Of a DNA stretch of 64,000 nucleotides, positions 1 through 64,000 are shown one piece after another. Origin of the DNA: Streptomyces sp. XD-27 (lineage in GTDB: Bacteria; Actinomycetota; Actinomycetes; Streptomycetales; Streptomycetaceae). A program made the translations under genes and the position numbers. The first letter of the stretch is position 1; every line of letters begins with the position of its first letter. The notes under the pieces are model-generated. The model was given only the letters and a program-made list of their open reading frames with translations. It was not told the DNA's origin and did not search any database. Where the stretch lies: positions 6,200,001-6,264,000 of the forward strand of contig NZ_CP130713.1 of NCBI RefSeq assembly GCF_030553055.1. The letters are read 5' to 3'.

Positions 1-1690
1 GTTGTCGAAGACGACGCTCGCGTCCTCACCCGGATAGGTGAACCGCATGACGGCCGCGTGGTCGGTCGGGGCGATCTCCGCCGTGAGGCCGTTGTCGAAC
101 CGGACGCCGTAGTAGTGCGGCCGGGCGGTCTCGGCGGTGTGCCGGAACGGGAGGGCGCGGGCCTCCCGTGCCGCGTCCGGTGTGCCCGGGGCCGCCGACG
201 GCATCACCTGGAAGGTCTGCCGGTCGCCCATCCAGGGGCTGGGCTCGTGGCTGGCGCTGAACGCCTGGATGGTGGGCAGGTTGGCCGTGTTGTTGGCGCG
301 CGCGTACTGGTACAGCCAGTCGGTGGAACCGGCGTTGGTCACCGGGGTCCAGAAGTTGAAGCCGTTCGGAACCGCGGTGGCGGGGAAGGTGTTGCCGCGC
401 GAGAAGCCACCGCTGGAGTTGGTGCCGCGGGTGGTGACGGCGTAGTCCGACAGATGGGCGAGCCGCTTCTCGGGCTTCTTCGGGGCGATGGAGATGTCGT
501 CGAGCCAGCCGCGGAAGGCGGCCGGCCCTTGGGCGCGTCGTACGCCACCAGGATGCGGTCGATCGTCCGGCCCGCGGCGACCGCGCCGATCCGGGACTCC
601 TTGTGGTTCCACTGGTTGACGTACAGGGTCTTGGAGGCGGCCTGGCCGCGCGGGGAGAGCTCCGCGCCGTGCTGGTCGACCGCGCCCAGGTCACTCAGAT
701 AGGTGCCGTCGGTGAAGGCGAGGTCCACCGACACATGGGTGGCGGGGTAGCTCAGATCCGTCTCCGGCATCGAGGGGAAGACCCGGTAGGACAGCACGGA
801 GTCGGCGAAGACCGCCGTGTCGACGTCGAAGACCTTGTTGTACGAGTACGCCCGGCCGTCCGGCCGGTGCGTGCCGGCGTAGACCAGCGCGTGGGTGCCG
901 GTGAAGCCCGCGCGGGCCTTGGCGGTGGGGAGCCGGACGGGCCGCGGTCGATCCGGCTCAGCATGTCGGACGGGGCGGGCGGGCTGGTGTCGCGGCCGCC
1001 GAACTGCACCTCGGCGAGCTGGGTCAGGTCGTCGCCCGCGTTACGGGTGACCTCCAGCCGGAAGCGGCGGTACTTCCCGGCGCTGTCGAACGAGAACTCC
1101 CTGGTCTGGTGGCGTTGCGGGAAGTCCTCGCCCGTACGGGTGTCCAGGGTCTGCCAGTCCGCGCCGCCGGTGGAGCCCTTGAGGGTCCAGTCGCGCGGGT
1201 CGCGGCCCGCCGCGTCGTTGGCCGAGGTGAGCGCGTACCGGATGACGTCCACCGGTTCGGAGAGCGCGAACTCCAGCCAGGCCGTGCGGGCGAAGACCAG
1301 CCACTTGCTGGTGGGCTCGCCGTCGACGAGGTTCTCCTTGACCTCGCCCCCGGCCGGGTTCTCCCCGCTGGCCGAGACCTCGGTGACCTTGTCCGTCACG
1401 TTCCCGGGGATGCCCGTGCTGTAGGCGCCGTCGACGCCGGACGCCTTCTTCGCCCCGCCGGGGCCGGTCTCCACGGTGTTGCGCCAATCGGGTGCGGGGT
1501 CGCCCGGTTCGAAGGACGAGCTGAACGTGTCGGCACGGTCCTGGGGTTGGTGCCGGGTGGCGGCGGCCGTCGTGGTCGCCGCGGGTTCCGCGGTAGCGGT
1601 GGCGGCGCCTTCCGCGGTCACCACCAGCGCGACGGCCGCCACCAGGGCGGTGAGGCGCCCGGCCCGGCGCCGTCGTCTGTGTCCTCGCAT
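1..1690 (-). CDS. GH92 family alpha-mannosidase with discoidin domain (3' end outside window; two frame breaks)
   Basis: Secreted glycoside hydrolase of family 92, whose members trim alpha-1,2/1,3-mannose from N-glycans and mannans outside the cell. The start at 1690 follows a GAGAGG-type ribosome site. Residues 1-35 form an Arg-rich signal peptide. Residues 75-230 read as an F5/8 type C (discoidin) sugar-binding domain. After residue 390 comes the GH92 N-domain, with GNTFPATAVPNGF and SHEPSPWMGDR hallmarks, and this frame stays open to position 1. The frame breaks near 940 (GGGCCGCGG) and near 525 (GGCCCTT); one extra C at each restores continuous homology. Family knowledge: GH92 enzymes are Ca-dependent and inverting. 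The catalytic C-domain lies outside the window. The broken frame is probably a sequencing artefact. Confidence 0.85.
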
Positions 1691-1734
1691 CGCAGCCTCT
1701 CGTCGGGCGCCTCGCGGCGGGGTGACCGAGAGGC

Positions 1735-1746
1735 GACAACGTTGTC
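1735..1746. promoter_or_regulatory. Perfect 12-bp palindrome upstream of the GH92 gene (candidate LacI-type operator)
   Basis: GACAACGTTGTC is a perfect palindrome centred on CG, 45-56 bp upstream of the GH92 start. Size, central CG and position fit an operator of a LacI/GalR-family sugar regulator. No regulator gene lies next to it in the window. Confidence 0.5.
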
Positions 1747-1834
1747 AAGCTCCTGGGGCAGAGACCAGTAGGGAGCACGGGGCCGGTGGTGTCAAGGGTG
1801 CTGCGCGCGGCGGGAGATGGGGGAGGGGCGAGCG

Positions 1835-1880
1835 GCGAGGGGCCGCGGAGTCCGTACCCCTGGACTCCGCGGCCCCTCGC
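1835..1880. terminator. Hairpin terminator, 19-bp perfect stem
   Basis: Positions 1835-1853 pair perfectly with 1862-1880 around an 8-nt loop. The hairpin lies just past the stop of the minus-strand lipoprotein gene and before the GH92 promoter, so it should end the lipoprotein transcript. There is no U-tract, as is common in Streptomyces. Confidence 0.8.
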
Positions 1881-1902
1881 CAGGGCGGGCGTGTGCGATC
1901 CG

Positions 1903-2415
1903 TCAGCTGCCGGGCTTCGTGCCCTTCTTGGAGGCGAACGTGACCTGGCACCTCTTCGCCTTCTTGGACGAGTCGGCCTTCGTGCCCGTGACCCTGACGG
2001 TCTTCTTGGCATCCCCGGCCACCTCGGCGTAGGACGCCGCGCCCGTGGCGACGACGCTGCTGTTCGCGTCGTAGAACCCCACGAGCAGCGTGTAGTACTG
2101 GGTGGTCGACGAGGAATTGGCGATCTTCACGTCGGCATACGGCTTACTGGAGGCGTCCCATCCGCAGTTCCCCATCGTGACGTCCGGGCTGATCAGCCCG
2201 TTGATCGGGTCGTCCGGCTCCTCGGTCTCGGTCGGCTCCGGGGCCGGTGTCGTCGGCTGCACGGGCAGCTTCGCCATGGCCTGGCCGACCGCCGTGCCGC
2301 TCTTGCTGTCCCCGCTCGACGAGCCGCCGCCGTCCTTCGAGCCGCATCCCGAGGCGAGCGTGAGTGTCGCGACCACGACAACGCTGGTGGCAAGGGGAGC
2401 TTCTTACGGAGCACT
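1903..2415 (-). CDS. Putative lipoprotein with C-terminal FxLyD-like domain (frame break in signal peptide)
   Basis: Small secreted lipoprotein of unknown role. Reading from GTG 2415 (GAGAGG about 9 nt upstream) gives a basic start, VLRKKLP. The following hydrophobic stretch, LATSVVVVATLTLASGCGS, is in a different frame; one extra C in the CCCC run near 2392-2395 joins the two into a classic lipobox signal peptide (LASGC). As read, the only start in the second frame is GTG 2376, which lacks the basic residues. The mature part has a Ser/Gly linker, a Pro/Thr/Glu stretch and an approximately 85-residue beta-rich domain with one Cys pair. A hairpin follows the stop codon. Confidence 0.65.
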
Positions 2416-2768
2416 GGGGAGCCGCCTCTCAATCTGTCGCCCGCACGGCGGCACGCCGTAGGGCCTTCCGTCCCCTACGGTATGTCGAACAGGTCTCAAC
2501 TCGGGAAAGACGCAGAATAAATGCGCTATCGATCTTGCCCAGTTGTGGAGAAGTGGACTATACCTGTCGGCGTCTGAGCGGCCGTCCGACCCGGCAGCCG
2601 CCCCGTGGGGTTGTCGCGCCGGCGGCCTCGCGTCGCATTTGTTTCACGGCTCCCGGCGCGCACCCCAGCACCACAACTCAGCTTCAACCGACCTGCGGTG
2701 CCGGCCCCTCGTCCAGGCGAGACGTATGCGGGAGACCGGTTCACCGCCTGTCCGAGAGAAGGCGAGAC
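2416..2768. other. 353-bp divergent regulatory region between lipoprotein gene and ngcE
   Basis: No gene is visible here. The region is less GC-rich than its surroundings and must hold the promoters of both flanking genes. A DasR-like element lies at 2552-2567. A weak promoter-like pair, TTGCCC (2535-2540) and TATACC (2559-2564) with an 18-nt spacer, overlaps that element. Confidence 0.5.
2552..2567 (+). promoter_or_regulatory. Candidate DasR operator (dre) upstream of ngcE
   Basis: AGTGGACTATACCTGT matches the DasR consensus ASTGGTCTAGACCAST, as I recall it, at 13 of 16 positions. It lies about 200 nt upstream of the gene for a GlcNAc/chitobiose-binding protein, and overlaps a possible -10 (TATACC). 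DasR is the GntR-family regulator of aminosugar uptake in Streptomyces. The match is strong in sequence and context, but binding is inferred. Confidence 0.5.
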
Positions 2769-4223
2769 ATGAGCATGGGATTCACCTCAGACAATTCAGG
2801 CATCGGACGTCGCGACCTGATCAAGCGATCCGCGGCGCTCGGCATCATCTCCGTCCCGACCGTGAGCGCGCTGTCCGCCTGTGCCACCGGCGGCGGTGAC
2901 GGGGACAGCGACAACGGCGTCGACAAGAGCAAGGGCGAGACCAGCGCCAAGAATCCGCTGGGCGTGAAGAAGGGCGCCACGCTGGAGGCCTTCATCTTCA
3001 AAGGCGGACTCGGTGACGAGTACGCGAGAGACGCGGAAGCCGACTACCGGGCGACCTACGACGCCAAGGTGAACCATACCGGGACCCAGCAGGTCGGCCC
3101 GAAGCTCCAGCCCCGTTTTGCGGGCGGCAATCCACCGGACGTCATCGACAACTCCGGCGCCGAACACCTGGATATGAACAACCTGTCCTCGCAGGGACAG
3201 CTGGTCGACCTGGCACCGCTGCTCGACGCACCGTCCTTTGACGATCCGAAGAAGAAGGTCCGGGACCTCCTTTATCCCAGCACTCTGGAAAAGGGAAAGC
3301 ACAAGGATGTCTTCGACGTCCTCTACTACGCCTTCACGGTCTATGGCACCTGGTATTCACAGAAGCTGCTCGACGACAAGGGCTGGGGATACCCCAAGAG
3401 CCTGGACGACATGATCCGGCTGTGTGCCGACATCAAGCAGGACGGTATCGCCCCCTGGTCCTACCCCGGGCAGTATCCGTACTACGTCCATTTCAATCTC
3501 TTCGCGCAGATCGCCAAGATCGGCGGCATGGAGAAGTGGATCGCGATCGACAACCTGGAGCCCAAGGCATGGTCCTCCAACGACGCGGTCCGGCAGGTCG
3601 TCGAGTTCTACGAGGAACTGGCCGCCAAGGGCTACATCCTCAAGGGCAGCGAGGGCCGCTCGCACACCCAGACCCAGACCAAGTGGAACCAGCGCGAGGC
3701 GGTCTTCATCCCGAACGGATCCTGGGTGGAGAACGAGTCCCAGTCGACCACGCCGAAGGACTTCGGCATGGCGGTCGGCGCGCTCTTCGACGGCGGCTCG
3801 GGCGACGCGATGCCGCACGGCACGGTCCGCGCCGAGCCCAGTGAGCCCTTCATCGTCGCCAAGCAGGGCAAGAACCCGACCGGCGGCATGGAGCTGCTGC
3901 GCATCATGCTCTCCAAGAAGCACTCGCAGAACTTCGCCCGGAAGGTGAAGTCGCTCACCTCGGTGATGGGGGCAACCGAGGGAATGGAGCTGACGCCGGG
4001 GCTCTCGGCCGCGCGGCAGGTGGTCAAGGACGCCGGCGAGAACCTGGTGTCCATTCAGCTCCAGGAGTGGTACCCGAAGCTGACGGACGAGAAGATCGGC
4101 GGCCTGACCCTGGAGCTGCTCACCGGGGACATCAAGGCCAGGGAATGGATCCGGAAGACCCAGCGGTACGCCGACGAGTGGGCCGCCGACGACGAGGTGA
4201 CGAAGTTCCAGCGGACCGTCTGA
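2769..4223 (+). CDS. ngcE: N-acetylglucosamine/diacetylchitobiose ABC transporter substrate-binding protein
   Basis: Extracellular lipid-anchored receptor that captures GlcNAc and chitobiose for the NgcFG permease. ATG 2769 follows GAGAAGG; 484 aa. The N-terminus has twin arginines (R14-R15, GRRDLIKRS) and a lipobox LSAC with Cys38, so it is probably Tat-exported and lipidated. The remainder is a family 1 solute-binding fold that ends in a Trp/Lys-rich region (EWIRKTQRYADEW). The following genes ngcF and ngcG are the matching membrane subunits, and no ATPase is encoded here; in Streptomyces MsiK usually serves such transporters. Assignment rests on overall resemblance to NgcE and on gene order. 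Confidence 0.88.
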   Translation: MSMGFTSDNSGIGRRDLIKRSAALGIISVPTVSALSACATGGGDGDSDNGVDKSKGETSAKNPLGVKKGATLEAFIFKGGLGDEYARDAEADYRATYDAKVNHTGTQQVGPKLQPRFAGGNPPDVIDNSGAEHLDMNNLSSQGQLVDLAPLLDAPSFDDPKKKVRDLLYPSTLEKGKHKDVFDVLYYAFTVYGTWYSQKLLDDKGWGYPKSLDDMIRLCADIKQDGIAPWSYPGQYPYYVHFNLFAQIAKIGGMEKWIAIDNLEPKAWSSNDAVRQVVEFYEELAAKGYILKGSEGRSHTQTQTKWNQREAVFIPNGSWVENESQSTTPKDFGMAVGALFDGGSGDAMPHGTVRAEPSEPFIVAKQGKNPTGGMELLRIMLSKKHSQNFARKVKSLTSVMGATEGMELTPGLSAARQVVKDAGENLVSIQLQEWYPKLTDEKIGGLTLELLTGDIKAREWIRKTQRYADEWAADDEVTKFQRTV

Positions 4224-4272
4224 CAGGTCGTCCGACCTGCCAGGACGAGGTACGAGGAGGGCCGGGAGCGGC

Positions 4273-5226
4273 ATGCGGCGCGGCAAGTACCGATTCATCG
4301 TGGGATTCCAGAAGTACCGATTCATCGTGGGGTTCCTGGCCCTGCCTCTGGCCATTTACGGGATCTTCGTGATCTCGCCCTTCATCCAGGCGTTCCAGAT
4401 CTCCCTGACGGAATGGCGCGGCGTTCCGGGAACCGCCAAATATGTCGGCTTCGAGAACTACGACAAGCTGCTGCACAGCGACGAGTTCATGAACGCGTTG
4501 AAACACAACGTGATCATGCTGGCCGTCGTGCCGCTGGTGACCTTGGCGCTGGGGCTGTTCTTCGCCTTCATGCTCAATGTCGGCGGGCGGTCGCGGCGCG
4601 GCGCCGTCATCACCGGGGTGCGCGGCTCATCGGCGTACAAGTTCATCTTCTTCTTCCCCCAGGTCATCTCCATCACCATCATCGCGGTGATCTGGTTCAA
4701 CGTCTTCAACCCCGACCCGAACGACGGCATGCTCAACGGCCTGCTCGGCGCGGTGGGGCTGGAATCGCTGCAGAGCGCCTGGCTCGGCGACAAGGACCTG
4801 GCGCTGGGCTGCATGATGATCGTGATGATCTGGGCGCACGTCGGCTTCTATGTCGTCCTCTTCTCCGCGGCCATGGCCAACATTCCGCGGGACATCTACG
4901 AGGCGGCGCTGCTGGACGGGGCGAGCCGCATGCACACCTTCTTCCGTATCACCCTGCCGCTGCTGTGGGACACGGTGCAGACGGGGTGGGTCTATATGGG
5001 CATCATCGCGATGGACGCCTTCGTGCTGGTGCGCATCATGTCGGGTGGTCTCGGCGGCCCGAACGGGGCGACGGACGTGGTGCCCCTGCGGCTGTATCTG
5101 ACGGCCTTCGGCCAGGAGAGCAGATTCGGATACGCGGCGGCGATGGGCGTCGCCATGCTGGTGGTCACGCTGCTGTTCGCCGTGCTGACGATGCGTTTCG
5201 CGCGTCGTGAGCGGATCGAGTTGTAG
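4273..5226 (+). CDS. ngcF: ABC sugar transporter permease, MalF type
   Basis: First integral-membrane subunit of the GlcNAc/chitobiose importer. 317 aa with about six transmembrane helices and the EAA loop (EAALLDGASRMHTFF) near residue 210, which docks the ATPase. ATG 4273 follows GAGGAGGGCCGGGAG. The N-terminus carries a 9-residue tandem duplication (KYRFIVGFQ then KYRFIVGFL) from a 27-nt direct repeat, which lengthens the cytoplasmic start before helix 1. It lies 49 nt after ngcE and 15 nt before ngcG, so it is part of one operon. Confidence 0.88.
   Translation: MRRGKYRFIVGFQKYRFIVGFLALPLAIYGIFVISPFIQAFQISLTEWRGVPGTAKYVGFENYDKLLHSDEFMNALKHNVIMLAVVPLVTLALGLFFAFMLNVGGRSRRGAVITGVRGSSAYKFIFFFPQVISITIIAVIWFNVFNPDPNDGMLNGLLGAVGLESLQSAWLGDKDLALGCMMIVMIWAHVGFYVVLFSAAMANIPRDIYEAALLDGASRMHTFFRITLPLLWDTVQTGWVYMGIIAMDAFVLVRIMSGGLGGPNGATDVVPLRLYLTAFGQESRFGYAAAMGVAMLVVTLLFAVLTMRFARRERIEL
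4285..4338 (+). repeat. 27-nt tandem duplication inside the 5' end of ngcF
   Basis: Positions 4285-4311 and 4312-4338 are near-identical 27-nt units that start AAGTACCGATTCATCGTGGG and differ at two bases. The duplication is in frame and adds nine residues. Confidence 0.9.
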
Positions 5227-5241
5227 GGACGGGACGGATCG

Positions 5242-6165
5242 ATGACGACGGAGATCGACGCCGTAGCGCAGCAGGACACCGTCCCGGCGGCGGGCGAGCG
5301 GCGGCGGGGGGAGCCGGCCCGCGGCCGCTCCGAGGGCGGCGTGCTGAACGTGTTCTCCCACGGCATGCTCGCGGTCTGGGCCCTCATGGTGGGCATGCCG
5401 CTGCTGTGGGTCATGTGGAGCTCGTTCAAGACCACCGGGGACATTCTCAACCACCCGTGGTCGCTGCCCACCACGCTGCATTTCGAGAACTGGAGCAAAG
5501 CCTGGCGGGAGGCCAGCTTCGGCGACTACTTCTACAACACGGTCATCGTGGTCGGCGGCTCGGTCATCGGGACGATGGTGCTGGGCTCCATGGCCGCGTA
5601 CGTGCTGGCCCGCTTCACCTTCCCCGGCAACCGCCTCATCTACTACCTCTTCGTCGGCGGCATGGCGTTTCCGGTGTTCATGCTGGTCATCCCGCTGTTC
5701 TTCGTGATGCGGGACTTCCCGGGCGAGAACCTGCTGGCGACGTACCACGGGCTGATCCTGGTCTACATCGCCTACTCGCTGCCGTTCACGGTCTTCTTCA
5801 TGACCGCGTTCTTCCGCACCCTGCCGACGTCCGTGGCCGAGGCCGCCATGATCGACGGGGCGTCCCACAGCCGGACCTTCTTCCAGGTGATGCTGCCGAT
5901 GGCCAAGCCGGGCCTGATCAGCATCGGCATCTTCAACTTCCTGGGGCAGTGGAACCAGTACCTGCTGCCCATGGTGCTCAACCAGGACCAGAAGAAGTAC
6001 GTGCTCACCCAGGGCCTGGCGGAGATCGCGCTGAACCAGGGGTACAACAGCGACTGGGGCGCGCTGATGGCGGGGATGACCATCGCGATGCTCCCGGTGC
6101 TGCTGGTCTATCTGATCTTCCAGCGGCAGGTGCAGGCGGGCCTGACCGCCGGTGCGCTCAAATAG
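5242..6165 (+). CDS. ngcG: ABC sugar transporter permease, MalG type
   Basis: Second membrane subunit of the GlcNAc/chitobiose importer; 307 aa. A hydrophilic N-terminus of about 35 residues precedes six predicted helices. The EAA motif (EAAMIDGASHSRTFF) starts near residue 200. ATG 5242 lies 15 nt after ngcF. The C-terminus (FQRQVQAGLTAGALK) is typical of this subfamily. The operon appears to end here, since the ROK gene has its own operator-like sequence 150 nt downstream. Confidence 0.88.
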   Translation: MTTEIDAVAQQDTVPAAGERRRGEPARGRSEGGVLNVFSHGMLAVWALMVGMPLLWVMWSSFKTTGDILNHPWSLPTTLHFENWSKAWREASFGDYFYNTVIVVGGSVIGTMVLGSMAAYVLARFTFPGNRLIYYLFVGGMAFPVFMLVIPLFFVMRDFPGENLLATYHGLILVYIAYSLPFTVFFMTAFFRTLPTSVAEAAMIDGASHSRTFFQVMLPMAKPGLISIGIFNFLGQWNQYLLPMVLNQDQKKYVLTQGLAEIALNQGYNSDWGALMAGMTIAMLPVLLVYLIFQRQVQAGLTAGALK

Positions 6166-6188
6166 TCCGAGCGGTCCGGACGACTTCT

Positions 6189-6202
6189 GTCAAGGTCTTG
6201 AC
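6189..6202. promoter_or_regulatory. Inverted repeat upstream of the ROK gene (candidate autoregulatory operator)
   Basis: GTCAAGGTCTTGAC is a 6-2-6 perfect dyad. A Streptomyces-like -10 (TAGGGT, 6228-6233) lies 25 bp downstream, so the dyad would sit just above or over the -35 region. It shares the octamer TCTTGACG with the site upstream of xylF, which suggests the same regulator acts at both. Confidence 0.5.
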
Positions 6203-6317
6203 GTGGGGCAACCCAGGCGGCTCAGCTTAGGGTTCACATGTTGGAGACAGTGCCGGGTCCCATCGTCGCGGCCCGGCCGGTGGCCGGCCGTCGTGCCGTC
6301 CGTCGAGGCAGGAGTGG

Positions 6318-7522
6318 ATGGGCGTGGAGACTCCGGGGTCGCAGTCATCGCTGCACCGGGCCAACCTGGAGCGGGTCGTACGAGCGGTACGGATGGCGGG
6401 CTCGCTGACCCAGGCGGAGATCGCCCGGAGTACGGGCCTGTCCGCCGCCACGGTCTCCAACATCGTCCGCGAGCTCAAGGACGGTGGAACGGTCGAGGTC
6501 ACGCCCACCTCGGCGGGCGGCCGCCGGGCCCGCAGCGTCTCGCTGAGCGGTGACGCGGGCATCGTCGTCGGCGTGGACTTCGGCCATACCCACCTGAGGG
6601 TCGCCATCGGCAACCTCGCGCACCAGGTGCTCGCCGAGGAGGCAGAGCCGCTGGACGTGGACGCCTCCGCCGCACAGGGCATGGACCGCGCGGAGCACCT
6701 GGTCAGCCGCCTGATCGCGGCCACCGGCAGCAGCCCGGACAAGGTCATCGGGGTCGGGCTCGGCGTGCCCGGTCCGATCGACATCGCGACCGGCGCGCTC
6801 GGTTCGACCGCCATCCTGCCGGGCTGGGTGGGCACCAACCCGCGCGACGACCTCGCCGCGCGGCTCGGCGTCCCGGTCCACGTCGACAACGACGCCAACC
6901 TGGGCGCGCTGGGCGAGCTGGTCTGGGGCTCCGGTCGCGGGGTCGCGGACCTCGCGTACATCAAGATCGCCAGCGGTGTCGGCGCCGGGCTGGTCATCAA
7001 CGGACAGATCTACCGGGGCCCGGCGGTACGGCGGGCGAGATCGGGCACATCACGCTGGACGAGTCGGGGCCGGTGTGCCGCTGCGGCAACCGCGGCTGCC
7101 TGGAGACCTTCACCGCCGCCCGGTACGTGCTGCCGCTGCTGCACTCCAGCCACGGCGCCGATCTGACCGTGGAGCGGATGGTGCAGCTCGCCAGGGAGGG
7201 CGACCCCGGCTGCCGCCGCGTGATCGCGGACGTGGGCCGGCACATCGGCAGCGGCGTGGCCAACCTGTGCAACCTGCTGAACCCCAGCCGGGTGGTGCTC
7301 GGCGGACACCTCGCCGAGGCCGGTGACCTGGTCCTCAACCCCATCCGCGAGTCGGTCGCGCGGTACGCGATCCCCAGCGCGGCACGCCAGCTGTCGGTGG
7401 TGCCCGGCGCGCTGGGCGGCCGGGCGGAGGTGCTGGGGGCGCTCGCGCTCGTCCTCAGCGAGATGGGCGACTCGACGCTGCTGGACGGCGCGCTGCCGCC
7501 GAGGGCCGCGGCCCTGAACTGA
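6318..7522 (+). CDS. ROK-family transcriptional repressor (frame break near 7021)
   Basis: Sugar-responsive regulator with a winged-helix domain at residues 20-70 (LTQAEIARSTGLSAATVSN) and a ROK sugar-kinase-like domain. The latter has the DNDANLGALGE motif and the zinc motif CRCGNRGCLE. ATG 6318 follows AGGAG. Reading stops making sense at about 7021; one extra G in CCCGGCGG gives the family motif GGTAGEIGHI and joins both halves (about 401 aa). Position between ngcEFG and xylFGH is that of Rok7B7 (SCO6008) in S. coelicolor, reported to affect xylose uptake, carbon control and antibiotic production. Orthology is inferred from order. Confidence 0.85.
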
Positions 7523-7662
7523 GCCCGGCCGCGCCGGACACGTGGCTGAAAAGGGTCCCTCGGGGCGGCTGTCGAGCCGGCCCGGGGCGCGGCCGGACGG
7601 GCGTCGGCGGCTCCTCATCGCCGCCTACCGAAGGCCCCATATCACCTTGAGTTCAGACAGAT

Positions 7663-7689
7663 AACGAATGGCACCGTTGCCATCTCGTT
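7663..7689. promoter_or_regulatory. Imperfect inverted repeat in the xylF upstream region
   Basis: AACGAATGGCA (7663-7673) faces TTGCCATCTCGTT (7677-7689); the arms pair with a single 1-nt bulge. It lies in an AT-rich stretch about 100 nt before xylF. It could be an operator, or the terminator of the ROK gene. Confidence 0.4.
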
Positions 7690-7694
7690 AAGGA

Positions 7695-7707
7695 TTTACT
7701 TCTTGAC
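7695..7707 (+). promoter_or_regulatory. Candidate ROK-regulator binding site upstream of xylF
   Basis: TTTACTTCTTGAC fits the degenerate motif TTKAMKHSTTSAV that I recall for the ROK regulator RokB of S. coelicolor at all 13 positions. It also shares TCTTGACG with the dyad in front of the ROK gene. It sits 78 nt upstream of the xylF start. Confidence 0.45.
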
Positions 7708-7784
7708 GACATCCTGGCGGCCGAGTTGACTTCCAGCCACCTCGGCCGCTCATGACGCGGCCTCGTCAGGGAGGTCACCCCCAT

Positions 7785-8885
7785 ATGAACGCCACGATGC
7801 GTCGCGTCGCCATTGCCACCGCCGCCATATCCATGGCCGCGTCCCTCGCCGCCTGCGGTTCGGCGAAGGAAGCCGGAGGCGGCAAGGAGAGAGAGAAGAA
7901 GGCCACCGGCCCGCTCACCATCGGCCTGCTTCTCCCGGAGGACCAGACCGCGCGGTACGAGAACTTCGACAAGCCGCTGATCACCAAGCACATCAAGCGC
8001 CTGTGCGCCGAGTGCGAGATCCAGTACGCCAACGCCAAGTCCGACCCCTCGGTACAGCAGCAGCAGGTCGACTCGATGATCACCAAGGACGTCGACGTGA
8101 TCATCCTCGACGCGGTGGACTCCAAGGCCATCGCCAGCTCGGTGGAGAAGGCCGACGAGGCGGGCATCCCGGTCGTCGCCTACGACCGGCTCGCCGAGGG
8201 CCCGATCTCCGGCTACACCTCCTTCGACAACGAGGAGGTCGGCAAGGTCCAGGGCAAGGCGCTGCTCAAGGCCCTCGGCGGCAAGGCCGAGGACGGCAAG
8301 ATCGTCATGCTCAACGGCTGGGAGGCCGACCCCAACGCCGCCGACTTCAAGAAGGGCGCGCTCTCCGTCCTCAAGGGCAAGGTCAAGATCGGCAAGTCCT
8401 ACGACGTCGACCGCTGGCTGCCGGACAAGGCCAACGAGGCCATGAACGGCGCCGTCTCCTCGCTCGGCAAGGACGAGATCATCGGCGTCTACTCCGCCAA
8501 CGACGGCATGGCGGGCGGCGCCATCACCGCCCTGGAGAACAGCGGCTTCGACCCGCTGCCCCCGGTCACCGGCCAGGACGCCGAGCTCGCCGGTGTCCAG
8601 CGTGTCCTCACCGGCGACCAGTACATGAGCGTCTACAAGCCGTACGACCCGGAGGCCACCGCCGCCGCCGAGATGGCCATCGCGCTCGGCCGCGGCCAGA
8701 AGGTCAACGCCTCCGCCACCGTGGACAGCGCGACCGACAAGGGCATCCCGGCCACGCTCATCACGCCGCTCGCGCTGACGAAGGACAACATCAAGGACAC
8801 CGTCGTCAAGGACGGGCTGTGGAAGATCGACGAGATCTGCACGGCGAAGTTCGCCTCCGCCTGCGCGGCAGCCGGCCTGAAGTAA
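7785..8885 (+). CDS. xylF: Xylose-type ABC transporter substrate-binding lipoprotein
   Basis: Pentose-binding receptor of the ribose/xylose (periplasmic-binding I) family, lipid-anchored outside the membrane. The chosen start ATG 7785 follows GGGAGG; an in-frame ATG at 7752 is less well placed. The lipobox LAAC puts the lipidated Cys at residue 24; total 366 aa. The segments DAVDSKAIASSVEKADEAG and VVAYDRLAEG are typical of XylF. The first gene of xylFGH, it follows the ROK regulator and a 260-bp control region. A GC-rich hairpin follows the stop and may make xylF more abundant than xylGH. Confidence 0.88.
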   Translation: MNATMRRVAIATAAISMAASLAACGSAKEAGGGKEREKKATGPLTIGLLLPEDQTARYENFDKPLITKHIKRLCAECEIQYANAKSDPSVQQQQVDSMITKDVDVIILDAVDSKAIASSVEKADEAGIPVVAYDRLAEGPISGYTSFDNEEVGKVQGKALLKALGGKAEDGKIVMLNGWEADPNAADFKKGALSVLKGKVKIGKSYDVDRWLPDKANEAMNGAVSSLGKDEIIGVYSANDGMAGGAITALENSGFDPLPPVTGQDAELAGVQRVLTGDQYMSVYKPYDPEATAAAEMAIALGRGQKVNASATVDSATDKGIPATLITPLALTKDNIKDTVVKDGLWKIDEICTAKFASACAAAGLK

Positions 8886-8888
8886 CGG

Positions 8889-8907
8889 GCCGCCGCCCCG
8901 CGGCGGC
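8889..8907 (+). terminator. Short hairpin after xylF
   Basis: GCCGCCG (8889-8895) pairs with CGGCGGC (8901-8907) four bases after the xylF stop. It is a likely 3'-end stabiliser or partial terminator, since xylGH continue on the same strand 256 nt later. Confidence 0.5.
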
Positions 8908-9106
8908 ACCCGCGTGGTGCTGACGGGCGGGGGCGCGGCTCCGCCGCCGGGGCCGAACCGGCCACCGGCGGCGGGCCCGCCCCACGCCCTCGCCCTCGGC
9001 TACGGCCCGCGGCCCCGGCCGCCGGCTCCCCGGCGGGCGCTCGGCGCCCGCTCCAGCCCAGGAACGCCGCACCACTCCCGCGGCGGCTCCCCTCTGACAT
9101 GCAAGC

Positions 9107-9131
9107 GCGGGAGAGCCCCCCCTCCTCCCGC
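9107..9131 (+). promoter_or_regulatory. Hairpin in the xylG leader
   Basis: GCGGGAG (9107-9113) pairs with CTCCCGC (9125-9131) in the 278-nt xylF-xylG gap, ending about 30 nt before xylG. It could temper read-through or translation. The rest of the gap shows no gene. Confidence 0.35.
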
Positions 9132-9163
9132 AATCCGCAGGGTCACCCTGCCCTAGATCGGAG

Positions 9164-9952
9164 ATGGCCATCGTGCCGAACGAACCCGTACTGGCATTGC
9201 GCGGGATCTCCAAGCGGTTCGGCGCCGTGCAGGCGCTCACCGACGTCCACCTGGAGGTCCACGCCGGTGAGGTGGTCGCCCTCGTCGGCGACAACGGCGC
9301 CGGAAAGTCCACCCTCGTCAAGACCATCGCGGGCGCCGGCCCCGCCGACGACGGCGTCGTCCAGTGGTGCGGCAGGCCCGTGCAGATCCAGCGCCCGCAC
9401 GACGCCCAGGAACTGGGCATCGCGACCGTGTACCAGGACCTCGCCCTCTGCGACAACATCGACGTGGTCGGCAACCTCTTCCTGGGCCGGGAGCTCCGGC
9501 GCGCCGGAGCCCTGGACGAGGTCGAGATGGAGCGCCGCTCGCTCGAGCTGCTCAGCACCCTGTCGATCCGCATCCCCAGCGTGCGCATCCCGATCGCCTC
9601 GCTCTCCGGAGGCCAGCGGCAGACCGTCGCCATCGCCCGCTCGATGCTCGGCAACCCCAAGCTCGTGATCCTGGACGAGCCGACCGCCGCCCTCGGTGTG
9701 GAGCAGACCGCCCAGGTGCTCGACCTGGTCGAGCGGCTGCGGGAGCGCGGCCTCGCCGTGATCCTCATCAGCCACAACATGGCCGACGTCAAGGCCGTCG
9801 CGGACCGGGTCGCGGTCCTGCGGCTGGGCCGCAACAACGGCACCTTCGACGTGCGGACCACGTCCCAGGAAGAGATCATCGCCGCCATCACCGGCGCCAC
9901 GGACAACGCTGTATCCCGCCGCAAGGCGCGCAACGGGGAGGTCGCCAAGTGA
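9164..9952 (+). CDS. xylG: Sugar ABC transporter ATP-binding protein, single domain
   Basis: Energises the XylFH importer. Walker A GDNGAGKST is at residues 42-50, the signature LSGGQ near 147 and Walker B LVILDEPTAALG near 166. At 262 aa it holds one nucleotide-binding domain, half the size of E. coli XylG/RbsA, so it probably works as a homodimer. ATG 9164 is used, but GTG 9173 has the better-spaced GGAG site. The stop overlaps the xylH start by four bases (GTGA). Confidence 0.88.
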   Translation: MAIVPNEPVLALRGISKRFGAVQALTDVHLEVHAGEVVALVGDNGAGKSTLVKTIAGAGPADDGVVQWCGRPVQIQRPHDAQELGIATVYQDLALCDNIDVVGNLFLGRELRRAGALDEVEMERRSLELLSTLSIRIPSVRIPIASLSGGQRQTVAIARSMLGNPKLVILDEPTAALGVEQTAQVLDLVERLRERGLAVILISHNMADVKAVADRVAVLRLGRNNGTFDVRTTSQEEIIAAITGATDNAVSRRKARNGEVAK

Positions 9953-11220
9953 CCACCAACACGCACACCCCCGACCCGGCGCCGGTCGCCAAGGGCGCCG
10001 TCGCCGCCGTCGACCCCCGGCTGCTGGTCCGCGAGGAGGGCCTCAAGGGCTACCTGAAGGAGTTCGGCCGCAAGCTGCGCAGCGGCGACCTGGGGGCGCT
10101 CCCGGTCATCGTCGGCATCGCCGTCATCTGGGCCGTCTTCCAGTGGCAGGACGACGCCTTCCTCTCCCCGAAGAACCTCTCCGACCTGTCGATCCTGATC
10201 ACGGGCACCGGCCTGATCGCGGTCGGCATCGTCTTCGTCCTGCTGCTCGGCGAGATCGACCTGTCCGTCGGCTCGGTCAGCGGTCTGACCGCCGCGGTCA
10301 TGGGCGTCCTCAGCGTCCGGCAGGGCGTGCCCGAAGAGCTCGCGGTGCTCGTGGCCCTGGCCAGCGGCGCGGTCCTCGGGGCGGTGCACGGCTTCATCTT
10401 CGCCAGGATCGGCGTACCGGCGTTCGTCGTCACCCTCGCCGGACTCCTCGCCTGGAACGGCCTGATGCTCCAGGTGCTCGGCGCCACCGGCACCGTCCGC
10501 CTCGACCGCGACGGCTTCGTCCGCACCCTGAGCTCCCACTACTTCACCGACATCGCCGCCGCCTACGGGGCGGCGACGGTGGCCGTGGCGGCGTTCTTCC
10601 TCGCGCAGTTCCTCGACGCCCGGCGGCGCGCGGCGGCGGGCGTCCCGGCCCGGCCGCTGGGCGAGATCCTCGTGCGCACGGCCGTACTCGCCGTCATCGC
10701 CTTCGCCACGGCGTGGAAGCTCAACGAGTACAAGGGGCTGCCCCTGGCCTTCCTGATCTTCCTGGTGGTGCTGGTCGCCCTGGACTTCGTGGTGCGCCGC
10801 ACCGCCTACGGCCGCAAGGTGATCGCGCTGGGCGGCAGCGTCGAGGCGGCCCGCCGCGCGGGCATCAGCGTCACCGGCGTCCGCGTCTCGGTCTACGCGA
10901 TCGCCGGGGCCATGGCCGCCTCCGGCGGACTCATGATCGCCTCCCGGGTCGGCAGCGCCAGCCAGCAGTCCGGCACCGGCAACCTGCTCATGGAGGCCAT
11001 CGCCGCCGCCGTCATCGGCGGCACCAGCCTCTTCGGCGGCCGCGGTACGGTCTGGTCGGCGCTGCTCGGCATGCTGGTCATCGGTTCGATCTCCTCCGGC
11101 ATGAACCTGATCGGGGCCTCGAACTCGGTCCAGTACATGATCACCGGCGCGGTGCTGCTCGCCGCCGTCGTGATCGACTCGGTCTCCCGCAAGACCCAGC
11201 GCTCGGCGGGCCGAGGCTGA
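9949..11220 (+). CDS. xylH: Xylose-type ABC transporter permease
   Basis: Membrane subunit of the pentose importer, BPD_transp_2 family. GTG 9949 overlaps the xylG stop (GTGA), which indicates translational coupling; 423 aa. After a 50-residue hydrophilic start there are about ten hydrophobic segments with the family motifs GEIDLSVGSVSGL and GGTSLFGGRGTVW. An insertion around residues 220-240 (DARRRAAAGVPARPLGE) is charged and probably cytoplasmic. Two hairpins follow and close the operon. Confidence 0.88.
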   Translation: MTTNTHTPDPAPVAKGAVAAVDPRLLVREEGLKGYLKEFGRKLRSGDLGALPVIVGIAVIWAVFQWQDDAFLSPKNLSDLSILITGTGLIAVGIVFVLLLGEIDLSVGSVSGLTAAVMGVLSVRQGVPEELAVLVALASGAVLGAVHGFIFARIGVPAFVVTLAGLLAWNGLMLQVLGATGTVRLDRDGFVRTLSSHYFTDIAAAYGAATVAVAAFFLAQFLDARRRAAAGVPARPLGEILVRTAVLAVIAFATAWKLNEYKGLPLAFLIFLVVLVALDFVVRRTAYGRKVIALGGSVEAARRAGISVTGVRVSVYAIAGAMAASGGLMIASRVGSASQQSGTGNLLMEAIAAAVIGGTSLFGGRGTVWSALLGMLVIGSISSGMNLIGASNSVQYMITGAVLLAAVVIDSVSRKTQRSAGRG

Positions 11221-11224
11221 CCCC

Positions 11225-11244
11225 GGCGGGCCTGCGGGCCCGCC
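11225..11244 (+). terminator. Hairpin directly after xylH
   Basis: GGCGGGCC (11225-11232) pairs with GGCCCGCC (11237-11244) around a 4-nt loop, four bases after the stop. Confidence 0.6.
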
Positions 11245-11286
11245 ACGCGTCGGCCGACCCGTACGGACCTGCGCGCATGTACCCGG

Positions 11287-11319
11287 TGCCCGGCACCGCC
11301 CCGGAGGCGGTGCCGGGCA
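11287..11319 (+). terminator. Strong hairpin terminator of xylFGH
   Basis: Positions 11287-11300 (TGCCCGGCACCGCC) pair perfectly with 11306-11319 around the loop CCGGA. The 14-bp GC-rich stem without a U-tract is typical of Streptomyces. Confidence 0.8.
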
Positions 11320-11399
11320 TACATGTGTACGACGATCACTCCCGTGACATACATCGCCTAGGCCGATCACATCCCGTTGCGGCCGGAACATTAGACTCG

Positions 11400-11429
11400 A
11401 CGGACCTGCCAAGCACGGACCTGCCAAGC
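11400..11429 (+). repeat. Two exact 15-nt direct repeats upstream of dxs
   Basis: ACGGACCTGCCAAGC occurs twice in tandem at 11400-11414 and 11415-11429, ending 52 nt before the dxs start. A possible -10 (TAGACT) lies just upstream, so the repeats would be in the 5' leader. Confidence 0.85.
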
Positions 11430-11481
11430 TCGGCACACCACAATCAGCAGGCTCGGCACACTCGACAGCAAGGAGGCACGG

Positions 11482-13413
11482 GTGGCGTTGCTGACCCGCA
11501 TCAGGGGACCGCGCGATCTGGACCGGCTCACGCCCGGACAGCTGGACCGGCTGGCGGCGGAGATCCGCACCTTCCTCGTCGAAGAGGTCTCCAAGACCGG
11601 CGGCCACCTCGGGCCCAACCTCGGTGTGGTCGAGCTCACCATCGCCCTGCACCGGGTGTTCCACAGCCCCAAGGACAAGATCCTCTTCGACACCGGGCAC
11701 CAGTCCTACGTGCACAAGCTGCTCACCGGGCGGCAGGACTTCACCAACCTCAAGGGCAAGGGCGGCCTGTCCGGCTACCCCTCGCGGGCCGAGTCCGAGC
11801 ACGACGTCATCGAGAACAGCCACGCCTCCACCGTGCTGGGCTGGGCCGAGGGCATCGCCAAGGCCAACGAGCTGCGCGGCCGCCGCGACCACCACGTCGC
11901 CGCCGTCATCGGCGACGGCGCGCTGACCGGCGGCATGGCCTGGGAGGCGCTGAACAACATCGCCGCCGCCAAGGACCGCCCGCTGGTCATCGTCGTCAAC
12001 GACAACGAGCGCTCCTACGCCCCGACCATCGGGGGCCTGGCCAACCACCTCGCCACGCTCCGCACCACCGACGGCTACGAGCGCTTCCTGGCCCGCGGCA
12101 AGGACATCCTGGAGCGCACCCCCGTGGTGGGGAAGCCGCTGTACGAGACGCTGCACGGCGCCAAGAAGGGCCTGAAGGACTTCATCGCCCCGCAGGGCAT
12201 GTTCGAGGACCTGGGCCTGAAGTACGTCGGCCCCATCGACGGCCACGACATCGAGGCGCTGGAGTCCGCCCTGCAGCGCGCCAAGCGCTTCAACGGTCCG
12301 GTCATCGTGCACTGCCTCACCGAGAAGGGCCGCGGCTACCAGCCCGCCCTCCAGGACGAGGCCGACCGGTTCCACGCCGTCGGCAAGATCCACCCCGACA
12401 CCGGGCTGCCGATCGCCGCGTCCGGCGCCGACTGGACCTCCGTCTTCGGCGAGGAGATGGTCAAGCTGGGCGAGGAGCGCGACGACATCGTCGCGATCAC
12501 CGCCGCGATGCTCCAGCCGGTCGGCCTCGACAGGTTCGCCAAGCGCTTCCCCGACCGCGTCTACGACGTCGGCATCGCCGAGCAGCACGCGGCCGTCTCC
12601 GCCGCCGGACTGGCCACCGGCGGCCTGCACCCGGTCGTCGCCGTCTACGCCACCTTCCTCAACCGGGCCTTCGACCAGGTGCTCATGGACGTGGCGCTGC
12701 ACCAGTGCGGCGTGACCTTCGTCCTGGACCGCGCCGGGATCACGGGCACCGACGGCGCCTCGCACAACGGCATGTGGGACATGTCGATCCTCCAGGTCGT
12801 CCCCGGCCTGCGGATCGCCGCCCCGCGCGACGCCGACCAGGTCCGCGCCCAGCTCCGCGAGGCCGTGGAGGTCGACGACGCGCCGACCGTCGTGCGCTAC
12901 TCCAAGGGCGCGGTCGGCCCGGCGGTGCGGGCCCTGTCCCGGATCGGCGGCATGGACGTGCTGCGCGAGCCCGGCACCGAGCGGCCCGACGTGCTCCTGG
13001 TCTCCGTCGGCGCCCTCGCGCCGATGTGCCTGGAGATCGCCGGTCTCCTCGACCAGCAGGGCATCACCACCACCGTCGTCGACCCGCGCTGGGTCAAGCC
13101 GGTCGACGAGGCGCTGCCCGGCCTCGCCGCACGCCACCGCGTCGTCGTCACCGTCGAGGACAACAGCCGGGTGGGCGGCGTCGGTTCCGCCGTGTCGCAG
13201 GCGCTGCGCGACGCGGGCGTGGACGTGCCGCTGCGCGACTTCGGTATCCCGCCGCGCTTCCTGGACCACGCCTCCCGCAAGGAGGTCATGGCCGAGATCG
13301 GGCTGACCGCGCCGGACATCGCCCGGCAGGTCACCGGGCTGGTCGCGCGGATCGACGCGCCGCGCGAGAAGGCCGCGGACGAGGCCGCGCCCGCCGAGGT
13401 CGCCGGCGACTGA
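11482..13413 (+). CDS. dxs: 1-deoxy-D-xylulose-5-phosphate synthase
   Basis: Condenses pyruvate and glyceraldehyde-3-phosphate with thiamine diphosphate, the first step of the MEP isoprenoid pathway, in the cytoplasm. 643 aa, full length. GTG 11482 follows a strong AAGGAGG. Visible motifs are [13 protein letters not shown], the ThDP/Mg motif [16 protein letters not shown] near residue 144 and the transketolase-type [15 protein letters not shown]. The C-terminal domain begins near residue 500. The protein has an Ala/Glu-rich tail. It stands alone between the xyl operon and a permease gene. Confidence 0.95.
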
Positions 13414-13610
13414 CCCCGCGAGCACCGGTTCTCCCGGGCCGGTCGGCCGTCCGTACGACGCACGCACGGACATAGGCCGACCGGCCCAGCGCCTCTCACC
13501 CCCCGCGCCCTCCTATCGGATGAATCACGCGTCCGCGGGGGTGTGCCTGCACCGCCGCCGTCCGATGACCACAACGATGGCGCGGACGGGCCAGCGTGAG
13601 AGGTGCACCG

Positions 13611-15086
13611 GTGAGCGTTTTCCGGACCAAGACGGTCGAGCAGTCCATCCAAGACACGGAGGAGCCCGAGCACGCCCTCCGCAAGTCGCTGTCCGCGTTC
13701 GATCTCATGGTCTTCGGCGTCGGTGTCATCATCGGCACCGGCATCTTCGTCCTGACCGGCAAGGTCGCACGGGACACCGCGGGCCCCGCCACCGCCCTCG
13801 CCTTCGTGGCCGCCGGTGTGGTGTGCGCGCTGGCGGCCCTGTGCTACGCCGAGTTCGCCTCGACGGTGCCCGTGGCCGGGTCCGCGTACACCTTCTCGTA
13901 CGCCTCGCTCGGCGAGCTGCCCGCCTGGATCATCGGCTGGGACCTGATCCTGGAGTTCGCCCTCGGCACCGCCGTGGTCGCGGTCGGCTGGTCCGGCTAT
14001 GTGCGGTCGCTGATGGACAACGCGGGCTGGCACCTGCCGAACGTGCTGGAAGGCCCCGACGCCCCGGACGGGGTCTTCGACCTGCTCGCCTTCGTGCTCG
14101 TGCTGCTGCTGACGGCCATCCTGGTCGTCGGGATGAAGCTGTCCGCCCGGCTCACGGCGATCGTCGTCCTGATCAAGCTGGCCGTGGTGCTGATCGTCAT
14201 CATCGCCGGATCCTTCTTCATCCACGCCGACAACTACGACCCGTTCATCCCCAAGGCGCAGGGCCAGACGTCCGGTTCGGGGCTCGACGCGCCACTGATC
14301 CAGGTGATGTTCGGCTACGAGCCCACGTCCTTCGGCGTCCAGGGCATCTTCACCGCGGCCTCCGTGGTGTTCTTCGCGTTCATCGGCTTCGACATCGTGG
14401 CGACCACGGCAGAGGAGACCAGGAACCCGCAGCGCGACATGCCGCGCGGCATCCTCGGCTCCCTCCTCATCTGCACCGTGCTCTACGTCGCGGTGTCGGT
14501 CGTGGTCACCGGAATGCAGAACTACAAGCTGCTGACGGTGGACGCGCCGCTCGCCGACGCCTTCAAGGCGACCGGCCACCCCTGGTACGCGGGCCTCATC
14601 AGCTTCGGCGCCGCCGTCGGCCTCACCACGGTGTGCATGATCCTGCTGCTCGGCCAGACGCGGGTGTTCTTCGCGATGAGCCGCGACGGGCTCCTCCCCA
14701 GGTTCTTCTCGAAGGTGCACCCGCAGTTCTCCACGCCGTACCGGTCCACCGTCCTGCTCGGCTGCATCATCGCCGTCATCGCGGGCTTCACCAGCATCTC
14801 CGAGCTGGCGACGCTGGTGAACATCGGCACGCTCTTCGCGTTCGTCGTGGTCGCGATCGGGGTCATCGTCCTGCGCCGCACCCGCCCCGACCTGCACCGG
14901 GCCTTCCGCACCCCCTGGGTGCCCGCCCTGCCGATCGCGTCGGTCGCCGCCTCCACCTGGCTGATGCTCAATCTGCCGTCCGAGACGTGGGTGCGGTTCG
15001 GCGTCTGGATGGGGATCGGCTTCGTCATCTACTTCCTCTACGGGCGCTCCCACAGCCGCATGAGCGCCGCCGCCGAGCAGCGTTGA
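13611..15086 (+). CDS. APC-family amino-acid permease
   Basis: Inner-membrane amino-acid transporter of the APC superfamily, closest in style to YfnA/cationic amino-acid transporters. About 12 hydrophobic helices follow a 30-residue cytoplasmic start with the family motif GVGVIIGTGIFVLTG in helix 1. Other typical stretches are FFAFIGFDIVATTAEETRNP (helix 6 to loop) and FFAMSRDGLLP. GTG 13611 is preferred for its GAGAGG site; an in-frame GTG lies at 13596. 491 aa. Substrate is not deducible. Confidence 0.85.
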   Translation: MSVFRTKTVEQSIQDTEEPEHALRKSLSAFDLMVFGVGVIIGTGIFVLTGKVARDTAGPATALAFVAAGVVCALAALCYAEFASTVPVAGSAYTFSYASLGELPAWIIGWDLILEFALGTAVVAVGWSGYVRSLMDNAGWHLPNVLEGPDAPDGVFDLLAFVLVLLLTAILVVGMKLSARLTAIVVLIKLAVVLIVIIAGSFFIHADNYDPFIPKAQGQTSGSGLDAPLIQVMFGYEPTSFGVQGIFTAASVVFFAFIGFDIVATTAEETRNPQRDMPRGILGSLLICTVLYVAVSVVVTGMQNYKLLTVDAPLADAFKATGHPWYAGLISFGAAVGLTTVCMILLLGQTRVFFAMSRDGLLPRFFSKVHPQFSTPYRSTVLLGCIIAVIAGFTSISELATLVNIGTLFAFVVVAIGVIVLRRTRPDLHRAFRTPWVPALPIASVAASTWLMLNLPSETWVRFGVWMGIGFVIYFLYGRSHSRMSAAAEQR

Positions 15087-15108
15087 GCGAAGCGACGGCC
15101 GCGGGCCG

Positions 15109-15516
15109 CTATCCGGGGCGTACGGCGCGCGGGCCCACCACCGCCGTACCCAGCGCCGCCACCCGCGCCCGCAGCTCCCGGTCCGCCGTCACCACCAGGC
15201 ACCGGCGGTCCGGCGCCCGCTTCCGCGCCAGCTCCACGATCCGGTCGTCCCCGCTGCCCGTCGCGGCCGCCACCCGCACCCCGGCCACCGGCTCGACCCC
15301 GCGCGCCGCCCCCTCCACCACCAGGACGATCTCCAGCGGTGCCCGGGTGGCCCAGTCCGGCACGCCGTCCTGTTCGGGCAGCCCTCGCGCGGCGCGCTCC
15401 ACCAGCCGGTCCCGCAGCCGCTCGGCCGCACCGTGCCGGTCCCGCCACCAGCCGTCGGGGACCGACCCCACGACGTTCGCCGCGTCCACGATGATCAAAG
15501 GGACCTCTGTCGCCAC
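15109..15516 (-). CDS. NYN/PIN-like putative RNase
   Basis: 135-aa single-domain protein. The N-terminal PLIIVDAANVVGS, the central TGSGDDRIVELA and the CLVVTADRELR stretch give the spaced acidic residues of NYN/PIN-fold metal-dependent nucleases. The GTG start at 15516 lacks a ribosome site. A near-consensus -10 (CATAAT on the minus strand) ends 7 bases upstream, so the mRNA is probably leaderless. Transcribed away from the next gene out of a 47-bp gap. Confidence 0.7.
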   Translation of the reverse strand: MATEVPLIIVDAANVVGSVPDGWWRDRHGAAERLRDRLVERAARGLPEQDGVPDWATRAPLEIVLVVEGAARGVEPVAGVRVAAATGSGDDRIVELARKRAPDRRCLVVTADRELRARVAALGTAVVGPRAVRPG

Positions 15517-15563
15517 GCGAAATATTATGGTCGGAAACGATCGGGAAAGGTTGGCGGCGATCC
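15517..15563. promoter_or_regulatory. Divergent promoter region with leaderless-type -10
   Basis: On the minus strand CATAAT occupies 15529-15524, which places the start site at about 15517, next to GTG 15516. The plus-strand gene starts at 15564 with GGAAAGG upstream. The region is AT-rich compared with its surroundings. Confidence 0.5.
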
Positions 15564-16601
15564 ATGGCGTTGCGGATGCTCCGCGGCAAGGACGGCCGGC
15601 TCACGGCGTACGCCCTGGTGGCGGGCGGCATCGCCCGCTGGACCGAGCTCCGGCCGGGCGGCCCCGAGTGGACCGGACCGCAGCTCTTCGAGACCCCGGG
15701 ACTCACCGACATCACCGTCGCCCAGGGCGCGGACGGCTACACGCACCTCATCGGCCTACGCCGCAAGGCCGTGGGCGACGAGCGCACCGACGTGGAACTG
15801 GTGCACGCCACCCAGTTCCAGACCGGCCGCCCCCTGACCGGCTGGCACTCGCTGGGCACCCCGCACCCCAAGGACTGGCGCAAGGCGCTCAAGGTCGGCG
15901 CCCCGACCGCCGCCGTCGACGTCTCCGGGGCCGTCCACGTCTTCGTACGCAACGCGGGCCGAGGGGTGAGTGCCCGGCGGCAGGACGCGAAGGGCAAGTG
16001 GGGCGGCTGGCTCGACCTCAAGGGCAAGGAGGTGGTGGACGGGCTGTCCGCGACCGCGACCGCCGACGGCCGCCTGGAGGTCTTCGCGCCCACCGAGGAC
16101 GGCGCGCTGCGCTGGTACCAGCCGGAGCCCGGCGGCGGCCTCCAGCGCGGCGACGACGTGACCGCGCGGCCCAGCCCCGGCTCGGTCTCGGCTGTGGAGA
16201 GCAGCCGCGACACCCTGACCCACTACTGGCGCGACCAGCGGACCGGCGCCGTGTGCGCCTACCGCCCGGGCGCCGGGACGACGGCCTCGCTCGGCGGGGA
16301 GACCGGCATCGGGCCGGTCGCGGTGGTCCGCGCCGAGATAGAGGGCCACGACTGCACCCTCGTCGCCCAGCGCGACACCAGGACCGGTCGGCTGGCGGTC
16401 GCCGCCCACCCGAGCGAGGACGAGGCGGCCGGGGTGTGGTGGACCGCGACCGGCGAACCGGGCCTGGCGGAGCCCGCGCTGGCGCTGGACGCCTCGGACC
16501 GCGTGGTGCTGGCCGCGATGGGCCCGGACGGCGGGCTGCGGGTCGCCCGGCAGAAGACCACGGAGCCGGGGCTGGCGCTCCACGCCTGGCAGCACGTCTG
16601 A
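15564..16601 (+). CDS. Hypothetical protein, predicted beta-propeller
   Basis: 345-aa soluble protein without a signal peptide. It contains repeated units of about 45-50 residues with W/H-x-L or G-x-L-x-V strands, such as GRLTAYALVAGGIARWTEL, GAVHVFVRNAGRG, GRLEVFAPTEDGALRWYQ and GGLRVAR. This pattern fits PLL/tachylectin-like beta-propellers. Function unknown. Divergent from the NYN gene and convergent with fadB, with a shared terminator between. Confidence 0.65.
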   Translation: MALRMLRGKDGRLTAYALVAGGIARWTELRPGGPEWTGPQLFETPGLTDITVAQGADGYTHLIGLRRKAVGDERTDVELVHATQFQTGRPLTGWHSLGTPHPKDWRKALKVGAPTAAVDVSGAVHVFVRNAGRGVSARRQDAKGKWGGWLDLKGKEVVDGLSATATADGRLEVFAPTEDGALRWYQPEPGGGLQRGDDVTARPSPGSVSAVESSRDTLTHYWRDQRTGAVCAYRPGAGTTASLGGETGIGPVAVVRAEIEGHDCTLVAQRDTRTGRLAVAAHPSEDEAAGVWWTATGEPGLAEPALALDASDRVVLAAMGPDGGLRVARQKTTEPGLALHAWQHV

Positions 16602-16669
16602 CCCGCGGGCCGCCGGTCCCGGTCGGCGGGCGGACGGTTCACGACGACAAGGCGACAAGGCGACATGAC

Positions 16670-16706
16670 GACGGGCCGTACGGGAGACCTTCCCGTACGG
16701 CCCGTC
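16670..16706. terminator. Bidirectional terminator, 16-bp perfect stem
   Basis: Positions 16670-16685 pair with 16691-16706 around GACCT. It lies between the convergent propeller gene and fadB, next to the fadB stop. Confidence 0.85.
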
Positions 16707-16721
16707 GGGCGTTGTGCGGCG

Positions 16722-18851
16722 TTACGCCGGGACGCTCGCCACGCCCTGAGCCAGGAACCGCTTGCCGTTCACCCGCTCGGAGACGCCCTCACGGTCCAGG
16801 TACGGCGTGATGCCGCCCAGGTGGAAGGGCCAGCCCGCGCCGGTGATCAGGCACAGGTCGATGTCCTGCGCCTCGGCGACGACGCCCTCGTCCAGCATCA
16901 GGCCGATCTCCTGGGCCACCGCGTCCAGGACGCGGGCCCGCACCTGCTCCTCGGTCAGGACGGAGTCGCCCTGCTTGAGGAGGGCGGCGACCTCCGGGTC
17001 CAGCTCCGGCTTGCCGGAGTCGTAGACGTAGAAGCCGCGCTTGCCCGCCTCGACGACCGCCTTGAGGTTCGGCGAGACCGTGAAGCGCTCCGGGAACGCG
17101 CCGTTCAGGGTCTCCGAGACGTGCAGGCCGATCGCCGGACCGACCAGCTCCAGCAGGACCAGCGGCGACATCGGCAGGCCCAGCGGCTCGACCGCCTTCT
17201 CCGCCGTCTCGACCGGGGTGCCCTCGTCGATGACGTTCTGGATCTCGCCCATGAAGCGGGTGAGGATGCGGTTGACCACGAACGCCGGGGCGTCCTTGAC
17301 CAGGACGCCGGTCTTCTTCAGCTTCTTGGCGACGGCGAAGGCCGTGGCCAGCGACGCGTCGTCGGTCTGCTCGCCGCGCACGATCTCCAGCAGCGGCAGG
17401 ATCGCGACCGGGTTGAAGAAGTGGAAGCCCACGACCCGCTCGGGGTGCTTGAGCTTCGACGCCATCTCGGAGACCGACAGCGAGGAGGTGTTGGTGGCGA
17501 GGATGGCGTGCTCCGGCACGACCGCCTCGACCTCGGCGAACACCTTCTGCTTGACGCCCATCTCCTCGAAGACGGCCTCGATGACGAAGTCCGCGTCGCC
17601 GAAGGCGGCGGCCTTGTCCAGCGAGCCGGTCACGGCCGCCTTGAGGCGGTTCGCCTTGTCCTGGTTGACCCGGCCCTTGAGGAGCAGCTTGTCGATCTCG
17701 CCGTGGACGTAGGCCACGCCCTTGTCGACGCGCTCCTGGTCGATGTCGGTGAGGACGACCGGGACCTCCAGGCGGCGGAGGAAGAGGAGCGCCAGCTGAG
17801 AGGCCATCAGACCCGCGCCGACGACGCCGACCTTGGTGACCGGGCGGGCCAGCGACTTGTCCGGCGCGCCGGCCGGGCGCTTGCCGCGCTTCTGCACCAG
17901 GTTGAAGGCGTAGATGCCGCTGCGCAGCTCGCCGCCCATGATCAGGTCCGCCAGCGCCTGGTCCTCGGCGTCGAAGCCCTGGCGCAGGTCGCCGTTCTTG
18001 GCGGCCGAGATGATGTCCAGCGCGCGGTAGGCGGCCGGGGCCGCGCCGTGCACCTTGGAGTCGGCGATGGCCCGGCCGCGCTCGACGGCCTGGTCCCACG
18101 CCTCGCCGCGGTCGATCTCGGCCCGCACGACCTCGGTCTCGCCCTTGAGGACGGACGCGGTCCAGATCAGCGACTGCTCCAGGAAGTCGGCGCCCTCGAA
18201 GATCGCGTCAGCGATCCCGAGCTCGTGCACCTGCTTGCCCTTGAGCTGCTTGTTCTGGTTGAGGGAGTTCTCGATGATGACCGAGACCGCGCGGTCGGCG
18301 CCGATGAGGTTCGGCAGGACCGTGCAGCCGCCCCAGCCGGGGACGAGGCCGAGGAAGACCTCGGGCAGCGAGAAGGCGGGCACGGCCTGGGAGACCGTGC
18401 GGTAGGTGCAGTGCAGACCCACCTCGACGCCGCCGCCCATCGCCGCGCCGTTGTAGTACGCGAACGTCGGCACGGCCAGCGCGGACAGGCGCTTGAAGAC
18501 GTCGTGGCCGCCCTTGCCGATGGCCAGCGCGTCCTCGTGGCGCCCCAGCAGCTCCACGCCCTTGAGGTCGGCGCCGACGGCGAAGATGAACGGCTTGCCG
18601 GTGATGCCGACGCCGACGATCTCGCCGTCCGCGGCCTCCTTCTCGACCTGGTCGAGGGCGGTGTTGAGGTTCGCCAGCGACTGCGGGCCGAAGGTGGTCG
18701 GCTTGGTGTGGTCGAAGCCGTTGTCCAGCGTGATGAGCGCGAAGCGCCCGGCGCCGGACGGCAGGTCGAGGTGGCGGACGTGGGCCTGGGTGACGACCTC
18801 GTCCGGGAAGAGCTCGGCGGCGCCCTTCAGAAGCTCAGCGGTGGTGCTCAC
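16722..18851 (-). CDS. fadB: Multifunctional fatty-acid oxidation protein (enoyl-CoA hydratase/3-hydroxyacyl-CoA dehydrogenase)
   Basis: Catalyses hydration of enoyl-CoA and NAD-dependent oxidation of 3-hydroxyacyl-CoA in beta-oxidation. 709 aa. The N-terminal crotonase domain (residues 1-300) shows NGAAMGGGVEVGLHC and PEVFLGLVPGWGG. The dehydrogenase Rossmann motif GVVGAGLMAS is near 345, followed by NTSSLSVSEMA and HFFNPV. GTG 18851 overlaps the thiolase stop (GTGA), so both subunits are coupled. Resembles S. coelicolor SCO6026 by order. Confidence 0.92.
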   Translation of the reverse strand: MSTTAELLKGAAELFPDEVVTQAHVRHLDLPSGAGRFALITLDNGFDHTKPTTFGPQSLANLNTALDQVEKEAADGEIVGVGITGKPFIFAVGADLKGVELLGRHEDALAIGKGGHDVFKRLSALAVPTFAYYNGAAMGGGVEVGLHCTYRTVSQAVPAFSLPEVFLGLVPGWGGCTVLPNLIGADRAVSVIIENSLNQNKQLKGKQVHELGIADAIFEGADFLEQSLIWTASVLKGETEVVRAEIDRGEAWDQAVERGRAIADSKVHGAAPAAYRALDIISAAKNGDLRQGFDAEDQALADLIMGGELRSGIYAFNLVQKRGKRPAGAPDKSLARPVTKVGVVGAGLMASQLALLFLRRLEVPVVLTDIDQERVDKGVAYVHGEIDKLLLKGRVNQDKANRLKAAVTGSLDKAAAFGDADFVIEAVFEEMGVKQKVFAEVEAVVPEHAILATNTSSLSVSEMASKLKHPERVVGFHFFNPVAILPLLEIVRGEQTDDASLATAFAVAKKLKKTGVLVKDAPAFVVNRILTRFMGEIQNVIDEGTPVETAEKAVEPLGLPMSPLVLLELVGPAIGLHVSETLNGAFPERFTVSPNLKAVVEAGKRGFYVYDSGKPELDPEVAALLKQGDSVLTEEQVRARVLDAVAQEIGLMLDEGVVAEAQDIDLCLITGAGWPFHLGGITPYLDREGVSERVNGKRFLAQGVASVPA

Positions 18852-20062
18852 TTGCCCTCCCAGTGGGGGTTCTCCCAGATCACGGTGGCGCCCATGCCGA
18901 AGCCGACGCACATGGTGGTCAGGCCGTAGCGGACGTGCGGCTGCTCCTCGAACTGGCGGGCCAGCTGCGTCATCAGACGGACGCCGGAGGAGGCCAGCGG
19001 GTGGCCGAAGGCGATCGCGCCGCCGTACTGGTTCACGCGGGCGTCGTCGTCGGCGATGCCGTAGTGCTCCAGGAAGGCCAGCACCTGCACGGCGAAGGCC
19101 TCGTTGATCTCGAACAGGTCGATGTCGGAGATCGCCAGGCCGGCCTGCGCCAGGGCCTTCTCGGTGGCCGGGATCGGGCCGTAGCCCATGACCTCCGGCT
19201 CGACGCCGGCGAAGGCGTACGAGACCAGGCGCATCTTGACCGGGAGGTTGTTCTCGCGGGCGAAGTCCTCGGAGGCGATCAGCGAGGCGGTGGCGCCGTC
19301 GTTGAGGCCCGCGGCGTTGCCCGCGGTGACGCGCCCGTGCACGCGGAACGGCGTCTTGAGGTTCGCCAGGTTCTCCAGCGTGGTGCCCGGGCGCATCGGC
19401 TCGTCGGCGGTGACCAGGCCCCAGCCGGTCTCGCCGACCTCGGGGTTGGTGCGGCGCACCGAGATCGGGACCAGGTCCTGCTGGATCTTGCCGTCGGCGT
19501 ACGCCTTGGCGGCCTTCTCCTGCGAGCGCACGGCGTACTCGTCGGCGCGCTGCTTGGTGATGGTCGGGTAGCGGTCGTGCAGGTTCTCGGCGGTCATGCC
19601 CATGAACAGGGCCGACTCGTCGACGAGCTTCTCCGACACGAAGCGCGGGTTCGGGTCGACGCCCTCGCCCATCGGGTGGCGGCCCATGTGCTCGACACCG
19701 CCCGCGATGGCGACGTCGTACGCGCCGAAGGCGACCGAGCCGGCGACCGAGGTGACGGCCGTGAGCGCGCCGGCGCACATGCGGTCGATCGAGTAGCCCG
19801 GGACGGACTGCGGCAGGCCCGCGAGGATGCCCGCGGTGCGCCCCAGGGTCAGGCCCTGGTCACCGATCTGCGTGGTCGCGGCGATGGCGACCTCGTCGAT
19901 CTTCTTGGGGTCGAGGTCCGGGTTGCGGCGCAGCAGCTCCCGGATCGCCTTCACGACGAGGTCGTCGGCGCGGGTCTCGTGGTAGATGCCCTTCGGGCCC
20001 GCCTTGCCGAATGGGGTCCGGACGCCGTCGACGAAGACGACGTCCCTAGCGGTACGAGGCAC
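18848..20062 (-). CDS. fadA: Acetyl-CoA acyltransferase (thiolase)
   Basis: Releases acetyl-CoA in the last step of beta-oxidation; partner of FadB. 404 aa. The active-site Cys is in SIDRMCAGALTA, with the thiolase signatures NEAFAVQVLAFLE and GGAIAFGHPLASSG and the C-terminal base in CVGFGMG. GTG 20062 follows GGAGGAG. First gene of the fadAB operon. The 182-bp region upstream holds its promoter and no gene. Confidence 0.92.
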   Translation of the reverse strand: MPRTARDVVFVDGVRTPFGKAGPKGIYHETRADDLVVKAIRELLRRNPDLDPKKIDEVAIAATTQIGDQGLTLGRTAGILAGLPQSVPGYSIDRMCAGALTAVTSVAGSVAFGAYDVAIAGGVEHMGRHPMGEGVDPNPRFVSEKLVDESALFMGMTAENLHDRYPTITKQRADEYAVRSQEKAAKAYADGKIQQDLVPISVRRTNPEVGETGWGLVTADEPMRPGTTLENLANLKTPFRVHGRVTAGNAAGLNDGATASLIASEDFARENNLPVKMRLVSYAFAGVEPEVMGYGPIPATEKALAQAGLAISDIDLFEINEAFAVQVLAFLEHYGIADDDARVNQYGGAIAFGHPLASSGVRLMTQLARQFEEQPHVRYGLTTMCVGFGMGATVIWENPHWEGK

Positions 20063-20244
20063 GTTGGCTCTCCTCCAGGTGCGGGATGGCACTGCTGCGG
20101 GCACGCGGTGAGCGCGTGCCTCCACGCCGCACATGCTACTTGTGGGTAACCAAGCTGCACAGTCCTCCGCGCCCAAGCGGTGAAGGTCACACGAGAGCCC
20201 TTTTGCGACGGCGGGGCTCCGCCCTTGAGGCCCGCTGCCGGGCG

Positions 20245-21521
20245 TCAGCCGGAGGTCGCCTTCAGGGCCGTCACCAGGACCGGCGTGACCTGCTCGACCT
20301 GCCACGGCCTGGCGCCGTGGCCGGACAGCACGGCCGCGATGTCCTCGGGCGTCGGCTCGACCGGCGGCTCCCAGCACAGCCGGCGCACCGTGTCCGGGGC
20401 GATGAGGTTCTCCTGCGGCATGGTGAGCCGCTCGGCCAGCCGGGTCACCGCCGTACGGGCCGCGGAGAGCCGCGCCGCCGCGGCCGGGTCCTTGTCCGCC
20501 CAGGCGCGCGGCGGGGGCGGACCGGTCAGCGGCTGGCCCGGCTGCGGCAGCTCCGTGTCCGGCAGCGCCCGCGCCCGGTCGATCGCCTCCTGCCACTGCT
20601 CGAGCTGGCGACGGCTCGTACGGTGGCCGAAACCGTTCAGCGCGGCGAGCGCGCGGGCGGTGGACGGCAGCGCCAGGGCGGCCTCGACGATCGCCGCGTC
20701 GCTCAGCACCTTGCCGGGCGAGACGTCCCGGCGCTGGGCGATCCGGTCGCGCGCCTCCCACAGCTCGCGCACCACCGCCATCTGCCGACGCCGCCGGACC
20801 TTGTGCATCCCCGACGTGCGCCGCCACGGGTCCTTGCGCGGCGGGGCGGGCGGGGCCGCGGCGATCGCCGCGAACTCCTGGTGCGCCCAGTCCAACTTCC
20901 CCTGCCGCGCCAGCTCTTCCTCCAGCGCGTCCCGCAGGTCGACCAGCAGCTCCACGTCCAGGGCGGCGTACCGCAGCCAGGGCTCGGGCAGCGGGCGGGT
21001 GGACCAGTCGACGGCGGAGTGGCCCTTCTCCAGGGCGTAGCCGAGGACGTTCTCCACCATGGCGCCCAGACCCACGCGCGCGAACCCGGCGAGCCGACCG
21101 GCCAACTCGGTGTCGAAGAGGCGGTCCGGAACCATGCCTATGTCGCGCAGGCAGGGCAGGTCCTGGGTGGCGGCGTGCAGCACCCATTCGGCGCCGGACA
21201 GCGCGGCGCCCAGGGGGCGAGGTCGGGGCAGCCGACGGGGTCGATCAGGGCGGTGCCCGCCCCGGCCCGGCGCAACTGCACCAGATAGGCGCGTTGCCCG
21301 TAGCGGTAGCCCGAGGCGCGCTCGGCGTCCACGGCGACCGGGCCGTGCCCGGCGGCGAAGGCCGCCACCACGGCGTCCAGGTCCTCGGGCTCCGCGATGA
21401 CGGGAGGGACGCCCTCGCGCGGCTCCAGCAAGGGGACCGGCGCCGGCGGGAGGTCGGCCGGGGGAGCGCCCCCAGGGGTTCGCAGTGTCGTCTCTGCTGC
21501 GGTCTCTTGGGCGTCGGTCAC
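20245..21521 (-). CDS. RNase D-like 3'-5' exonuclease with HRDC domain (frame break near 21215)
   Basis: DEDD-family exonuclease thought to trim structured RNAs. Residues 35-210 carry VDAERASGYRYGQRAYLVQL (Exo I), the HAATQDLPCLRDIG region (Exo II) and LRYAALDVELLVDLRDAL (Exo III, Y-x3-D). An HRDC helical domain follows near 250-320. GTG 21521 is the start. The frame breaks at a G5 run (21213-21217); a sixth G gives LAPLGAALSGAEW and a continuous protein of about 425 aa. It follows the LuxR-type regulator gene after a terminator. Confidence 0.82.
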
Positions 21522-21552
21522 CCCTCAAGGGTATCTGTGCGCGAGCGGAATG

Positions 21553-21594
21553 CAGGGCGCCCGCCGACGGAACGTTCCGTCGGCGGGCGCCCTG
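21553..21594. terminator. 42-bp perfect palindrome, hairpin terminator
   Basis: Positions 21553-21573 are the exact reverse complement of 21574-21594. As RNA this forms a stem of about 19 bp with a 4-nt loop. It lies after the minus-strand regulator gene and before the RNase D start. Confidence 0.85.
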
Positions 21595-21674
21595 GGGAGG
21601 AGAAGAGGGGTGTGGAGGGGGAAAGCAGGCTCAGGGGTATCGGGGATGTCGCGGATGTCGGGATGTCAGGGGCC

Positions 21675-22337
21675 TCAGTGGATGATGCCCGTGCGCAGGG
21701 CGACGGCGACCATTCCGGCCCGGTCGCCGGTGCCCAGCTTGCGGGCGATCCGCGCCAGGTGGCTCTTGACCGTCAGCGCGGACAGGCCCATCGAGACGCC
21801 GATGGCCTTGTTGGACTGGCCCTCCGCAACCAGCCGCAGCACCTCGACCTCGCGACCGGACAACTCGCGGTAGCCGCCCGGGTGGCCCGGCGCGCCGGGC
21901 GGCCGGCGGTGCAGCCGGGCGGCCGCGGCGCCGATCGGCGCGGCTCCGGGGCGGCCGGGCAGCCCCAGGTTGGTGCGGGTGCCGGTGACGACGTAGCCCT
22001 TGACGCCGCCGGCGAGCGCGTTGCGTACGGCGCCGATGTCGTCGGCGGCGGACAGTGCCAGTCCGTTGGGCCAGCCCGCGGCGCGGGTTTCGGACAGCAG
22101 GGTGAGGCCGGAGCCGTCGGGGAGGTGGACGTCGGCGACGCAGATGTCGCGCGGGTTGGCGATGCGGGGGCGGGCTTCGGCGATCGACGACGCCTCGATG
22201 ACATCGCGTACGCCCAGCGCCCACAGGTGGCGGGTGACGGTGGAGCGCACGCGCGGGTCGGCGACGACGACCATGGCCGTCGGCTTGTTCGGGCGGTAGG
22301 CGACCAGGCTGGACGGTTGCTCAAGGAGAACAGACAC
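21675..22337 (-). CDS. LuxR/NarL-type response regulator (orphan)
   Basis: 220-aa DNA-binding regulator. The N-terminal receiver-like domain (AMVVVADPRVRSTV, then DICVADVHLPDGSG) keeps an Asp at the usual phosphorylation strand. The C-terminal LuxR HTH begins at YRELSGREVEVLRLVAEGQ and includes IGVSMGLSALTVKSHL. GTG 22337 follows CAGGAGG; a longer in-frame reading to 22394 exists but lacks a site. No sensor kinase is adjacent. Highly similar proteins are conserved across Streptomyces in this haem-gene neighbourhood, as I recall. Confidence 0.85.
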   Translation of the reverse strand: MSVLLEQPSSLVAYRPNKPTAMVVVADPRVRSTVTRHLWALGVRDVIEASSIAEARPRIANPRDICVADVHLPDGSGLTLLSETRAAGWPNGLALSAADDIGAVRNALAGGVKGYVVTGTRTNLGLPGRPGAAPIGAAAARLHRRPPGAPGHPGGYRELSGREVEVLRLVAEGQSNKAIGVSMGLSALTVKSHLARIARKLGTGDRAGMVAVALRTGIIH

Positions 22338-22421
22338 CAGGCCTCCTGGAGGGGAGAGGAGATGGGTGGGGGCGGTCATCTGGTCCTTCGGCACCCATAT
22401 GGCCCGGCTTTAGAGAATGAT

Positions 22422-22472
22422 CACGATCGAGTGAGTAACAATTCGGACAATTCGGATGACTGCTCGATCGTG
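22422..22472. repeat. Inverted repeat enclosing a tandem 9-bp repeat, upstream of the LuxR-type gene
   Basis: CACGATCGAG (22422-22431) and CTCGATCGTG (22463-22472) are exact inverted 10-bp arms. Between them CAATTCGGA occurs twice in tandem (22439-22456). The element lies in the 160-bp gap between DUF3000 and the regulator gene, about 85-135 bp upstream of the latter, and looks like a compound operator. Confidence 0.6.
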
Positions 22473-22497
22473 TGGGATCCCTTGAGATCCCTCCCGA

Positions 22498-23153
22498 TCA
22501 CCGGGAGCGCGGTCCGCGCCGCTGCGGCAGCGAGACCACGCCCGGGTCCGCGCCGCCCACCGGCGGCAGCCCCGCGATCTGGCACAGCAGATCACACCAG
22601 GCCGCCAGATGCGCCCCGGTGTCCGGCACCCCGGCGGCGTCCGACGGCGTCCAGGACGCCCGGATCTCGATCCGCGTCGACGGCTCGCGGCCCGCCAGCC
22701 CGCCGAAGTGGTGCGAGCTCGCCAGGGTCACGGTGCCGCTCGGCTCCCCGTACTCGACCTCACGCGCCTGGAGCGCCCCGGTCAGCCAGGACCAGCACAC
22801 CTCCGGAAGCAGTGGGTCCGCCGCCATCTCCGGCTCCAGGTCCGCGTGCACCAAGGTCACCAGCCGGAAGGTGCCGCGCCAGGCGTCGTGCCCCGCCGGG
22901 TCGTGCAGCAGGATCAGCCGCCCGTCGGCCAGCTCCTCCTCCTCGCCGCCCCCGGCGTCCACGGCGACCACCGCTTCCAACGCGTACGAGAACGGCGCCA
23001 GTCGGCGCGGCGCGGGGTGGGCTCCAGCTCCACCTCGGCCCGTGGCGGCAACCCCCGCAGTCCGGCAACCGCGTGCCGGAACGCCAGCGGGGCGCCGCCC
23101 TGACCATCCGTGCCGTCCGCACCGTCCGCGAGATGTCCCTGAGCCGCTGCCAT
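22498..23153 (-). CDS. DUF3000 family protein (frame break near 23015)
   Basis: Actinobacterial conserved protein of unknown function, about 218 aa. The N-terminal part (PLAFRHAVAGLRGLPPRAEV) and the rest (YALEAVVAVDAGG to SWTPSDAAGVPDTG) are in different frames. One extra C in the CCCC run at 23014-23017 (minus strand) gives EPTPAPRRLAPFSYALEAVV. ATG 23153 is the best start. Divergent from hemE. No catalytic motif recognised. Confidence 0.75.
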
Positions 23154-23256
23154 GCTCGGAAGACTAGGCCGTGGCGCGCCGTACGGGACGTAGGGACACC
23201 CGGGTTGTCGGGTCACTCGTTCGGCCGGATTCCGCTCGCGTGCGAAGATTTACCGC

Positions 23257-24342
23257 ATGAGCCTCTCCGACCGGCCGACGGGCCAGCAGCAGCACGGCAA
23301 CAGCGCGGCGTCCGCCGCGCGGGATTCGGCGTTCCTGCGGGCCTGCCGACGCGAGCCCGTACCCCATACGCCGGTGTGGTTCATGCGCCAGGCCGGGCGC
23401 TCGCTGCCGGAGTACCGCGAGGTCCGCCAGGGGATCGCGATGCTCGACTCCTGCATGCGCCCCGACCTCGTCACCGAGATCACCCTCCAGCCGGTGCGCC
23501 GCCACAAGGTGGACGCCGCCATCTTCTTCAGCGACATCGTGGTCCCGCTCAAGGCCATCGGCATCGACCTCGACATCAAGCCCGGCGTCGGCCCGGTCAT
23601 CGCGCAGCCGATCCGCACCCGCGCCGATCTGGACCGGCTCCGCACGCTGGAACCGGACGATGTGAAGTACGTCACCGAGGCCATCGGCATGCTCGTCGGC
23701 GAGCTGGGCAGCACGCCGCTCATCGGCTTCGCGGGCGCGCCGTTCACCCTCGCCAGCTACCTCGTCGAGGGCGGCCCGTCCCGCAACCACGAGCACACCA
23801 AGGCGCTCATGTACGGCGAGCCGGAGCTGTGGGCCGACCTGCTGGACCGCCTCGCGGACATCACCGCCGCCTTCCTGAAGGTGCAGATCGAGGCGGGCGC
23901 CTCCGCCGTCCAGCTCTTCGACTCCTGGGTCGGCGCGCTCGCCCCCGCCGACTACCGCCGCAGCGTCATGCCCGCCTCCGAGAAGGTCTTCGCCGCGGTG
24001 GCCCCGTACGAGGTGCCGCGCATCCACTTCGGCGTGGGTACGGGCGAACTCCTCGGGCTGATGGGCGAGGCGGGCGCGGACGTCGTGGGCGTCGACTGGC
24101 GGGTGCCGCTGGACGAGGCCGCCCGCCGGGTGGGCCCCGGGAAGGCGCTCCAGGGCAACCTCGACCCGGCGGTGCTCTTCGCGTCGCCCGAGGCCGTGGA
24201 GGACAAGGCCCGCGAGGTGCTGGACGCGGCGAGCGGGCTCGAAGGCCACGTCTTCAACCTCGGCCACGGTGTGCTGCCGGACACCGACCCGGACGCGCTG
24301 ACCCGGCTCGTGGAGTACGTGCACACGCGCACCGCGCGCTGA
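23257..24342 (+). CDS. hemE: Uroporphyrinogen III decarboxylase
   Basis: Decarboxylates the four acetate side chains of uroporphyrinogen III to coproporphyrinogen III in haem synthesis; soluble, no cofactor. 361 aa. The signature [13 protein letters not shown] is near residues 45-57 with the essential Arg residues; [17 protein letters not shown] and [15 protein letters not shown] are also typical. ATG 23257 has no clear ribosome site (GAAGATTTACCGC upstream), so a leaderless mRNA is possible. With the downstream oxidase and ChdC it serves the coproporphyrin-dependent route. Confidence 0.95.
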
Positions 24343-24368
24343 CCGTAGCCTCAGCGTTCCGGGACCGA

Positions 24369-25559
24369 TCAGCGTTCCAGGACCAGGGCCTCGCCCTGCC
24401 CGACCCCGATGCACAGGGTGGCGACGCCGGTGCCGGAGCCGCGCGCCGCGAGCTGGTGGGCGACGGCCCCGGCCAGCCGCGCGCCGGAGGCGCCCAGCGG
24501 GTGGCCGATGGCGATCGCGCCGCCGCGCGGGTTGACGACCGCCGGGTCGAGTTCCGGCCATTCGGCCAGGCAGCCCAGTGCCTGGGCGGCGAACGCCTCG
24601 TTCAGCTCGACCGTCGCCAGGTCGGGATACGAGCGGCCCGCCTTGGCGAGCGCGCGGTGCACCGCCTCCACCGGGCCGAGGCCGAAGAACTGCGGTTCGA
24701 TGCCGGTGACCGCGCGGGCGCCGATCCGGGCGAGGGGTTCGCGTCCGGTGGCCCGCAGCCCTTCCTCGTCGCACAGCAGCAGGGCGGCCGCCCCGTCGTT
24801 GAGCGGCGAGGAGTTCCCGGCGGTGACCGTGCCCCCCTTGCGGAAGACCGGCTTCAGCGAGGCCAGCGCCTCCATGGAGGTGCTGTCCCGGATGGTCTCG
24901 TCGCGGGTGAGGCCGGTGTCCGGGTAGCCGGCGACCTCGGCGTCGTACGCGCCGTCCTGCCAGGCGCGGGCCGCCTTGCGGTGGCTGTCGAGGGCGAACG
25001 CGTCCTGCGCCTCGCGGGTGATGCCGTGCTTGTCGGCGATGAGTTCGGCGCCCTCGCCCAGGGCCACCGTCCACTCCGGCGGCATGTCCGGGTTGGTCAT
25101 CCGCCAGCCCAGGGTGGTGGAGTACAGCTCCTGGTGCCCGGCGGGGAAGGCCCGCTCGGGCTTGGGCAGCACCCACGGGGCGCGCGACATCGACTCGACA
25201 CCGCCGGCCAGCGCGACGTGCGCGTCGCCGACGGCGATCGCGCGGGCCGCCTGGACGACCGACTCGAGCCCGGAGGCGCACAGCCGGTTCACGGTCGTAC
25301 CGGGCACCGACACCGGAAGCCCGGCCAGCAGCACGGCCATCCGGGCGACGTCGCGGTTCTCCTCGCCGGCGCCGTTGGCGTTGCCGAAGTACACGTCGTC
25401 GATACGGGCCGGGTCGAGGGCGGGCGTACGGGCGACCAGGGTCCGGACGACGTGGGCGGCCAGGTCGTCGGGGCGCACCCCGGACAGCGCGCCGCCGTAC
25501 TTCCCCACCGGCGTGCGGACGGCGTCGACGACGTACACGTCCCGAATGCGGTCGCTCAT
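24369..25559 (-). CDS. Acetyl-CoA C-acyltransferase (thiolase family)
   Basis: 396-aa thiolase; the nucleophile is in VNRLCASGLESVV (Cys near residue 90), with NEAFAAQALGCLAEW, GGAIAIGHPLGASG and the C-terminal CIGVGQG. More like PcaF/AtoB than FadA of this window, so it may act on beta-ketoadipyl-CoA or acetoacetyl-CoA. ATG 25559 follows GAGG. Convergent with hemE, and divergent from hemY across a 125-bp region with a TetR-like palindrome. It interrupts the haem genes but runs on the opposite strand. Confidence 0.87.
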   Translation of the reverse strand: MSDRIRDVYVVDAVRTPVGKYGGALSGVRPDDLAAHVVRTLVARTPALDPARIDDVYFGNANGAGEENRDVARMAVLLAGLPVSVPGTTVNRLCASGLESVVQAARAIAVGDAHVALAGGVESMSRAPWVLPKPERAFPAGHQELYSTTLGWRMTNPDMPPEWTVALGEGAELIADKHGITREAQDAFALDSHRKAARAWQDGAYDAEVAGYPDTGLTRDETIRDSTSMEALASLKPVFRKGGTVTAGNSSPLNDGAAALLLCDEEGLRATGREPLARIGARAVTGIEPQFFGLGPVEAVHRALAKAGRSYPDLATVELNEAFAAQALGCLAEWPELDPAVVNPRGGAIAIGHPLGASGARLAGAVAHQLAARGSGTGVATLCIGVGQGEALVLER

Positions 25560-25589
25560 GCTGGCCTCGAACCTCTTCCCCGGGTGTCC

Positions 25590-25607
25590 CGAACGATTGA
25601 TCGGTCG
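25590..25607. promoter_or_regulatory. Imperfect palindrome between thiolase and hemY (candidate TetR-type operator)
   Basis: CGAACGATTGATCGGTCG matches its own reverse complement at 14 of 18 positions (CGAnCGATnnATCGnTCG). It lies 30 bp upstream of the thiolase start, within reach of both divergent promoters. TetR-family repressors of acyl-CoA genes often use such sites; no such repressor is in the window. Confidence 0.45.
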
Positions 25608-25684
25608 GTGCGAGTCTCGGCCCGGCGCTTGCGGGGTGTCAATGGGGTGATTGGGGTGCAGAGGGCGTTTGAGAAGGTGGAGTC

Positions 25685-27211
25685 ATGAACGCACAGGGGA
25701 GTGCAGGGACAGGCCGCGTCGTCGTCATCGGCGGCGGGATCTCCGGGCTGGCGGCCGCCCACCGGCTGCTGGCGGGCGGCGCCCGGGTGACCGTGCTGGA
25801 GGCCTCCGCGCGGCTGGGCGGCAAGCTGTACGCGGGCGAGATCGCGGGACTCCCCGTGGACCTCGGCGCCGAGTCGATCCTCGCGCGGCGGCCGGAGGCG
25901 GTCGAGCTGGCACGGGCGGCCGGGATCGGCGAGCTGTTGCAGCCGCCGGCGACGACCAGCGCCAAGGTGTGGACACGCGGCGGCCTGCGCCCCATGCCCA
26001 AGGGACATGTCATGGGGGTGCCGGGCGACCCGGCGCCGCTCGCCGCCTCCGGGGTGCTCTCGGACGACGGGCTCGCGCGCATCGCGCGCGAGGTCGAGCT
26101 GGCGCGCCCGGAGCTCGGCGACGACGTCGCGATCGGCGAGTTCGTCGCGGCCCGCTTCGGCCGGGAGGTCGTGGACCGGCTGGTGGAGCCGTTGCTGGGC
26201 GGGGTGTACGCGGGCGACGCCTACCGCATCTCGATGCGCGCCGCCGTGCCCCAGCTGTTCGAGGCGGCCCGTACGCACGGCTCGCTGACCGAGGCCGTCC
26301 GCGCCGTGCAGCGACGGGCCCAGGCGGCCGTGCACCAGCAGGGTGAGCCGGTGTTCACCGGCGTCGCCGGGGGAGTGGGGCGGCTGCCCGAGGCCGTCGC
26401 CGACGCCGTACGGGCGGCGGGCGGCGAGATCCGCACCGGCACGTCGGTCGACGAGCTGCGGCGCGGCACCCCGGGTGCCCTGCGGACGGATCGCACCGCA
26501 GACGCGCACGGGCGATGGGCAGATGGCACCGCAGACGAGCAAGGGCACCGCGCTGGCGGCGGGTGGACGGTCGTCGCCGGCGGGGAGGTGCTCACCGCCG
26601 ACGCCGTGGTGCTCGCGGTCCCGGCGCCCGCCGCGGCCCGGCTCCTGGGTGCCGACGCACCGGGCGCCGCGGCCGAGCTGGCCACCGTCGACTACGCCTC
26701 GATGGCGCTGGTCACCATGGTCTTCCGGCGGGCGGAGCTGTCCGCGCTCCCGGACGGCAGCGGGTTCCTCGTGCCGCCCGTGGACGGCCGCCGGATCAAG
26801 GCGTCCACCTTCTCCAGCCAGAAGTGGGGCTGGGTCCGGGACGCCGACCCGGACCTCTTCGTCCTCCGTACCTCGATCGGGCGGTTTGAGGACGACGACG
26901 ACCTGAAGCGCGACGACGCCGATCTGGTAGGGATCTCGCTCGCGGACCTCGGGGAGGCGTTCGGCCTCGCGGCCCGCCCCGTGGCGACCCGGGTGACCCG
27001 GTGGGACCGCGGGCTGCCGCAGTACCCCGTCGGCCACCTCGGCCGCGTCGCCCGCATCCGGGAGCAGGTCGCGAAGCTGCCGGGCCTCGCGGTCTGCGGC
27101 GCGGTCTACGACGGCGTGGGCATCCCCGCCTGCATCGCGAGCGCCTGGCGTGCGGCGGACGGGCTGCTGGCCACCCTGCCGCCGGGCGCCGCGGGCGGCG
27201 CGCGAGAATAG
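25685..27211 (+). CDS. hemY: HemY-type oxidase (coproporphyrinogen III oxidase)
   Basis: FAD-dependent flavoprotein that aromatises the porphyrinogen. In actinobacteria the HemY type acts as coproporphyrinogen oxidase (CgoX) because ChdC follows. 508 aa. The FAD motif [18 protein letters not shown] is at residues 12-29, followed by [10 protein letters not shown], and [18 protein letters not shown] residues close the C-terminus. ATG 25685 follows GAAGGTGGAG. Residues 269-290 hold an imperfect duplication ([18 protein letters not shown]) in an otherwise variable loop. ChdC starts five bases after the stop. Confidence 0.92.
26489..26554 (+). repeat. Imperfect 33-nt tandem duplication in hemY
   Basis: Units 26489-26521 and 26522-26554 share GCACCGCAGACG and GGGC blocks (GATCGCACCGCAGACG / GATGGCACCGCAGACG). 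In frame; it lengthens a surface loop by 11 residues. Confidence 0.65.
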
Positions 27212-27216
27212 ACCAC

Positions 27217-27945
27217 ATGACTGCTCCTGAGACCGCGACATCCACCAAGGCCCCCAACGCCGGGAAGAAGGCCAAGGACCTCAACGAGGTCATCCGCTAC
27301 ACCCTGTGGTCCGTTTTCAAGCTGCGTGACGTGCTCCCCGAGGACCGCACCGGCTACGCCGACGAGGTGACGGAGCTGTTCGAGCAGCTCGCCGCGAAGG
27401 ACGTCACCGTGCGCGGCACCTACGACCTGTCCGGGATGCGGGCCGACGCGGACGTCATGATCTGGTGGCACTCCGAGAGCTCCGACGCCCTCCAGGAGGC
27501 GTACAGCCTCTTCCGCCGCACGAAGCTGGGCCGGGCGCTGGAGCCGGTCTGGTCGAACATGGCGCTGCACCGGCCCGCGGAGTTCAACAAGTCGCACATC
27601 CCGGCCTTCCTGGCCGACGAGGTCGCCCGCGACTACGTGAGCGTGTACCCCTTCGTGCGGTCCTACGACTGGTACCTGCTGCCCGACGAGGACCGCCGCC
27701 GGATGCTCGCCGACCACGGCAAGATGGCCCGCGGCTTCCCCGACGTGCGGGCCAACACCGTCGCGTCGTTCTCGCTGGGCGACTACGAGTGGATCCTCGC
27801 CTTCGAGGCCGACGAGCTGTACCGCATCGTCGACCTCATGCGGCACCTGCGCGCCTCCGAGGCGCGCCGCCACGTGCGGGAGGAAGTCCCGTTCTTCACG
27901 GGGCGGCGCAAGTCGGTGGGCGACCTCGTCGCGGGCCTGGCCTGA
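27217..27945 (+). CDS. chdC: Coproheme decarboxylase (HemQ)
   Basis: Converts Fe-coproporphyrin III to haem b by two peroxide-dependent decarboxylations, the last step of the Gram-positive haem route. 242 aa, chlorite-dismutase fold. Visible are the family stretches [16 protein letters not shown], containing the catalytic Tyr region, and [16 protein letters not shown] with the haem-ligand His. ATG 27217 lies five bases after hemY. Position confirms coproporphyrin-dependent synthesis in this organism. Confidence 0.93.
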
Positions 27946-28014
27946 GCCTCAGGGTCTGGCCTGAGCCTCAGGGACCGGGCTGGGCCTTACGGGCCCGGTC
28001 CCTGAGCCTCAGGG
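27938..28014. repeat. Three copies of a palindromic CCTGAGCCTCAGG element
   Basis: TGGCCTGAGCCTCAGGG occurs at 27938-27954 and 27957-27973, and a third copy, TCCCTGAGCCTCAGGG, at 27999-28014. The core CCTGAGCCTCAGG is a dyad that carries TGA on both strands. The chdC stop lies in the first copy and the S33 stop in the third. Confidence 0.75.
27967..28006. terminator. Bidirectional terminator between chdC and the S33 peptidase
   Basis: Positions 27967-27980 (CTCAGGGACCGGGC) pair perfectly with 27993-28006. It lies between convergent genes, inside a cluster of CCTGAGCCTCAGG repeats that also provide both stop codons. Confidence 0.8.
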
Positions 28015-29612
28015 CACCCGGGGCACCCTCGCGCGGGTGGCGCGCGGCTTGCCGTCCGTCGGCTTCGGCTCGCCGCGCCCCGCGCAGTACGCGTCCGAGC
28101 GCGGGGTGCGTCCCGTCAGCAGATACCTGTCGACGTGGGCGTTGACGCAGCCGTTCGGGCCGCCCACGATGCCGTGGGTGCCCGCGTCCCGCTCCGTGAC
28201 CAGCACCGAACCGGGCAGCCGCCGGTGCAGCTCCAGCGCCCCGGAGTACGGCGTGGCGGCGTCCCGCTCGGCGGCCAGCAGCAGCACCGGCGGCAGCGCG
28301 CCCCGCTCGGTGCCGACGTCGACGGGCTGCTGCCGCTGGGCGGGCCAGTACGCGCACGGCAGGTTCATCCAGGCGTTGTCCCAGGTCTCGAACGGCGCCC
28401 GGCGGGCGAGTGCGCTGTTGTCGTGGTCCCAGACCCACCACTGGTCAGGCCAAGGGGCGTCGTTGCACTCCACGGCCGTGTAGACCGCGTTGCCGTTCTC
28501 CTCGGACTTGGCCTGCGCCGGGTCGGGCATGGCCAGCTTGATCAGCGGTTTGGCGTTGCCGTGCAGGAAGGCGGCCAGGGCGTGCGCGCTGGGGTCCCAG
28601 TAGCCGTCGTGGTAGCCGACCCGCAGGAACGCGGCGTGCAGCTGGCCGGTGCCGACCTTGCCGCCCGCGGGCGCCCGGTCCAGCTCCCGCCGGACCTTGT
28701 CGTACGACGCCTGCACCTGACGGGGCGTGCGGCCCAGGTGGTAGACGGCGTGGTGCGCGGCGACCCAGCGGCGCCAGTCGGCCCACCGGACCTCGAAGGC
28801 GAGCGACTGGTGCAGGTTGGCCGAGTACCAGATCTGGTGCGGGGCGGGGTCGACGATGCTGTCGAACACCATGCGGCGCACATGCCGGGGGAAGAGGGTG
28901 GCGTAGACGGCCCCGAAGTACGTGCCGTAGGAGGCGCCCATGAAGTTCAGCCGCTTCTCACCGAGCGCGGCGCGCAGGACGTCGAGGTCGCGGGCGTTGT
29001 TGAGGGTCGTGTAGTGCGCGAGGGCGGGGCCGGCCGCGCGGAGGCAGCCCTGGGCGTAGCGCCGGGCCTTCGCGATCATCTGCCGCTTGAACTCGGCGGA
29101 GGGCCGGGTGGGTGAGCTGGTGGGCGCCTTGGCGAACTCCGCGGGGTTCTGGCAGGACAGCGGCCCGGACCGGCCGACGCCGCGCGGGGCGTAACCGACG
29201 AAGTCGTACGCCTTGGCCAGTTTCCGGTACGGGGCCTCGGCCGCGTACGCCGGAAAGCGCATGCCCGAACCTCCCGGGCCCCCGGGGTTGTAGACGAGCG
29301 CGCCCTGGTGGCGCCCCTTGGGCCCGGTGGCGCGGGCGCGGCTGACGGTCAGTGAGATCTGCCGGCCGTCGGGGTCGGCGTAGTCCAGCGGTACGGCCAC
29401 GGTGCCGCACTCGACCGGCGCGGGCAGCCGCTCCGCGCGGGGCAGCGGTGGAAGGCGATGCCGTGAGCGGCGGCGTGCCGCGCGGCGACGGCCACGCCGT
29501 GGGCCTCGGCGGTACCACCTGGTGGGGGAGAGGCGGCACTGCTCGCCGGGGTGACGGTGAGCGCGGTCATGGCCAGAGATCCGAGGACGCCGTACAGCGC
29601 TACTGCTCTCAC
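28009..29612 (-). CDS. Secreted S33 family alpha/beta-hydrolase peptidase, tripeptidyl aminopeptidase type (frame break near 29440)
   Basis: Extracellular exopeptidase related to the Streptomyces SlpD/SlpE and tripeptidyl aminopeptidases. GTG 29612 (GAAGGGATG upstream) opens a signal peptide ending ASSA. The frame breaks at a G4 run at 29439-29442; a fifth base gives FHRCPRAERLPAPVECGTV. The catalytic Ser is in GASYGTYFG, the Asp in AAERDAATP and the His in DAGTHGIVGG; VYNPGGPGGSG forms the oxyanion region. About 534 aa after correction. The upstream 246 bp is unusually AT-rich (around 29620-29670) and must hold its promoter. Confidence 0.83.
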
Positions 29613-29858
29613 AAGGACATCCCTTCATATGTATCTCAACAAAAGGGATATTTGGCTCGGCGGTTGAAGAAGTAAAGCACCAGGTCGATGTGTCGGGCCG
29701 ATGCACCTCGTGCGCCCCCGTCGACGCGCCCGGTCCCTTCCGCGCGCCCGCGTCCTCGGTATGCCCGGCGTCTCAGCGTGCGCGTGTGCGTCCGAGGCCT
29801 CAGTGCGCGCGTCGCGTGATCCGGTCGGCGGACCGCGGCTGCAGCGCCGAGGCGGGGG

Positions 29859-30887
29859 TCACGACCCGCCGCCGCAGCCGCCTCCCCCGCAGCCTCCGCC
29901 CCCACCTCCGCCTCCGCCATCCGAGCCTCCGCCGCCGCAGGACGCGCTCGTACCGCACGAGCCGCCGCCCGAGCCCGAATCCGGCGAACCGCACCACGAC
30001 GGCTCCTCGGAGCCGCCCGAGCACGCCGCGGCCGAGTCGCCGCCGCCCGAGCCGGACGAGCCTCCCGAGCTGGAGGCCGCCGACCTCTGGGCGCGCTCCG
30101 CCGCCAGCAGCTGCTCCTGGAGCAGCGGGTCCGCGCTCAGCGCGGCCGCGCCGCCCAGCGCCACGGCGACCGCCACCGACGCCGCCGGATCGGCGCCTCC
30201 GTCTCCGCCCCCGCCCGCCGAACGCCGGCCCCGGCGCCCGCCCGAGGGCCGGGTCACGGCGCCGCGCCGGTACGCCGTCAGGGCCCGCCTGCCCGCCGCC
30301 GTGACCCGGCGGCGCGAGATCTGCGCGCAGATCGCGCCGGTCATGAGGCCCGCGAACAGCCACGGCAGCACCGTGAAGATCGACGTCGGCCCGAAGGCGT
30401 CGCTGTCCTGCATGATCGCCAGCACGATGAACACCCAGCACGCGACGGTCAGCGCGTTGGCCGCGCGCCGCCAGCGGCGCGCCGTCGCGGGCCGCACCAT
30501 CAGCCCGCGCTCCGCGAGCCGGTCGCCGATCTCCTGGACCTCGGCGCTGCGCATCAGCGCCGTGCGCAGAGCCGCCAGGGCGCCGTGCGGGGCGCGGGCG
30601 TGCGCCTCCAGCAGCGCCTGCTCGACGCGGTTGCGGGCCACCGGACGCAGCACGGCCACCACCCCGGGCGCGCCGACCGCGAGCCTGTTGTCCTCGCACA
30701 TGGCGGCGATCGCGGTGTCGGCCACCCGGCCGGGGCCGCCCGCGAGGAACGCCGCCTCCGTCACGTCGTACGCCCGGGCGCCCGCCCTCAGCGCCGTGGA
30801 CACCCTGCGGGACGCCGCCGTACCCGCCACGACCGCCACCGAACCGCCACCGACCACTGCGTACAGCAGCGGCACCAGGGCGCTCAT
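29859..30887 (-). CDS. TIGR04222-type membrane protein with Gly/Cys/Ser-rich C-terminal tail
   Basis: 342-aa membrane protein. Hydrophobic segments lie near residues 3-24, 160-178 and 184-208, with a fourth weaker one near 252-275. Between the first two is a conserved cytoplasmic-type domain ([28 protein letters not shown]) that I assign to TIGR04222. The last 50 or so residues are almost only Gly, Ser and Cys, with six Cys ending in GGGCGGGGCGGG. ATG 30887 overlaps the stop of the upstream MNIO gene (ATGA), so the two are translationally coupled. The tail resembles a modification substrate for the MNIO enzyme; this is inference. No characterised function known to me. Confidence 0.72.
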
Positions 30888-32526
30888 GCCGCCCTCCGGC
30901 CGCGCAGGGCGAGCCGCGCGGTGCGCGCGAGGCGGGCCACCCGGCCGGACGGCAGGGGCGCGGGCCCCGAACGCTCCCGCCACCAGTCGGCGAGCTGCCG
31001 CCGCACCGCCGGGTCCAGCGGTCCGCGCGGTCCACCGGTGGCCAGCAGGTGCTCGGCGAAGGCGAGGGCGTCGCGGCGGTAGCCGCCGGTCATCGGGTGG
31101 GAGCCCGCGTATCGCAGGAACGCCGACCGGAAGCCGTCCCCCAGGATCCGCGGCAGCTCCGGGGCGACCTTGGCCACGACTCCGGCGCGCTTCACCGCCA
31201 GCGCCCGGTGCTGTACGCGCAGCCGCCGCCGGTCGAAGCCCTCGGGGGCCGGGGTGCCGGCCACGAGCGCGGACAGCAGGGCGGTCTGCGCGAGCGCGAG
31301 CCGCGCCCGCGCGGCATCGGCCACGGTCACGCCGCCGTTCGGGCCCGCGGTCCGGCCTGCAGCCCCGGCAGGGGCTTCGACCGCCGCCGCGGTGGCGCCC
31401 CGGCCCGCCGTCCCACCAGTGGTTTCGCTCGCGGACCCGTCCGCGGCGCCGGACGGCTCCGGCCGCCCCGCCGCCGTACGGCCCGTCGCGGTTGCGGTCG
31501 CGGCCGCCGGGACGGCCTCATACGCCCCCTGAGGCCGGCGCGGCAGCGCGACCGCCGGGCGATCCGCGCGCGCCGCCACGGCGACCGCCGACCGCGTCCG
31601 GACCTCCGGCGCGCCCGCTACCGCTTCCACCGGCTCCACCGGCTCCGCCGCGACCGCGGTCTCCGCCGCCGTCCACGCCGCCCGTACCGCCGCCGTCAGC
31701 GCCGCGCGTTCCGTCACCGAGCGGATCTCGTCCAGCTCGGCGGCGAGTTCCTCGAAGGGAGGGAAAGCCTCGTCGCGCTCCAGCAGCACGCCCGGGGCGT
31801 CGTGCGCGCGCACAGCTCGGCGAGGACGTCCAGCACCGGCCGGGGCACCGGGTGGGCGTGGCTGTCGTGCCACACGCCGTCCCGCTCCACGCCGCCCGCC
31901 ACATGCACGTACGCCAGCGCGGACAGCGGCAGCGCGTCGAGCGCGGCTATCGGGTCCTCGCCCCGGTTGACGTGGTTGGTGTGCAGGTTCGCGACGTCGA
32001 TCAGCAGCCGTACCCCCGTACGCTCCACCAGCTCGGTGAGGAACTGCCCCTCCGTCAGTTCCTCGCCCGGCCAGGAGATCAGCGCCGCGATGTTCTCCAG
32101 CGCGAGCGGCACCGGCAGCGCGTCCTGCGCGATCCGCACGTTCGCGCACAGCACGTCCAGCGCCTCGCGGGTGCGCGGCACCGGAAGCAGGTGTCCGGCC
32201 TCGATACGCGGCGACGCCGTCAGCGGCCCGCCGGCCCGTACGAACGCGATGTGCTCCGTCACCAGCGGGGCGCCCAGCGCCTCCGCCCGCTCGGCGAGTG
32301 CCGCCAGCCGTTCGCGGTCCGGCGGTTCCGCGCCGCCGAGCCCCAGCGAGACCCCGTGCGGCACGACGGTCGTCCCCCGTTCCCGCAGCTGCCGCAGGGC
32401 GTCCGGAAGGTGGCCGGGACAGATGTTCTCCGCCACGACCTCGACCCAGTCGATCCCCGGCAGCCCGGCTATGTCGTCGGCGATCTCCGGCCGCCAGCCG
32501 ATCCCGGTCCCAAGACGACGCACCAT
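30884..32526 (-). CDS. DUF692 (MNIO) oxidase fused to a DUF2063-like domain (frame break near 31803)
   Basis: Residues 1-270 are a multinuclear non-haem iron oxidase of the DUF692/MbnB/BufB family. Likely metal ligands are seen in [48 protein letters not shown] and LLERDEAFP. After an Ala/Thr-rich linker, the C-terminal 150 residues ([18 protein letters not shown] to FAEHLL) resemble the DUF2063/BufC partner domain. ATG 32526 follows AGAGGGGG. Near 31803 the frame breaks; one extra base gives [15 protein letters not shown] (about 547 aa in total). Such enzymes modify Cys or Asp in peptides; the coupled downstream gene supplies a Cys-rich tail. Confidence 0.8.
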
Positions 32527-32609
32527 GATTCCCCCTCTCATCACGTGCGGGAGTCATGACCCCCTGAGACGGGACGAATCCTGGGGCCGCGCGGTTCAGA
32601 GCTTCATTT

Positions 32610-32698
32610 GAGCTTCGTCCCCGTACCCGCTGAGCCTCGTCCCCGTGCCCGCTGAGCTTCGTCCCCCGTGCCCACTGGGCTTCGTCCCCCGTGCCCGC
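32610..32698. repeat. Four tandem 22-23-nt repeats in a divergent promoter region
   Basis: Units at 32610-32631, 32632-32653, 32654-32676 and 32677-32698 follow GAGCTTCGTCCCCGTGCCCG with few changes. They occupy the 272-bp gap between the MNIO gene and the PBP gene. A Streptomyces-type -10 (TAGGGT, 32775-32780) for the PBP gene lies downstream. Confidence 0.85.
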
Positions 32699-32798
32699 GC
32701 GCGGGCCCGCGGTGCGCTATGTCCCCCCTGTTACGGACTCGGGGGTCTGGTGCGACAGGCGTTCGGAAGAGGCATAGGGTACGTGTCGTCTTGGGGGG

Positions 32799-34919
32799 AT
32801 GGGGATCAGAGCTCGTGCCGCGCCGACGCGCGGAGCGTGGGGGCAGAACGTGCTGGGCAACACCGACTCCGGTCACAGGGACCGGCCTAACCGACACCGC
32901 CGCCGGCCTCCGGCGGCCGCCAGGACATGGGCCGTGCGCCTTTTGGCGTTCCGCCGCTGGGCGTTCCGGCGCCTCCGGCTGGACTATCCACGCGCGAACC
33001 GGAACGGAGTCCGGCGCTGGCTGCCGTCGTGGCGGCAGACCGCCCTGGTCTTCCTGTTCTGCTTCGGCAGTCTCCTCAGCGCGCTCAGCTATGTGTACTG
33101 GAAGACCGAGATCCCGGAAAACCTCAACGAATTCGCGACCCAGCAGGACAACGTCTATTACTGGGCCGACGGTACGGAAATGGCGCGGACCGGCCCGGTG
33201 AACCGGCAGGACATCGCACTGGAGAAGGTGCCGGAGAAGGTGCAGTGGGCGGTGCTGGCCGCCGAGAACGCGAGTTTCTACTCGGACAACGGAATCTCCC
33301 CCTCCGGGCTGGTGCGCGCCGTCTCCAAGATGGTGACCGGCGGGGAGACCCAGGGCGGTTCCACCATCACCCAGCAGTATGTGAAGAACGCGTATCTGAA
33401 CCAGAAGCAGACGTTCTCCCGCAAGCTCACCGAGATGTTCATCGCCATGAAGCTGGACGACAAGCTGAGCAAGGAGGAGATCCTCGAGGGATATCTCAAC
33501 ACCAGCTGGTTCGGGCGCGGTACGTACGGAATCCAGCGGGCCGCCAACGCCTACTACGGCAAGAACGTCTCCGAACTGAACGTGAGCGAGGGCGCCTTCC
33601 TCGCCTCGCTGCTCAAGGGCGCCGGCTCCCTCGACCCGGCGGTGAGCCGCGCCAGCCACCGGCGGGCGGAGGAGCGCTGGGAATGGGTCCTGGACCGGAT
33701 GGTGGAGATCGGCAAGCTGTCCAAGAAGGAACGGGCCCGGTACACGAAATTCCCCGAGCCGATCGAGCCGCCCAGGCAGGTCGGACTCAGCGGCCAGACC
33801 GGCTATCTGGTCGATACCGCCAGGGCGTACGTCAGCTCCCACACGGACATCTCCGACGCCGAGTTCGACCTGGGCGGCTACCAGATCCACACGACCTTCG
33901 AGAAGCCGCGCGTCCAGGCGCTGGAGGAGGCGGTCCGGACCACGCTCCGCGGACTCGACCCCAAGGCGCGGTCCGCGGACCGGAACGTGCGGGTCGGCGC
34001 CGCCTCCGTCGCGCCCGACGGCCGGATCACCGCGCTCTACGGCGGCCCCGACTACCTGAAACAGGGCTTCAACGACGCCAACGCCTCCAACGTCCCCGCC
34101 GGCACGGTCTTCACGCCGTTCGTGTACGCGGCCGCGCTGCGCGACGGGGTGCAGCTCGAACGCGGCGGCGAGCGCGTCCCCGTCTCCCCGGACACGGTGT
34201 ACGACGGTGACGACAAGGTGGCCGTCCACACCCCCGAGGGGCCGTACTGGTCCCGCGACGGCAAGATCGTGCGCGGGTCCAACGACGGCGGCCGCTCCTG
34301 GGGGAGGATCCCCCTCCGCCAGGCCGTTGAGGACTCCGTCAACACTCCGATGATGCAGCTCGGCATGGACGTCGGCCTGGACCGGGTGCGGCAGGCGTCG
34401 GTGGACGCGGGCCTGCTGCCCAGCAGTTTCGGCGGCCCGCGGGTGCCGGTGTTCTCCCTCGGCACGGCCACCCCCAGCGCCATCCGGATGGCCAGCGCGT
34501 ACGGGACGTTCGCCGCCGACGGCGTGCACGCGCCCCCGTACTCGGTGGCCTCCCTCTCCCGCAACGGTGACAAGGTGCCGCTGGAGACCTCGCCCGCGGC
34601 GCGGGCGTTCAGCCCCGAGGTCGCCAACGCGGTCGGCGACGCGCTCCAGGGGGCGGTGCTGCGGGGCAGCGCGCGGAAGGCGGCCGAGGCCGGGCCGGGC
34701 GTGGCGGGCAAGACAGGCACCGAGAAGGACGACAAGTCGGCGTGGTTCGTCGGATACACCGACACGCAGTCGACGGCTGTCTCCCTGTCCCGGCTGGACC
34801 CCAAGACCCAGGAACTGCTGCCGCTGACCGGGCTGGGCGGGGCGGACGCGTCCCGTACCGGCAGCACGTACCCGATCGACATCTGGACGCGCTACACGCG
34901 GCAGGCGCCCGCCTCGTAG
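32799..34919 (+). CDS. Class A penicillin-binding protein (GT51 transglycosylase plus degenerate transpeptidase)
   Basis: Membrane-anchored cell-wall polymerase, 706 aa. A basic cytoplasmic start and one helix (TALVFLFCFGSLLSALSYVY, near 82-101) precede the GT51 domain with its catalytic Glu in LAAENASFYSDNG, GGSTITQQYVKN and LNTSWFGRGTYGI. The C-terminal half has the transpeptidase SxN (DSVNTP) and KTG (GKTGTEKDDKSAWF) motifs. The SxxK position reads GTVFTPF, so the nucleophile Ser and Lys are both Thr. The protein is probably a polymerase only. ATG 32799 lies 12 nt after the start site predicted from TAGGGT at 32775. Confidence 0.85.
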   Translation: MGIRARAAPTRGAWGQNVLGNTDSGHRDRPNRHRRRPPAAARTWAVRLLAFRRWAFRRLRLDYPRANRNGVRRWLPSWRQTALVFLFCFGSLLSALSYVYWKTEIPENLNEFATQQDNVYYWADGTEMARTGPVNRQDIALEKVPEKVQWAVLAAENASFYSDNGISPSGLVRAVSKMVTGGETQGGSTITQQYVKNAYLNQKQTFSRKLTEMFIAMKLDDKLSKEEILEGYLNTSWFGRGTYGIQRAANAYYGKNVSELNVSEGAFLASLLKGAGSLDPAVSRASHRRAEERWEWVLDRMVEIGKLSKKERARYTKFPEPIEPPRQVGLSGQTGYLVDTARAYVSSHTDISDAEFDLGGYQIHTTFEKPRVQALEEAVRTTLRGLDPKARSADRNVRVGAASVAPDGRITALYGGPDYLKQGFNDANASNVPAGTVFTPFVYAAALRDGVQLERGGERVPVSPDTVYDGDDKVAVHTPEGPYWSRDGKIVRGSNDGGRSWGRIPLRQAVEDSVNTPMMQLGMDVGLDRVRQASVDAGLLPSSFGGPRVPVFSLGTATPSAIRMASAYGTFAADGVHAPPYSVASLSRNGDKVPLETSPAARAFSPEVANAVGDALQGAVLRGSARKAAEAGPGVAGKTGTEKDDKSAWFVGYTDTQSTAVSLSRLDPKTQELLPLTGLGGADASRTGSTYPIDIWTRYTRQAPAS

Positions 34920-34930
34920 CCGAACGCCGA

Positions 34931-34970
34931 ACGCCGCCGTCCCCCCGGTTCTCCGGGCGGACGGCGGCGT
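34931..34970. terminator. Bidirectional terminator between PBP and deacetylase genes
   Basis: ACGCCGCCGTCC (34931-34942) pairs with 34959-34970, extended inward by CCCGG/CCGGG after one mismatch. It follows the PBP stop by about 10 bp and faces the minus-strand deacetylase end. Confidence 0.8.
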
Positions 34971-34991
34971 CAGGAGTAGTCCGGTGAACCG

Positions 34992-36298
34992 TTACTTCTT
35001 CAGGAACGCCGGCCACTCCGGCGACTCCGCCGGGTCCAGCATCCGCAGCTTCGCCAGCACTTCCGGGTCCTGCGCGTCCAGCCAGTCCGCGACCTGCCGG
35101 AACGACACGCACCGCACCTCCTCGCGGTGGCACACGTCCTTCATCACGTCCTCGATGGCGCGCATATAGATGCCGCCGTTCCAGGTCTCGAAGTGGTTGC
35201 CGATGAACAGCGGTGCCCGGCTGCCGTGATAAACGCGCTCGAAGCCGTTGAGATAGGCGTCGCGGGTCTGCTTCTCCCATTCCTCGTACTTCGCCGGATC
35301 GCCTTCCGTGGTGTCCCCGGACTGGTTGTACAGGAAGTTGAAGTCCATGGAGAGGACCTGCTTCTCGCTCTGCGGATACGGCACCAGCTGGAGCGGGAAG
35401 TTCCAGATTCCGTCGGTCTTCGACGGCCAGATCTGGAAGTCGCCGGGAGAGCTCGCGTCGTACCGCCAGCCGAACTTCTTGGTCGCCGGTATCAGTGTCT
35501 TCTGCCCCTCCAGGCACGGCGCCCGGCCGCCCACCAGTTCCACGTCGTAGTCGAACGGCAGCGGCTCGATGTCGGTGAACCCGGTGTTGGTCTTCCAGTT
35601 CTTCACGAACGAGTAGGCCTGCTCGATCTCGCTGGTCCACTCCTGCGAACTCCAGAACCCGCCGCCCTTGGGCCCGCAGAAATGGCCGTTGAAGTGGGAG
35701 CCGATCTCGTTTCCCTCCTGCCAGGCGCCGCGCAACTGCTCCAGCGTCTCGCGGATGTGCTCGTCGGTGGCGAAGGGGATGGCCGTGGAACCGCGCCGGT
35801 GCATCGGCGGCTGGTAGAGGTCGCGCTTGGACTTGGGCAGCAGATACATGCCGCTGAGGAACAACGTCATGGTCGCGTTGTTCTCCTTGGCGACCTGCCG
35901 GAAGTGCGAGAACAGGCGGTCCTGGTTCTCCAGCGCCCCGTCCCAGGAGAAGACGACGAACTGCGGCGGCTTCTCGCCCGGCTTCAGGCGCCGCGGCTTG
36001 AGCTGGCGCGGCTGCGGTCCGGTGTAGGAGGTGGAGCCGTCGCCCAGGACCTTCTCCTTGCCGTCCCAGTCGCCGTACTTCTCCTCCTCCTTGGACTTCT
36101 TCCGCGCGCCCTCGCCGTCCTTCCCGTCCTTCTTCCCGTCCTTGCCGTCCGCCGGGGGCGCGCCCGTGGCGGGGGCTTCCCGGCGGACGGGCCGCCGCCG
36201 GAGCCGCCCGAGGTGAGGGTGACCACGAGCGCGACGGCCACGACCACGGCGACCAGCGCGGCGGCGCTGTATATGCGCTTGTTCAGCAACGGTTTCAA
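34992..36298 (-). CDS. Membrane-anchored polysaccharide deacetylase-like protein (frame break near 36180)
   Basis: Extracytoplasmic protein of about 435 aa. The only start in the N-terminal frame is TTG 36298 (MKPLLNKRIYS), followed by a hydrophobic anchor (AAALVAVVVAVALVVTL) and a charged Gly/Lys linker. One extra C at 36179-36181 is needed to join linker and body. The body has FVVFSWDGALENQDRLFSHF and NEIGSHFNGHFCG. These recall the metal-binding Asp and His residues of carbohydrate esterase family 4. Its likely substrate is cell-wall or capsular glycan. Neighbouring PBP suggests envelope work. Confidence 0.75.
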
Positions 36299-36400
36299 GG
36301 CGACCCGCCCCCAGGTGCACGTATGGAGATACGGTGCATGACTATCACAAGACCATCACGGCGTGTTCGGTGCGGTCCTGGCGCAGCCCGGGGCGGGCGG

Positions 36401-37261
36401 TCAGCGGATGAGCGCCGGATTGTCGAGGGGCGGAGAACCCAGTATGTGCACCCGCCGCAGATGGCGGGGCGCGCGGCTGGTGAACTCCTCCCGTCCGTGC
36501 AGCAGCGTGTGGTTGTCGGCGATCACCAGGTCGCCGGAGTGCCAGGTGTGCGCGTACAGATGGCGCGGCGCGTGCAGGGCCGCCTGCAGGCTCCGGTGGA
36601 ACTCCGCCAGCTCGGCGGCGGGCAGCCCGGTGAACTCCAGGTCCGGGTGGTTGAGGAACGGTGTCCCCGGCGGTACGGGCTCGTTGTAGCGGATCACCGG
36701 GAAGCCGCGGTCGGGGTGGCGCGTGACGACGGGGGAGACGGCCTCGCTGTCGTAGAACTCCATGGCGCGCCGGTACCGCCCGGTGACCCGCTCCCACCGC
36801 GCCCGGTCCGCCGGATCCGCCTCCCGCAGCACCGCGGCGGTCTGGGTGAACGTCGTCCGGCCGCCGTCCCCCGTGCCGGGTGCGGCCACGCAGTGGAAGA
36901 TCTGGAACTCCGGCACCTGCGAGCGGTACATCCCGTCCCAGTGCAGCGGCACGTAGCGGTGGTCGAAGATGTGGTCGGCGGGGTCCTCGTGCTCCACCAG
37001 CTCCAGCACCGCGCCGAACGGCCACATGCCGATCTCGCCCCAGCCCTCGCAGTACGCGGTCAGCTCCGCCGCGGAAGCCGGCCCGCCGAAGCCGCGCAGG
37101 AGCAGCAGGTGGTGCCTTCTGGCCAGCTCGCGCAGGGCCGCGACGGGCAGCTCGGCCAGTGGCGCGCCGGGCCGTCCGGCGTCCACCCGGATGCCGAACG
37201 GCTCCATCAGCCGGTGCGGGTGGCCGGATATCCGCCCGGTGTCCTGGGACGTGGTCGTCAT
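36401..37261 (-). CDS. isnB: Fe(II)/alpha-ketoglutarate oxygenase of isonitrile biosynthesis (PvcB/IsnB type)
   Basis: TauD-fold dioxygenase, 286 aa. The iron site is HWDG (H-x-D, near residue 108) with a distal His in the RRVHILG or LLHGREEF region, and the Arg that binds alpha-ketoglutarate lies nearby. Family knowledge: PvcB/IsnB enzymes desaturate or decarboxylate an amino-acid-derived isonitrile to a vinyl isonitrile. ATG 37261 overlaps the isnA stop (ATGA). The pairing with isnA is the main support for the role; alone it could be any TauD-like enzyme. Confidence 0.82.
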   Translation of the reverse strand: MTTTSQDTGRISGHPHRLMEPFGIRVDAGRPGAPLAELPVAALRELARRHHLLLLRGFGGPASAAELTAYCEGWGEIGMWPFGAVLELVEHEDPADHIFDHRYVPLHWDGMYRSQVPEFQIFHCVAAPGTGDGGRTTFTQTAAVLREADPADRARWERVTGRYRRAMEFYDSEAVSPVVTRHPDRGFPVIRYNEPVPPGTPFLNHPDLEFTGLPAAELAEFHRSLQAALHAPRHLYAHTWHSGDLVIADNHTLLHGREEFTSRAPRHLRRVHILGSPPLDNPALIR

Positions 37262-38322
37262 GTCGCTTCCCTTCGGGGTCCTGAGGCGGCGGGCACCCGC
37301 GCGCCACCGGCGTCGGTGGGCAAGAGCGCGCCGGCGTCGGCCGGCACCCGCGCCCCGGCCAGCGTGTAGTGGCTCGGCCGCCCGCCGGAATACACCAGGT
37401 GGGCCCCGCGCCGCTCCGCCTCACCGCGCGGTACGAGGACGAAGCGCTCCCCGGTGTCCAGGGCCACGCTGTGCCACGGGGTCAGCCAGTTGTCCGCGGT
37501 CTCGACGAGGTGGATGCCCAGCTTCTCCGCGCCGCACGGCTGGGGGTGGATCGACAGCCGTACCGCGTCGGGGAACCGCTCGGCCAGCAGCGCGCCCCAG
37601 GCCCGGCTGCGCTGGATGACGGTGTACGCGCGGGCGCGGGCGTCCCGCTGCAGGGCCGCCCGGCTGCCGGTGTACCCCGGGGTGTTGCCGTCCTCGAACA
37701 GGAACCGGGTGATGGCCCGGTACAGGGCCACCTCCTCGCCCGACCGCACCCGCTCCCGCAGCACGGCGAGCGGCTCGGCGTACCGCTCGGCCAGCACCGC
37801 GCGCATCCGGTCGTGCCCCGTGTCCGCCAGTTCGGGCACGTCGTCGAGGGTGAACAGCCCGACGCCCTGGTGCGGCAGCCGGTCGATCAGCGTCTGCAAG
37901 GCCCGCTGGTAGGCGGTGATGTGCTCGTCCGGGATGCCGACGGCGTCGCTGAAGACCCGCCCGTCGGAGCAGATCAGGACGCGGGCGCCGGGCGCGTACA
38001 CCGCCTGGATCCGCCCGCACAGCCCGTCCAGGAACTCCAGCGCCAGCCGCTCGGCCAGGTCCGGCAGCACGCCCAGCACCTTGGCCGTGTTCGGGGACTT
38101 GCCGGGGAACGCCGGAAGGACGAAGGTCACCGGCCGGCCGGCGGCCACCGCCCCCGCGACCTGCCGCACCTGCGCGGCCAGGCAGCGCGGACAGCTCTCG
38201 CCGGGCGGTGCCGCGCATCCGCCCTCGGCGCCGTCCGCGCTGCCGGCCATGGCCCTGCGCTGGTGGCGCAGGACGAGCTCCATGACCCGCCGCGCGAGCT
38301 GCCCGACGTCGGAGTCGGCCAT
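37258..38322 (-). CDS. isnA: Isonitrile synthase (PvcA/IsnA/DIT1 family)
   Basis: Converts an aromatic amino acid (usually Tyr or Trp) to its isonitrile using ribulose-5-phosphate as carbon donor. 354 aa. Family hallmarks are FVLPAFPGKSPN, VLGVLPDLAE, YAPGARVLICSDGRVFSD and the QRSRAWGALLAERFP and SIHPQPCGAEKLGI stretches. ATG 38322 follows GGGAGGTCAG, directly below a large predicted stem-loop. An Ala/Pro-rich tail of 40 residues extends beyond the usual C-terminus. Operon partner isnB; a LysR gene is divergent. Confidence 0.9.
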   Translation of the reverse strand: MADSDVGQLARRVMELVLRHQRRAMAGSADGAEGGCAAPPGESCPRCLAAQVRQVAGAVAAGRPVTFVLPAFPGKSPNTAKVLGVLPDLAERLALEFLDGLCGRIQAVYAPGARVLICSDGRVFSDAVGIPDEHITAYQRALQTLIDRLPHQGVGLFTLDDVPELADTGHDRMRAVLAERYAEPLAVLRERVRSGEEVALYRAITRFLFEDGNTPGYTGSRAALQRDARARAYTVIQRSRAWGALLAERFPDAVRLSIHPQPCGAEKLGIHLVETADNWLTPWHSVALDTGERFVLVPRGEAERRGAHLVYSGGRPSHYTLAGARVPADAGALLPTDAGGARVPAASGPRREAT

Positions 38323-38331
38323 CTGACCTCC

Positions 38332-38410
38332 CAGGATGCGACGGCGGGGCCCTGGCAAGGCACTGACGGGACGTCAGCGTGGGGGGTGACCCCGCCGCGT
38401 CGCCATCCTG
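38332..38410 (-). promoter_or_regulatory. Large stem-loop in the isnA leader
   Basis: Positions 38332-38349 pair with 38390-38410 (18-bp arms with two single-base bulges), enclosing a second hairpin CTGACG-GGA-CGTCAG at 38363-38377. The outer arm ends one base from the isnA ribosome site. It could be an attenuator, a ligand-sensing leader or a compound operator. Confidence 0.55.
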
Positions 38411-38444
38411 GCCACATCTGGAACTTTCAAGTAATCGCAGTCGT

Positions 38445-38463
38445 CCATAGCATGACGCTATGG
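38445..38463. promoter_or_regulatory. LysR-type dyad overlapping the regulator start codon
   Basis: CCATAG-N7-CTATGG is a perfect dyad holding a T-N11-A core; the right arm includes ATG 38460. Position and shape fit autorepression by the LysR protein and control of divergent isnAB. Confidence 0.65.
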
Positions 38464-39452
38464 ACCTGGAAGTGCGCCATCTGCGGGTGGTCTGCGCCAT
38501 CGCCGACGCGGGCAGCATCACCAAGGCGGCGGCCGGCCTGGGGATGTCCCAGCCCACCCTCTCCGCCCAGCTCCGCCGCATCGAACGGGCCCTGGGCGGC
38601 CCGCTGTTCGTACGCTCCCGGCACGGCGCGGCGACCACCGCGCTCGGGGAGTTCGTGCTCGCCAAGGCCCGCTCGGTGCTGCCCTCCATCGACGCTATCC
38701 AGGTCGGCTCGGCCCTGCACGCCGGCTCCGGCGCCGGGCACCGCCCGCTGCGCTACGTCGCCACCCCCGGCCCGCTCATGGTCGGTCTGCTCGGCGAGCT
38801 CCAGCGGCTGTTCCCCGACAGCGCGCCCGCGCTGCGCACCGAGAGCCACGTCACCACCGCCGTGGACCTCGTCGCCAGCGGCCAGCAGGACCTGGCCGCC
38901 GTCGTGGAGTACCTGCGCGACCCGGCGCCCGTCCCGCCGCCCGACGTGCACTGCCGTACGGTCGCCACCGAACCGGCCTTCGTCCTGCTGCCCGGCACCC
39001 ACCGCCTGGCCGGACGCCAGTCCGTCGGCCTCGCGGAGCTGGCCGACGCGGAGTGGGTGCTGCCGCCCAGCCAGGCCACCGGCCTCTTCGAGGCCTTCAC
39101 GGCCGCCTGCGCCGACGCGGGCTTCACCGCCGCCATCCGGCACGAGGCCGAGGCGTCCGCCGCCCGCGAGCTCATCGCCCAGGGCCGGGCGGTCGGCCTG
39201 GGACAGGCCACCTTCCGCAGCACGCCGGGCATCGTCCCGATGCCCCTGACCGGCAGCCCGCTGCGCATCCGGCACCTGCTGCTGTGGCACCGGCACGGCG
39301 CGCTCGCCGCGCACGCCCCGGCCCTCGCCGCACGTGCCGAGCGCGTCTACGCCGACGCCGTACGGCGCAGCCCGCACTACCTCGCGTGGCTCGCGGACCA
39401 CACCGCGCTCCCGGACCACCCGGACCACACGGCGCTCCCCGACCGTCCGTGA
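38460..39452 (+). CDS. LysR-family transcriptional regulator of the isonitrile genes
   Basis: 330-aa LysR regulator. The N-terminal winged helix (residues 1-60) shows HLRVVCAIADAGSITKAAAG and MSQPTLSAQLRRIERALGG. The co-inducer domain follows from residue 95. ATG 38460 lies inside a perfect dyad and has no strong ribosome site. The C-terminus ends in an imperfect repeat, DHTALPDHP then DHTALPDRP. Divergent from isnA with 137 bp between. Control of isnAB is inferred from position. Confidence 0.85.
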   Translation: MDLEVRHLRVVCAIADAGSITKAAAGLGMSQPTLSAQLRRIERALGGPLFVRSRHGAATTALGEFVLAKARSVLPSIDAIQVGSALHAGSGAGHRPLRYVATPGPLMVGLLGELQRLFPDSAPALRTESHVTTAVDLVASGQQDLAAVVEYLRDPAPVPPPDVHCRTVATEPAFVLLPGTHRLAGRQSVGLAELADAEWVLPPSQATGLFEAFTAACADAGFTAAIRHEAEASAARELIAQGRAVGLGQATFRSTPGIVPMPLTGSPLRIRHLLLWHRHGALAAHAPALAARAERVYADAVRRSPHYLAWLADHTALPDHPDHTALPDRP

Positions 39453-39507
39453 TGCGGGCCCGACGGGGGTGAGTGATCCTGCTGGATGAGGCCACCGTCG
39501 AGAGGCA

Positions 39508-40635
39508 ATGATGCGCACCACTGATCTGACATCCAGCACGCTGGCCGCGCTCCGTACGCGGCGGCCCTACCCAGCGGTCACCGTCACCATGCCCACCGAC
39601 CGGCGCGTCACGCCGGGCGACGGGCAGAACGCGGTACGGCTGCGCAACCTGATCGCGCAGGCCAAGCGCCGGCTGGAGGCGGACCCCGAGGTGTCACGGG
39701 AGGCCCGCTACGCCATCGGCGACCACCTGGACCGGGCCGTGGCCGAGGTCGAGGCGCGGAACTTCGAGGAGTCCCTGGCGATCTTCGCCGCCCGGGGCGA
39801 GCACCAGGTCTGGTACCTGCCGCGCTCCGCGCCCGAGCGGGTCGTCTTCAGCGACACCTTCCTCACCCGCAACCTGGTCGCGGCCCACGAGCGCGTCCGC
39901 CCGTACTGGGTGCTCACCGCCGCCGCCGACCGTACGACGCTGTGGAGCGGCAGCGACGGCTCCCTCCGGGAGGACCGCACGCACGGCTTCCCCGTCACGC
40001 CGCCGGAGCTGGCCTCGGACCCCGAACGCGAGATGCAGGTCGGCGAGAAGCCCGGGCCGTACGGCGGCGAGAGCGCCAGCATGTACCTGCGGCAGGTCGA
40101 CGCCGCCATCGACAAGCTGCTCGCCGCCGAGCCGCGCCCGCTCTACCTGGTCGGCGTCACGCCCGTGCTCAGCCTGCTGGAGGAGGTCGGCAGCGCCGCC
40201 AAGGCGGCCGTGGCCAAGGTGGTCAAGGGCGGGCTGACCGGCGGTCCCGCCGCCGTCCTGGCCGAGGCCATCGCCCCGGCCCGCGAGGAGCAGGCGGTGC
40301 GCGAGGCCGAACAGGTCATGGTCCGGATCGACCAGGCCCAGGGGCGCAAGACCTTCGCCGCGGGTCTGGAGGAGGTGTGGCAGGTGGCTCGAGAGGGGCG
40401 GATCGACCTGCTCGCCGTGGAGGAGAGCTACCAGCGCACCGTACGCGTCACCCCCGAGCATCTGGTGCCCGTCGACCCGGCCGAGACGCCGACCGCCGAG
40501 CTGGGCGCTCAGGTGCAGGAGGACATCGTCGACGAGATCATCGAGGCCGCGCTGGAGACCGGGAGCGAGGTGGCGTTCGTCCCGGACGACTCGCTGGCCG
40601 AGCACGAGCGGATCGAGGCGGTCCTGCGCTTCTGA
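39508..40635 (+). CDS. baeRF-family (archaeo-eukaryotic release-factor-like) protein
   Basis: 375-aa protein of the bacterial eRF1-like group (baeRF3 style). The N-terminal half (LAALRTRRPYPAVTVTMPT, YWVLTAAADRTTLWSG) and the C-terminal L7Ae-like domain (RIDLLAVEESYQRTV then SEVAFVPDDSLAEHERI) match that layout. These proteins are predicted to act on ribosomes or tRNA under stress; none of the residues seen proves hydrolysis. ATG 39508 follows GAGAGG. A small GTTCG/CGAAC hairpin after two GAGGTGCGTTCG repeats lies downstream (40636-40674). Confidence 0.68.
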   Translation: MMRTTDLTSSTLAALRTRRPYPAVTVTMPTDRRVTPGDGQNAVRLRNLIAQAKRRLEADPEVSREARYAIGDHLDRAVAEVEARNFEESLAIFAARGEHQVWYLPRSAPERVVFSDTFLTRNLVAAHERVRPYWVLTAAADRTTLWSGSDGSLREDRTHGFPVTPPELASDPEREMQVGEKPGPYGGESASMYLRQVDAAIDKLLAAEPRPLYLVGVTPVLSLLEEVGSAAKAAVAKVVKGGLTGGPAAVLAEAIAPAREEQAVREAEQVMVRIDQAQGRKTFAAGLEEVWQVAREGRIDLLAVEESYQRTVRVTPEHLVPVDPAETPTAELGAQVQEDIVDEIIEAALETGSEVAFVPDDSLAEHERIEAVLRF

Positions 40636-40823
40636 GGTGCGTTCGCGCTTCCGAGGTGCGTTCGGCGGACGAACGGGGGTGGTCGCGAGAGCGTTGCACG
40701 AAGGGCACAGGACACACACGCCGGGTACGCCCTGCCGTTTCCTTGCCACCCCTACCGTGGCCGCTCGTCCACCCCGCCCGCACCACGCAAGGCACCACGT
40801 ACGCCACGAGGATCCGGAGCACC

Positions 40824-41768
40824 ATGTCGGCCACCTCCGCGCCAGCCGCACAGCCACCGCGCACGCTCGACGACGTCAAAGGATGGTTCCCACCACTGGA
40901 CCAAGTGCTCTTCGACCGGTTCCTCACCCGCCAGGAGCGGCTCGACGAGCATGGGGACCTGCTCGAAATGGGCGCCTACCTCGGCAAGAGCGCCATCTTC
41001 ACCGGAGCCTTCCGTCGCGCGGACGAGCGGTTCACCGTCTGCGACCTCTTCGACGCCCTCGCCCCGGACGACAAGAACGCCGCCGAGGCGCGCAAGTCGT
41101 ACGCGTCCCTGACCCGCGTCGCCTTCGAACGGAACTACCTGGCCTTCCACGACGGCCTGCCCGAGATCGTCCAGGGCCCGACCTCCGAGGTCCCGCGGCA
41201 TGTGGCACCCGGCAGCTGCCGGTTCGTCCACGTCGACGCCTCGCATCTGTACGAGCACGTCGCAGGGGACATCGACACGGCCCGTACGGCGCTGCCGCCG
41301 CACGGCGTCGTCGCGCTGGACGACTTCCGCTCCGAACACACCCCAGGGGTTGCCGCGGCCACCTGGGAGGCGGTGTTCAACCACGGTCTGCGCCCGATCT
41401 GCCTGAGCACCCAGAAGCTGTACGGCACGTGGGGCGACCCCGCGCCGCTCCAGGAGGAACTGCTCGCCGACACCGAGTGGCGGGCCGGACTCCGCATGAG
41501 CGTGCAGGACATCGCCGGGCAGCGGGTCCTGCGCTTCTCGGGCCGTCCCGCGCACCCGGCCCCGGTACCCGTCTCCCGCTTCGGCGCCGAACCGGCGGCT
41601 CCGACCCCGCCGAAGGACGCGGGCACCGCCGCCCAGGAGCCGCCCGCACGGATCCCCGGACCGCGCCGCGCGCCCGTGAGCGCCACCCGGCGGGTCGCCG
41701 CCGACCTGCTGCCGCCGATCGTCACCCGCGCCCTGCGCCGCCACCGCGCCACCCGACCCCGCGGCTGA
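40824..41768 (+). CDS. Class I SAM-dependent methyltransferase
   Basis: 314 aa. The SAM site reads LLEMGAYLGKSAIFTGAF (motif I, near residue 48), FTVCDLFDAL (motif II) and FVHVDASHLYEHV (motif IV); this is the Methyltransf_24 pattern often attached to secondary metabolism. A Pro/Ala-rich tail begins near 240. ATG 40824 follows GGAG. Substrate unknown; no cluster partner is evident. Confidence 0.75.
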   Translation: MSATSAPAAQPPRTLDDVKGWFPPLDQVLFDRFLTRQERLDEHGDLLEMGAYLGKSAIFTGAFRRADERFTVCDLFDALAPDDKNAAEARKSYASLTRVAFERNYLAFHDGLPEIVQGPTSEVPRHVAPGSCRFVHVDASHLYEHVAGDIDTARTALPPHGVVALDDFRSEHTPGVAAATWEAVFNHGLRPICLSTQKLYGTWGDPAPLQEELLADTEWRAGLRMSVQDIAGQRVLRFSGRPAHPAPVPVSRFGAEPAAPTPPKDAGTAAQEPPARIPGPRRAPVSATRRVAADLLPPIVTRALRRHRATRPRG

Positions 41769-41799
41769 GCCGGCCGGCGGGAGGAAGGACACACCCGGC

Positions 41800-41856
41800 G
41801 GAGGAACGACACAGGAGGAACGACACGCCCGGCGGGACAAGGCCCGGCGGGACAAG
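41800..41856. repeat. Two adjoining short tandem repeats after the methyltransferase gene
   Basis: GGAGGAACGACACA-like 13-14-nt units occur twice at 41800-41826, followed by two exact 15-nt GCCCGGCGGGACAAG units at 41827-41841 and 41842-41856. They sit between convergent genes and show no hairpin strong enough for a clear terminator. Confidence 0.7.
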
Positions 41857-41893
41857 GACACACGGCGGGCGGAGAAACCCCGGAGCGAGCTCC

Positions 41894-42652
41894 TCAGCCG
41901 CAGGCCGCCCGCAGCGCCGGATGGTCGGCCACCACCGTGCACGAACCGGGCGCGATCTCGGTGAAGCCCGCGTCCCGCACCACCGGCAGCCCGCTCGCGG
42001 TGAGCCGCGCCCACTGCCGCCGGTCCGCCGTCCGCACCGACAGCGCGAACCCCGCGTCCCGCCAGGCCGCGCGCTCCGCGTCGTCCAGCCCCCACCAGGC
42101 GAGCTGCGCACCGTGGCCGGCCTGGGCCATGGCCTTGCCCGCCGACATCTCCAGGTCGGGGCTGAGCCACAGCACCGGCGCCGCGGGGTCCGGCGCGCCC
42201 GGCGGCTCGGGGTCGGCCAGTTCCGTACCGCTGACCTGGAGCTTGACCAGTTCCTTCGGCCAGCCGTCGAGCGGCACGGGCGGGAAGACCCGGACCTCGG
42301 CGGTGCGGCCGGTCACGGTGATCCCCGGCAGGCCCGCCGCCCGCCGCCACTCCGCGCCACGCGCCCGGCGGACCACCTTGCGGATCCGCGCGTCCTGCCA
42401 GTCCCGTACCGCCCGCGCCCACGCGCCGTCCGCGGCCGTCGCCCGTTCGTCGGAGAGCAGGAAGAGCACCGCCCGTGCCGCCGTCTCCAACGCGTCGGTA
42501 CGCGCCGGAGGGGCCGGCGCGGCGCTCTTCTCGATCCGGACGACCAGCGGCAGGACGAACTGCGGCGCGGCGTCCCGGTCGATCTCTGCGTGGTGGAAGG
42601 GGCTGCCGGTGGCGGAGGGGCTGCTGGTGGCGGAGGGGTCAGGGCTGGTCAC
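41894..42652 (-). CDS. Peptidyl-tRNA hydrolase PTH2-like protein
   Basis: 252 aa. The C-terminal 120 residues contain PVLWLSPDLEMSAGKAMAQA followed by GHGAQLAWW, matching the K-x2-AQ-x-GHG-like motif of PTH2 enzymes that recycle peptidyl-tRNA. The N-terminal half (VLPLVVRIEKSA) is actinobacteria-specific. GTG 42652 is the best start. Convergent with the methyltransferase gene. Confidence 0.65.
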   Translation of the reverse strand: MTSPDPSATSSPSATGSPFHHAEIDRDAAPQFVLPLVVRIEKSAAPAPPARTDALETAARAVLFLLSDERATAADGAWARAVRDWQDARIRKVVRRARGAEWRRAAGLPGITVTGRTAEVRVFPPVPLDGWPKELVKLQVSGTELADPEPPGAPDPAAPVLWLSPDLEMSAGKAMAQAGHGAQLAWWGLDDAERAAWRDAGFALSVRTADRRQWARLTASGLPVVRDAGFTEIAPGSCTVVADHPALRAACG

Positions 42653-42784
42653 CCGCCCAGTGTGCCAGCACCGGTACGGCCCTCGACGGGGCCGCCCGGC
42701 CGTGGCCGTCCCCGGACGGCGGCGCGCCCGGGGCACCCCTGCCGTCACGCGACGCCGTGCCGCGACCGCATAGGCTCAACGGCC

Positions 42785-43822
42785 ATGAGACTGCACGGAG
42801 TCGGGCGGCGGTACGGCCTCACCGGGCCCTGGGTGCTGCGCGGCGTCGACCTCGATCTGCCGCCGCGCTCCCTGCTGCGGGTGGAGGGCGCCAACGGAAG
42901 CGGCAAGTCCACCCTGTTGCGGGTGCTCGCGGGCATCGACGCGCCGAGCGCGGGCCGGGTCACCGGTCGGCCGCGTACCGCGTACGTGCCCGAACGCTTC
43001 CCCGCCGAGCTGCCGTTCACCGCCCTCGGCTATCTCACCCACCTCGGCCGGGTGCACGGTCTGGGACGTACGGTCGCGGAGCGCGGCGCCGAGGAATGGC
43101 TGGAGCGTTTCGGCGCGGCCGGGCACGCCAGGACCCCGCTGGCCGAACTCTCCAAGGGCACCAGCCAGAAGGTCGCCGTCGCCCAGGCCCTGCTCGCCGC
43201 ACCCGGGCTGCTCGTCCTGGACGAGGCGTGGACCGGACTCGACCAGGCCGCGCGCGCCGTGCTGGACCGGGCCGTGACCGAACGGGTGGCGGCCGGTGGG
43301 ACGGTCGTCTTCGTCGACCACGACCCGCGGCGGCTGGCCGGTGCGGAGGACGCCGTCTACCGGGTGACCGACGGCGGACTGCGCGACGTGCCACGGCGGT
43401 CGACGCCGGCCCGCGCCGCCGCCGGGCCGCGCGTGGTGATCGACGCGGAGGGCCCCGCCGGCGCCGAGCTGCCGCGCGACCTGCCCGGCTCGCCGACGTG
43501 GGAACCGGCCCTGCCCTCCGACGCTCCCGGCGCCCCGAACGGGCCGCACATACACCGAGGGCCCGACGCGGCCCCCGCCGACGGGGTTCGCCGGGTGCGG
43601 CTGACGGTCGCGGCCGCGCACTCCGACGGGCTGCTGCGCACCCTGCTCACGGCGTGGCCACCGTGGCACATACGCACCGTGACCGACGCGGCCCGGCCCC
43701 AGCGCCGCCCCCGGCCGTCCATCCGCCACCCGGGCCGTCTCCCGACCCGTAGGCCCGTAAGCCCGTCGAAGCCACGCAGACCCGTCGCCCAGCACGTCCC
43801 ACTCGGCCCAGGAACCCCATGA
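42785..43822 (+). CDS. ABC transporter ATP-binding protein with long C-terminal extension
   Basis: 345 aa. Walker A EGANGSGKSTLLR is near residues 38-50, Walker B LLVLDEAWTGLD near 147 and the H-loop VFVDHDP near 181. The signature region reads LSKGTSQKVAVAQALL, the KGTSQK variant common in exporters. After residue 205 a Pro/Arg/Ala-rich extension of about 140 residues follows, with no recognised domain except VRRVRLTVAAAHSDGLLRTLL. The next gene overlaps by ATGA. Substrate unknown. Confidence 0.82.
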   Translation: MRLHGVGRRYGLTGPWVLRGVDLDLPPRSLLRVEGANGSGKSTLLRVLAGIDAPSAGRVTGRPRTAYVPERFPAELPFTALGYLTHLGRVHGLGRTVAERGAEEWLERFGAAGHARTPLAELSKGTSQKVAVAQALLAAPGLLVLDEAWTGLDQAARAVLDRAVTERVAAGGTVVFVDHDPRRLAGAEDAVYRVTDGGLRDVPRRSTPARAAAGPRVVIDAEGPAGAELPRDLPGSPTWEPALPSDAPGAPNGPHIHRGPDAAPADGVRRVRLTVAAAHSDGLLRTLLTAWPPWHIRTVTDAARPQRRPRPSIRHPGRLPTRRPVSPSKPRRPVAQHVPLGPGTP

Positions 43823-44487
43823 CCGCCCTGCTGCGCTACAACACCGCGCTCCTCCTGCGCTCGCACCGCTGGCTGCCGCCGCTCATCCTGTACGGCGTGT
43901 TCCTCGCCATCGGGGTGCAGGTCGGCCAGCCGATCCTCGACTCACTGGGTTGGGGCTCCGCGGCGCTGCTCCCGGTCGCCGCCTGGCTGGTCCGCGTCTG
44001 CACCACCAACGAGCCGCCCGCCGCCCGCGACTGTGCCGCCGCCGCGGCCGGTTCCGCCCGCGTGCACCTCGCCGCCGTGCTCACGGCGCTCGGCTGCTCC
44101 GTCGTACTCGGCACGGTCGGCACCCTGCTGGTCGCCGCGGTCAGCGATCCGTACAGCGCGGACCACGGGGTGGCGGTGCCCCGCCCGGACGCCACCGCCG
44201 CCGGGCTGCTCGCCGCCCTCGCCTGCGCCCTGCTCGGGACGGCGGTCGGGGCGCTGTGCAACCGTCCGCTGCTGCGCAGTCCCGGCTGGGCCGTTCCCAG
44301 CACGCTCCTGGCCGCGCTGCTGGTCTCGGTGGCTGGCGGCTCGCCCGCGCACGCCGCCGTGTCGGGGCTGGTCACCGGCTCCCGCAGCGGCACGGTGACC
44401 ATGCCGCTGCTGCCGCTGGCCGCGGCCGCGGTCATCGCGGCCGCGGCCACGGCCCTGTCCTGCGCGCTGGCCGCGCGCCGTTCGTGA
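43819..44487 (+). CDS. ABC transporter membrane protein
   Basis: 222 aa with about six hydrophobic segments (PPLILYGVFLAIGVQ, LLPVAAWLVRV, VLTALGCSVVLGTVGTLLVA, LLAALACALLGTAVGAL, LLAALLVSVAG, AAAVIAAAATALSCAL). ATG 43819 overlaps the ATPase stop. The pair forms a small exporter-type system. A hairpin-free 40-bp gap separates it from the convergent PhoX-like gene. Confidence 0.75.
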   Translation: MTALLRYNTALLLRSHRWLPPLILYGVFLAIGVQVGQPILDSLGWGSAALLPVAAWLVRVCTTNEPPAARDCAAAAAGSARVHLAAVLTALGCSVVLGTVGTLLVAAVSDPYSADHGVAVPRPDATAAGLLAALACALLGTAVGALCNRPLLRSPGWAVPSTLLAALLVSVAGGSPAHAAVSGLVTGSRSGTVTMPLLPLAAAAVIAAAATALSCALAARRS

Positions 44488-44527
44488 CGACCCCGGCGGG
44501 CCGCCGCGTACCGTGAGGAGGCCGTCG

Positions 44528-45919
44528 TCAGCGGCGCCAGGGCCCCGTCACGGCGAACGTCGTGCCGGGCGTGTAGCAGTTGACGTACATCGTGTCGCCG
44601 TCGGGCGAGAACGTGACGCCCGCGAACTCGCCCCACTCCGGCTCTTCCTCGCTGCCGCCCGCCGCGGTAGCGGCTGATGTCAGCTCCTGTCGGTTGCGCG
44701 CCATCGGGTACACCTCGCCCCGGCGCGTCAGCCCGAACACATGCTGCGCGCCGTTGCCGTCCTCGCACACCATCAGGCCGCCGCCGGGCGCGAGCGTGAT
44801 GTTGTCCGGGGACTCGCCGGGCAGTTGGACGTCCGTGCTCGGCCCGAAGACGATGACCAGCGTGAGGCGGCGGCGTTCGGGGTCGTACCGCCACACCTGC
44901 CCGAAGTGGTCGGCGGCCGAGCCGTCCGTGCTGCGCGCGAAGCTGGAGACGAAGTAGACGCTGGAGCCGCCCCAGTAGCAGCCCTCCAGCTTCTGGGCGT
45001 GGGTGATGCCGCCCCGGCCGAAGTCCTGGAGCCGCACCGGGGTCTGCCTGGCCAGCGGGTCCGGCACCGGCACCCACTCGATGCCGTCGAAGGTCGTACC
45101 CGTCTTCTGGACCACCGACAGGTCGGGCACTCCGGGCACCCGCATCGCCTCCAGACGGCCGCCCGCGCGCAGCGAGCCCCGGCCGCCGAGCGGCTTGTTC
45201 GGCAGGAAGCGGTAGAAGAGGCCGAACGGCTTGTCGAAGGCGTCCTCGGTCTCGTAGACGACGCCGTTGCGCGGGTCGATCGCGATGGCCTCGTGCTGGA
45301 ACCGGCCCATGGCGGTGAGCGGGTGCGCGCCGGTGCGGTGCGGGTCGTACGGATCGACCTCGAAGATGAAGCCGTGGTCCTTGGTGTAGCCCTCCTCGCC
45401 CGCCCTGAACTCGGTCTCCTCGCAGGTCAGCCAGGTGTGCCAGGGGGTGGGCCCGCCCGCGCAGTTGGTGGAGGTGCCCGCGATGGCGACCCGCTCGCCC
45501 AGGACCCGGTTGTGCCGGTCGAGGGTGAGCGCCGTACAGCCGCCGGGGCCCTCGGGGTCGTAGGTCAGGCCCTCGACGGTGGGGACGCGGTGCTTGGCGT
45601 CCTGCCGGTTCTCGTGGTTGCGGACGAGGTGGGTGCGGCCGCCTCGTCCGGGGAAGGCGGCCATCCCGTCGTGGTTGCTGGGCACGGTGCCCTCGCCGGA
45701 GCGCAGCGCGTCGCCCTCGCGGGACAGGACGCGGTAGCGGAAGCCCTCGGGCAGGTCCAGCAGGCCGTCGGGGTCGGGGATCAGCGGGCCGTAGCCGCGG
45801 CTGCCGTCGGTGGCCGCGGCAGCCGTGCCGGTGAAGAGCTCGGGGACACTCCCGGCGAAGGCGATGGACGCGCCGAGCGCGCCGGTACCGGCCAGGATCT
45901 GACGTCGTGTTGCGGACAT
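44528..45919 (-). CDS. PhoX-like secreted phosphatase (DUF839)
   Basis: 463 aa. The Tat signal TRRQILAGTGALGASIAF precedes a cleavable hydrophobic stretch. The body has features of the PhoX/DUF839 beta-propeller: NHDGMAAFPGRGGRTHLVRNHE, WHTWLTCEET, RFQHEAIAIDP and PDNITLAPGGGLMVCEDG, with acidic residues that bind Ca/Fe in the family. Releases phosphate from organic esters outside the cell. ATG 45919 follows GGGAG; a longer frame to 45961 has no ribosome site. No pho box was recognised. Confidence 0.82.
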   Translation of the reverse strand: MSATRRQILAGTGALGASIAFAGSVPELFTGTAAAATDGSRGYGPLIPDPDGLLDLPEGFRYRVLSREGDALRSGEGTVPSNHDGMAAFPGRGGRTHLVRNHENRQDAKHRVPTVEGLTYDPEGPGGCTALTLDRHNRVLGERVAIAGTSTNCAGGPTPWHTWLTCEETEFRAGEEGYTKDHGFIFEVDPYDPHRTGAHPLTAMGRFQHEAIAIDPRNGVVYETEDAFDKPFGLFYRFLPNKPLGGRGSLRAGGRLEAMRVPGVPDLSVVQKTGTTFDGIEWVPVPDPLARQTPVRLQDFGRGGITHAQKLEGCYWGGSSVYFVSSFARSTDGSAADHFGQVWRYDPERRRLTLVIVFGPSTDVQLPGESPDNITLAPGGGLMVCEDGNGAQHVFGLTRRGEVYPMARNRQELTSAATAAGGSEEEPEWGEFAGVTFSPDGDTMYVNCYTPGTTFAVTGPWRR

Positions 45920-46044
45920 GCGGTGTTGCTCCCTGCTGGCGGACAGGAAATATGACCGCACGTGTGTACCACGCGCCGGAGCCCGCGGCTACGGATTGAC
46001 CACGTGTTGCGCGTGTCCGTCAGGTCCGTCAGGCGCTTGGCGGC

Positions 46045-47172
46045 TCAGCCGGACGGTTCCGTCAGGCGCTTCGCGTCGCGGGCCAGCGCGGTCAGCCGGG
46101 AGATGGCGCGGAAGTACTTCTTCCGGTAGCCGCCGCTCAGCATCTCCTCGCCGAAGAGCGCGTCGAAGGGCACGCCGGAGGCCAGCACCGGCACCTCCCG
46201 GTCGTAGAGCCGGTCGGCCAGCACCACCAGACGCAGCGCCGTCGACTGGTCCGGCACCGGCTCCACCCCGGTCAGGCAGACGGCCCGGACGCCGTCGCAC
46301 ATCGCGCCGTAGCGGCTGGGGTGGACCTTGGACAGGTGGTCCAGGAGGGAGGGGAAGTCGTCCAGCGACGCCCCGGGGGTGGCGTACGCGGTACGGGTCA
46401 CCGTGTCGTCGGAGTACGGCGCCGGGGCCTGCGGCAGCCCGCGGTGCCGGTAGTCCTCGCCGTCGATCCGCAGGGTGCGGAAGTGCGCGGACAGGCCCTG
46501 GATCTCGCGCAGGAAGTCGGCCGCGGCGAACCGGCCCTCGCCCAGCTTCCCCGGCAGGGTGTTGGAGGTCGCGGCAAGCGCCACGCCCGCCTCGACCAGT
46601 TTGCTCAGCAGGCTGGAGACCAGCACCGTGTCGCCCGGATCGTCCAGCTCGAACTCGTCGATGCACAGCAGCCGGTGCCCGCTGAGGGTCTGCACCGTCT
46701 GCTGGAAGCCGAGCGCGCCGACCAGGTTCGTCAGCTCCACGAAGGTGCCGAACGCCTTGCGCTCCGCGGGCCCCTCGGTGGCGTGCCACAGCGAGGCCAG
46801 CAGATGGGTCTTGCCGACGCCGTAGCCGCCGTCGAGGTAGACGCCGCGCGGGCCGCTGGGGACCGCGGGCCGCGCCTCGCGGCGGAACCAGCGCCGCTTG
46901 CCGCCGCCGACCGCGTCGGCCCCGCCGCCGAGCCGCGCGCCGAAGTCGGCCAGGACCTTGACCGCCTGGATCTGGCTGGCCTGCTGCGGGTCGGGGATGT
47001 ACGTGTCGAAGCGCACGGTGTCGAAGCGCGGGGGCGGCACCATCTCCGCGACGAGCCGGTCGGCGGGGACGTGGGGCGCGCGGGCGGTGAGCGCCGCGGG
47101 GCCCTCGCCGGTGGCGGCCGGATCGGCGGCTATCGGCCCGACGGAGGAGGAGTCTGCGCTGGTGGAGGACAC
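46045..47172 (-). CDS. zapE: ZapE/AFG1-like ATPase
   Basis: 375-aa P-loop ATPase of the AFG1/LACE1/ZapE family, linked to cell division and membrane-protein quality control. Walker A is GGYGVGKTHLLASLWHA, Walker B LLCIDEFELDD, sensor 1 AATSNTLP; FDTYIPDPQQASQIQAV starts the core. GTG 47172 follows GGAG; an alternative ATG 47214 would leave only 26 bp to the divergent gene. The shorter start is preferred for promoter space. Confidence 0.82.
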   Translation of the reverse strand: MSSTSADSSSVGPIAADPAATGEGPAALTARAPHVPADRLVAEMVPPPRFDTVRFDTYIPDPQQASQIQAVKVLADFGARLGGGADAVGGGKRRWFRREARPAVPSGPRGVYLDGGYGVGKTHLLASLWHATEGPAERKAFGTFVELTNLVGALGFQQTVQTLSGHRLLCIDEFELDDPGDTVLVSSLLSKLVEAGVALAATSNTLPGKLGEGRFAAADFLREIQGLSAHFRTLRIDGEDYRHRGLPQAPAPYSDDTVTRTAYATPGASLDDFPSLLDHLSKVHPSRYGAMCDGVRAVCLTGVEPVPDQSTALRLVVLADRLYDREVPVLASGVPFDALFGEEMLSGGYRKKYFRAISRLTALARDAKRLTEPSG

Positions 47173-47240
47173 AGCACTCCAGCCTATCCGCAGTTGCGCC
47201 GGGACCCGGTCCATGAGCGAGGCATGTCACACTGCCGCCT

Positions 47241-48070
47241 ATGCGCCGTCTGTTCCCCGTGTCCCCCGAACGTGGCCCGTCCGACATCGAGGACCGTGAG
47301 TGGAGCCTTGAGGAGCTGGCCGAGGCCTACGCGTATCCGGAGCCTTCCCCCGTGCCCGGGGACGGGCCGCGGGACGCCCCGGTGCCCGGGGACGCCTCGC
47401 GGCCTGGTGGCGGCTGGCTGCGGGCCAACATGGTGTCCTCGCTGGACGGGGCCGCCCATCACGGCGGCCGGTCGCAGCCGCTGTCCTGCGCCGCCGACAT
47501 GCGGATCTTCGGCGTGCTGAGGGCCCTGGCCGACGTGGTCGTGGTGGGCGCCGAGACGGTGCGCCAGGAGGGGTACCGCCCGGCCCGCGCCCGGGAGGCC
47601 TTCGCGGCCCGCCGCGCGGCGGCCGGGCAGCCGCCCGCCCCGGTGATCGCCGTGGTCAGCGCGGGCCTCGACCTGGACCTGTCGGCACCGCTGTTCACCG
47701 CGCCGCTGGTGCCGACGCTGGTGCTCACCGGGGAGCAGGCCCCCGGGAGCGGGTGGCGGCCGCCCGCGCGGCGGGCGCGGAGGTGCTGGTGGCGGGCGAG
47801 GGGCGCGGGGTCGATCCGGCCCGAGTGGTGCCGGTGCTGGCCGCGCGGGGACTCACCCGGTTGCTGACGGAGGGCGGCCCCCGGCTGCTGGGCCAGTTCG
47901 CCGCGGCCGGGGCGCTGGACGAGGTGTGCCTGTCGCTGGCGCCCATGGTCGCGGCGGGGGACGCGAGCCGGATCATGAGCGGTCCCGCCCTGGTGGATCC
48001 GGAGCGGTTCGCGCTCGCCTCGGTTCTGGAAGAGGCCGGGTTCCTCTTCACCCGTTACCGTCGGATCTGA
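47241..48070 (+). CDS. Pyrimidine reductase family (RibD C-terminal) protein (frame break near 47746)
   Basis: NADPH-dependent reductase fold related to riboflavin RibD-C and dihydrofolate reductases. The sequence RANMVSSLDGAA, ADVVVVGAETVRQEGY and LLTEGGPRLLGQFAA is characteristic. ATG 47241 starts it. The frame breaks at CCCGGGAGC (47742-47747); one extra G gives EQAPGERVAAARAAG and about 276 aa. An imperfect repeat (GTGCCCGGGGACG twice) lies near 47354-47396. Not in a riboflavin operon, so the substrate is open. Confidence 0.78.
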
Positions 48071-48206
48071 TGATCGGCGGAATATCCGCTTCCACTTAGC
48101 TTCGGCCGGGCAGAATTGAGTCAACGCGAGTGCTCGCGGGCACGCGGGCACGCACAGGATGGTTTCTGTGGGGCCGGTGCGGCCCAGAAGGAGAAGGGCG
48201 TCCGTC

Positions 48207-48695
48207 GTGTTCACCAGCGTATTGATGATCGAGAAGCCCCTCACCCCCGCCGACGTGGAGTTCGTCACCACTCTGCACGGCGACGACCCGGTCTCCTTCG
48301 TCGTCCTCATGCAGCCGCGGGGCGACCAGGACCGGCTGCTCCGCGCGATCGACGACGTCGCGCTCGGCGAACTGGAACACGCCGTCCGCGAGGCGGACGA
48401 GCCCGAGGGCGAGGAGGCGCTGCTGCCCGCCGAGCGGGCCCTGACCCACTCCCTGGCGGCACTGCGCGCGGCCGGCAGCGAAGCCGTCGGTCAGGTCGTC
48501 GAACGGCATCCGCTGGACCTGCTGCGCTCGGTGGTCGACCAGACAGGGGCCGACGAGGTGATCGTGCTGACCGCGCCGCACTTCGTGGAGGAGTTCTTCC
48601 ACCGCGACTGGGCCTCCCGCGCCCGGCACAAGGTCGGCGTGCCCGTGCTCAAGCTCTTCTCGCACGCCGTGGACGAGACCGCGGCGGGCGGCTGA
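48207..48695 (+). CDS. Universal-stress-like conserved protein
   Basis: 162 aa, soluble. Alternating strands and helices with a final GADEVIVLTAPHFVEEFFH and RARHKVGVPVLKLF resemble a Usp/Rossmann-like fold. GTG 48207 follows AAGGAGAAGG; ATG 48225 is an alternative. Conserved upstream of murC in streptomycetes, as I recall. No enzymatic motif is visible. Confidence 0.6.
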   Translation: MFTSVLMIEKPLTPADVEFVTTLHGDDPVSFVVLMQPRGDQDRLLRAIDDVALGELEHAVREADEPEGEEALLPAERALTHSLAALRAAGSEAVGQVVERHPLDLLRSVVDQTGADEVIVLTAPHFVEEFFHRDWASRARHKVGVPVLKLFSHAVDETAAGG

Positions 48696-48754
48696 GCGGC
48701 ACCCCCGGTACGGGATGCGCATTACTCTGCGCCGGTAACGCCGCCGGGGGCCCT

Positions 48755-48778
48755 CGCCGCGCAATATTTTGCGCGGCG
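48755..48778 (+). terminator. Hairpin with AT loop between the Usp-like gene and murC
   Basis: CGCCGCGCAA (48755-48764) pairs with TTGCGCGGCG (48769-48778) around TATT. It lies 60 bp after the Usp-like stop and 91 bp before murC. It may end the upstream transcript or act in the murC leader. Confidence 0.6.
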
Positions 48779-48868
48779 TATCGCCGCAGGCGACAATCGG
48801 CGCCGACAGGTGTTCGGACGACGGACAACTGGCACGCGACACACCGCACAGGCAGGGGAGCCCCGCAT

Positions 48869-50271
48869 ATGGCAGCCATTCCGTCCGCCATGGACCGACC
48901 GCACTTCATCGGCATCGGCGGCGCCGGAATGTCGGGCATCGCGAAGATCCTCGCCATGCGCGGGGCGCAGGTCGCGGGCAGTGACGCCAAGGGCTCCCCG
49001 ACCGCCGACGCGCTGCGCGCCCATGGCGCCACCGTCCACCTCGGCCACGCCACCGACCACCTCGCCGCCGACGCCACCTGCGTGGTCGTCTCCAGCGCCA
49101 TCCGCGCCGACAACCCCGAGCTGGCCGCCGCGAGCGAGCGCGGTATCCCCGTCGTCCACCGCTCCGACGCGCTCGCCGCGCTGATGGAGGGCGCCCGTCC
49201 GATCGCCGTCGCGGGCACCCACGGCAAGACGACCACCACCTCCATGCTCGCCGTCTCCCTGAGCACGCTCGGCCTGGACCCCTCCTACGCCATCGGCGGC
49301 GACCTCGACGCCCCCGGCTCCAACGCCCACCACGGCGGCGGCGACATCTTCGTCGCCGAGGCCGACGAGAGCGACCGGTCCTTCCACAAGTACGCCCCCG
49401 AGGTCGCGATCATCCTCAACGTGGAGCTGGACCACCACGCGAACTACGCCTCCATGGAGGAGATCTACGACTCCTTCGAGACCTTCGTGGGACGCGTCCG
49501 GCCGGGCGGCACCCTGGTGATCTCCGCCGACCACGACGGCGCCCGCGAGCTGACCCGCCGCCTGGGGGACCGCGCGGGGCTGAACATCGTCACGTACGGT
49601 GCGGCCGACGACGCCGACATCCGCGTCCTGGACGTCGCCGCGCACGGCCTGACCAGCGAGGTCACCATCGATCTGGGCGACGCCGCGCCGCTGGCCTTCA
49701 CCGTCTCCGTCCCCGGCCGCCACTACGCCCACAACGCCGTCGCCGCCCTCGCCGCGGGCGTCGCGCTCGGCATCCCCGCCGCGGAGCTGGCCCCCGCCCT
49801 CGGCGCGTACACCGGCGTCAAGCGCCGCCTCCAGCTCAAGGGCAACGCCGCCGGGGTCCAGGTCATCGACTCCTACGCGCACCACCCCACCGAGATCTCC
49901 GCCGACCTGGAGGCCATCCGCGGCGGCGCGGGCGAGGGCCGCGTCCTGGCCCTCTTCCAGCCGCACCTGTTCAGCCGCACCCAGGAGCTCGGCGCCGAGA
50001 TGGGCGAGGCGCTCACCCTTGCCGACGCGTCCGTCGTCCTGAACATCTACCCCGCCCGCGAGGACCCGATCCCCGGCGTCACCAGCGCCCTCATCATCGA
50101 CGCCGCCGCCCGGCACGGCGCGGACGTCCGCTCCGCCCCGGCAAGGACGAGGCCGTGGAGCTGATCGCCGGAATGGCGAAGCCGGGTGATCTCGTTCTCA
50201 CCATGGGCGCCGGCGACGTGACCGACCTCGGTCCGCGGATCCTCGCCCACCTGGAGCGCCCGGAGCACTGA
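48869..50271 (+). CDS. murC: UDP-N-acetylmuramate--L-alanine ligase (frame break near 50138)
   Basis: Adds the first L-Ala to UDP-MurNAc in peptidoglycan synthesis; cytoplasmic and essential. N-domain HFIGIGGAGMSGIAKILA (nucleotide-sugar binding), ATP site AVAGTHGKTTTTSMLA near residue 112, then EADESDRSFHKY and DSYAHHPTEISADL. ATG 48869 follows GGGGAG. The frame breaks at the C4 run 50136-50139; a fifth C gives SAPGKDEAVELIAGMAKPGD and the normal end at 50271 (467 aa). As read, the protein would lose its last 36 residues, which is implausible for an essential gene. Confidence 0.92.
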
Positions 50272-50286
50272 GGAGGGGCCTTACCC

Positions 50287-50694
50287 ATGCCGTACGAGAT
50301 CGAGAAGCCGGACGAGCAGTGGCGCGCCGAGCTGACCCCGCAGGAGTACCACGTCCTGCGCGAGGCGGGCACCGAGCGCGCCTTCACCGGCGAGTACACC
50401 GACACCAGGACCGCCGGCGTCTACTCCTGCCGGGCCTGCGGGGCCGAGCTGTTCCGCTCCGACGCCAAGTTCGAGAGTCACTGCGGCTGGCCGTCCTTCT
50501 ACGACCCGAAGGACACCGGCGCCGTCGAACTGATCGAGGACCGCTCACTCGGCATGCTCCGCACCGAGGTCCGCTGCGCCCGCTGCGGCTCCCACCTGGG
50601 CCACGTCTTCGCGGGCGAGGGCTACCCGACCCCGACCGACCAGCGGTACTGCATCAACTCGATCTCCCTGCGGCTGGCCCCGGACGCGGGGTGA
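50287..50694 (+). CDS. msrB: Peptide-methionine (R)-S-oxide reductase
   Basis: Repairs oxidised methionine. 135 aa, full length. Two CxxC zinc pairs (SCRACGAEL and CARCGSHLG), the GWPSFYDP motif and the catalytic Cys in QRYCINSISL. ATG 50287 lies 15 nt after murC with GAGGAGG upstream, so the genes are co-transcribed. Convergent with the zinc-ribbon gene, only five bases apart. Confidence 0.93.
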   Translation: MPYEIEKPDEQWRAELTPQEYHVLREAGTERAFTGEYTDTRTAGVYSCRACGAELFRSDAKFESHCGWPSFYDPKDTGAVELIEDRSLGMLRTEVRCARCGSHLGHVFAGEGYPTPTDQRYCINSISLRLAPDAG

Positions 50695-50699
50695 CCGGA

Positions 50700-51761
50700 T
50701 CAGGACGGTGAGGGCTCCGGGGTGAGGTCTTCCTCACCGATCCGCCGATCGGACTCGTAGATCGTCACGACCCCGTCATGGATGCGGTAGCGGTATGCGC
50801 CGTTACGGGCCTCGTACCCGTCCGAGGTCTCCGTCGCGGACATGGCGATGCCCTTCTCCCGCCGGTCCTTGAACTCCCCGAAGTAGTAGAGCTTGCCGCC
50901 CCCCGTCCGGCAGAGGACGATCTGCTTGTTCTTCGTGCGGAACGCCTTGACCAGTTTTGTGCCGCTGCCGCCGCCGTCCGGCAGGGCCGCGGCGATCCGT
51001 TCCGGGCAGGACGGCGCACTGCTCTCCGAGGCGTCCGGGGCCGCGTCTCCGTCGCCGCCGGCGGAGATGCCCGCCAGACAGCTCTTGGGGAGCTGGTAGA
51101 GCAGGAAGAGCCCCACGATCACGCCGAGGCAGCCCTTGAGGCGGTCCTTGCTCCGGCCCCCCGGCGCCGGAGCCCTGGGCGCCGGAGGCGGATACGGCGC
51201 GGCGGTCCAGGGCTTCGGGGGCGGGGGAGACGCCGCAGGAGGCGTCCGGCGCGGCGTGGTGGGCGGCGTGTATCCAGCGGAACCGGCCGACGGGTAGAAG
51301 ACCTCGCGCGGCGCGGTGGTGGGCCGGGCGGCGCGAGGTCTCGTTCCCGTACCCGTACCGCCGCCGGACCTGGAGGGCCCGGCTGATGAGGTGGTCGACT
51401 TCGTGGCCGCCGACTTCTTCGCCGGGGCCTTCTTCGGAGCAGGCTTCCTGGGGGCGGCCTTCTTCGCCGCCTTCCACCCCGTCCCGCACGCGATGCAGGA
51501 CAGCGCCGTCGCCGTGTTGTTCGTGTCGCACTTGCGGCACGTCCAGTCCGCCGTCGGCCGGGCCGGGGCCGGCCGCTTCGCCGCCGGCTTCGCTCCGCCA
51601 CCGGACTTCACGGCCGTGGCCTTCTTCGGCGGGTTGGACTTCGCCGTGGTCGGCGGCCGGCGTGCGGCGCTGCTCCTCGGCGTGTCACAGGCGATGCAGT
51701 TCGTCTCGCCGGGATCATTGTCGGTATCGCAGTCCCGACACTTCCAGTTCGCCGCTGCCAC
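50700..51761 (-). CDS. Membrane protein with two RanBP2-type zinc fingers
   Basis: 353 aa. Two N-terminal zinc fingers (WKCRDCDTDNDPGETNCIAC near residue 6 and WTCRKCDTNNTATALSCIAC near 73) precede a Lys/Ala/Pro-rich linker. One transmembrane helix (LGVIVGLFLLYQLP, near 213-226) follows, then an extracytoplasmic Cys-containing domain with YRYRIHDGVVTIYESDRR. Last gene of the kinase/phosphatase/vWA operon. Zinc ribbons are frequent companions of TerY-P sets; here they could bind RNA or protein partners. GTG start 51761. Confidence 0.65.
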   Translation of the reverse strand: MAAANWKCRDCDTDNDPGETNCIACDTPRSSAARRPPTTAKSNPPKKATAVKSGGGAKPAAKRPAPARPTADWTCRKCDTNNTATALSCIACGTGWKAAKKAAPRKPAPKKAPAKKSAATKSTTSSAGPSRSGGGTGTGTRPRAARPTTAPREVFYPSAGSAGYTPPTTPRRTPPAASPPPPKPWTAAPYPPPAPRAPAPGGRSKDRLKGCLGVIVGLFLLYQLPKSCLAGISAGGDGDAAPDASESSAPSCPERIAAALPDGGGSGTKLVKAFRTKNKQIVLCRTGGGKLYYFGEFKDRREKGIAMSATETSDGYEARNGAYRYRIHDGVVTIYESDRRIGEEDLTPEPSPS

Positions 51762-51786
51762 CCCTCACCCCCTTCCGCCGGGTCCG

Positions 51787-52218
51787 TCAGGACGCCCGTT
51801 CCGCCGCGATCCGCTGGAACACTTCCTCGTACAGCTCCTCGGCCGGCGCGGCCGCCGGAGCGGCGATCCACTCCCGGCTGTCGTAGGGGACCCGGCTGAA
51901 CCGGTCGGCCTCCGCGCCCTCGTCATCGGAGGCGTCGCCGATCCCGTACTCGTGCTTGAGCGCTTCCACGAACTCGATGGCGGGGCCCGCGAATTCGGCG
52001 GGAACATCGGCCCGCGCCGAGATGAACCCACTCGGCTGGCCTTCCGCCGTGCGGAATTGGAAGACGAGCTGCACCCCACCGGTCTGCCCGCGCGGCTGGA
52101 CGGTCAACGAGGAGCAGCGGTCCGCGGGCACCTGGAGAGAGCCAAGGGCAGTCCATTGGAAGACCAGTGTCCTCCTGTCCCGCACCACCAGCCGGAATCC
52201 GGGCCATTCGATTCTCAC
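51787..52218 (-). CDS. Hypothetical protein coupled to the vWA gene
   Basis: 143 aa, no signal or membrane segment. Beta-rich N-terminus (FRLVVRDRRTLVFQW) and an acidic helical C-terminus (AIEFVEALKHEYGIG, AEELYEEVFQRIAAER). GTG 52218 overlaps the vWA stop (GTGA), implying equimolar production. A PH-like or small beta domain is possible. Not recognised further. Confidence 0.6.
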   Translation of the reverse strand: MRIEWPGFRLVVRDRRTLVFQWTALGSLQVPADRCSSLTVQPRGQTGGVQLVFQFRTAEGQPSGFISARADVPAEFAGPAIEFVEALKHEYGIGDASDDEGAEADRFSRVPYDSREWIAAPAAAPAEELYEEVFQRIAAERAS

Positions 52219-52925
52219 AGGCTGTTCGCGATCGTCTCGATGATCTCGTCCATCTCGAACTCCTCCAGCCCGTCCCCGGCCTTGGACTCGAAGTGCAGCG
52301 TGAGATCCCACTCCTCCGCGATGGGGTCCGACCACGGGGCGCCCTCGGGGGCGAAGAGCACGAGGCGCTTGGCCGACTGCTCCATCACCGCGGTCTGGCT
52401 GCGCGCATACCCCCACTGCTCGAAGAGCTCGTCCATGCTGCGCGGGATCCCGGCCGGATAGGAGTGCGCCGAGGTGCCGACCGTGCCCAAGGGGTGGGCC
52501 GGGGCGTCGGTGAACATGACGATGACGTGCCGCCTGCGGTCGAGGCCCCTCTCCCAGGGCGCGTTGATGGCGAGGGCCAGCGCTTCCAGACCGGACTCGG
52601 GGATGTCGCCGCCCCCCGCGGCGTCGATCCCGCGCACGAACGCCTCGAAGTCCCTCGCCTGTGCGGGCAGCTGGAGGAAATCGGTCTGCTCGATCGCGCT
52701 GGACGGATCGTCGCCGAAGTCCCGGAACGCGATCACCTTCAACCTGAGCTGGCTGATCGCCTTGCCCTTCTTCGCCATCACGTCGTTGAGGCGGTCATGG
52801 AACTGCAGGGCGCTCGACTTCACCGAGTCGAGGACGGGGAACATGCTGCCGGTCGCGTCGATGCACAGCACGATGTCGACCGCGTACTGGAGATTCCCCT
52901 GGTACTGCTCGATGTTGGCGTTCAT
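52215..52925 (-). CDS. von Willebrand factor A domain protein, TerY-like
   Basis: 236 aa, a single vWA domain. The MIDAS motif is VLCIDATGSMFPV (D-x-T-G-S, near residue 22), with metal-loop residues in AFRDFGDDP and FTDAPAHPLG. Family knowledge: TerY-type vWA proteins form a triad with a PP2C phosphatase and a kinase in tellurite/stress or conflict systems. ATG 52925 follows GAGGAG. It lies 24 bp after the kinase gene. Confidence 0.8.
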   Translation of the reverse strand: MNANIEQYQGNLQYAVDIVLCIDATGSMFPVLDSVKSSALQFHDRLNDVMAKKGKAISQLRLKVIAFRDFGDDPSSAIEQTDFLQLPAQARDFEAFVRGIDAAGGGDIPESGLEALALAINAPWERGLDRRRHVIVMFTDAPAHPLGTVGTSAHSYPAGIPRSMDELFEQWGYARSQTAVMEQSAKRLVLFAPEGAPWSDPIAEEWDLTLHFESKAGDGLEEFEMDEIIETIANSL

Positions 52926-52949
52926 TGTGGTGTCTCCTCGGAGCTGGGG

Positions 52950-54119
52950 TTACGGCTTGCGGCGGGTACCCAGGTTGATCCGCACCCGGGACGTCCTCGG
53001 GGCGGCCGGCTTGGGCTCCTCGGAGGGAGCCGGGGCCGCCGGGGGGTCGGAAGGGGGTGGCGACGCGGTGGTACGAGGAGTGCCGGTGCCCTTGAGGTTG
53101 GCCCCCCGGACCCGGCTCGTACGCGGCGCGGACGCGTCGCCCTCCGCACCACCCGACGTCGTGCCCGCGGACTCCGCTGCCCTGGAGGCCGCCGGCTTCG
53201 GCTTCACGGTGCCCGGGCGGCGGTGCTGGAGCGCGCACACCTGGTGGTCCTTGAGCGTCCCCAGGTAGGTGGCGATCCGCGGCCTGCGCCCGGGGGAGCG
53301 CGCCGTCATGGCCCGGATCAGGCCCCGCAGGGAATCCGAGAGCCGGGGGTCGATGGCCAGGTCCTCGCCCGCGTTGACCGCGTCGGCGGGGGACCCGTAC
53401 CGGTCGGCGTATCCGGGGGCGGCTCCCGTCACGTAGTAGTGCGTCATCAGTCCCAGCGCGAAGATGTCCACCGCCGTGGTCAGGTGCTCCGCCTGGACCG
53501 CCTCGTCCTCCTGCACATAGCGGCGCCACTCCGGCGCGCCGTACAGCGAGTCGCCCGCGATGTCCTGACGCCCGGGGGGACGGCCGGAGAGGTAGGAGTC
53601 GTCGAAGTCGATCAACTTCGCGGTGTGGAACGCGGCACCGTCCCGCTTCTGCACCAGCACGTTGAGCGGCTTGAGGTCGCCGTGCACCACATCGATGTTG
53701 TGCAGCAGTTGCAGGCTCAGGCCGAGGGTCTTGAGCAGCACCGCCTTCTGACGGGGCTCCAGTGCCTGCGGCTTGTCGATGCTGGAGGTGTCGATCCGCT
53801 CGGTGACCTTGTAATACGTGCTGCCCTCGTGGAAGAAGTCCGTCGCGAGGACGAGGTTGCCGCCGCCGGGAGTGTCCGGCCGCAACTGCCTCATGATGGC
53901 GCGGTGCCGGTCCTCGAACTCCTTGCACACCTCCATGCGGATACGGCGGCTCGCCGCGCTCGCGGTGGACCCCTCACGAGGCCGCTTGGGCTCCAGGAAC
54001 CGTTTCAGGAAGAACTCCTGGCCCCCCTTCTCCGCGAAGGCCCACATGCACTTGCCGCCATTGGCGTTGGTCGGCTCACTGATGACGCGGTATCCCGCGA
54101 TCACATCGCCCTGTTTCAT
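52950..54119 (-). CDS. Serine/threonine protein kinase with SRVR-motif tail
   Basis: 389 aa. The kinase domain (residues 1-270) has the ATP Lys in EFFLKRFLEP, the catalytic loop VVHGDLKPLNVLV and the metal motif LIDFDDSYLSG (DFD in place of DFG). The Gly-rich loop is weak (NANGGKCMW). The disordered tail repeats PRTSRVRG near 333 and PRTSRVRI near 376. No membrane segment. ATG 54119 follows GGAGGAG and overlaps the phosphatase stop (ATGA). Likely phosphorylates operon partners. Confidence 0.8.
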   Translation of the reverse strand: MKQGDVIAGYRVISEPTNANGGKCMWAFAEKGGQEFFLKRFLEPKRPREGSTASAASRRIRMEVCKEFEDRHRAIMRQLRPDTPGGGNLVLATDFFHEGSTYYKVTERIDTSSIDKPQALEPRQKAVLLKTLGLSLQLLHNIDVVHGDLKPLNVLVQKRDGAAFHTAKLIDFDDSYLSGRPPGRQDIAGDSLYGAPEWRRYVQEDEAVQAEHLTTAVDIFALGLMTHYYVTGAAPGYADRYGSPADAVNAGEDLAIDPRLSDSLRGLIRAMTARSPGRRPRIATYLGTLKDHQVCALQHRRPGTVKPKPAASRAAESAGTTSGGAEGDASAPRTSRVRGANLKGTGTPRTTASPPPSDPPAAPAPSEEPKPAAPRTSRVRINLGTRRKP

Positions 54120-55219
54120 ATCCGCTCCTCCGGCAGCGGCGGCAGGTAGGTCTCGTAGTCGGTGCGGTACGCCTGCCAGGCCGCGTCCTGCCAGCCGCGC
54201 GTCTCGGCCGCCGTGGCGGCCGCTGGTGGCCTGGTGCGTGCGTAGTGCTTCGTCATCGTGTCGTGGCGGTCCGCGAAGGCGGCGCGGATCTGCGAGAGGT
54301 CCCGGTAGCCGAGGGCGACCAGGGCCAGCGACGCGTCGTCGGCGGTATACCCCTGCACCTCCCGGCGGAGCAGGTCGGCCCACTCGACCGGGGTGCGCGC
54401 CCGCATCAGCGTGTCCAGCAGCAGCCACTCGAAGTCCCCGGGGGTCTGGACGTACCCGAAGAAGCCGTCGGTGGCCGCCAGGAGCACACAGGGCAGCGGG
54501 AACGCCATGCGCTGGCTGTCGATCTCGAACTCCCGGTCGGCGCAGACCGAGTTGGTCATCGGCGGATCCGACCGGAGCAGCTTGAGGGCGTCGTGCTCCT
54601 CCGTGTGGTCACGCGTGAGGACACACAGCCCCCGGTCGGGCCGCAGCGTGTACGCACGCGAGTCCCCGGCCCACAGCGCCTGGCACTCCGCCGATTCGCC
54701 GCGCAACTCATACCGCACGGCCGCCAGGGTGGTGGGCAGCTGCCGGCGCATCCTGCCCACGATCTTGCTGCGCCGCTGCGGCGCGGACGACAGGAAGTAC
54801 TCCAGGTAGTCGCGCAGTTGCCCGGGGGCGTTGTCCTGGTCCTCGGCGACCACGTCATGGAACCAGCAGTCGGTGGCCAGCCTCGCCACCCGTGAACCGA
54901 CCCAGGCGCCGGTCCGCGTCTCCCCGTCGGGGGCCTGCCAGACGGGCGACGAACCCGAGCCGCCCGAACCGTCGAAGACCGCGACCAGGCCCTGGGCGGT
55001 GCCGAAGTGGTGGGCGACGAAGGGCTCGGCGTCCTCGCCCCGTCCCGGGACCCGCTCGGTCCACACGACGGCGCCCTGCAGACCAGGTCCTTCGTGTCCC
55101 CAGATCATCCGCGGCGGTAAGTTCCGGCCTGCCGGGCCGGCCGGGGGAGCGGGGAGTCCACCGGGTGCTCCGGTGGCCGCCTCGGTGTCGGGACGGGCAG
55201 TGCCATGCTGTGCGGTCAT
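54116..55219 (-). CDS. PP2C-type protein phosphatase
   Basis: 367 aa. Metal-binding Asp residues are seen in LVAVFDGSGGSG, ALWAGDSRAYTL, LLAATDGFFGY and GYTADDASLALVALG, the usual PP2C set. N-terminal 35 residues are Ala/Pro-rich. ATG 55219 overlaps the upstream Band-7-like gene stop (ATGA), and its own stop overlaps the kinase start. Kinase and phosphatase in one coupled operon suggests a reversible phosphorylation switch. Confidence 0.82.
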   Translation of the reverse strand: MTAQHGTARPDTEAATGAPGGLPAPPAGPAGRNLPPRMIWGHEGPGLQGAVVWTERVPGRGEDAEPFVAHHFGTAQGLVAVFDGSGGSGSSPVWQAPDGETRTGAWVGSRVARLATDCWFHDVVAEDQDNAPGQLRDYLEYFLSSAPQRRSKIVGRMRRQLPTTLAAVRYELRGESAECQALWAGDSRAYTLRPDRGLCVLTRDHTEEHDALKLLRSDPPMTNSVCADREFEIDSQRMAFPLPCVLLAATDGFFGYVQTPGDFEWLLLDTLMRARTPVEWADLLRREVQGYTADDASLALVALGYRDLSQIRAAFADRHDTMTKHYARTRPPAAATAAETRGWQDAAWQAYRTDYETYLPPLPEERI

Positions 55220-56448
55220 CGTGGCTCCTCGCCTGTTCCCGTACCGCCGGGCGGACGCTTGGCCGTCCCCCGCACCCGGCTCACCCGCCCCGGCGGTGCC
55301 GGGTCCGAAGGCCGCGGGGGCGTGGCCGCGGGCGTCGGCGGCGCGGGCGGCGGGGGCGCGTCCGCGAACCGCGGCGCCGGTGCGGGATCCGCCGGTGTCG
55401 GGGCGGGGTCCGTCAGCGTCGGGGCGGGGTCCGCGGCGGGTACGGGTTCGTCCTCGGGTGGAGGGCCGTCCATCCGTGCCGGTCGCGGCCGGACCACGTC
55501 GCCCCGCAGCGTCGGGTGCGCCGCCGGGGACGGTGCCGCCTCCGGCGTCTCCGGTTCCGGAGCGGTGGCCCGGCCCGCGGCCAGCGCGCCCCGCAGACGC
55601 CCGCGCCGGGGCCCGCCGAAGGGCGCCCCACCGCCGTCGCCCAACACCTCCTCCACCACCGCGCGTTCGAGCTCCGCCTGCTCGAAGGGCTCGCGGTGGG
55701 CGTCGCCGCGCTCCAGCACCATCCGCATGGCCTGGAGCCGTGCCTCCCGCTTGTCCGCCTCGCCCTTCTCGATCCAGGCGAGTGCGGCGCGCGCCCCCTC
55801 CTTCTCCATGATCTCGGCGATGAGCCCCTCGACGCCCTCGTCGCGGATCAGGTCCAGATGCCGGTCGCGGCGCATCCCGTCGAGCCGGGTCTCCCGTACG
55901 ACGTCCCGGTACGCGCGCCCGCTCGCGGCGATCTCGTCCTCGTCCACGAGCAGTTCGACCCGGATGCCGCGCAGCCGCACGGCCGAGTCGCCCGTGAAGT
56001 CGCGAACCGCGGCGTTGAGCGCCTCCTCGGCCTCGTGGAAGTGACCGATGTCGTACTCCCGCGCGACCCTCCGCAGCATGCCGCGGAGGTGTCCGTACAG
56101 TGCGCCGCTCATGTCCCTGATGCCCCGCGCCACCACCTCGGCGGGGTCCGCGACCCGGCACACCACGTCCACCCGGCTGCGGAACGAGAAGGTGGCATCC
56201 CGGCTGAGCAGGGCGATGTCGAGGATGAGCCGGTGCTCGGTCATATCGACCGTGTACACACTCTGGTAGGCGCCGAAGCGCGCCGCGGGTATCTCCTCGC
56301 CGGGCCGGACCGTCAGCGCGGCGCCGCTGTCCGGGACCAGCACCAGAGCCCTTCCCGGGGCCGGCGGCCGGAGCGGGTTCAGCAGCCGCCAGCGCGGCAG
56401 TGGCTGGCTGTCCAGCACCGGGTCGTACGTCAGCTCCTCCACAGGCAT
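55216..56448 (-). CDS. SPFH/Band-7-like protein with Pro-rich tail
   Basis: 410 aa. A beta-rich first part (RALVLVPDSGAALTVRPGEE, RLILDIALLSRDATFSFRS, DVVCRVADPAEVVARGIRDM) followed by long charged helices (residues 170-260) is the layout of Band-7/SPFH proteins. No transmembrane anchor is obvious. The last 120 residues are Pro/Ala-rich with PAPTPADPAP-type repeats and the motif SRVRG shared with the kinase tail. ATG 56448 chosen; a GTG at 56502 has no ribosome site. Function in the operon unknown, perhaps a scaffold. Confidence 0.55.
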   Translation of the reverse strand: MPVEELTYDPVLDSQPLPRWRLLNPLRPPAPGRALVLVPDSGAALTVRPGEEIPAARFGAYQSVYTVDMTEHRLILDIALLSRDATFSFRSRVDVVCRVADPAEVVARGIRDMSGALYGHLRGMLRRVAREYDIGHFHEAEEALNAAVRDFTGDSAVRLRGIRVELLVDEDEIAASGRAYRDVVRETRLDGMRRDRHLDLIRDEGVEGLIAEIMEKEGARAALAWIEKGEADKREARLQAMRMVLERGDAHREPFEQAELERAVVEEVLGDGGGAPFGGPRRGRLRGALAAGRATAPEPETPEAAPSPAAHPTLRGDVVRPRPARMDGPPPEDEPVPAADPAPTLTDPAPTPADPAPAPRFADAPPPPAPPTPAATPPRPSDPAPPGRVSRVRGTAKRPPGGTGTGEEPR

Positions 56449-56506
56449 CTCCTCACACGGGCACTCTCGGTATGCGGTCCGGCCTCCGGGACACCCGGTC
56501 ACCGGA

Positions 56507-58750
56507 TCAGCCCGACCGGTCCACGGCGCTGTACAGCGACGCGGAGTGCCGGGACGGGTGTTCCCGGTCGTCGGCCCATTTCATGAGCCACCACAGCAGG
56601 CGTTCCCGGTGCTTGCCGGGCCTCCGGGCGATGTCCACGAGCAGCGCGCGCACGTCGTCCAGGGCGCCGGGACAGCGGTCGGTGTAGTCGTCGATCCATC
56701 GCCGCAGCGCGTCGAGCGCCGGGTCCTGCACCGGCTTGCGGGCGAGCGCGCGTGCCCAAAGCTCCGCCAGCCGCGCGGAGTGTTCGGACAGGCCGCTCAG
56801 CAGCAGCGGCACGCCGGGCACCGCGCCCCGCGGAGGCTCGGCACCCGCCGCGGCGCTCTCCTGGTACGGCTGGGACACCGCGAAGACGAACGCCGACAGG
56901 GTCTTCACCACCATCGGCGAGAGATCCTGCGGCGCGGACCAGTCCAGGTAGGCGTCCAGCACGTGGCCGGCCCGGCCCTGGTGGAGCAGGTGCACCCCGC
57001 CCCACGCGACCGGGGTGAGCGTGCCCCAGTCGTCCCGGCGGTCGAGCGCGGTGCGCAGCACCTCCAGCGCGCGCCGGGGCGCCTTCCTGCCGAGGAGCCC
57101 GCCGACGGCGTTCGCCGCCGTACCGGCCACCTTCCGCTGGTGCGCGCCGACGCCGCCGCTCGCCCACTCACGCAGCAGCTCCCAGACGGCCTCCGCCGTC
57201 TCCGGCCTGCTGCCGGCCACGCCGAGCGCGGTCGCCGCGGCCTGCCGCACCGGCCACGAGGAGCTGCCGGCCCAGGACTTGAGGAAGCGGTGCGCCGCGT
57301 AATGGTGGTCGGCCCACACCAGCACTCCGGCCGCGACCGCCGCACGTGCCCGTACCTCCAGATCGCTGTGGACGAGCAGACCGCGCAGCCAGCCGAGCAC
57401 GGCGTCCCGGCGGCCGTCGAGGGTCGTCCAGGCGTAGGCGAGGACCACCTGGCGCAGGAGGCCACTGCGGAAGCGCACACGCGGTGGACCGGCGGTGGTG
57501 CCGTCCCTCGTGGTGACCACTTCGATCCACGGCTGCTCGTGTCGGAGCCGCTCCCGGAAGCGGACGTCGGGCGGTGCCTCTTCGGTCGGCGTCAGCGCGC
57601 GGCGTAAGGCGATGGCGGCGTCGGCGACGGTGAGGTAGCTGCTGTCCTCCAGCACGGCCGCGGCGAGCGCGAACGCGAGGGACTCCGGCTCGCGATGACG
57701 GCTGAACCAGGTGGCCACCTGGTCGCTCGGATCACGCAGCGCGGCCACCGCCGCGGGCAGGTCGCCGTCGGCGGTGATGACCGAGGCCAACCGCACCGCG
57801 TGCGCGGGCGACAGGCGCTCACGCAGGGCCGTCGCCGCTCCGGACCTCTCCAACAGCGCGTGCAGCTCGTTCCGTGCCTCGAGGGCCGCACCGTGTCCCA
57901 GCACACGGAGTTCCACGACGGCCACCGGATCCACCGCGGCCAGTCGATGGCGGGCGACCGGTCCCGCGCCGGGCCCGGAGGCGGCCACATCGAGATCGTG
58001 GCCGCCCACAAGCACCAGATGACTCCGCGCGGCCTTCAATCTGGCGACCGCTCCGGCTATCCCGCGCAGCCCGGCCGCGCCCAGCGGCTGCCTCCCCGGG
58101 CCCGCGTCGTCGAGCACGGCGAGATACCCGCTGTTCTCGGCGGGGGGCACCCAGTCGGGGGAGACGATCACCGAGGGGTCGAGGACACGATGGCAGGCGC
58201 CGTCGGCGCTGCCGCTCACCGCCATCGCCTCGGCGAGGAGGTTCACGGCGGCCGCCTCCCGGCCACTGCCCGGCGGTGCGGTCAGCACCAGCAGATGCTG
58301 CTCGCAGAGGGCGTCCAGCGCTGCGGCGTAGCTCTCCGGGTGCACATACAGCTCGGTGTACTCGGCCAGTTCCGTCTCGTCGAGTGGAACGGTGGCGCCG
58401 GCCCCCGGCGGCGGTGGCGCGGCCCGGCCGCCGGTGTGGAAGCCCCCGCCGAAGCTGACGGACTCGTTGAACAGGGCCAGGGTGCCGATCCGGGTGCCGG
58501 AGGAGTCGGCGTTCAGCCGCTCGGCGATGAGATCGGCGATGGCGCTCGCCCGTACCGCCTCGGAGCGCTCGGCGTCGTCCTGACCGCCGCCCTGCGTGAG
58601 GTTGCGCAGGGCGTCCGACTCGCTGACCGGGCCGTCGCCGTCCTCGTCGGCCGGGCTCGGTTCCGCCTTGGCGCCCTTGTCCGCGGTGGCCGGGGCGCCG
58701 GCGGGCCCGGCACCGGGCGGTGCCTCGTCCGCCGGTGGTTCCTCGCTCAT
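56507..58750 (-). CDS. Large NTPase-like protein with HEAT-type repeats and degenerate P-loop
   Basis: 747 aa. After an acidic, disordered start (1-60) comes an ATPase-like core: the P-loop position reads LTAPPGSGREAAAVNLL (Lys replaced by Arg) and Walker B YLAVLDDAG. A helical C-terminal half (residues 340-740) with recurring RAAVAAGVLVWAD and RQAAATALGVAGS units looks like HEAT/armadillo repeats. This is a STAND-like arrangement, as in many defence or signalling proteins. ATG 58750 is preceded by seven 14-bp repeats that each carry AGAGA. Seems to be the hub protein of the operon. Confidence 0.6.
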   Translation of the reverse strand: MSEEPPADEAPPGAGPAGAPATADKGAKAEPSPADEDGDGPVSESDALRNLTQGGGQDDAERSEAVRASAIADLIAERLNADSSGTRIGTLALFNESVSFGGGFHTGGRAAPPPPGAGATVPLDETELAEYTELYVHPESYAAALDALCEQHLLVLTAPPGSGREAAAVNLLAEAMAVSGSADGACHRVLDPSVIVSPDWVPPAENSGYLAVLDDAGPGRQPLGAAGLRGIAGAVARLKAARSHLVLVGGHDLDVAASGPGAGPVARHRLAAVDPVAVVELRVLGHGAALEARNELHALLERSGAATALRERLSPAHAVRLASVITADGDLPAAVAALRDPSDQVATWFSRHREPESLAFALAAAVLEDSSYLTVADAAIALRRALTPTEEAPPDVRFRERLRHEQPWIEVVTTRDGTTAGPPRVRFRSGLLRQVVLAYAWTTLDGRRDAVLGWLRGLLVHSDLEVRARAAVAAGVLVWADHHYAAHRFLKSWAGSSSWPVRQAAATALGVAGSRPETAEAVWELLREWASGGVGAHQRKVAGTAANAVGGLLGRKAPRRALEVLRTALDRRDDWGTLTPVAWGGVHLLHQGRAGHVLDAYLDWSAPQDLSPMVVKTLSAFVFAVSQPYQESAAAGAEPPRGAVPGVPLLLSGLSEHSARLAELWARALARKPVQDPALDALRRWIDDYTDRCPGALDDVRALLVDIARRPGKHRERLLWWLMKWADDREHPSRHSASLYSAVDRSG

Positions 58751-58751
58751 G

Positions 58752-58849
58752 AACTCGTGATCTCTAACTCGTGATCTCTAACTCGTGATCTCTAACTCGT
58801 GATCTCTCACTCGTGATCTCTCACTCGTGATCTTTGCTTCGTGATCCCT
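58752..58849. repeat. Seven tandem 14-bp repeats before the NTPase gene
   Basis: Unit AACTCGTGATCTCT at 58752, 58766, 58780 and 58794 (four exact copies). Three drifting copies follow: CACTCGTGATCTCT (58808), CACTCGTGATCTTT (58822) and GCTTCGTGATCCCT (58836). A partial eighth begins at 58850. On the coding strand each unit brings an AGAGA-like ribosome-site sequence and is much less GC-rich than its flanks. 14 is not a multiple of three. Confidence 0.95.
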
Positions 58850-58881
58850 GATGCGTGGACGCTCGCGCTGTTCCGGTGCCG

Positions 58882-59277
58882 TCAGGAGATGTTCCAGTCG
58901 CCCTTGATCTCGACCTTCTCGTTGAAGACCTGGGCGTTCTTGATGACCGCGGCGTTGACCTGAGCCCCGCCGCCCTGCGCCGCCACCGCTTCGTCGATCA
59001 GTCGGCGCACGTCCGACTCGAAGTCGCGGTCGCGCAGCATGTGGGCGTGCAGCATCCGCTGCAGCAGCTCCCGCGCGGCGTCGTCGTCCGGGCTTTGCTG
59101 TACGCGGTCGAGCGCGCCCTCCGCGTCGCCGTCACCCCGGAAACGGGCACGGATCCGCTCGATCAGCCGCGTGCCGCCGCTCCAGCCCGACCGGCCTGCT
59201 TCCTGGCCCGCAGACTCCAGCGCTCCCTTGACCACGAGCGCGACCCCGGCCGCCGCGGCGGCAGTGATGGGATCCAT
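58882..59277 (-). CDS. Small hypothetical protein opening the kinase/NTPase operon
   Basis: 131 aa. An Ala-rich hydrophobic start (ITAAAAAGVALVVKGALESA) may insert in or touch the membrane. A helical middle (RFRGDGDAEGALDRVQQSP, ARELLQRMLHAHML) follows, then a conserved-looking end, NAQVFNEKVEIKGDWNIS. ATG 59277 follows GGGGGG. The layout resembles short adaptor proteins that accompany NTPase-based conflict systems, but I do not recognise the family. The operon promoter should lie in 59278-59406, where no gene is seen. Confidence 0.6.
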   Translation of the reverse strand: MDPITAAAAAGVALVVKGALESAGQEAGRSGWSGGTRLIERIRARFRGDGDAEGALDRVQQSPDDDAARELLQRMLHAHMLRDRDFESDVRRLIDEAVAAQGGGAQVNAAVIKNAQVFNEKVEIKGDWNIS

Positions 59278-59406
59278 GTGTCCCCCCGTTCCCTCATGGA
59301 TGCGGGCCTCACGCTAGATGAGCTCTGTGTTCACCGCTGTACGTTGCGTGACTACGGCCGAAAGTCGCCGATGGTGGCCTGATCCGGCTGCCGAGGAGGT
59401 GATCGG

Positions 59407-59700
59407 TCAGCCCTGCAAGGTCGCCAGGCCCTTCTGGAGGTCGTCGTAGTTCATCACCGGCTGGAAGGTGACCTCCGCGTCCAGTTCCTCGAAGAGCGGC
59501 TCCGCGATGGCGGGCATCTGCGAGGACTCCTTCATGTCGAAGACGATCAGGATGGCGCGGCGGCCGCCGATCGGGGTGAAGTAGGCGCACTCGGGCTTGA
59601 GCTCGTCCATGATCTTCTTCAGGGACGCGGGCATGGTGCCATTCCTGATGGCCTCGTTGCCGGCCTCGGTGTGGATCCGTGCGGTGAGCAGCGTACGCAT
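59407..59700 (-). CDS. Small conserved protein, ferredoxin-like fold predicted
   Basis: 97 aa. The pattern MRTLLTARIHTEAGN, ECAYFTPIGGRRAILIVFDM, MPAIAEPLFEELDAEVTFQP gives a beta-alpha-beta-beta-alpha-beta order typical of small ferredoxin-like/DUF3303-type proteins. ATG 59700 follows GAAGGAG. No catalytic residues. It lies downstream of treZ on the same strand with a 71-bp gap. Confidence 0.6.
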   Translation of the reverse strand: MRTLLTARIHTEAGNEAIRNGTMPASLKKIMDELKPECAYFTPIGGRRAILIVFDMKESSQMPAIAEPLFEELDAEVTFQPVMNYDDLQKGLATLQG

Positions 59701-59771
59701 GGCGGTCACTCCTTCGGCCGCGCCGCCACGCCCCGGTGCCCGGTCCGCGCACGCACGAAGGCGCGGGCGCG

Positions 59772-61553
59772 TCACCTTCCAGCGTCCTGCCCAGGTGCCG
59801 GGTCCGCAAGAACGGCCGCCGTCTCGGCGGGCAGCAGCACGGCGCCAGCCGGGTCCGGCGCGGCCACCGGCCGCCACGCGGCGACCACGCGCGCCCCGGC
59901 GGACTCCGGGCCCAGCGGGAGCGCGGCGGGCCGCGGGCCCAGGTTGACGGCCACGTGGAAGGGGCCGCGGCGGAAGTGCACCGCGCCCTCCCGTCCGGCC
60001 GTCAGCGCTCCGTACTCCCAGCCCGGATCGGACAGCGCCGGCTCACCGCTGCGCAGCGCGATCAGCCGCCGGTACCAGGCGAGCAGCGAGACGTGCGGCT
60101 CCCGGCCGGGTTCCGACCAGTCCAGGCAGGAGCGGTCCCGGGTGGCCGGATCCTGCGGGTCCGGCACCTCCGCCTCGGCCCAGCCGTGGGCGGCGAACTC
60201 GCGGCGGCGGCCGGTCCGTACGGCCTCGGCCAGCTCCGGGTCCGTATGGTCGGTGAAGTACTGCCACGGCGTGCGCGCCCCCCACTCCTCGCCCATGAAC
60301 AGCATCGGAGTGAACGGCGCGCACAGCACCAGCGCGGCGGCGCAGGCCAGCCGTCCCGGGGAGCAGTCGGCCGACAGCCGGTCGCCCTGGGCCCGGTTGC
60401 CGACCTGGTCGTGTGTCTGGGCGTAGCCGAGCAGCCGCGCCGCCGGCGTGGCGCGCCGGTCCAGCGGCCTGCCGTGCGCGCGGCCGCGGAACGAGGAGTA
60501 CGTGCCGTCATGGAAGAAGCCCGAGGCCAGCGTCTTGGCGAGGGCCGCGGCCGGATCGGCCGCGAAGTCGGCGTAGTAGCCCTGTGACTCCCCGGTGAGC
60601 GCCGTGTGCAGCGCGTGGTGGAAGTCGTCGTTCCACTGCGCGTGCAGCCCGTGGCCGCCCGCCTCCCGCGGGGCGGTGGTGCACGGGTCGTTCAGGTCGG
60701 ACTCCGCGATCAGGAACCGCGGTCGGCCGGTCCTGGCCGCGAGCCGGTCCACGGCGGCGGACAGCTCGGCCAGGAAGTGCTCGGCACGCGTGTCGCACAG
60801 CGCGTGCACGGCGTCCAGCCGCAGCCCGTCGACGCCGTAGTCGCGCAGCCACGCCAGCGCGCTGCCGATGAAGTACGCCCGCACCTCGTCCGAGCCGGGC
60901 GCGTCCAGGTTGACCGCCGCGCCCCAGGGGGTGTGATGGGTGTCGGTGAAGTACGGGCCGAAGGCGGGCAGGTGGTTGCCGGAAGGCCCCAGATGGTTGT
61001 GGACCACGTCCAGGACGACGCCGAGTCCGTGCCCGTGCGCGGCGGCCACGAAGCGCCGGAGGCCGTCCGGGCCGCCGTACGGCTCGTGCACCGCCCACGG
61101 GGCGACCCCGTCGTATCCCCAGCCGTGCCGCCCGGGGAACGGGCACACCGGCATCAGCTCCACATGGGTCACCCCCAACTCCGCCAGATACGGCAGCCGT
61201 TCGGCGGCGGAGTCGAAGGTGCCCGCGCGGGTGAAGGTGCCGATGTGCAGCTCGTACAGCACCGCGCCCGCCAGCGGTCGCCCGGGCCACTCGCCGTCCT
61301 GGCTGAACCCGGCAGGGTCCACGACCGCGCTCAGCCCGTCCGGGCCGTCCGGCTGGCGGCGGGAGCGCGGATCGGGCAGCGGCCGTCCGCCGTCCAGCGC
61401 GAAGCCGTACCGCGAGCCGTGGCGCGCGGCGGCGTTCGCCCGCCACCAGCCGGTACGGTCAGGGTCGCGCTCCATGGGGTGCGTGGTGCCGTCCACATGG
61501 AGCACGACCCGGTCGGCGTGCGGTGCCCAGACCTCGAACAGCACTGACGTCAC
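59772..61553 (-). CDS. treZ: Malto-oligosyltrehalose trehalohydrolase
   Basis: Releases trehalose from the maltooligosyltrehalose made by TreY; GH13 family, cytoplasmic. 593 aa. An N-terminal CBM48-like domain (VLFEVWAPHADRVVLHVDG) precedes the GH13 barrel with LYELHIGTFTRAGTF, VVLDVVHNHLGPSGN, DGLRLDAVHAL (nucleophile Asp), FLIAESDLND (acid Glu) and YAQTHDQVGNRAQGDR. GTG 61553 is used; GTG 61544 has a better-spaced GAGGTGA. treY is not in the window. Confidence 0.93.
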   Translation of the reverse strand: MTSVLFEVWAPHADRVVLHVDGTTHPMERDPDRTGWWRANAAARHGSRYGFALDGGRPLPDPRSRRQPDGPDGLSAVVDPAGFSQDGEWPGRPLAGAVLYELHIGTFTRAGTFDSAAERLPYLAELGVTHVELMPVCPFPGRHGWGYDGVAPWAVHEPYGGPDGLRRFVAAAHGHGLGVVLDVVHNHLGPSGNHLPAFGPYFTDTHHTPWGAAVNLDAPGSDEVRAYFIGSALAWLRDYGVDGLRLDAVHALCDTRAEHFLAELSAAVDRLAARTGRPRFLIAESDLNDPCTTAPREAGGHGLHAQWNDDFHHALHTALTGESQGYYADFAADPAAALAKTLASGFFHDGTYSSFRGRAHGRPLDRRATPAARLLGYAQTHDQVGNRAQGDRLSADCSPGRLACAAALVLCAPFTPMLFMGEEWGARTPWQYFTDHTDPELAEAVRTGRRREFAAHGWAEAEVPDPQDPATRDRSCLDWSEPGREPHVSLLAWYRRLIALRSGEPALSDPGWEYGALTAGREGAVHFRRGPFHVAVNLGPRPAALPLGPESAGARVVAAWRPVAAPDPAGAVLLPAETAAVLADPAPGQDAGR

Positions 61554-61661
61554 CTCATCTGCGGTCGCCCGGCATCCCCCACCATGCTGGGGGACGCCGG
61601 GCGGGAGCGCAGCAGGACGTCGGCGACTCCAGGCGCCGGTCCGGGCCGATGTGGCGGGGCG

Positions 61662-62597
61662 TCAGACCAGGTCGATCTTCTCCTGGGCGACGGGATAGCC
61701 GGCCTTCGCGAAATGGGCCGCCATCGGCGTGTTGCCCTGGTCGGTGGCGGCGGCGATCCGCGTCGCCCCGTGGGAGACCAGATCATGGGTGCACTCCACG
61801 AGCAGGTCGTAGGCGTAGCCGTGACCGCGCTGCTCCGGTACGACGCCGATGAAGCCGACGCAGGGCCCCGCCGGGTTGTGCGCGGGCACGTGGATGCCGA
61901 CGAGGTCGCCCTGCGGGGTGTAGGCGAGCCGCCACCACGCGCGGGGTGAGGGGAACCAGTGGAAGAACTCCAGGTTCTCCCGCACGGCCGCCTCCACGCC
62001 CGACTCGGCGATGGTCCGGCGGTCGTGCGCGTCGAGGGTGCCCTGGTGGACGCGGCGCAGCACATCCGCGATCGCCGCGTCGTCCGGCTCCGGGCGGAAC
62101 TCCAGGCGGCCCGGCCGCTCCGGCAGCCCGTCGCCCGTCGTCCACTCGTACCGGAAGCGCTCCACCAGCGGCGTCAGACCGGCGGCGGTCGCGGCGTCGA
62201 TGCGGGACCGGGCGGCGGCCCGCACCGCGGGCTCGTCGCGCCAGCCGGGCGGCAGCAGCAGGCTGTACTCGGCGCGCAGCGGTGCCGTACGCAGCAGCCG
62301 CACGGCCGCGTCGGCCTCGCCGTCGGCGAAGTCGAACCAGTCCAGGGCCTTCGGTTCGGTGTCGTCGGGGCCGCCCCACCAGGCGGCCCGGGCGACGACC
62401 CGGTCACCGCGCAGGGCGACCCAGGTCCACTCCGGGCGGTACTCGCCGCCCGCCTCGCGCGTGGCGTAGGTGTGGCCGAGGTACGCACGGCCGACCAGAC
62501 CGGGGTCGGGGAGGGTGTGGAAGAGGTGCGCCTCGTGTTCGGTGAGCGCGCGGATGACCAGGTCGGTCGCGTCGATCTTTTCGATCGGTTCGGTCAT
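61662..62597 (-). CDS. GNAT-family N-acetyltransferase
   Basis: 311 aa, about twice a single GNAT domain. The C-terminal half has the acetyl-CoA motif VGFIGVVPEQRGHGYAYDLL (R-G-x-G-x-A type) and TRIAAATDQGNTPMAAHFAKAGY. The N-terminal half (WTWVALRGDRVVARAAWW) is a second, motif-poor GNAT-like fold. ATG 62597 lies after GGAAGGATCC, which is partly inside a hairpin. A 21-codon leader ORF ends 72 nt upstream. Substrate unknown. Confidence 0.78.
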   Translation of the reverse strand: MTEPIEKIDATDLVIRALTEHEAHLFHTLPDPGLVGRAYLGHTYATREAGGEYRPEWTWVALRGDRVVARAAWWGGPDDTEPKALDWFDFADGEADAAVRLLRTAPLRAEYSLLLPPGWRDEPAVRAAARSRIDAATAAGLTPLVERFRYEWTTGDGLPERPGRLEFRPEPDDAAIADVLRRVHQGTLDAHDRRTIAESGVEAAVRENLEFFHWFPSPRAWWRLAYTPQGDLVGIHVPAHNPAGPCVGFIGVVPEQRGHGYAYDLLVECTHDLVSHGATRIAAATDQGNTPMAAHFAKAGYPVAQEKIDLV

Positions 62598-62612
62598 GAG
62601 GATGAGGATCCT

Positions 62613-62636
62613 TCCGGGAGATGACGCGCTCCCGGA
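62613..62636 (-). promoter_or_regulatory. Hairpin next to the GNAT ribosome site
   Basis: TCCGGGAG (62613-62620) pairs with CTCCCGGA (62629-62636). On the minus-strand mRNA it ends at the first bases of GGAAGGAT, so it could limit ribosome access to the GNAT start. Confidence 0.5.
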
Positions 62637-62669
62637 TCGGTGAGGATCGGTGGTCAGTGATCGGTGAGA

Positions 62670-62735
62670 TCAGTGACGGGACGCCCGGAGGGTGGGGCGG
62701 GAGCGCTCAGACGGGGTGACACACAGGGTGTTCAT
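62670..62735 (-). CDS. Candidate 21-aa leader peptide upstream of the GNAT gene
   Basis: A short ORF begins ATG 62735 (MNTLCVTPSER) and ends in RASRH. The ribosome site AAGGAGG lies about 10 nt upstream, stronger than those of most genes here. Its stop lies in a set of three GATCGGTG repeats (62635, 62645, 62659). It precedes a hairpin at the GNAT start. The arrangement suits translational or transcriptional attenuation. Too short to prove by composition. Confidence 0.45.
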   Translation of the reverse strand: MNTLCVTPSERSRPTLRASRH

Positions 62736-62810
62736 CGCTCTCGCCTCCTTCCGGCTCTGCTCACGGGCGTCATCGCACCGTAGACGCGCCAACGTCCTGG
62801 TGTCCAGCGA

Positions 62811-63631
62811 TTATTCGCCGCCGTCGAGCAGCCCCGCGTCGTGGGCGAGGAGCGCGATCTGCACCCGGTTGTTCAGGCCGAGCTTGGTGAGGACGCGCGA
62901 CACGTGTGTCTTGACCGTCGGGATGCTCATGAACAGCTCCGCCCCGATCTCGGCGTTGGACCGGCCATGGCCCACCGCCACCGCGACCTCGCGCTCCCGC
63001 TCGCCCAGCCCGTCCAGCAGCCGCCGGGCACGGTCCCGCCGCTGGTCTCGCCCCGACCCGGCCACGTGGGCGATGAGCTGCTGTGTCACGGCCGGGGACA
63101 GCACGGGGTCGCCCGCCGCCACCCGTGTCACGGCCGCGACGATCTCGGCGGGAGGGGTGTCCTTGAGCAGGAAGCCCGCCGCCCCGGCGCGCAGCGCTCG
63201 CAGCACATGCTCGTCCGCGTTGAACGTGGTGAGGACGACGACCTCCGGGGGTTCTCGCGGCGGCGCAGTGTCTCGGTGGCCGACAGCCCGTCCACCGTCG
63301 GCATGCGGATGTCCATCAGCACCACGTCCGGCGCGTGCCGGTCCACCAGCGCCGCGACCTCGCCGCCGTCGGCCGCCTCGGCGACGATCTCGATGCCGGG
63401 CGAACCGCCGAGCATGAGCCGCAGCCCGGCCCGTACCAGCGGGTCGTCGTCAACGAGCAGCAGCCGGACGGGGGTGGGGGAGGGCGACGGGGCGCCGGTG
63501 GCGGACGAGGGGCCGGGGGCAGGGGAGGGCGACGGGGCGGAGGGCGAGGCCGCGGGCGGGGCGATGGATGAAGGCGAGGTCACGGACGGGGCGGCGGGCG
63601 ACGGCGTGGACGCGTCGGCGGAGGCACTCAT
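62811..63631 (-). CDS. NarL/LuxR-type response regulator (frame break near 63249)
   Basis: Two-component regulator of about 273 aa. A 50-residue Ser/Pro/Ala-rich start precedes the receiver domain with RLLLVDDDPLVRAG and VLMDIRMPTVDG (phospho-Asp). The LuxR HTH has LGEREREVAVAVGHGRSN and FMSIPTVKTHVSRVLTKLG. The frame breaks at the G5 run 63247-63251; a sixth base gives ENPPEVVVLTTFNADEHVLRA. ATG 63631 overlaps the kinase stop (ATGA). Confidence 0.85.
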
Positions 63632-64000
63632 GCGGGCCACGGTAGCCATGCGTGGAGCCGGAAGGCCCCGTCCGATGCCCGCCCGCATTCCAGCCGCCCA
63701 CCGGCCAGCGCCGCCCGCTCCGCCAGACCGGTAAGGCCCGCCCCGGCGCCGGGGATGGCATCGGCGGGTGCGCCGCCGGCGCCGTGCGCCCTGCGCGTGG
63801 TCGCACAGAGCACGGTGGCGGTGCCAGTGCCGGCCTGTCCCGCGCCGGGCGCGGCTACGGCGGCGGGGGCGGGGTCGGGGGCACCGTCCGGGGCAGGGAG
63901 CGGGTTGCGAACCTCCACCCGCAGGCCCTCGCCCGGCGCACCCGCCACCGTGACCGTCACCTCGGCTCCCGACGCGTGCTTGCGCGCGTTCGTCAGGCCC
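63628..64000 (-). CDS. Two-component sensor histidine kinase (5' part outside window)
   Basis: C-terminal 124 codons of a NarL-partner kinase; the frame is open to the right edge. The N-box LTNARKHASG and the G-box GAGLTGLAERAALAGG of the HATPase domain are visible. Between them is a Pro/Ala/Gly-rich insertion of about 45 residues (residues around APDGAPDPAPAAVAAPG) that is unusual inside an ATP-binding fold. Coupled to the response regulator by ATGA overlap. Confidence 0.85.
   Translation of the reverse strand, partial: GLTNARKHASGAEVTVTVAGAPGEGLRVEVRNPLPAPDGAPDPAPAAVAAPGAGQAGTGTATVLCATTRRAHGAGGAPADAIPGAGAGLTGLAERAALAGGRLECGRASDGAFRLHAWLPWPA

Follow-up and report, generated by a model that had tools for sequence, protein, structure and literature searches.

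Streptomyces MNIO oxidases are usually fused to a partner-like domain and may act on the Cys-rich tail of an adjacent TIGR04222 membrane protein

The Cys-rich tails of TIGR04222 membrane proteins have already been proposed as substrates of MNIO enzymes, and many MNIO-TIGR04222 clusters, according to the parts of that paper available to us, seem to have no gene for a partner (Antoine et al. 2025; PMC12452194). This was the only paper found on MNIO enzymes with TIGR04222 proteins. The BufA-BufB-BufC and HvfABC systems resemble the locus described here in that an MNIO and a DUF2063-type partner act on Cys residues of a ribosomal product, as is proposed below; they differ from it in having a separate partner with an RRE and a small exported precursor. 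TglH-TglI (8hi7, 8hci) and MbnB-MbnC (7dz9) are different as well, being separate chains with small peptide substrates. Apart from the RRE of MovX, no natural fusion of an MNIO to its partner was found in the literature accessible to the search, subscription papers being mostly outside its scope. Here, an MNIO locus from Streptomyces sp. XD-27 is compared with these systems and with its relatives. The window refers to the whole stretch of DNA analysed, which is 64,000 nucleotides long.

An open frame encoding an MNIO (DUF692, PF05114) lies at 31714..32526 on the minus strand of the window and gives 270 aa from the ATG at 32526, with an alternative GTG start at 32544 and a stop at 31714. It covers positions 2-236 of the 263 in the PF05114 profile (E = 4.3e-71; 239.7 bits, cut-off 25), which bears out the DUF692/MNIO identity proposed for this enzyme in an earlier note on the same DNA. 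The MNIO frame ends early in a frameshift zone (31780..31820, minus strand), and the second half of the interrupted fusion continues in a different frame (30884..31807, minus strand), where it comprises the MNIO end (VLLERDE...), a low-complexity linker and a partner-like domain. The rest of PF05114 (positions 234-262) falls in this frame, which ends at 30884, and scores 16.1 bits, below the cut-off. Because the MNIO frame stops at 31714 and the remainder is in another frame, the 547-aa reading of the earlier note crosses the frameshift, and a single ORF of that length is ruled out in the window. When the frameshifted 276-aa piece was scored, it missed the NCBIfam cut-offs for BufB (163.6 against 310 bits) and HvfB (121.7 against 360 bits), and the ApyH, ChrH and MbnB equivalogs (116.9, 39.8 and 19.4 bits) were likewise below cut-off.

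The break near 31,79x falls in a C/G-rich run whose length is slightly unlike that of relatives, in which the same region is read through in one frame. With it the window enzyme loses the final conserved stretch of the MNIO domain, which contains the Glu of LLERD, whereas the ligand-type residues 5' of the break are present. These residues, which we take to bind iron, are H63, E97/H98, E150/N151, D183, N186, H188, H214, D227, H229 and H231 (counted from the GTG at 32544), and they are identical in 118-121 of 121 aligned rows. The earlier statement that the metal ligands are kept holds up to the break; beyond it the last conserved Glu segment is lost to the frameshift.

The frameshift in the enzyme gene here stems from a sequencing error or from a recent mutation, and it means that the system may be dead in this genome. 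Removal of the last MNIO segment is what would be expected if the locus in this particular genome were a pseudogene with no enzyme function left, but the partner-like and TIGR04222 frames are still open and similar to those of relatives, and sequencing errors are common in C/G runs such as the one at the break. The assembly itself (one contig) has a completeness of 96.92%, as compared to 98-100% in most of the listed relatives, and a noisy scan for phase switches returned 39 candidates per 400 kb here versus 24 per 400 kb in two control genomes. The lower completeness together with the more numerous phase switches makes residual indel errors in this assembly plausible; the scan, covering 400 kb and two control genomes, is too noisy to tell error from mutation. 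A pseudogene is a serious but somewhat doubtful explanation.

Relatives were compared in two sets of loci. Forty loci surround listed PF05114 matches in sampled Streptomyces, some genomes being skipped, including those without a listed match. A further 80 named loci hold the top 80 among 525 confirmed matches to P0002, a Streptomyces fusion enzyme with an intact frame, and are biased towards similar fusions. At least three loci are present in both sets under different numbers (100 different among 103 tree rows). The MNIO and the C-terminal domain share a reading frame in 35 loci of the first set and in all 80 of the second, together 115 of 120. In four of the remaining loci (L072, L081, L082 and L097) the domain is a separate ORF that overlaps or abuts the MNIO; a fusion of the partner to the TIGR04222 protein, suspected in these four from long upstream frames, was rejected, the partner being a separate ORF in another frame. 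At the fifth, L094, no partner domain accompanies the MNIO, and a second MNIO, in a long frame, is present in its genome. In L094 a TIGR04222 protein comes after the MNIO, with 6 Cys and 46% Gly in a tail of 48 residues, and L081 has two consecutive TIGR04222 genes, with 8 tail Cys each, after its separate MNIO and partner gene.

In Streptomyces, the MNIO, an iron-dependent enzyme of peptide modification, is usually fused to a helper domain that is normally a separate protein. PF05114 matches occur in 187 of 199 sampled Streptomyces genomes and TIGR04222 matches in 176 of 199. Outside the genus, the domain profile matches seven more genomes among 396 in a sample of the phylum. In five of these loci (L113-L117) the domain adjoins the MNIO in a different frame and matches over 84-123 of the model's 131 positions, the match at L115 containing one stop; L118 has a partial domain match beside an MNIO and a Cys-tailed TIGR04222 piece, and L119 only a weak partial match, without an MNIO. 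In another family of the same taxonomic order, one genome has an MNIO of 70% identity, in a 450-aa frame. The fusion of MNIO and partner proposed earlier is accordingly a single frame in relatives, but broken by the frameshift in this genome.

The partner-like domain lies at 30908..31309 on the minus strand and is probably a DUF2063-like helical bundle. The second half in the window is homologous to proteins bearing PF26136 ('SCO6045-like C-terminal'), an assignment that is precomputed on the homologues, the window itself carrying no PF26136 score. The likeness to DUF2063 first suspected for this C-terminus is borne out as a weak sequence similarity: the window piece scores 17.1 bits against PF09836 and misses the Pfam cut-off of 27.2, and nine of 22 members match DUF2063 at E values up to 1 (best 5.9e-4). 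By structure, the domain also weakly resembles chains of TglHI and MbnABC. NGO1945/3dee does not appear among the structural match rows, an absence that excludes nothing, and the partner profile A1 retrieved nothing relevant when compared by sequence with solved structures (best E 0.61). In lacking the DUF2063 signature and lying with or next to an MNIO, the domain agrees with the PME-type 2 description of Antoine et al., which also calls for structural similarity to NGO1945 (3dee) or TglI. No paper using the terms PF26136 or SCO6045-like was found in the literature search, and SCO6045 was found in a single mention, in the H2O2-response table of a paper available in part (PMC4991794). According to that source, SCO6045 is induced 3.0-fold by H2O2 in wild-type S. 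coelicolor, a response that it shares with cysteine, methionine and cobalamin genes and that is absent in a mutant without HbpS-SenS-SenR; the class of SCO6045 and its place in this family are presumed from the PF26136 domain name.

The gene behind the enzyme encodes a TIGR04222 membrane protein of 342 aa (29859..30887, minus strand), and its coding region shares four bases with that of the enzyme, ATGA at 30884-30887. The profile match is clear (1.8e-35; 122.7 bits, cut-off 43). The Gly/Ser/Cys tail, residues 281-342 (29862..30047, minus strand), is a candidate MNIO substrate. These last 62 residues include 31 Gly, 12 Ser and 6 Cys, at positions 289, 299, 311, 317, 333 and 338. The four-base overlap and the Gly/Ser tail with six Cys had been recognised in the earlier note, which proposed testing the protein against TIGR04222; all three are confirmed here. 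Tail statistics were taken from the 120 best-listed of 257 homologues, the window's own included. In these, the last 110 residues contain 2-11 Cys (median 7), a WC[GAS] motif is present in 114 of 120, and fewer than four tail Cys occur in two records only, both labelled 'partial'. Among 50 aligned homologues W298 is invariant, and the Cys columns 299, 306 (Ser in the window), 311, 333 and 338 are at least 90% conserved. The Cys tail is conserved and does not reflect chance.

Over the 120 loci, TIGR04222 genes near the enzyme have at least four tail Cys in 50 of 55 instances, as compared to 1 of 77 for those further away (up to 4 kb). A near gene is complete, on the same strand, and begins at most 250 nt inside, or at most 95 nt behind, the end of the enzyme or partner; the window is excluded, as are genes truncated at a locus end or lying more than 4 kb away. 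The difference (Fisher 2e-29) is uncorrected for relatedness or duplicates. The exceptions are L120, L138, L155, L162 and L183, near with fewer than four Cys, and L081, far with 8. Among six genomes without a PF05114 match, the TIGR04222 proteins have no tail Cys in L200-L203 and three in L204; L205, again from a genome without such a match, has none behind the last matched stretch, and two of the genomes without a PF05114 match are fragmentary or incomplete. At L206, a weak match, none was found with the TIGR04222 profile built here. The window itself has the arrangement of the published type, a Cys-rich C-terminal tail adjoining the MNIO gene. In about half of the sampled species the enzyme directly precedes a Cys-tailed membrane protein that may be its substrate.

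The conserved pairing of enzyme and tail expected from the window holds as a strong co-occurrence of tail and adjacency, but no Cys-tailed TIGR04222 protein follows the enzyme in 18 of the 40 sampled genomes (14 with another TIGR04222 protein nearby, four without); at L080, one of the sampled loci, the sequence ends 879 nt behind the enzyme. Retention of the enzyme without the tail implies another substrate in those species, or that the tail is not the sole substrate. It is also a ground for a rival reading, in which the fused MNIO has some other substrate common to Streptomyces, be it a different neighbour or a peptide from elsewhere. The Cys-tailed TIGR04222 protein would then be a metal- or thiol-binding protein that is co-transcribed but acts separately and stays unmodified. 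The enzyme is retained in 57 tail-less loci, its ligand-type residues being kept in 55-57 of them, and relatives frequently have DUF4142, PTH2 and a small Cys protein nearby. However, the tail Cys are tightly linked to the position directly behind the enzyme, the genes overlap, and ten MNIO and two partner columns differ between the tail and tail-less classes, as expected with different substrates, although ancestry alone could explain the columns. The positional link, the gene overlap and the class-specific columns together suggest that enzyme and tail belong together, and we regard the rival, taken as a whole, as unlikely. A quick tree of 103 enzymes requires five changes between the two classes, two of them forced by strong branches, and a single clade of tail-less loci was rejected (p-AU 0.003). 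In the tail-less loci (57 among L062-L199) the enzyme is often followed by a gene for a DUF4142 protein that has little or no Cys, by a TIGR04222 paralogue whose short tail is free of Cys, or by both. No hidden Cys-rich precursor was found in those gaps that were inspected, the gap gene being of DUF4142 type with 0-2 Cys. Species with and without the tail offer a natural comparison for finding the other substrate.

Three hydrophobic segments of the TIGR04222 protein, all on the minus strand, are likely transmembrane: residues 3-21 (30825..30881; K/R 0 before, 3 after), 142-160 (30408..30464; 6 before, 0 after) and 170-188 (30324..30380; 0 before, 5 after). A simple hydropathy scan of the 120 best-listed of 257 homologues gave three segments in 70, four in 49, including the window, and five in one. 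In the three-segment homologues K/R lie on the tail side in 70 of 70 (mean 10.7 versus 0.16), a positive-inside count that is a rule of thumb. The extra segment, at residues 238-256 in the window, starts around residues 209-260 in 47 of 50. In this stretch, 43 of 50 aligned members have at least two charged or His residues and the remaining 7 have one; for the three helices, at least two D/E/K/R are seen in 1, 4 and 4 of 50. On account of its charged or His residues the extra segment is unlikely to span the membrane. The K/R bias and the soluble-looking extra stretch together predict a cytoplasmic tail, which is more likely than a surface-exposed one; this goes against the published exposed placement and against the modified surface protein first imagined for this locus. 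If the fourth stretch did span the membrane, the tail would lie outside, and the enzyme could modify it before or during membrane insertion to yield a metal-binding surface protein on the extracytoplasmic side. Exposure of TIGR04222 tails to the periplasm is what Antoine et al. 2025 predict, with two shown in the available part of the paper (PMC12452194). Given the unanimous counts in the three-segment homologues and the charged or His residues of the fourth stretch, this outside-tail reading, taken as a whole, is quite improbable.

The neighbours in the window are a TAP-like peptidase, a penicillin-binding protein, a chlorite-dismutase-family gene, presumably HemQ-like, and a flavin amine oxidase-family gene, which we take to be HemG-like. 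Neighbourhoods of relatives often add PTH2 and DUF4142; no peptidyl-tRNA hydrolase was seen beside the window enzyme. In 63 of 121 loci the surroundings of the enzyme include a small Cys protein (typically 59-72 aa; CVLCxxPTEYPESYKGITLCPVCEWQEAQRTACSG), for example about 4.5 kb upstream of the MNIO at L174. It is co-directed in 33 of the 37 tail-less loci that have it and opposed in 20 of 21 tail-bearing ones. With its CxxC ... CPxC pattern it is probably a zinc ribbon; it is present in both classes and was not accepted as an MNIO substrate. In L067, L068, L143 and L146 this protein has a near-identical segment, MGVPPLERSREWGSV, where others have AECV; the segment looks like a shared insertion or repeat. 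Imperfect direct repeats (CTGAGCTTCGTCCCCGTGCCCG...), seen by eye at 32604-32700 in the window, lie upstream of the MNIO, in the stretch that separates its gene from the divergent one for the penicillin-binding protein.

The preferred model is that of a self-contained peptide- or protein-modifying oxidase, in which the MNIO catalytic barrel carries its own DUF2063-like partner (PF26136) at the C-terminus. Where a Cys-tailed TIGR04222 gene overlaps, the likely substrate would be its flexible Gly/Ser/Cys tail, which would hang from three transmembrane helices on the cytoplasmic face, within reach of a cytosolic MNIO. We infer that the partner domain would dock the substrate and that the multi-iron site would oxidise tail Cys to thiooxazole or related groups, by analogy with bufferins. 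The product may be a membrane-anchored metal- or redox-active array. As one model, a self-contained fused oxidase that modifies a cytoplasmic TIGR04222 tail seems to us somewhat probable. A more specific version is more tentative, namely that a single-chain MNIO-partner, nearly universal in sampled Streptomyces, oxidises many Cys of the cytoplasmic tail after insertion of the membrane protein and so creates a membrane-tethered, modified metal-binding array. If true, the substrate of an MNIO would be a bona fide membrane protein and not a peptide. The model also offers a possible answer to the stated gap of MNIO-TIGR04222 clusters seemingly without a partner, which would be fused to the enzyme, and suggests a possible role for PF26136, so far a name only. 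A one-protein enzyme with one clear candidate substrate in culturable Streptomyces makes membrane-protein modification directly testable.

The closest described relatives are the clusters of Antoine et al. The idea that a Cys/Gly-tailed membrane protein is the MNIO core gains from the coupling to the enzyme seen here, but the pairing as a putative substrate is already published. Those clusters have the same MNIO-TIGR04222 pairing and the same Cys-rich Gly/Ser tail, and a peptidyl-tRNA hydrolase - MNIO - TIGR04222 organisation in Table 2 of that paper may represent these loci, the hydrolase being PF01195 there versus PTH2, PF01981, at L085 here (PMC12452194, available in part). In that available part the tail is placed outside and no fused partner is reported, whereas here the partner-like domain is fused and the tail is predicted to be inside. 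MovX and the engineered HvfBC fusion also unite an MNIO and a helper function in one polypeptide (PMC13419390, PMC12452194). As described in the accessible portions of these sources, MovX differs in that its fused C-terminal part is an RRE/winged helix and not a DUF2063-like bundle, and the HvfBC fusion is man-made, unlike the natural fusion of Streptomyces.
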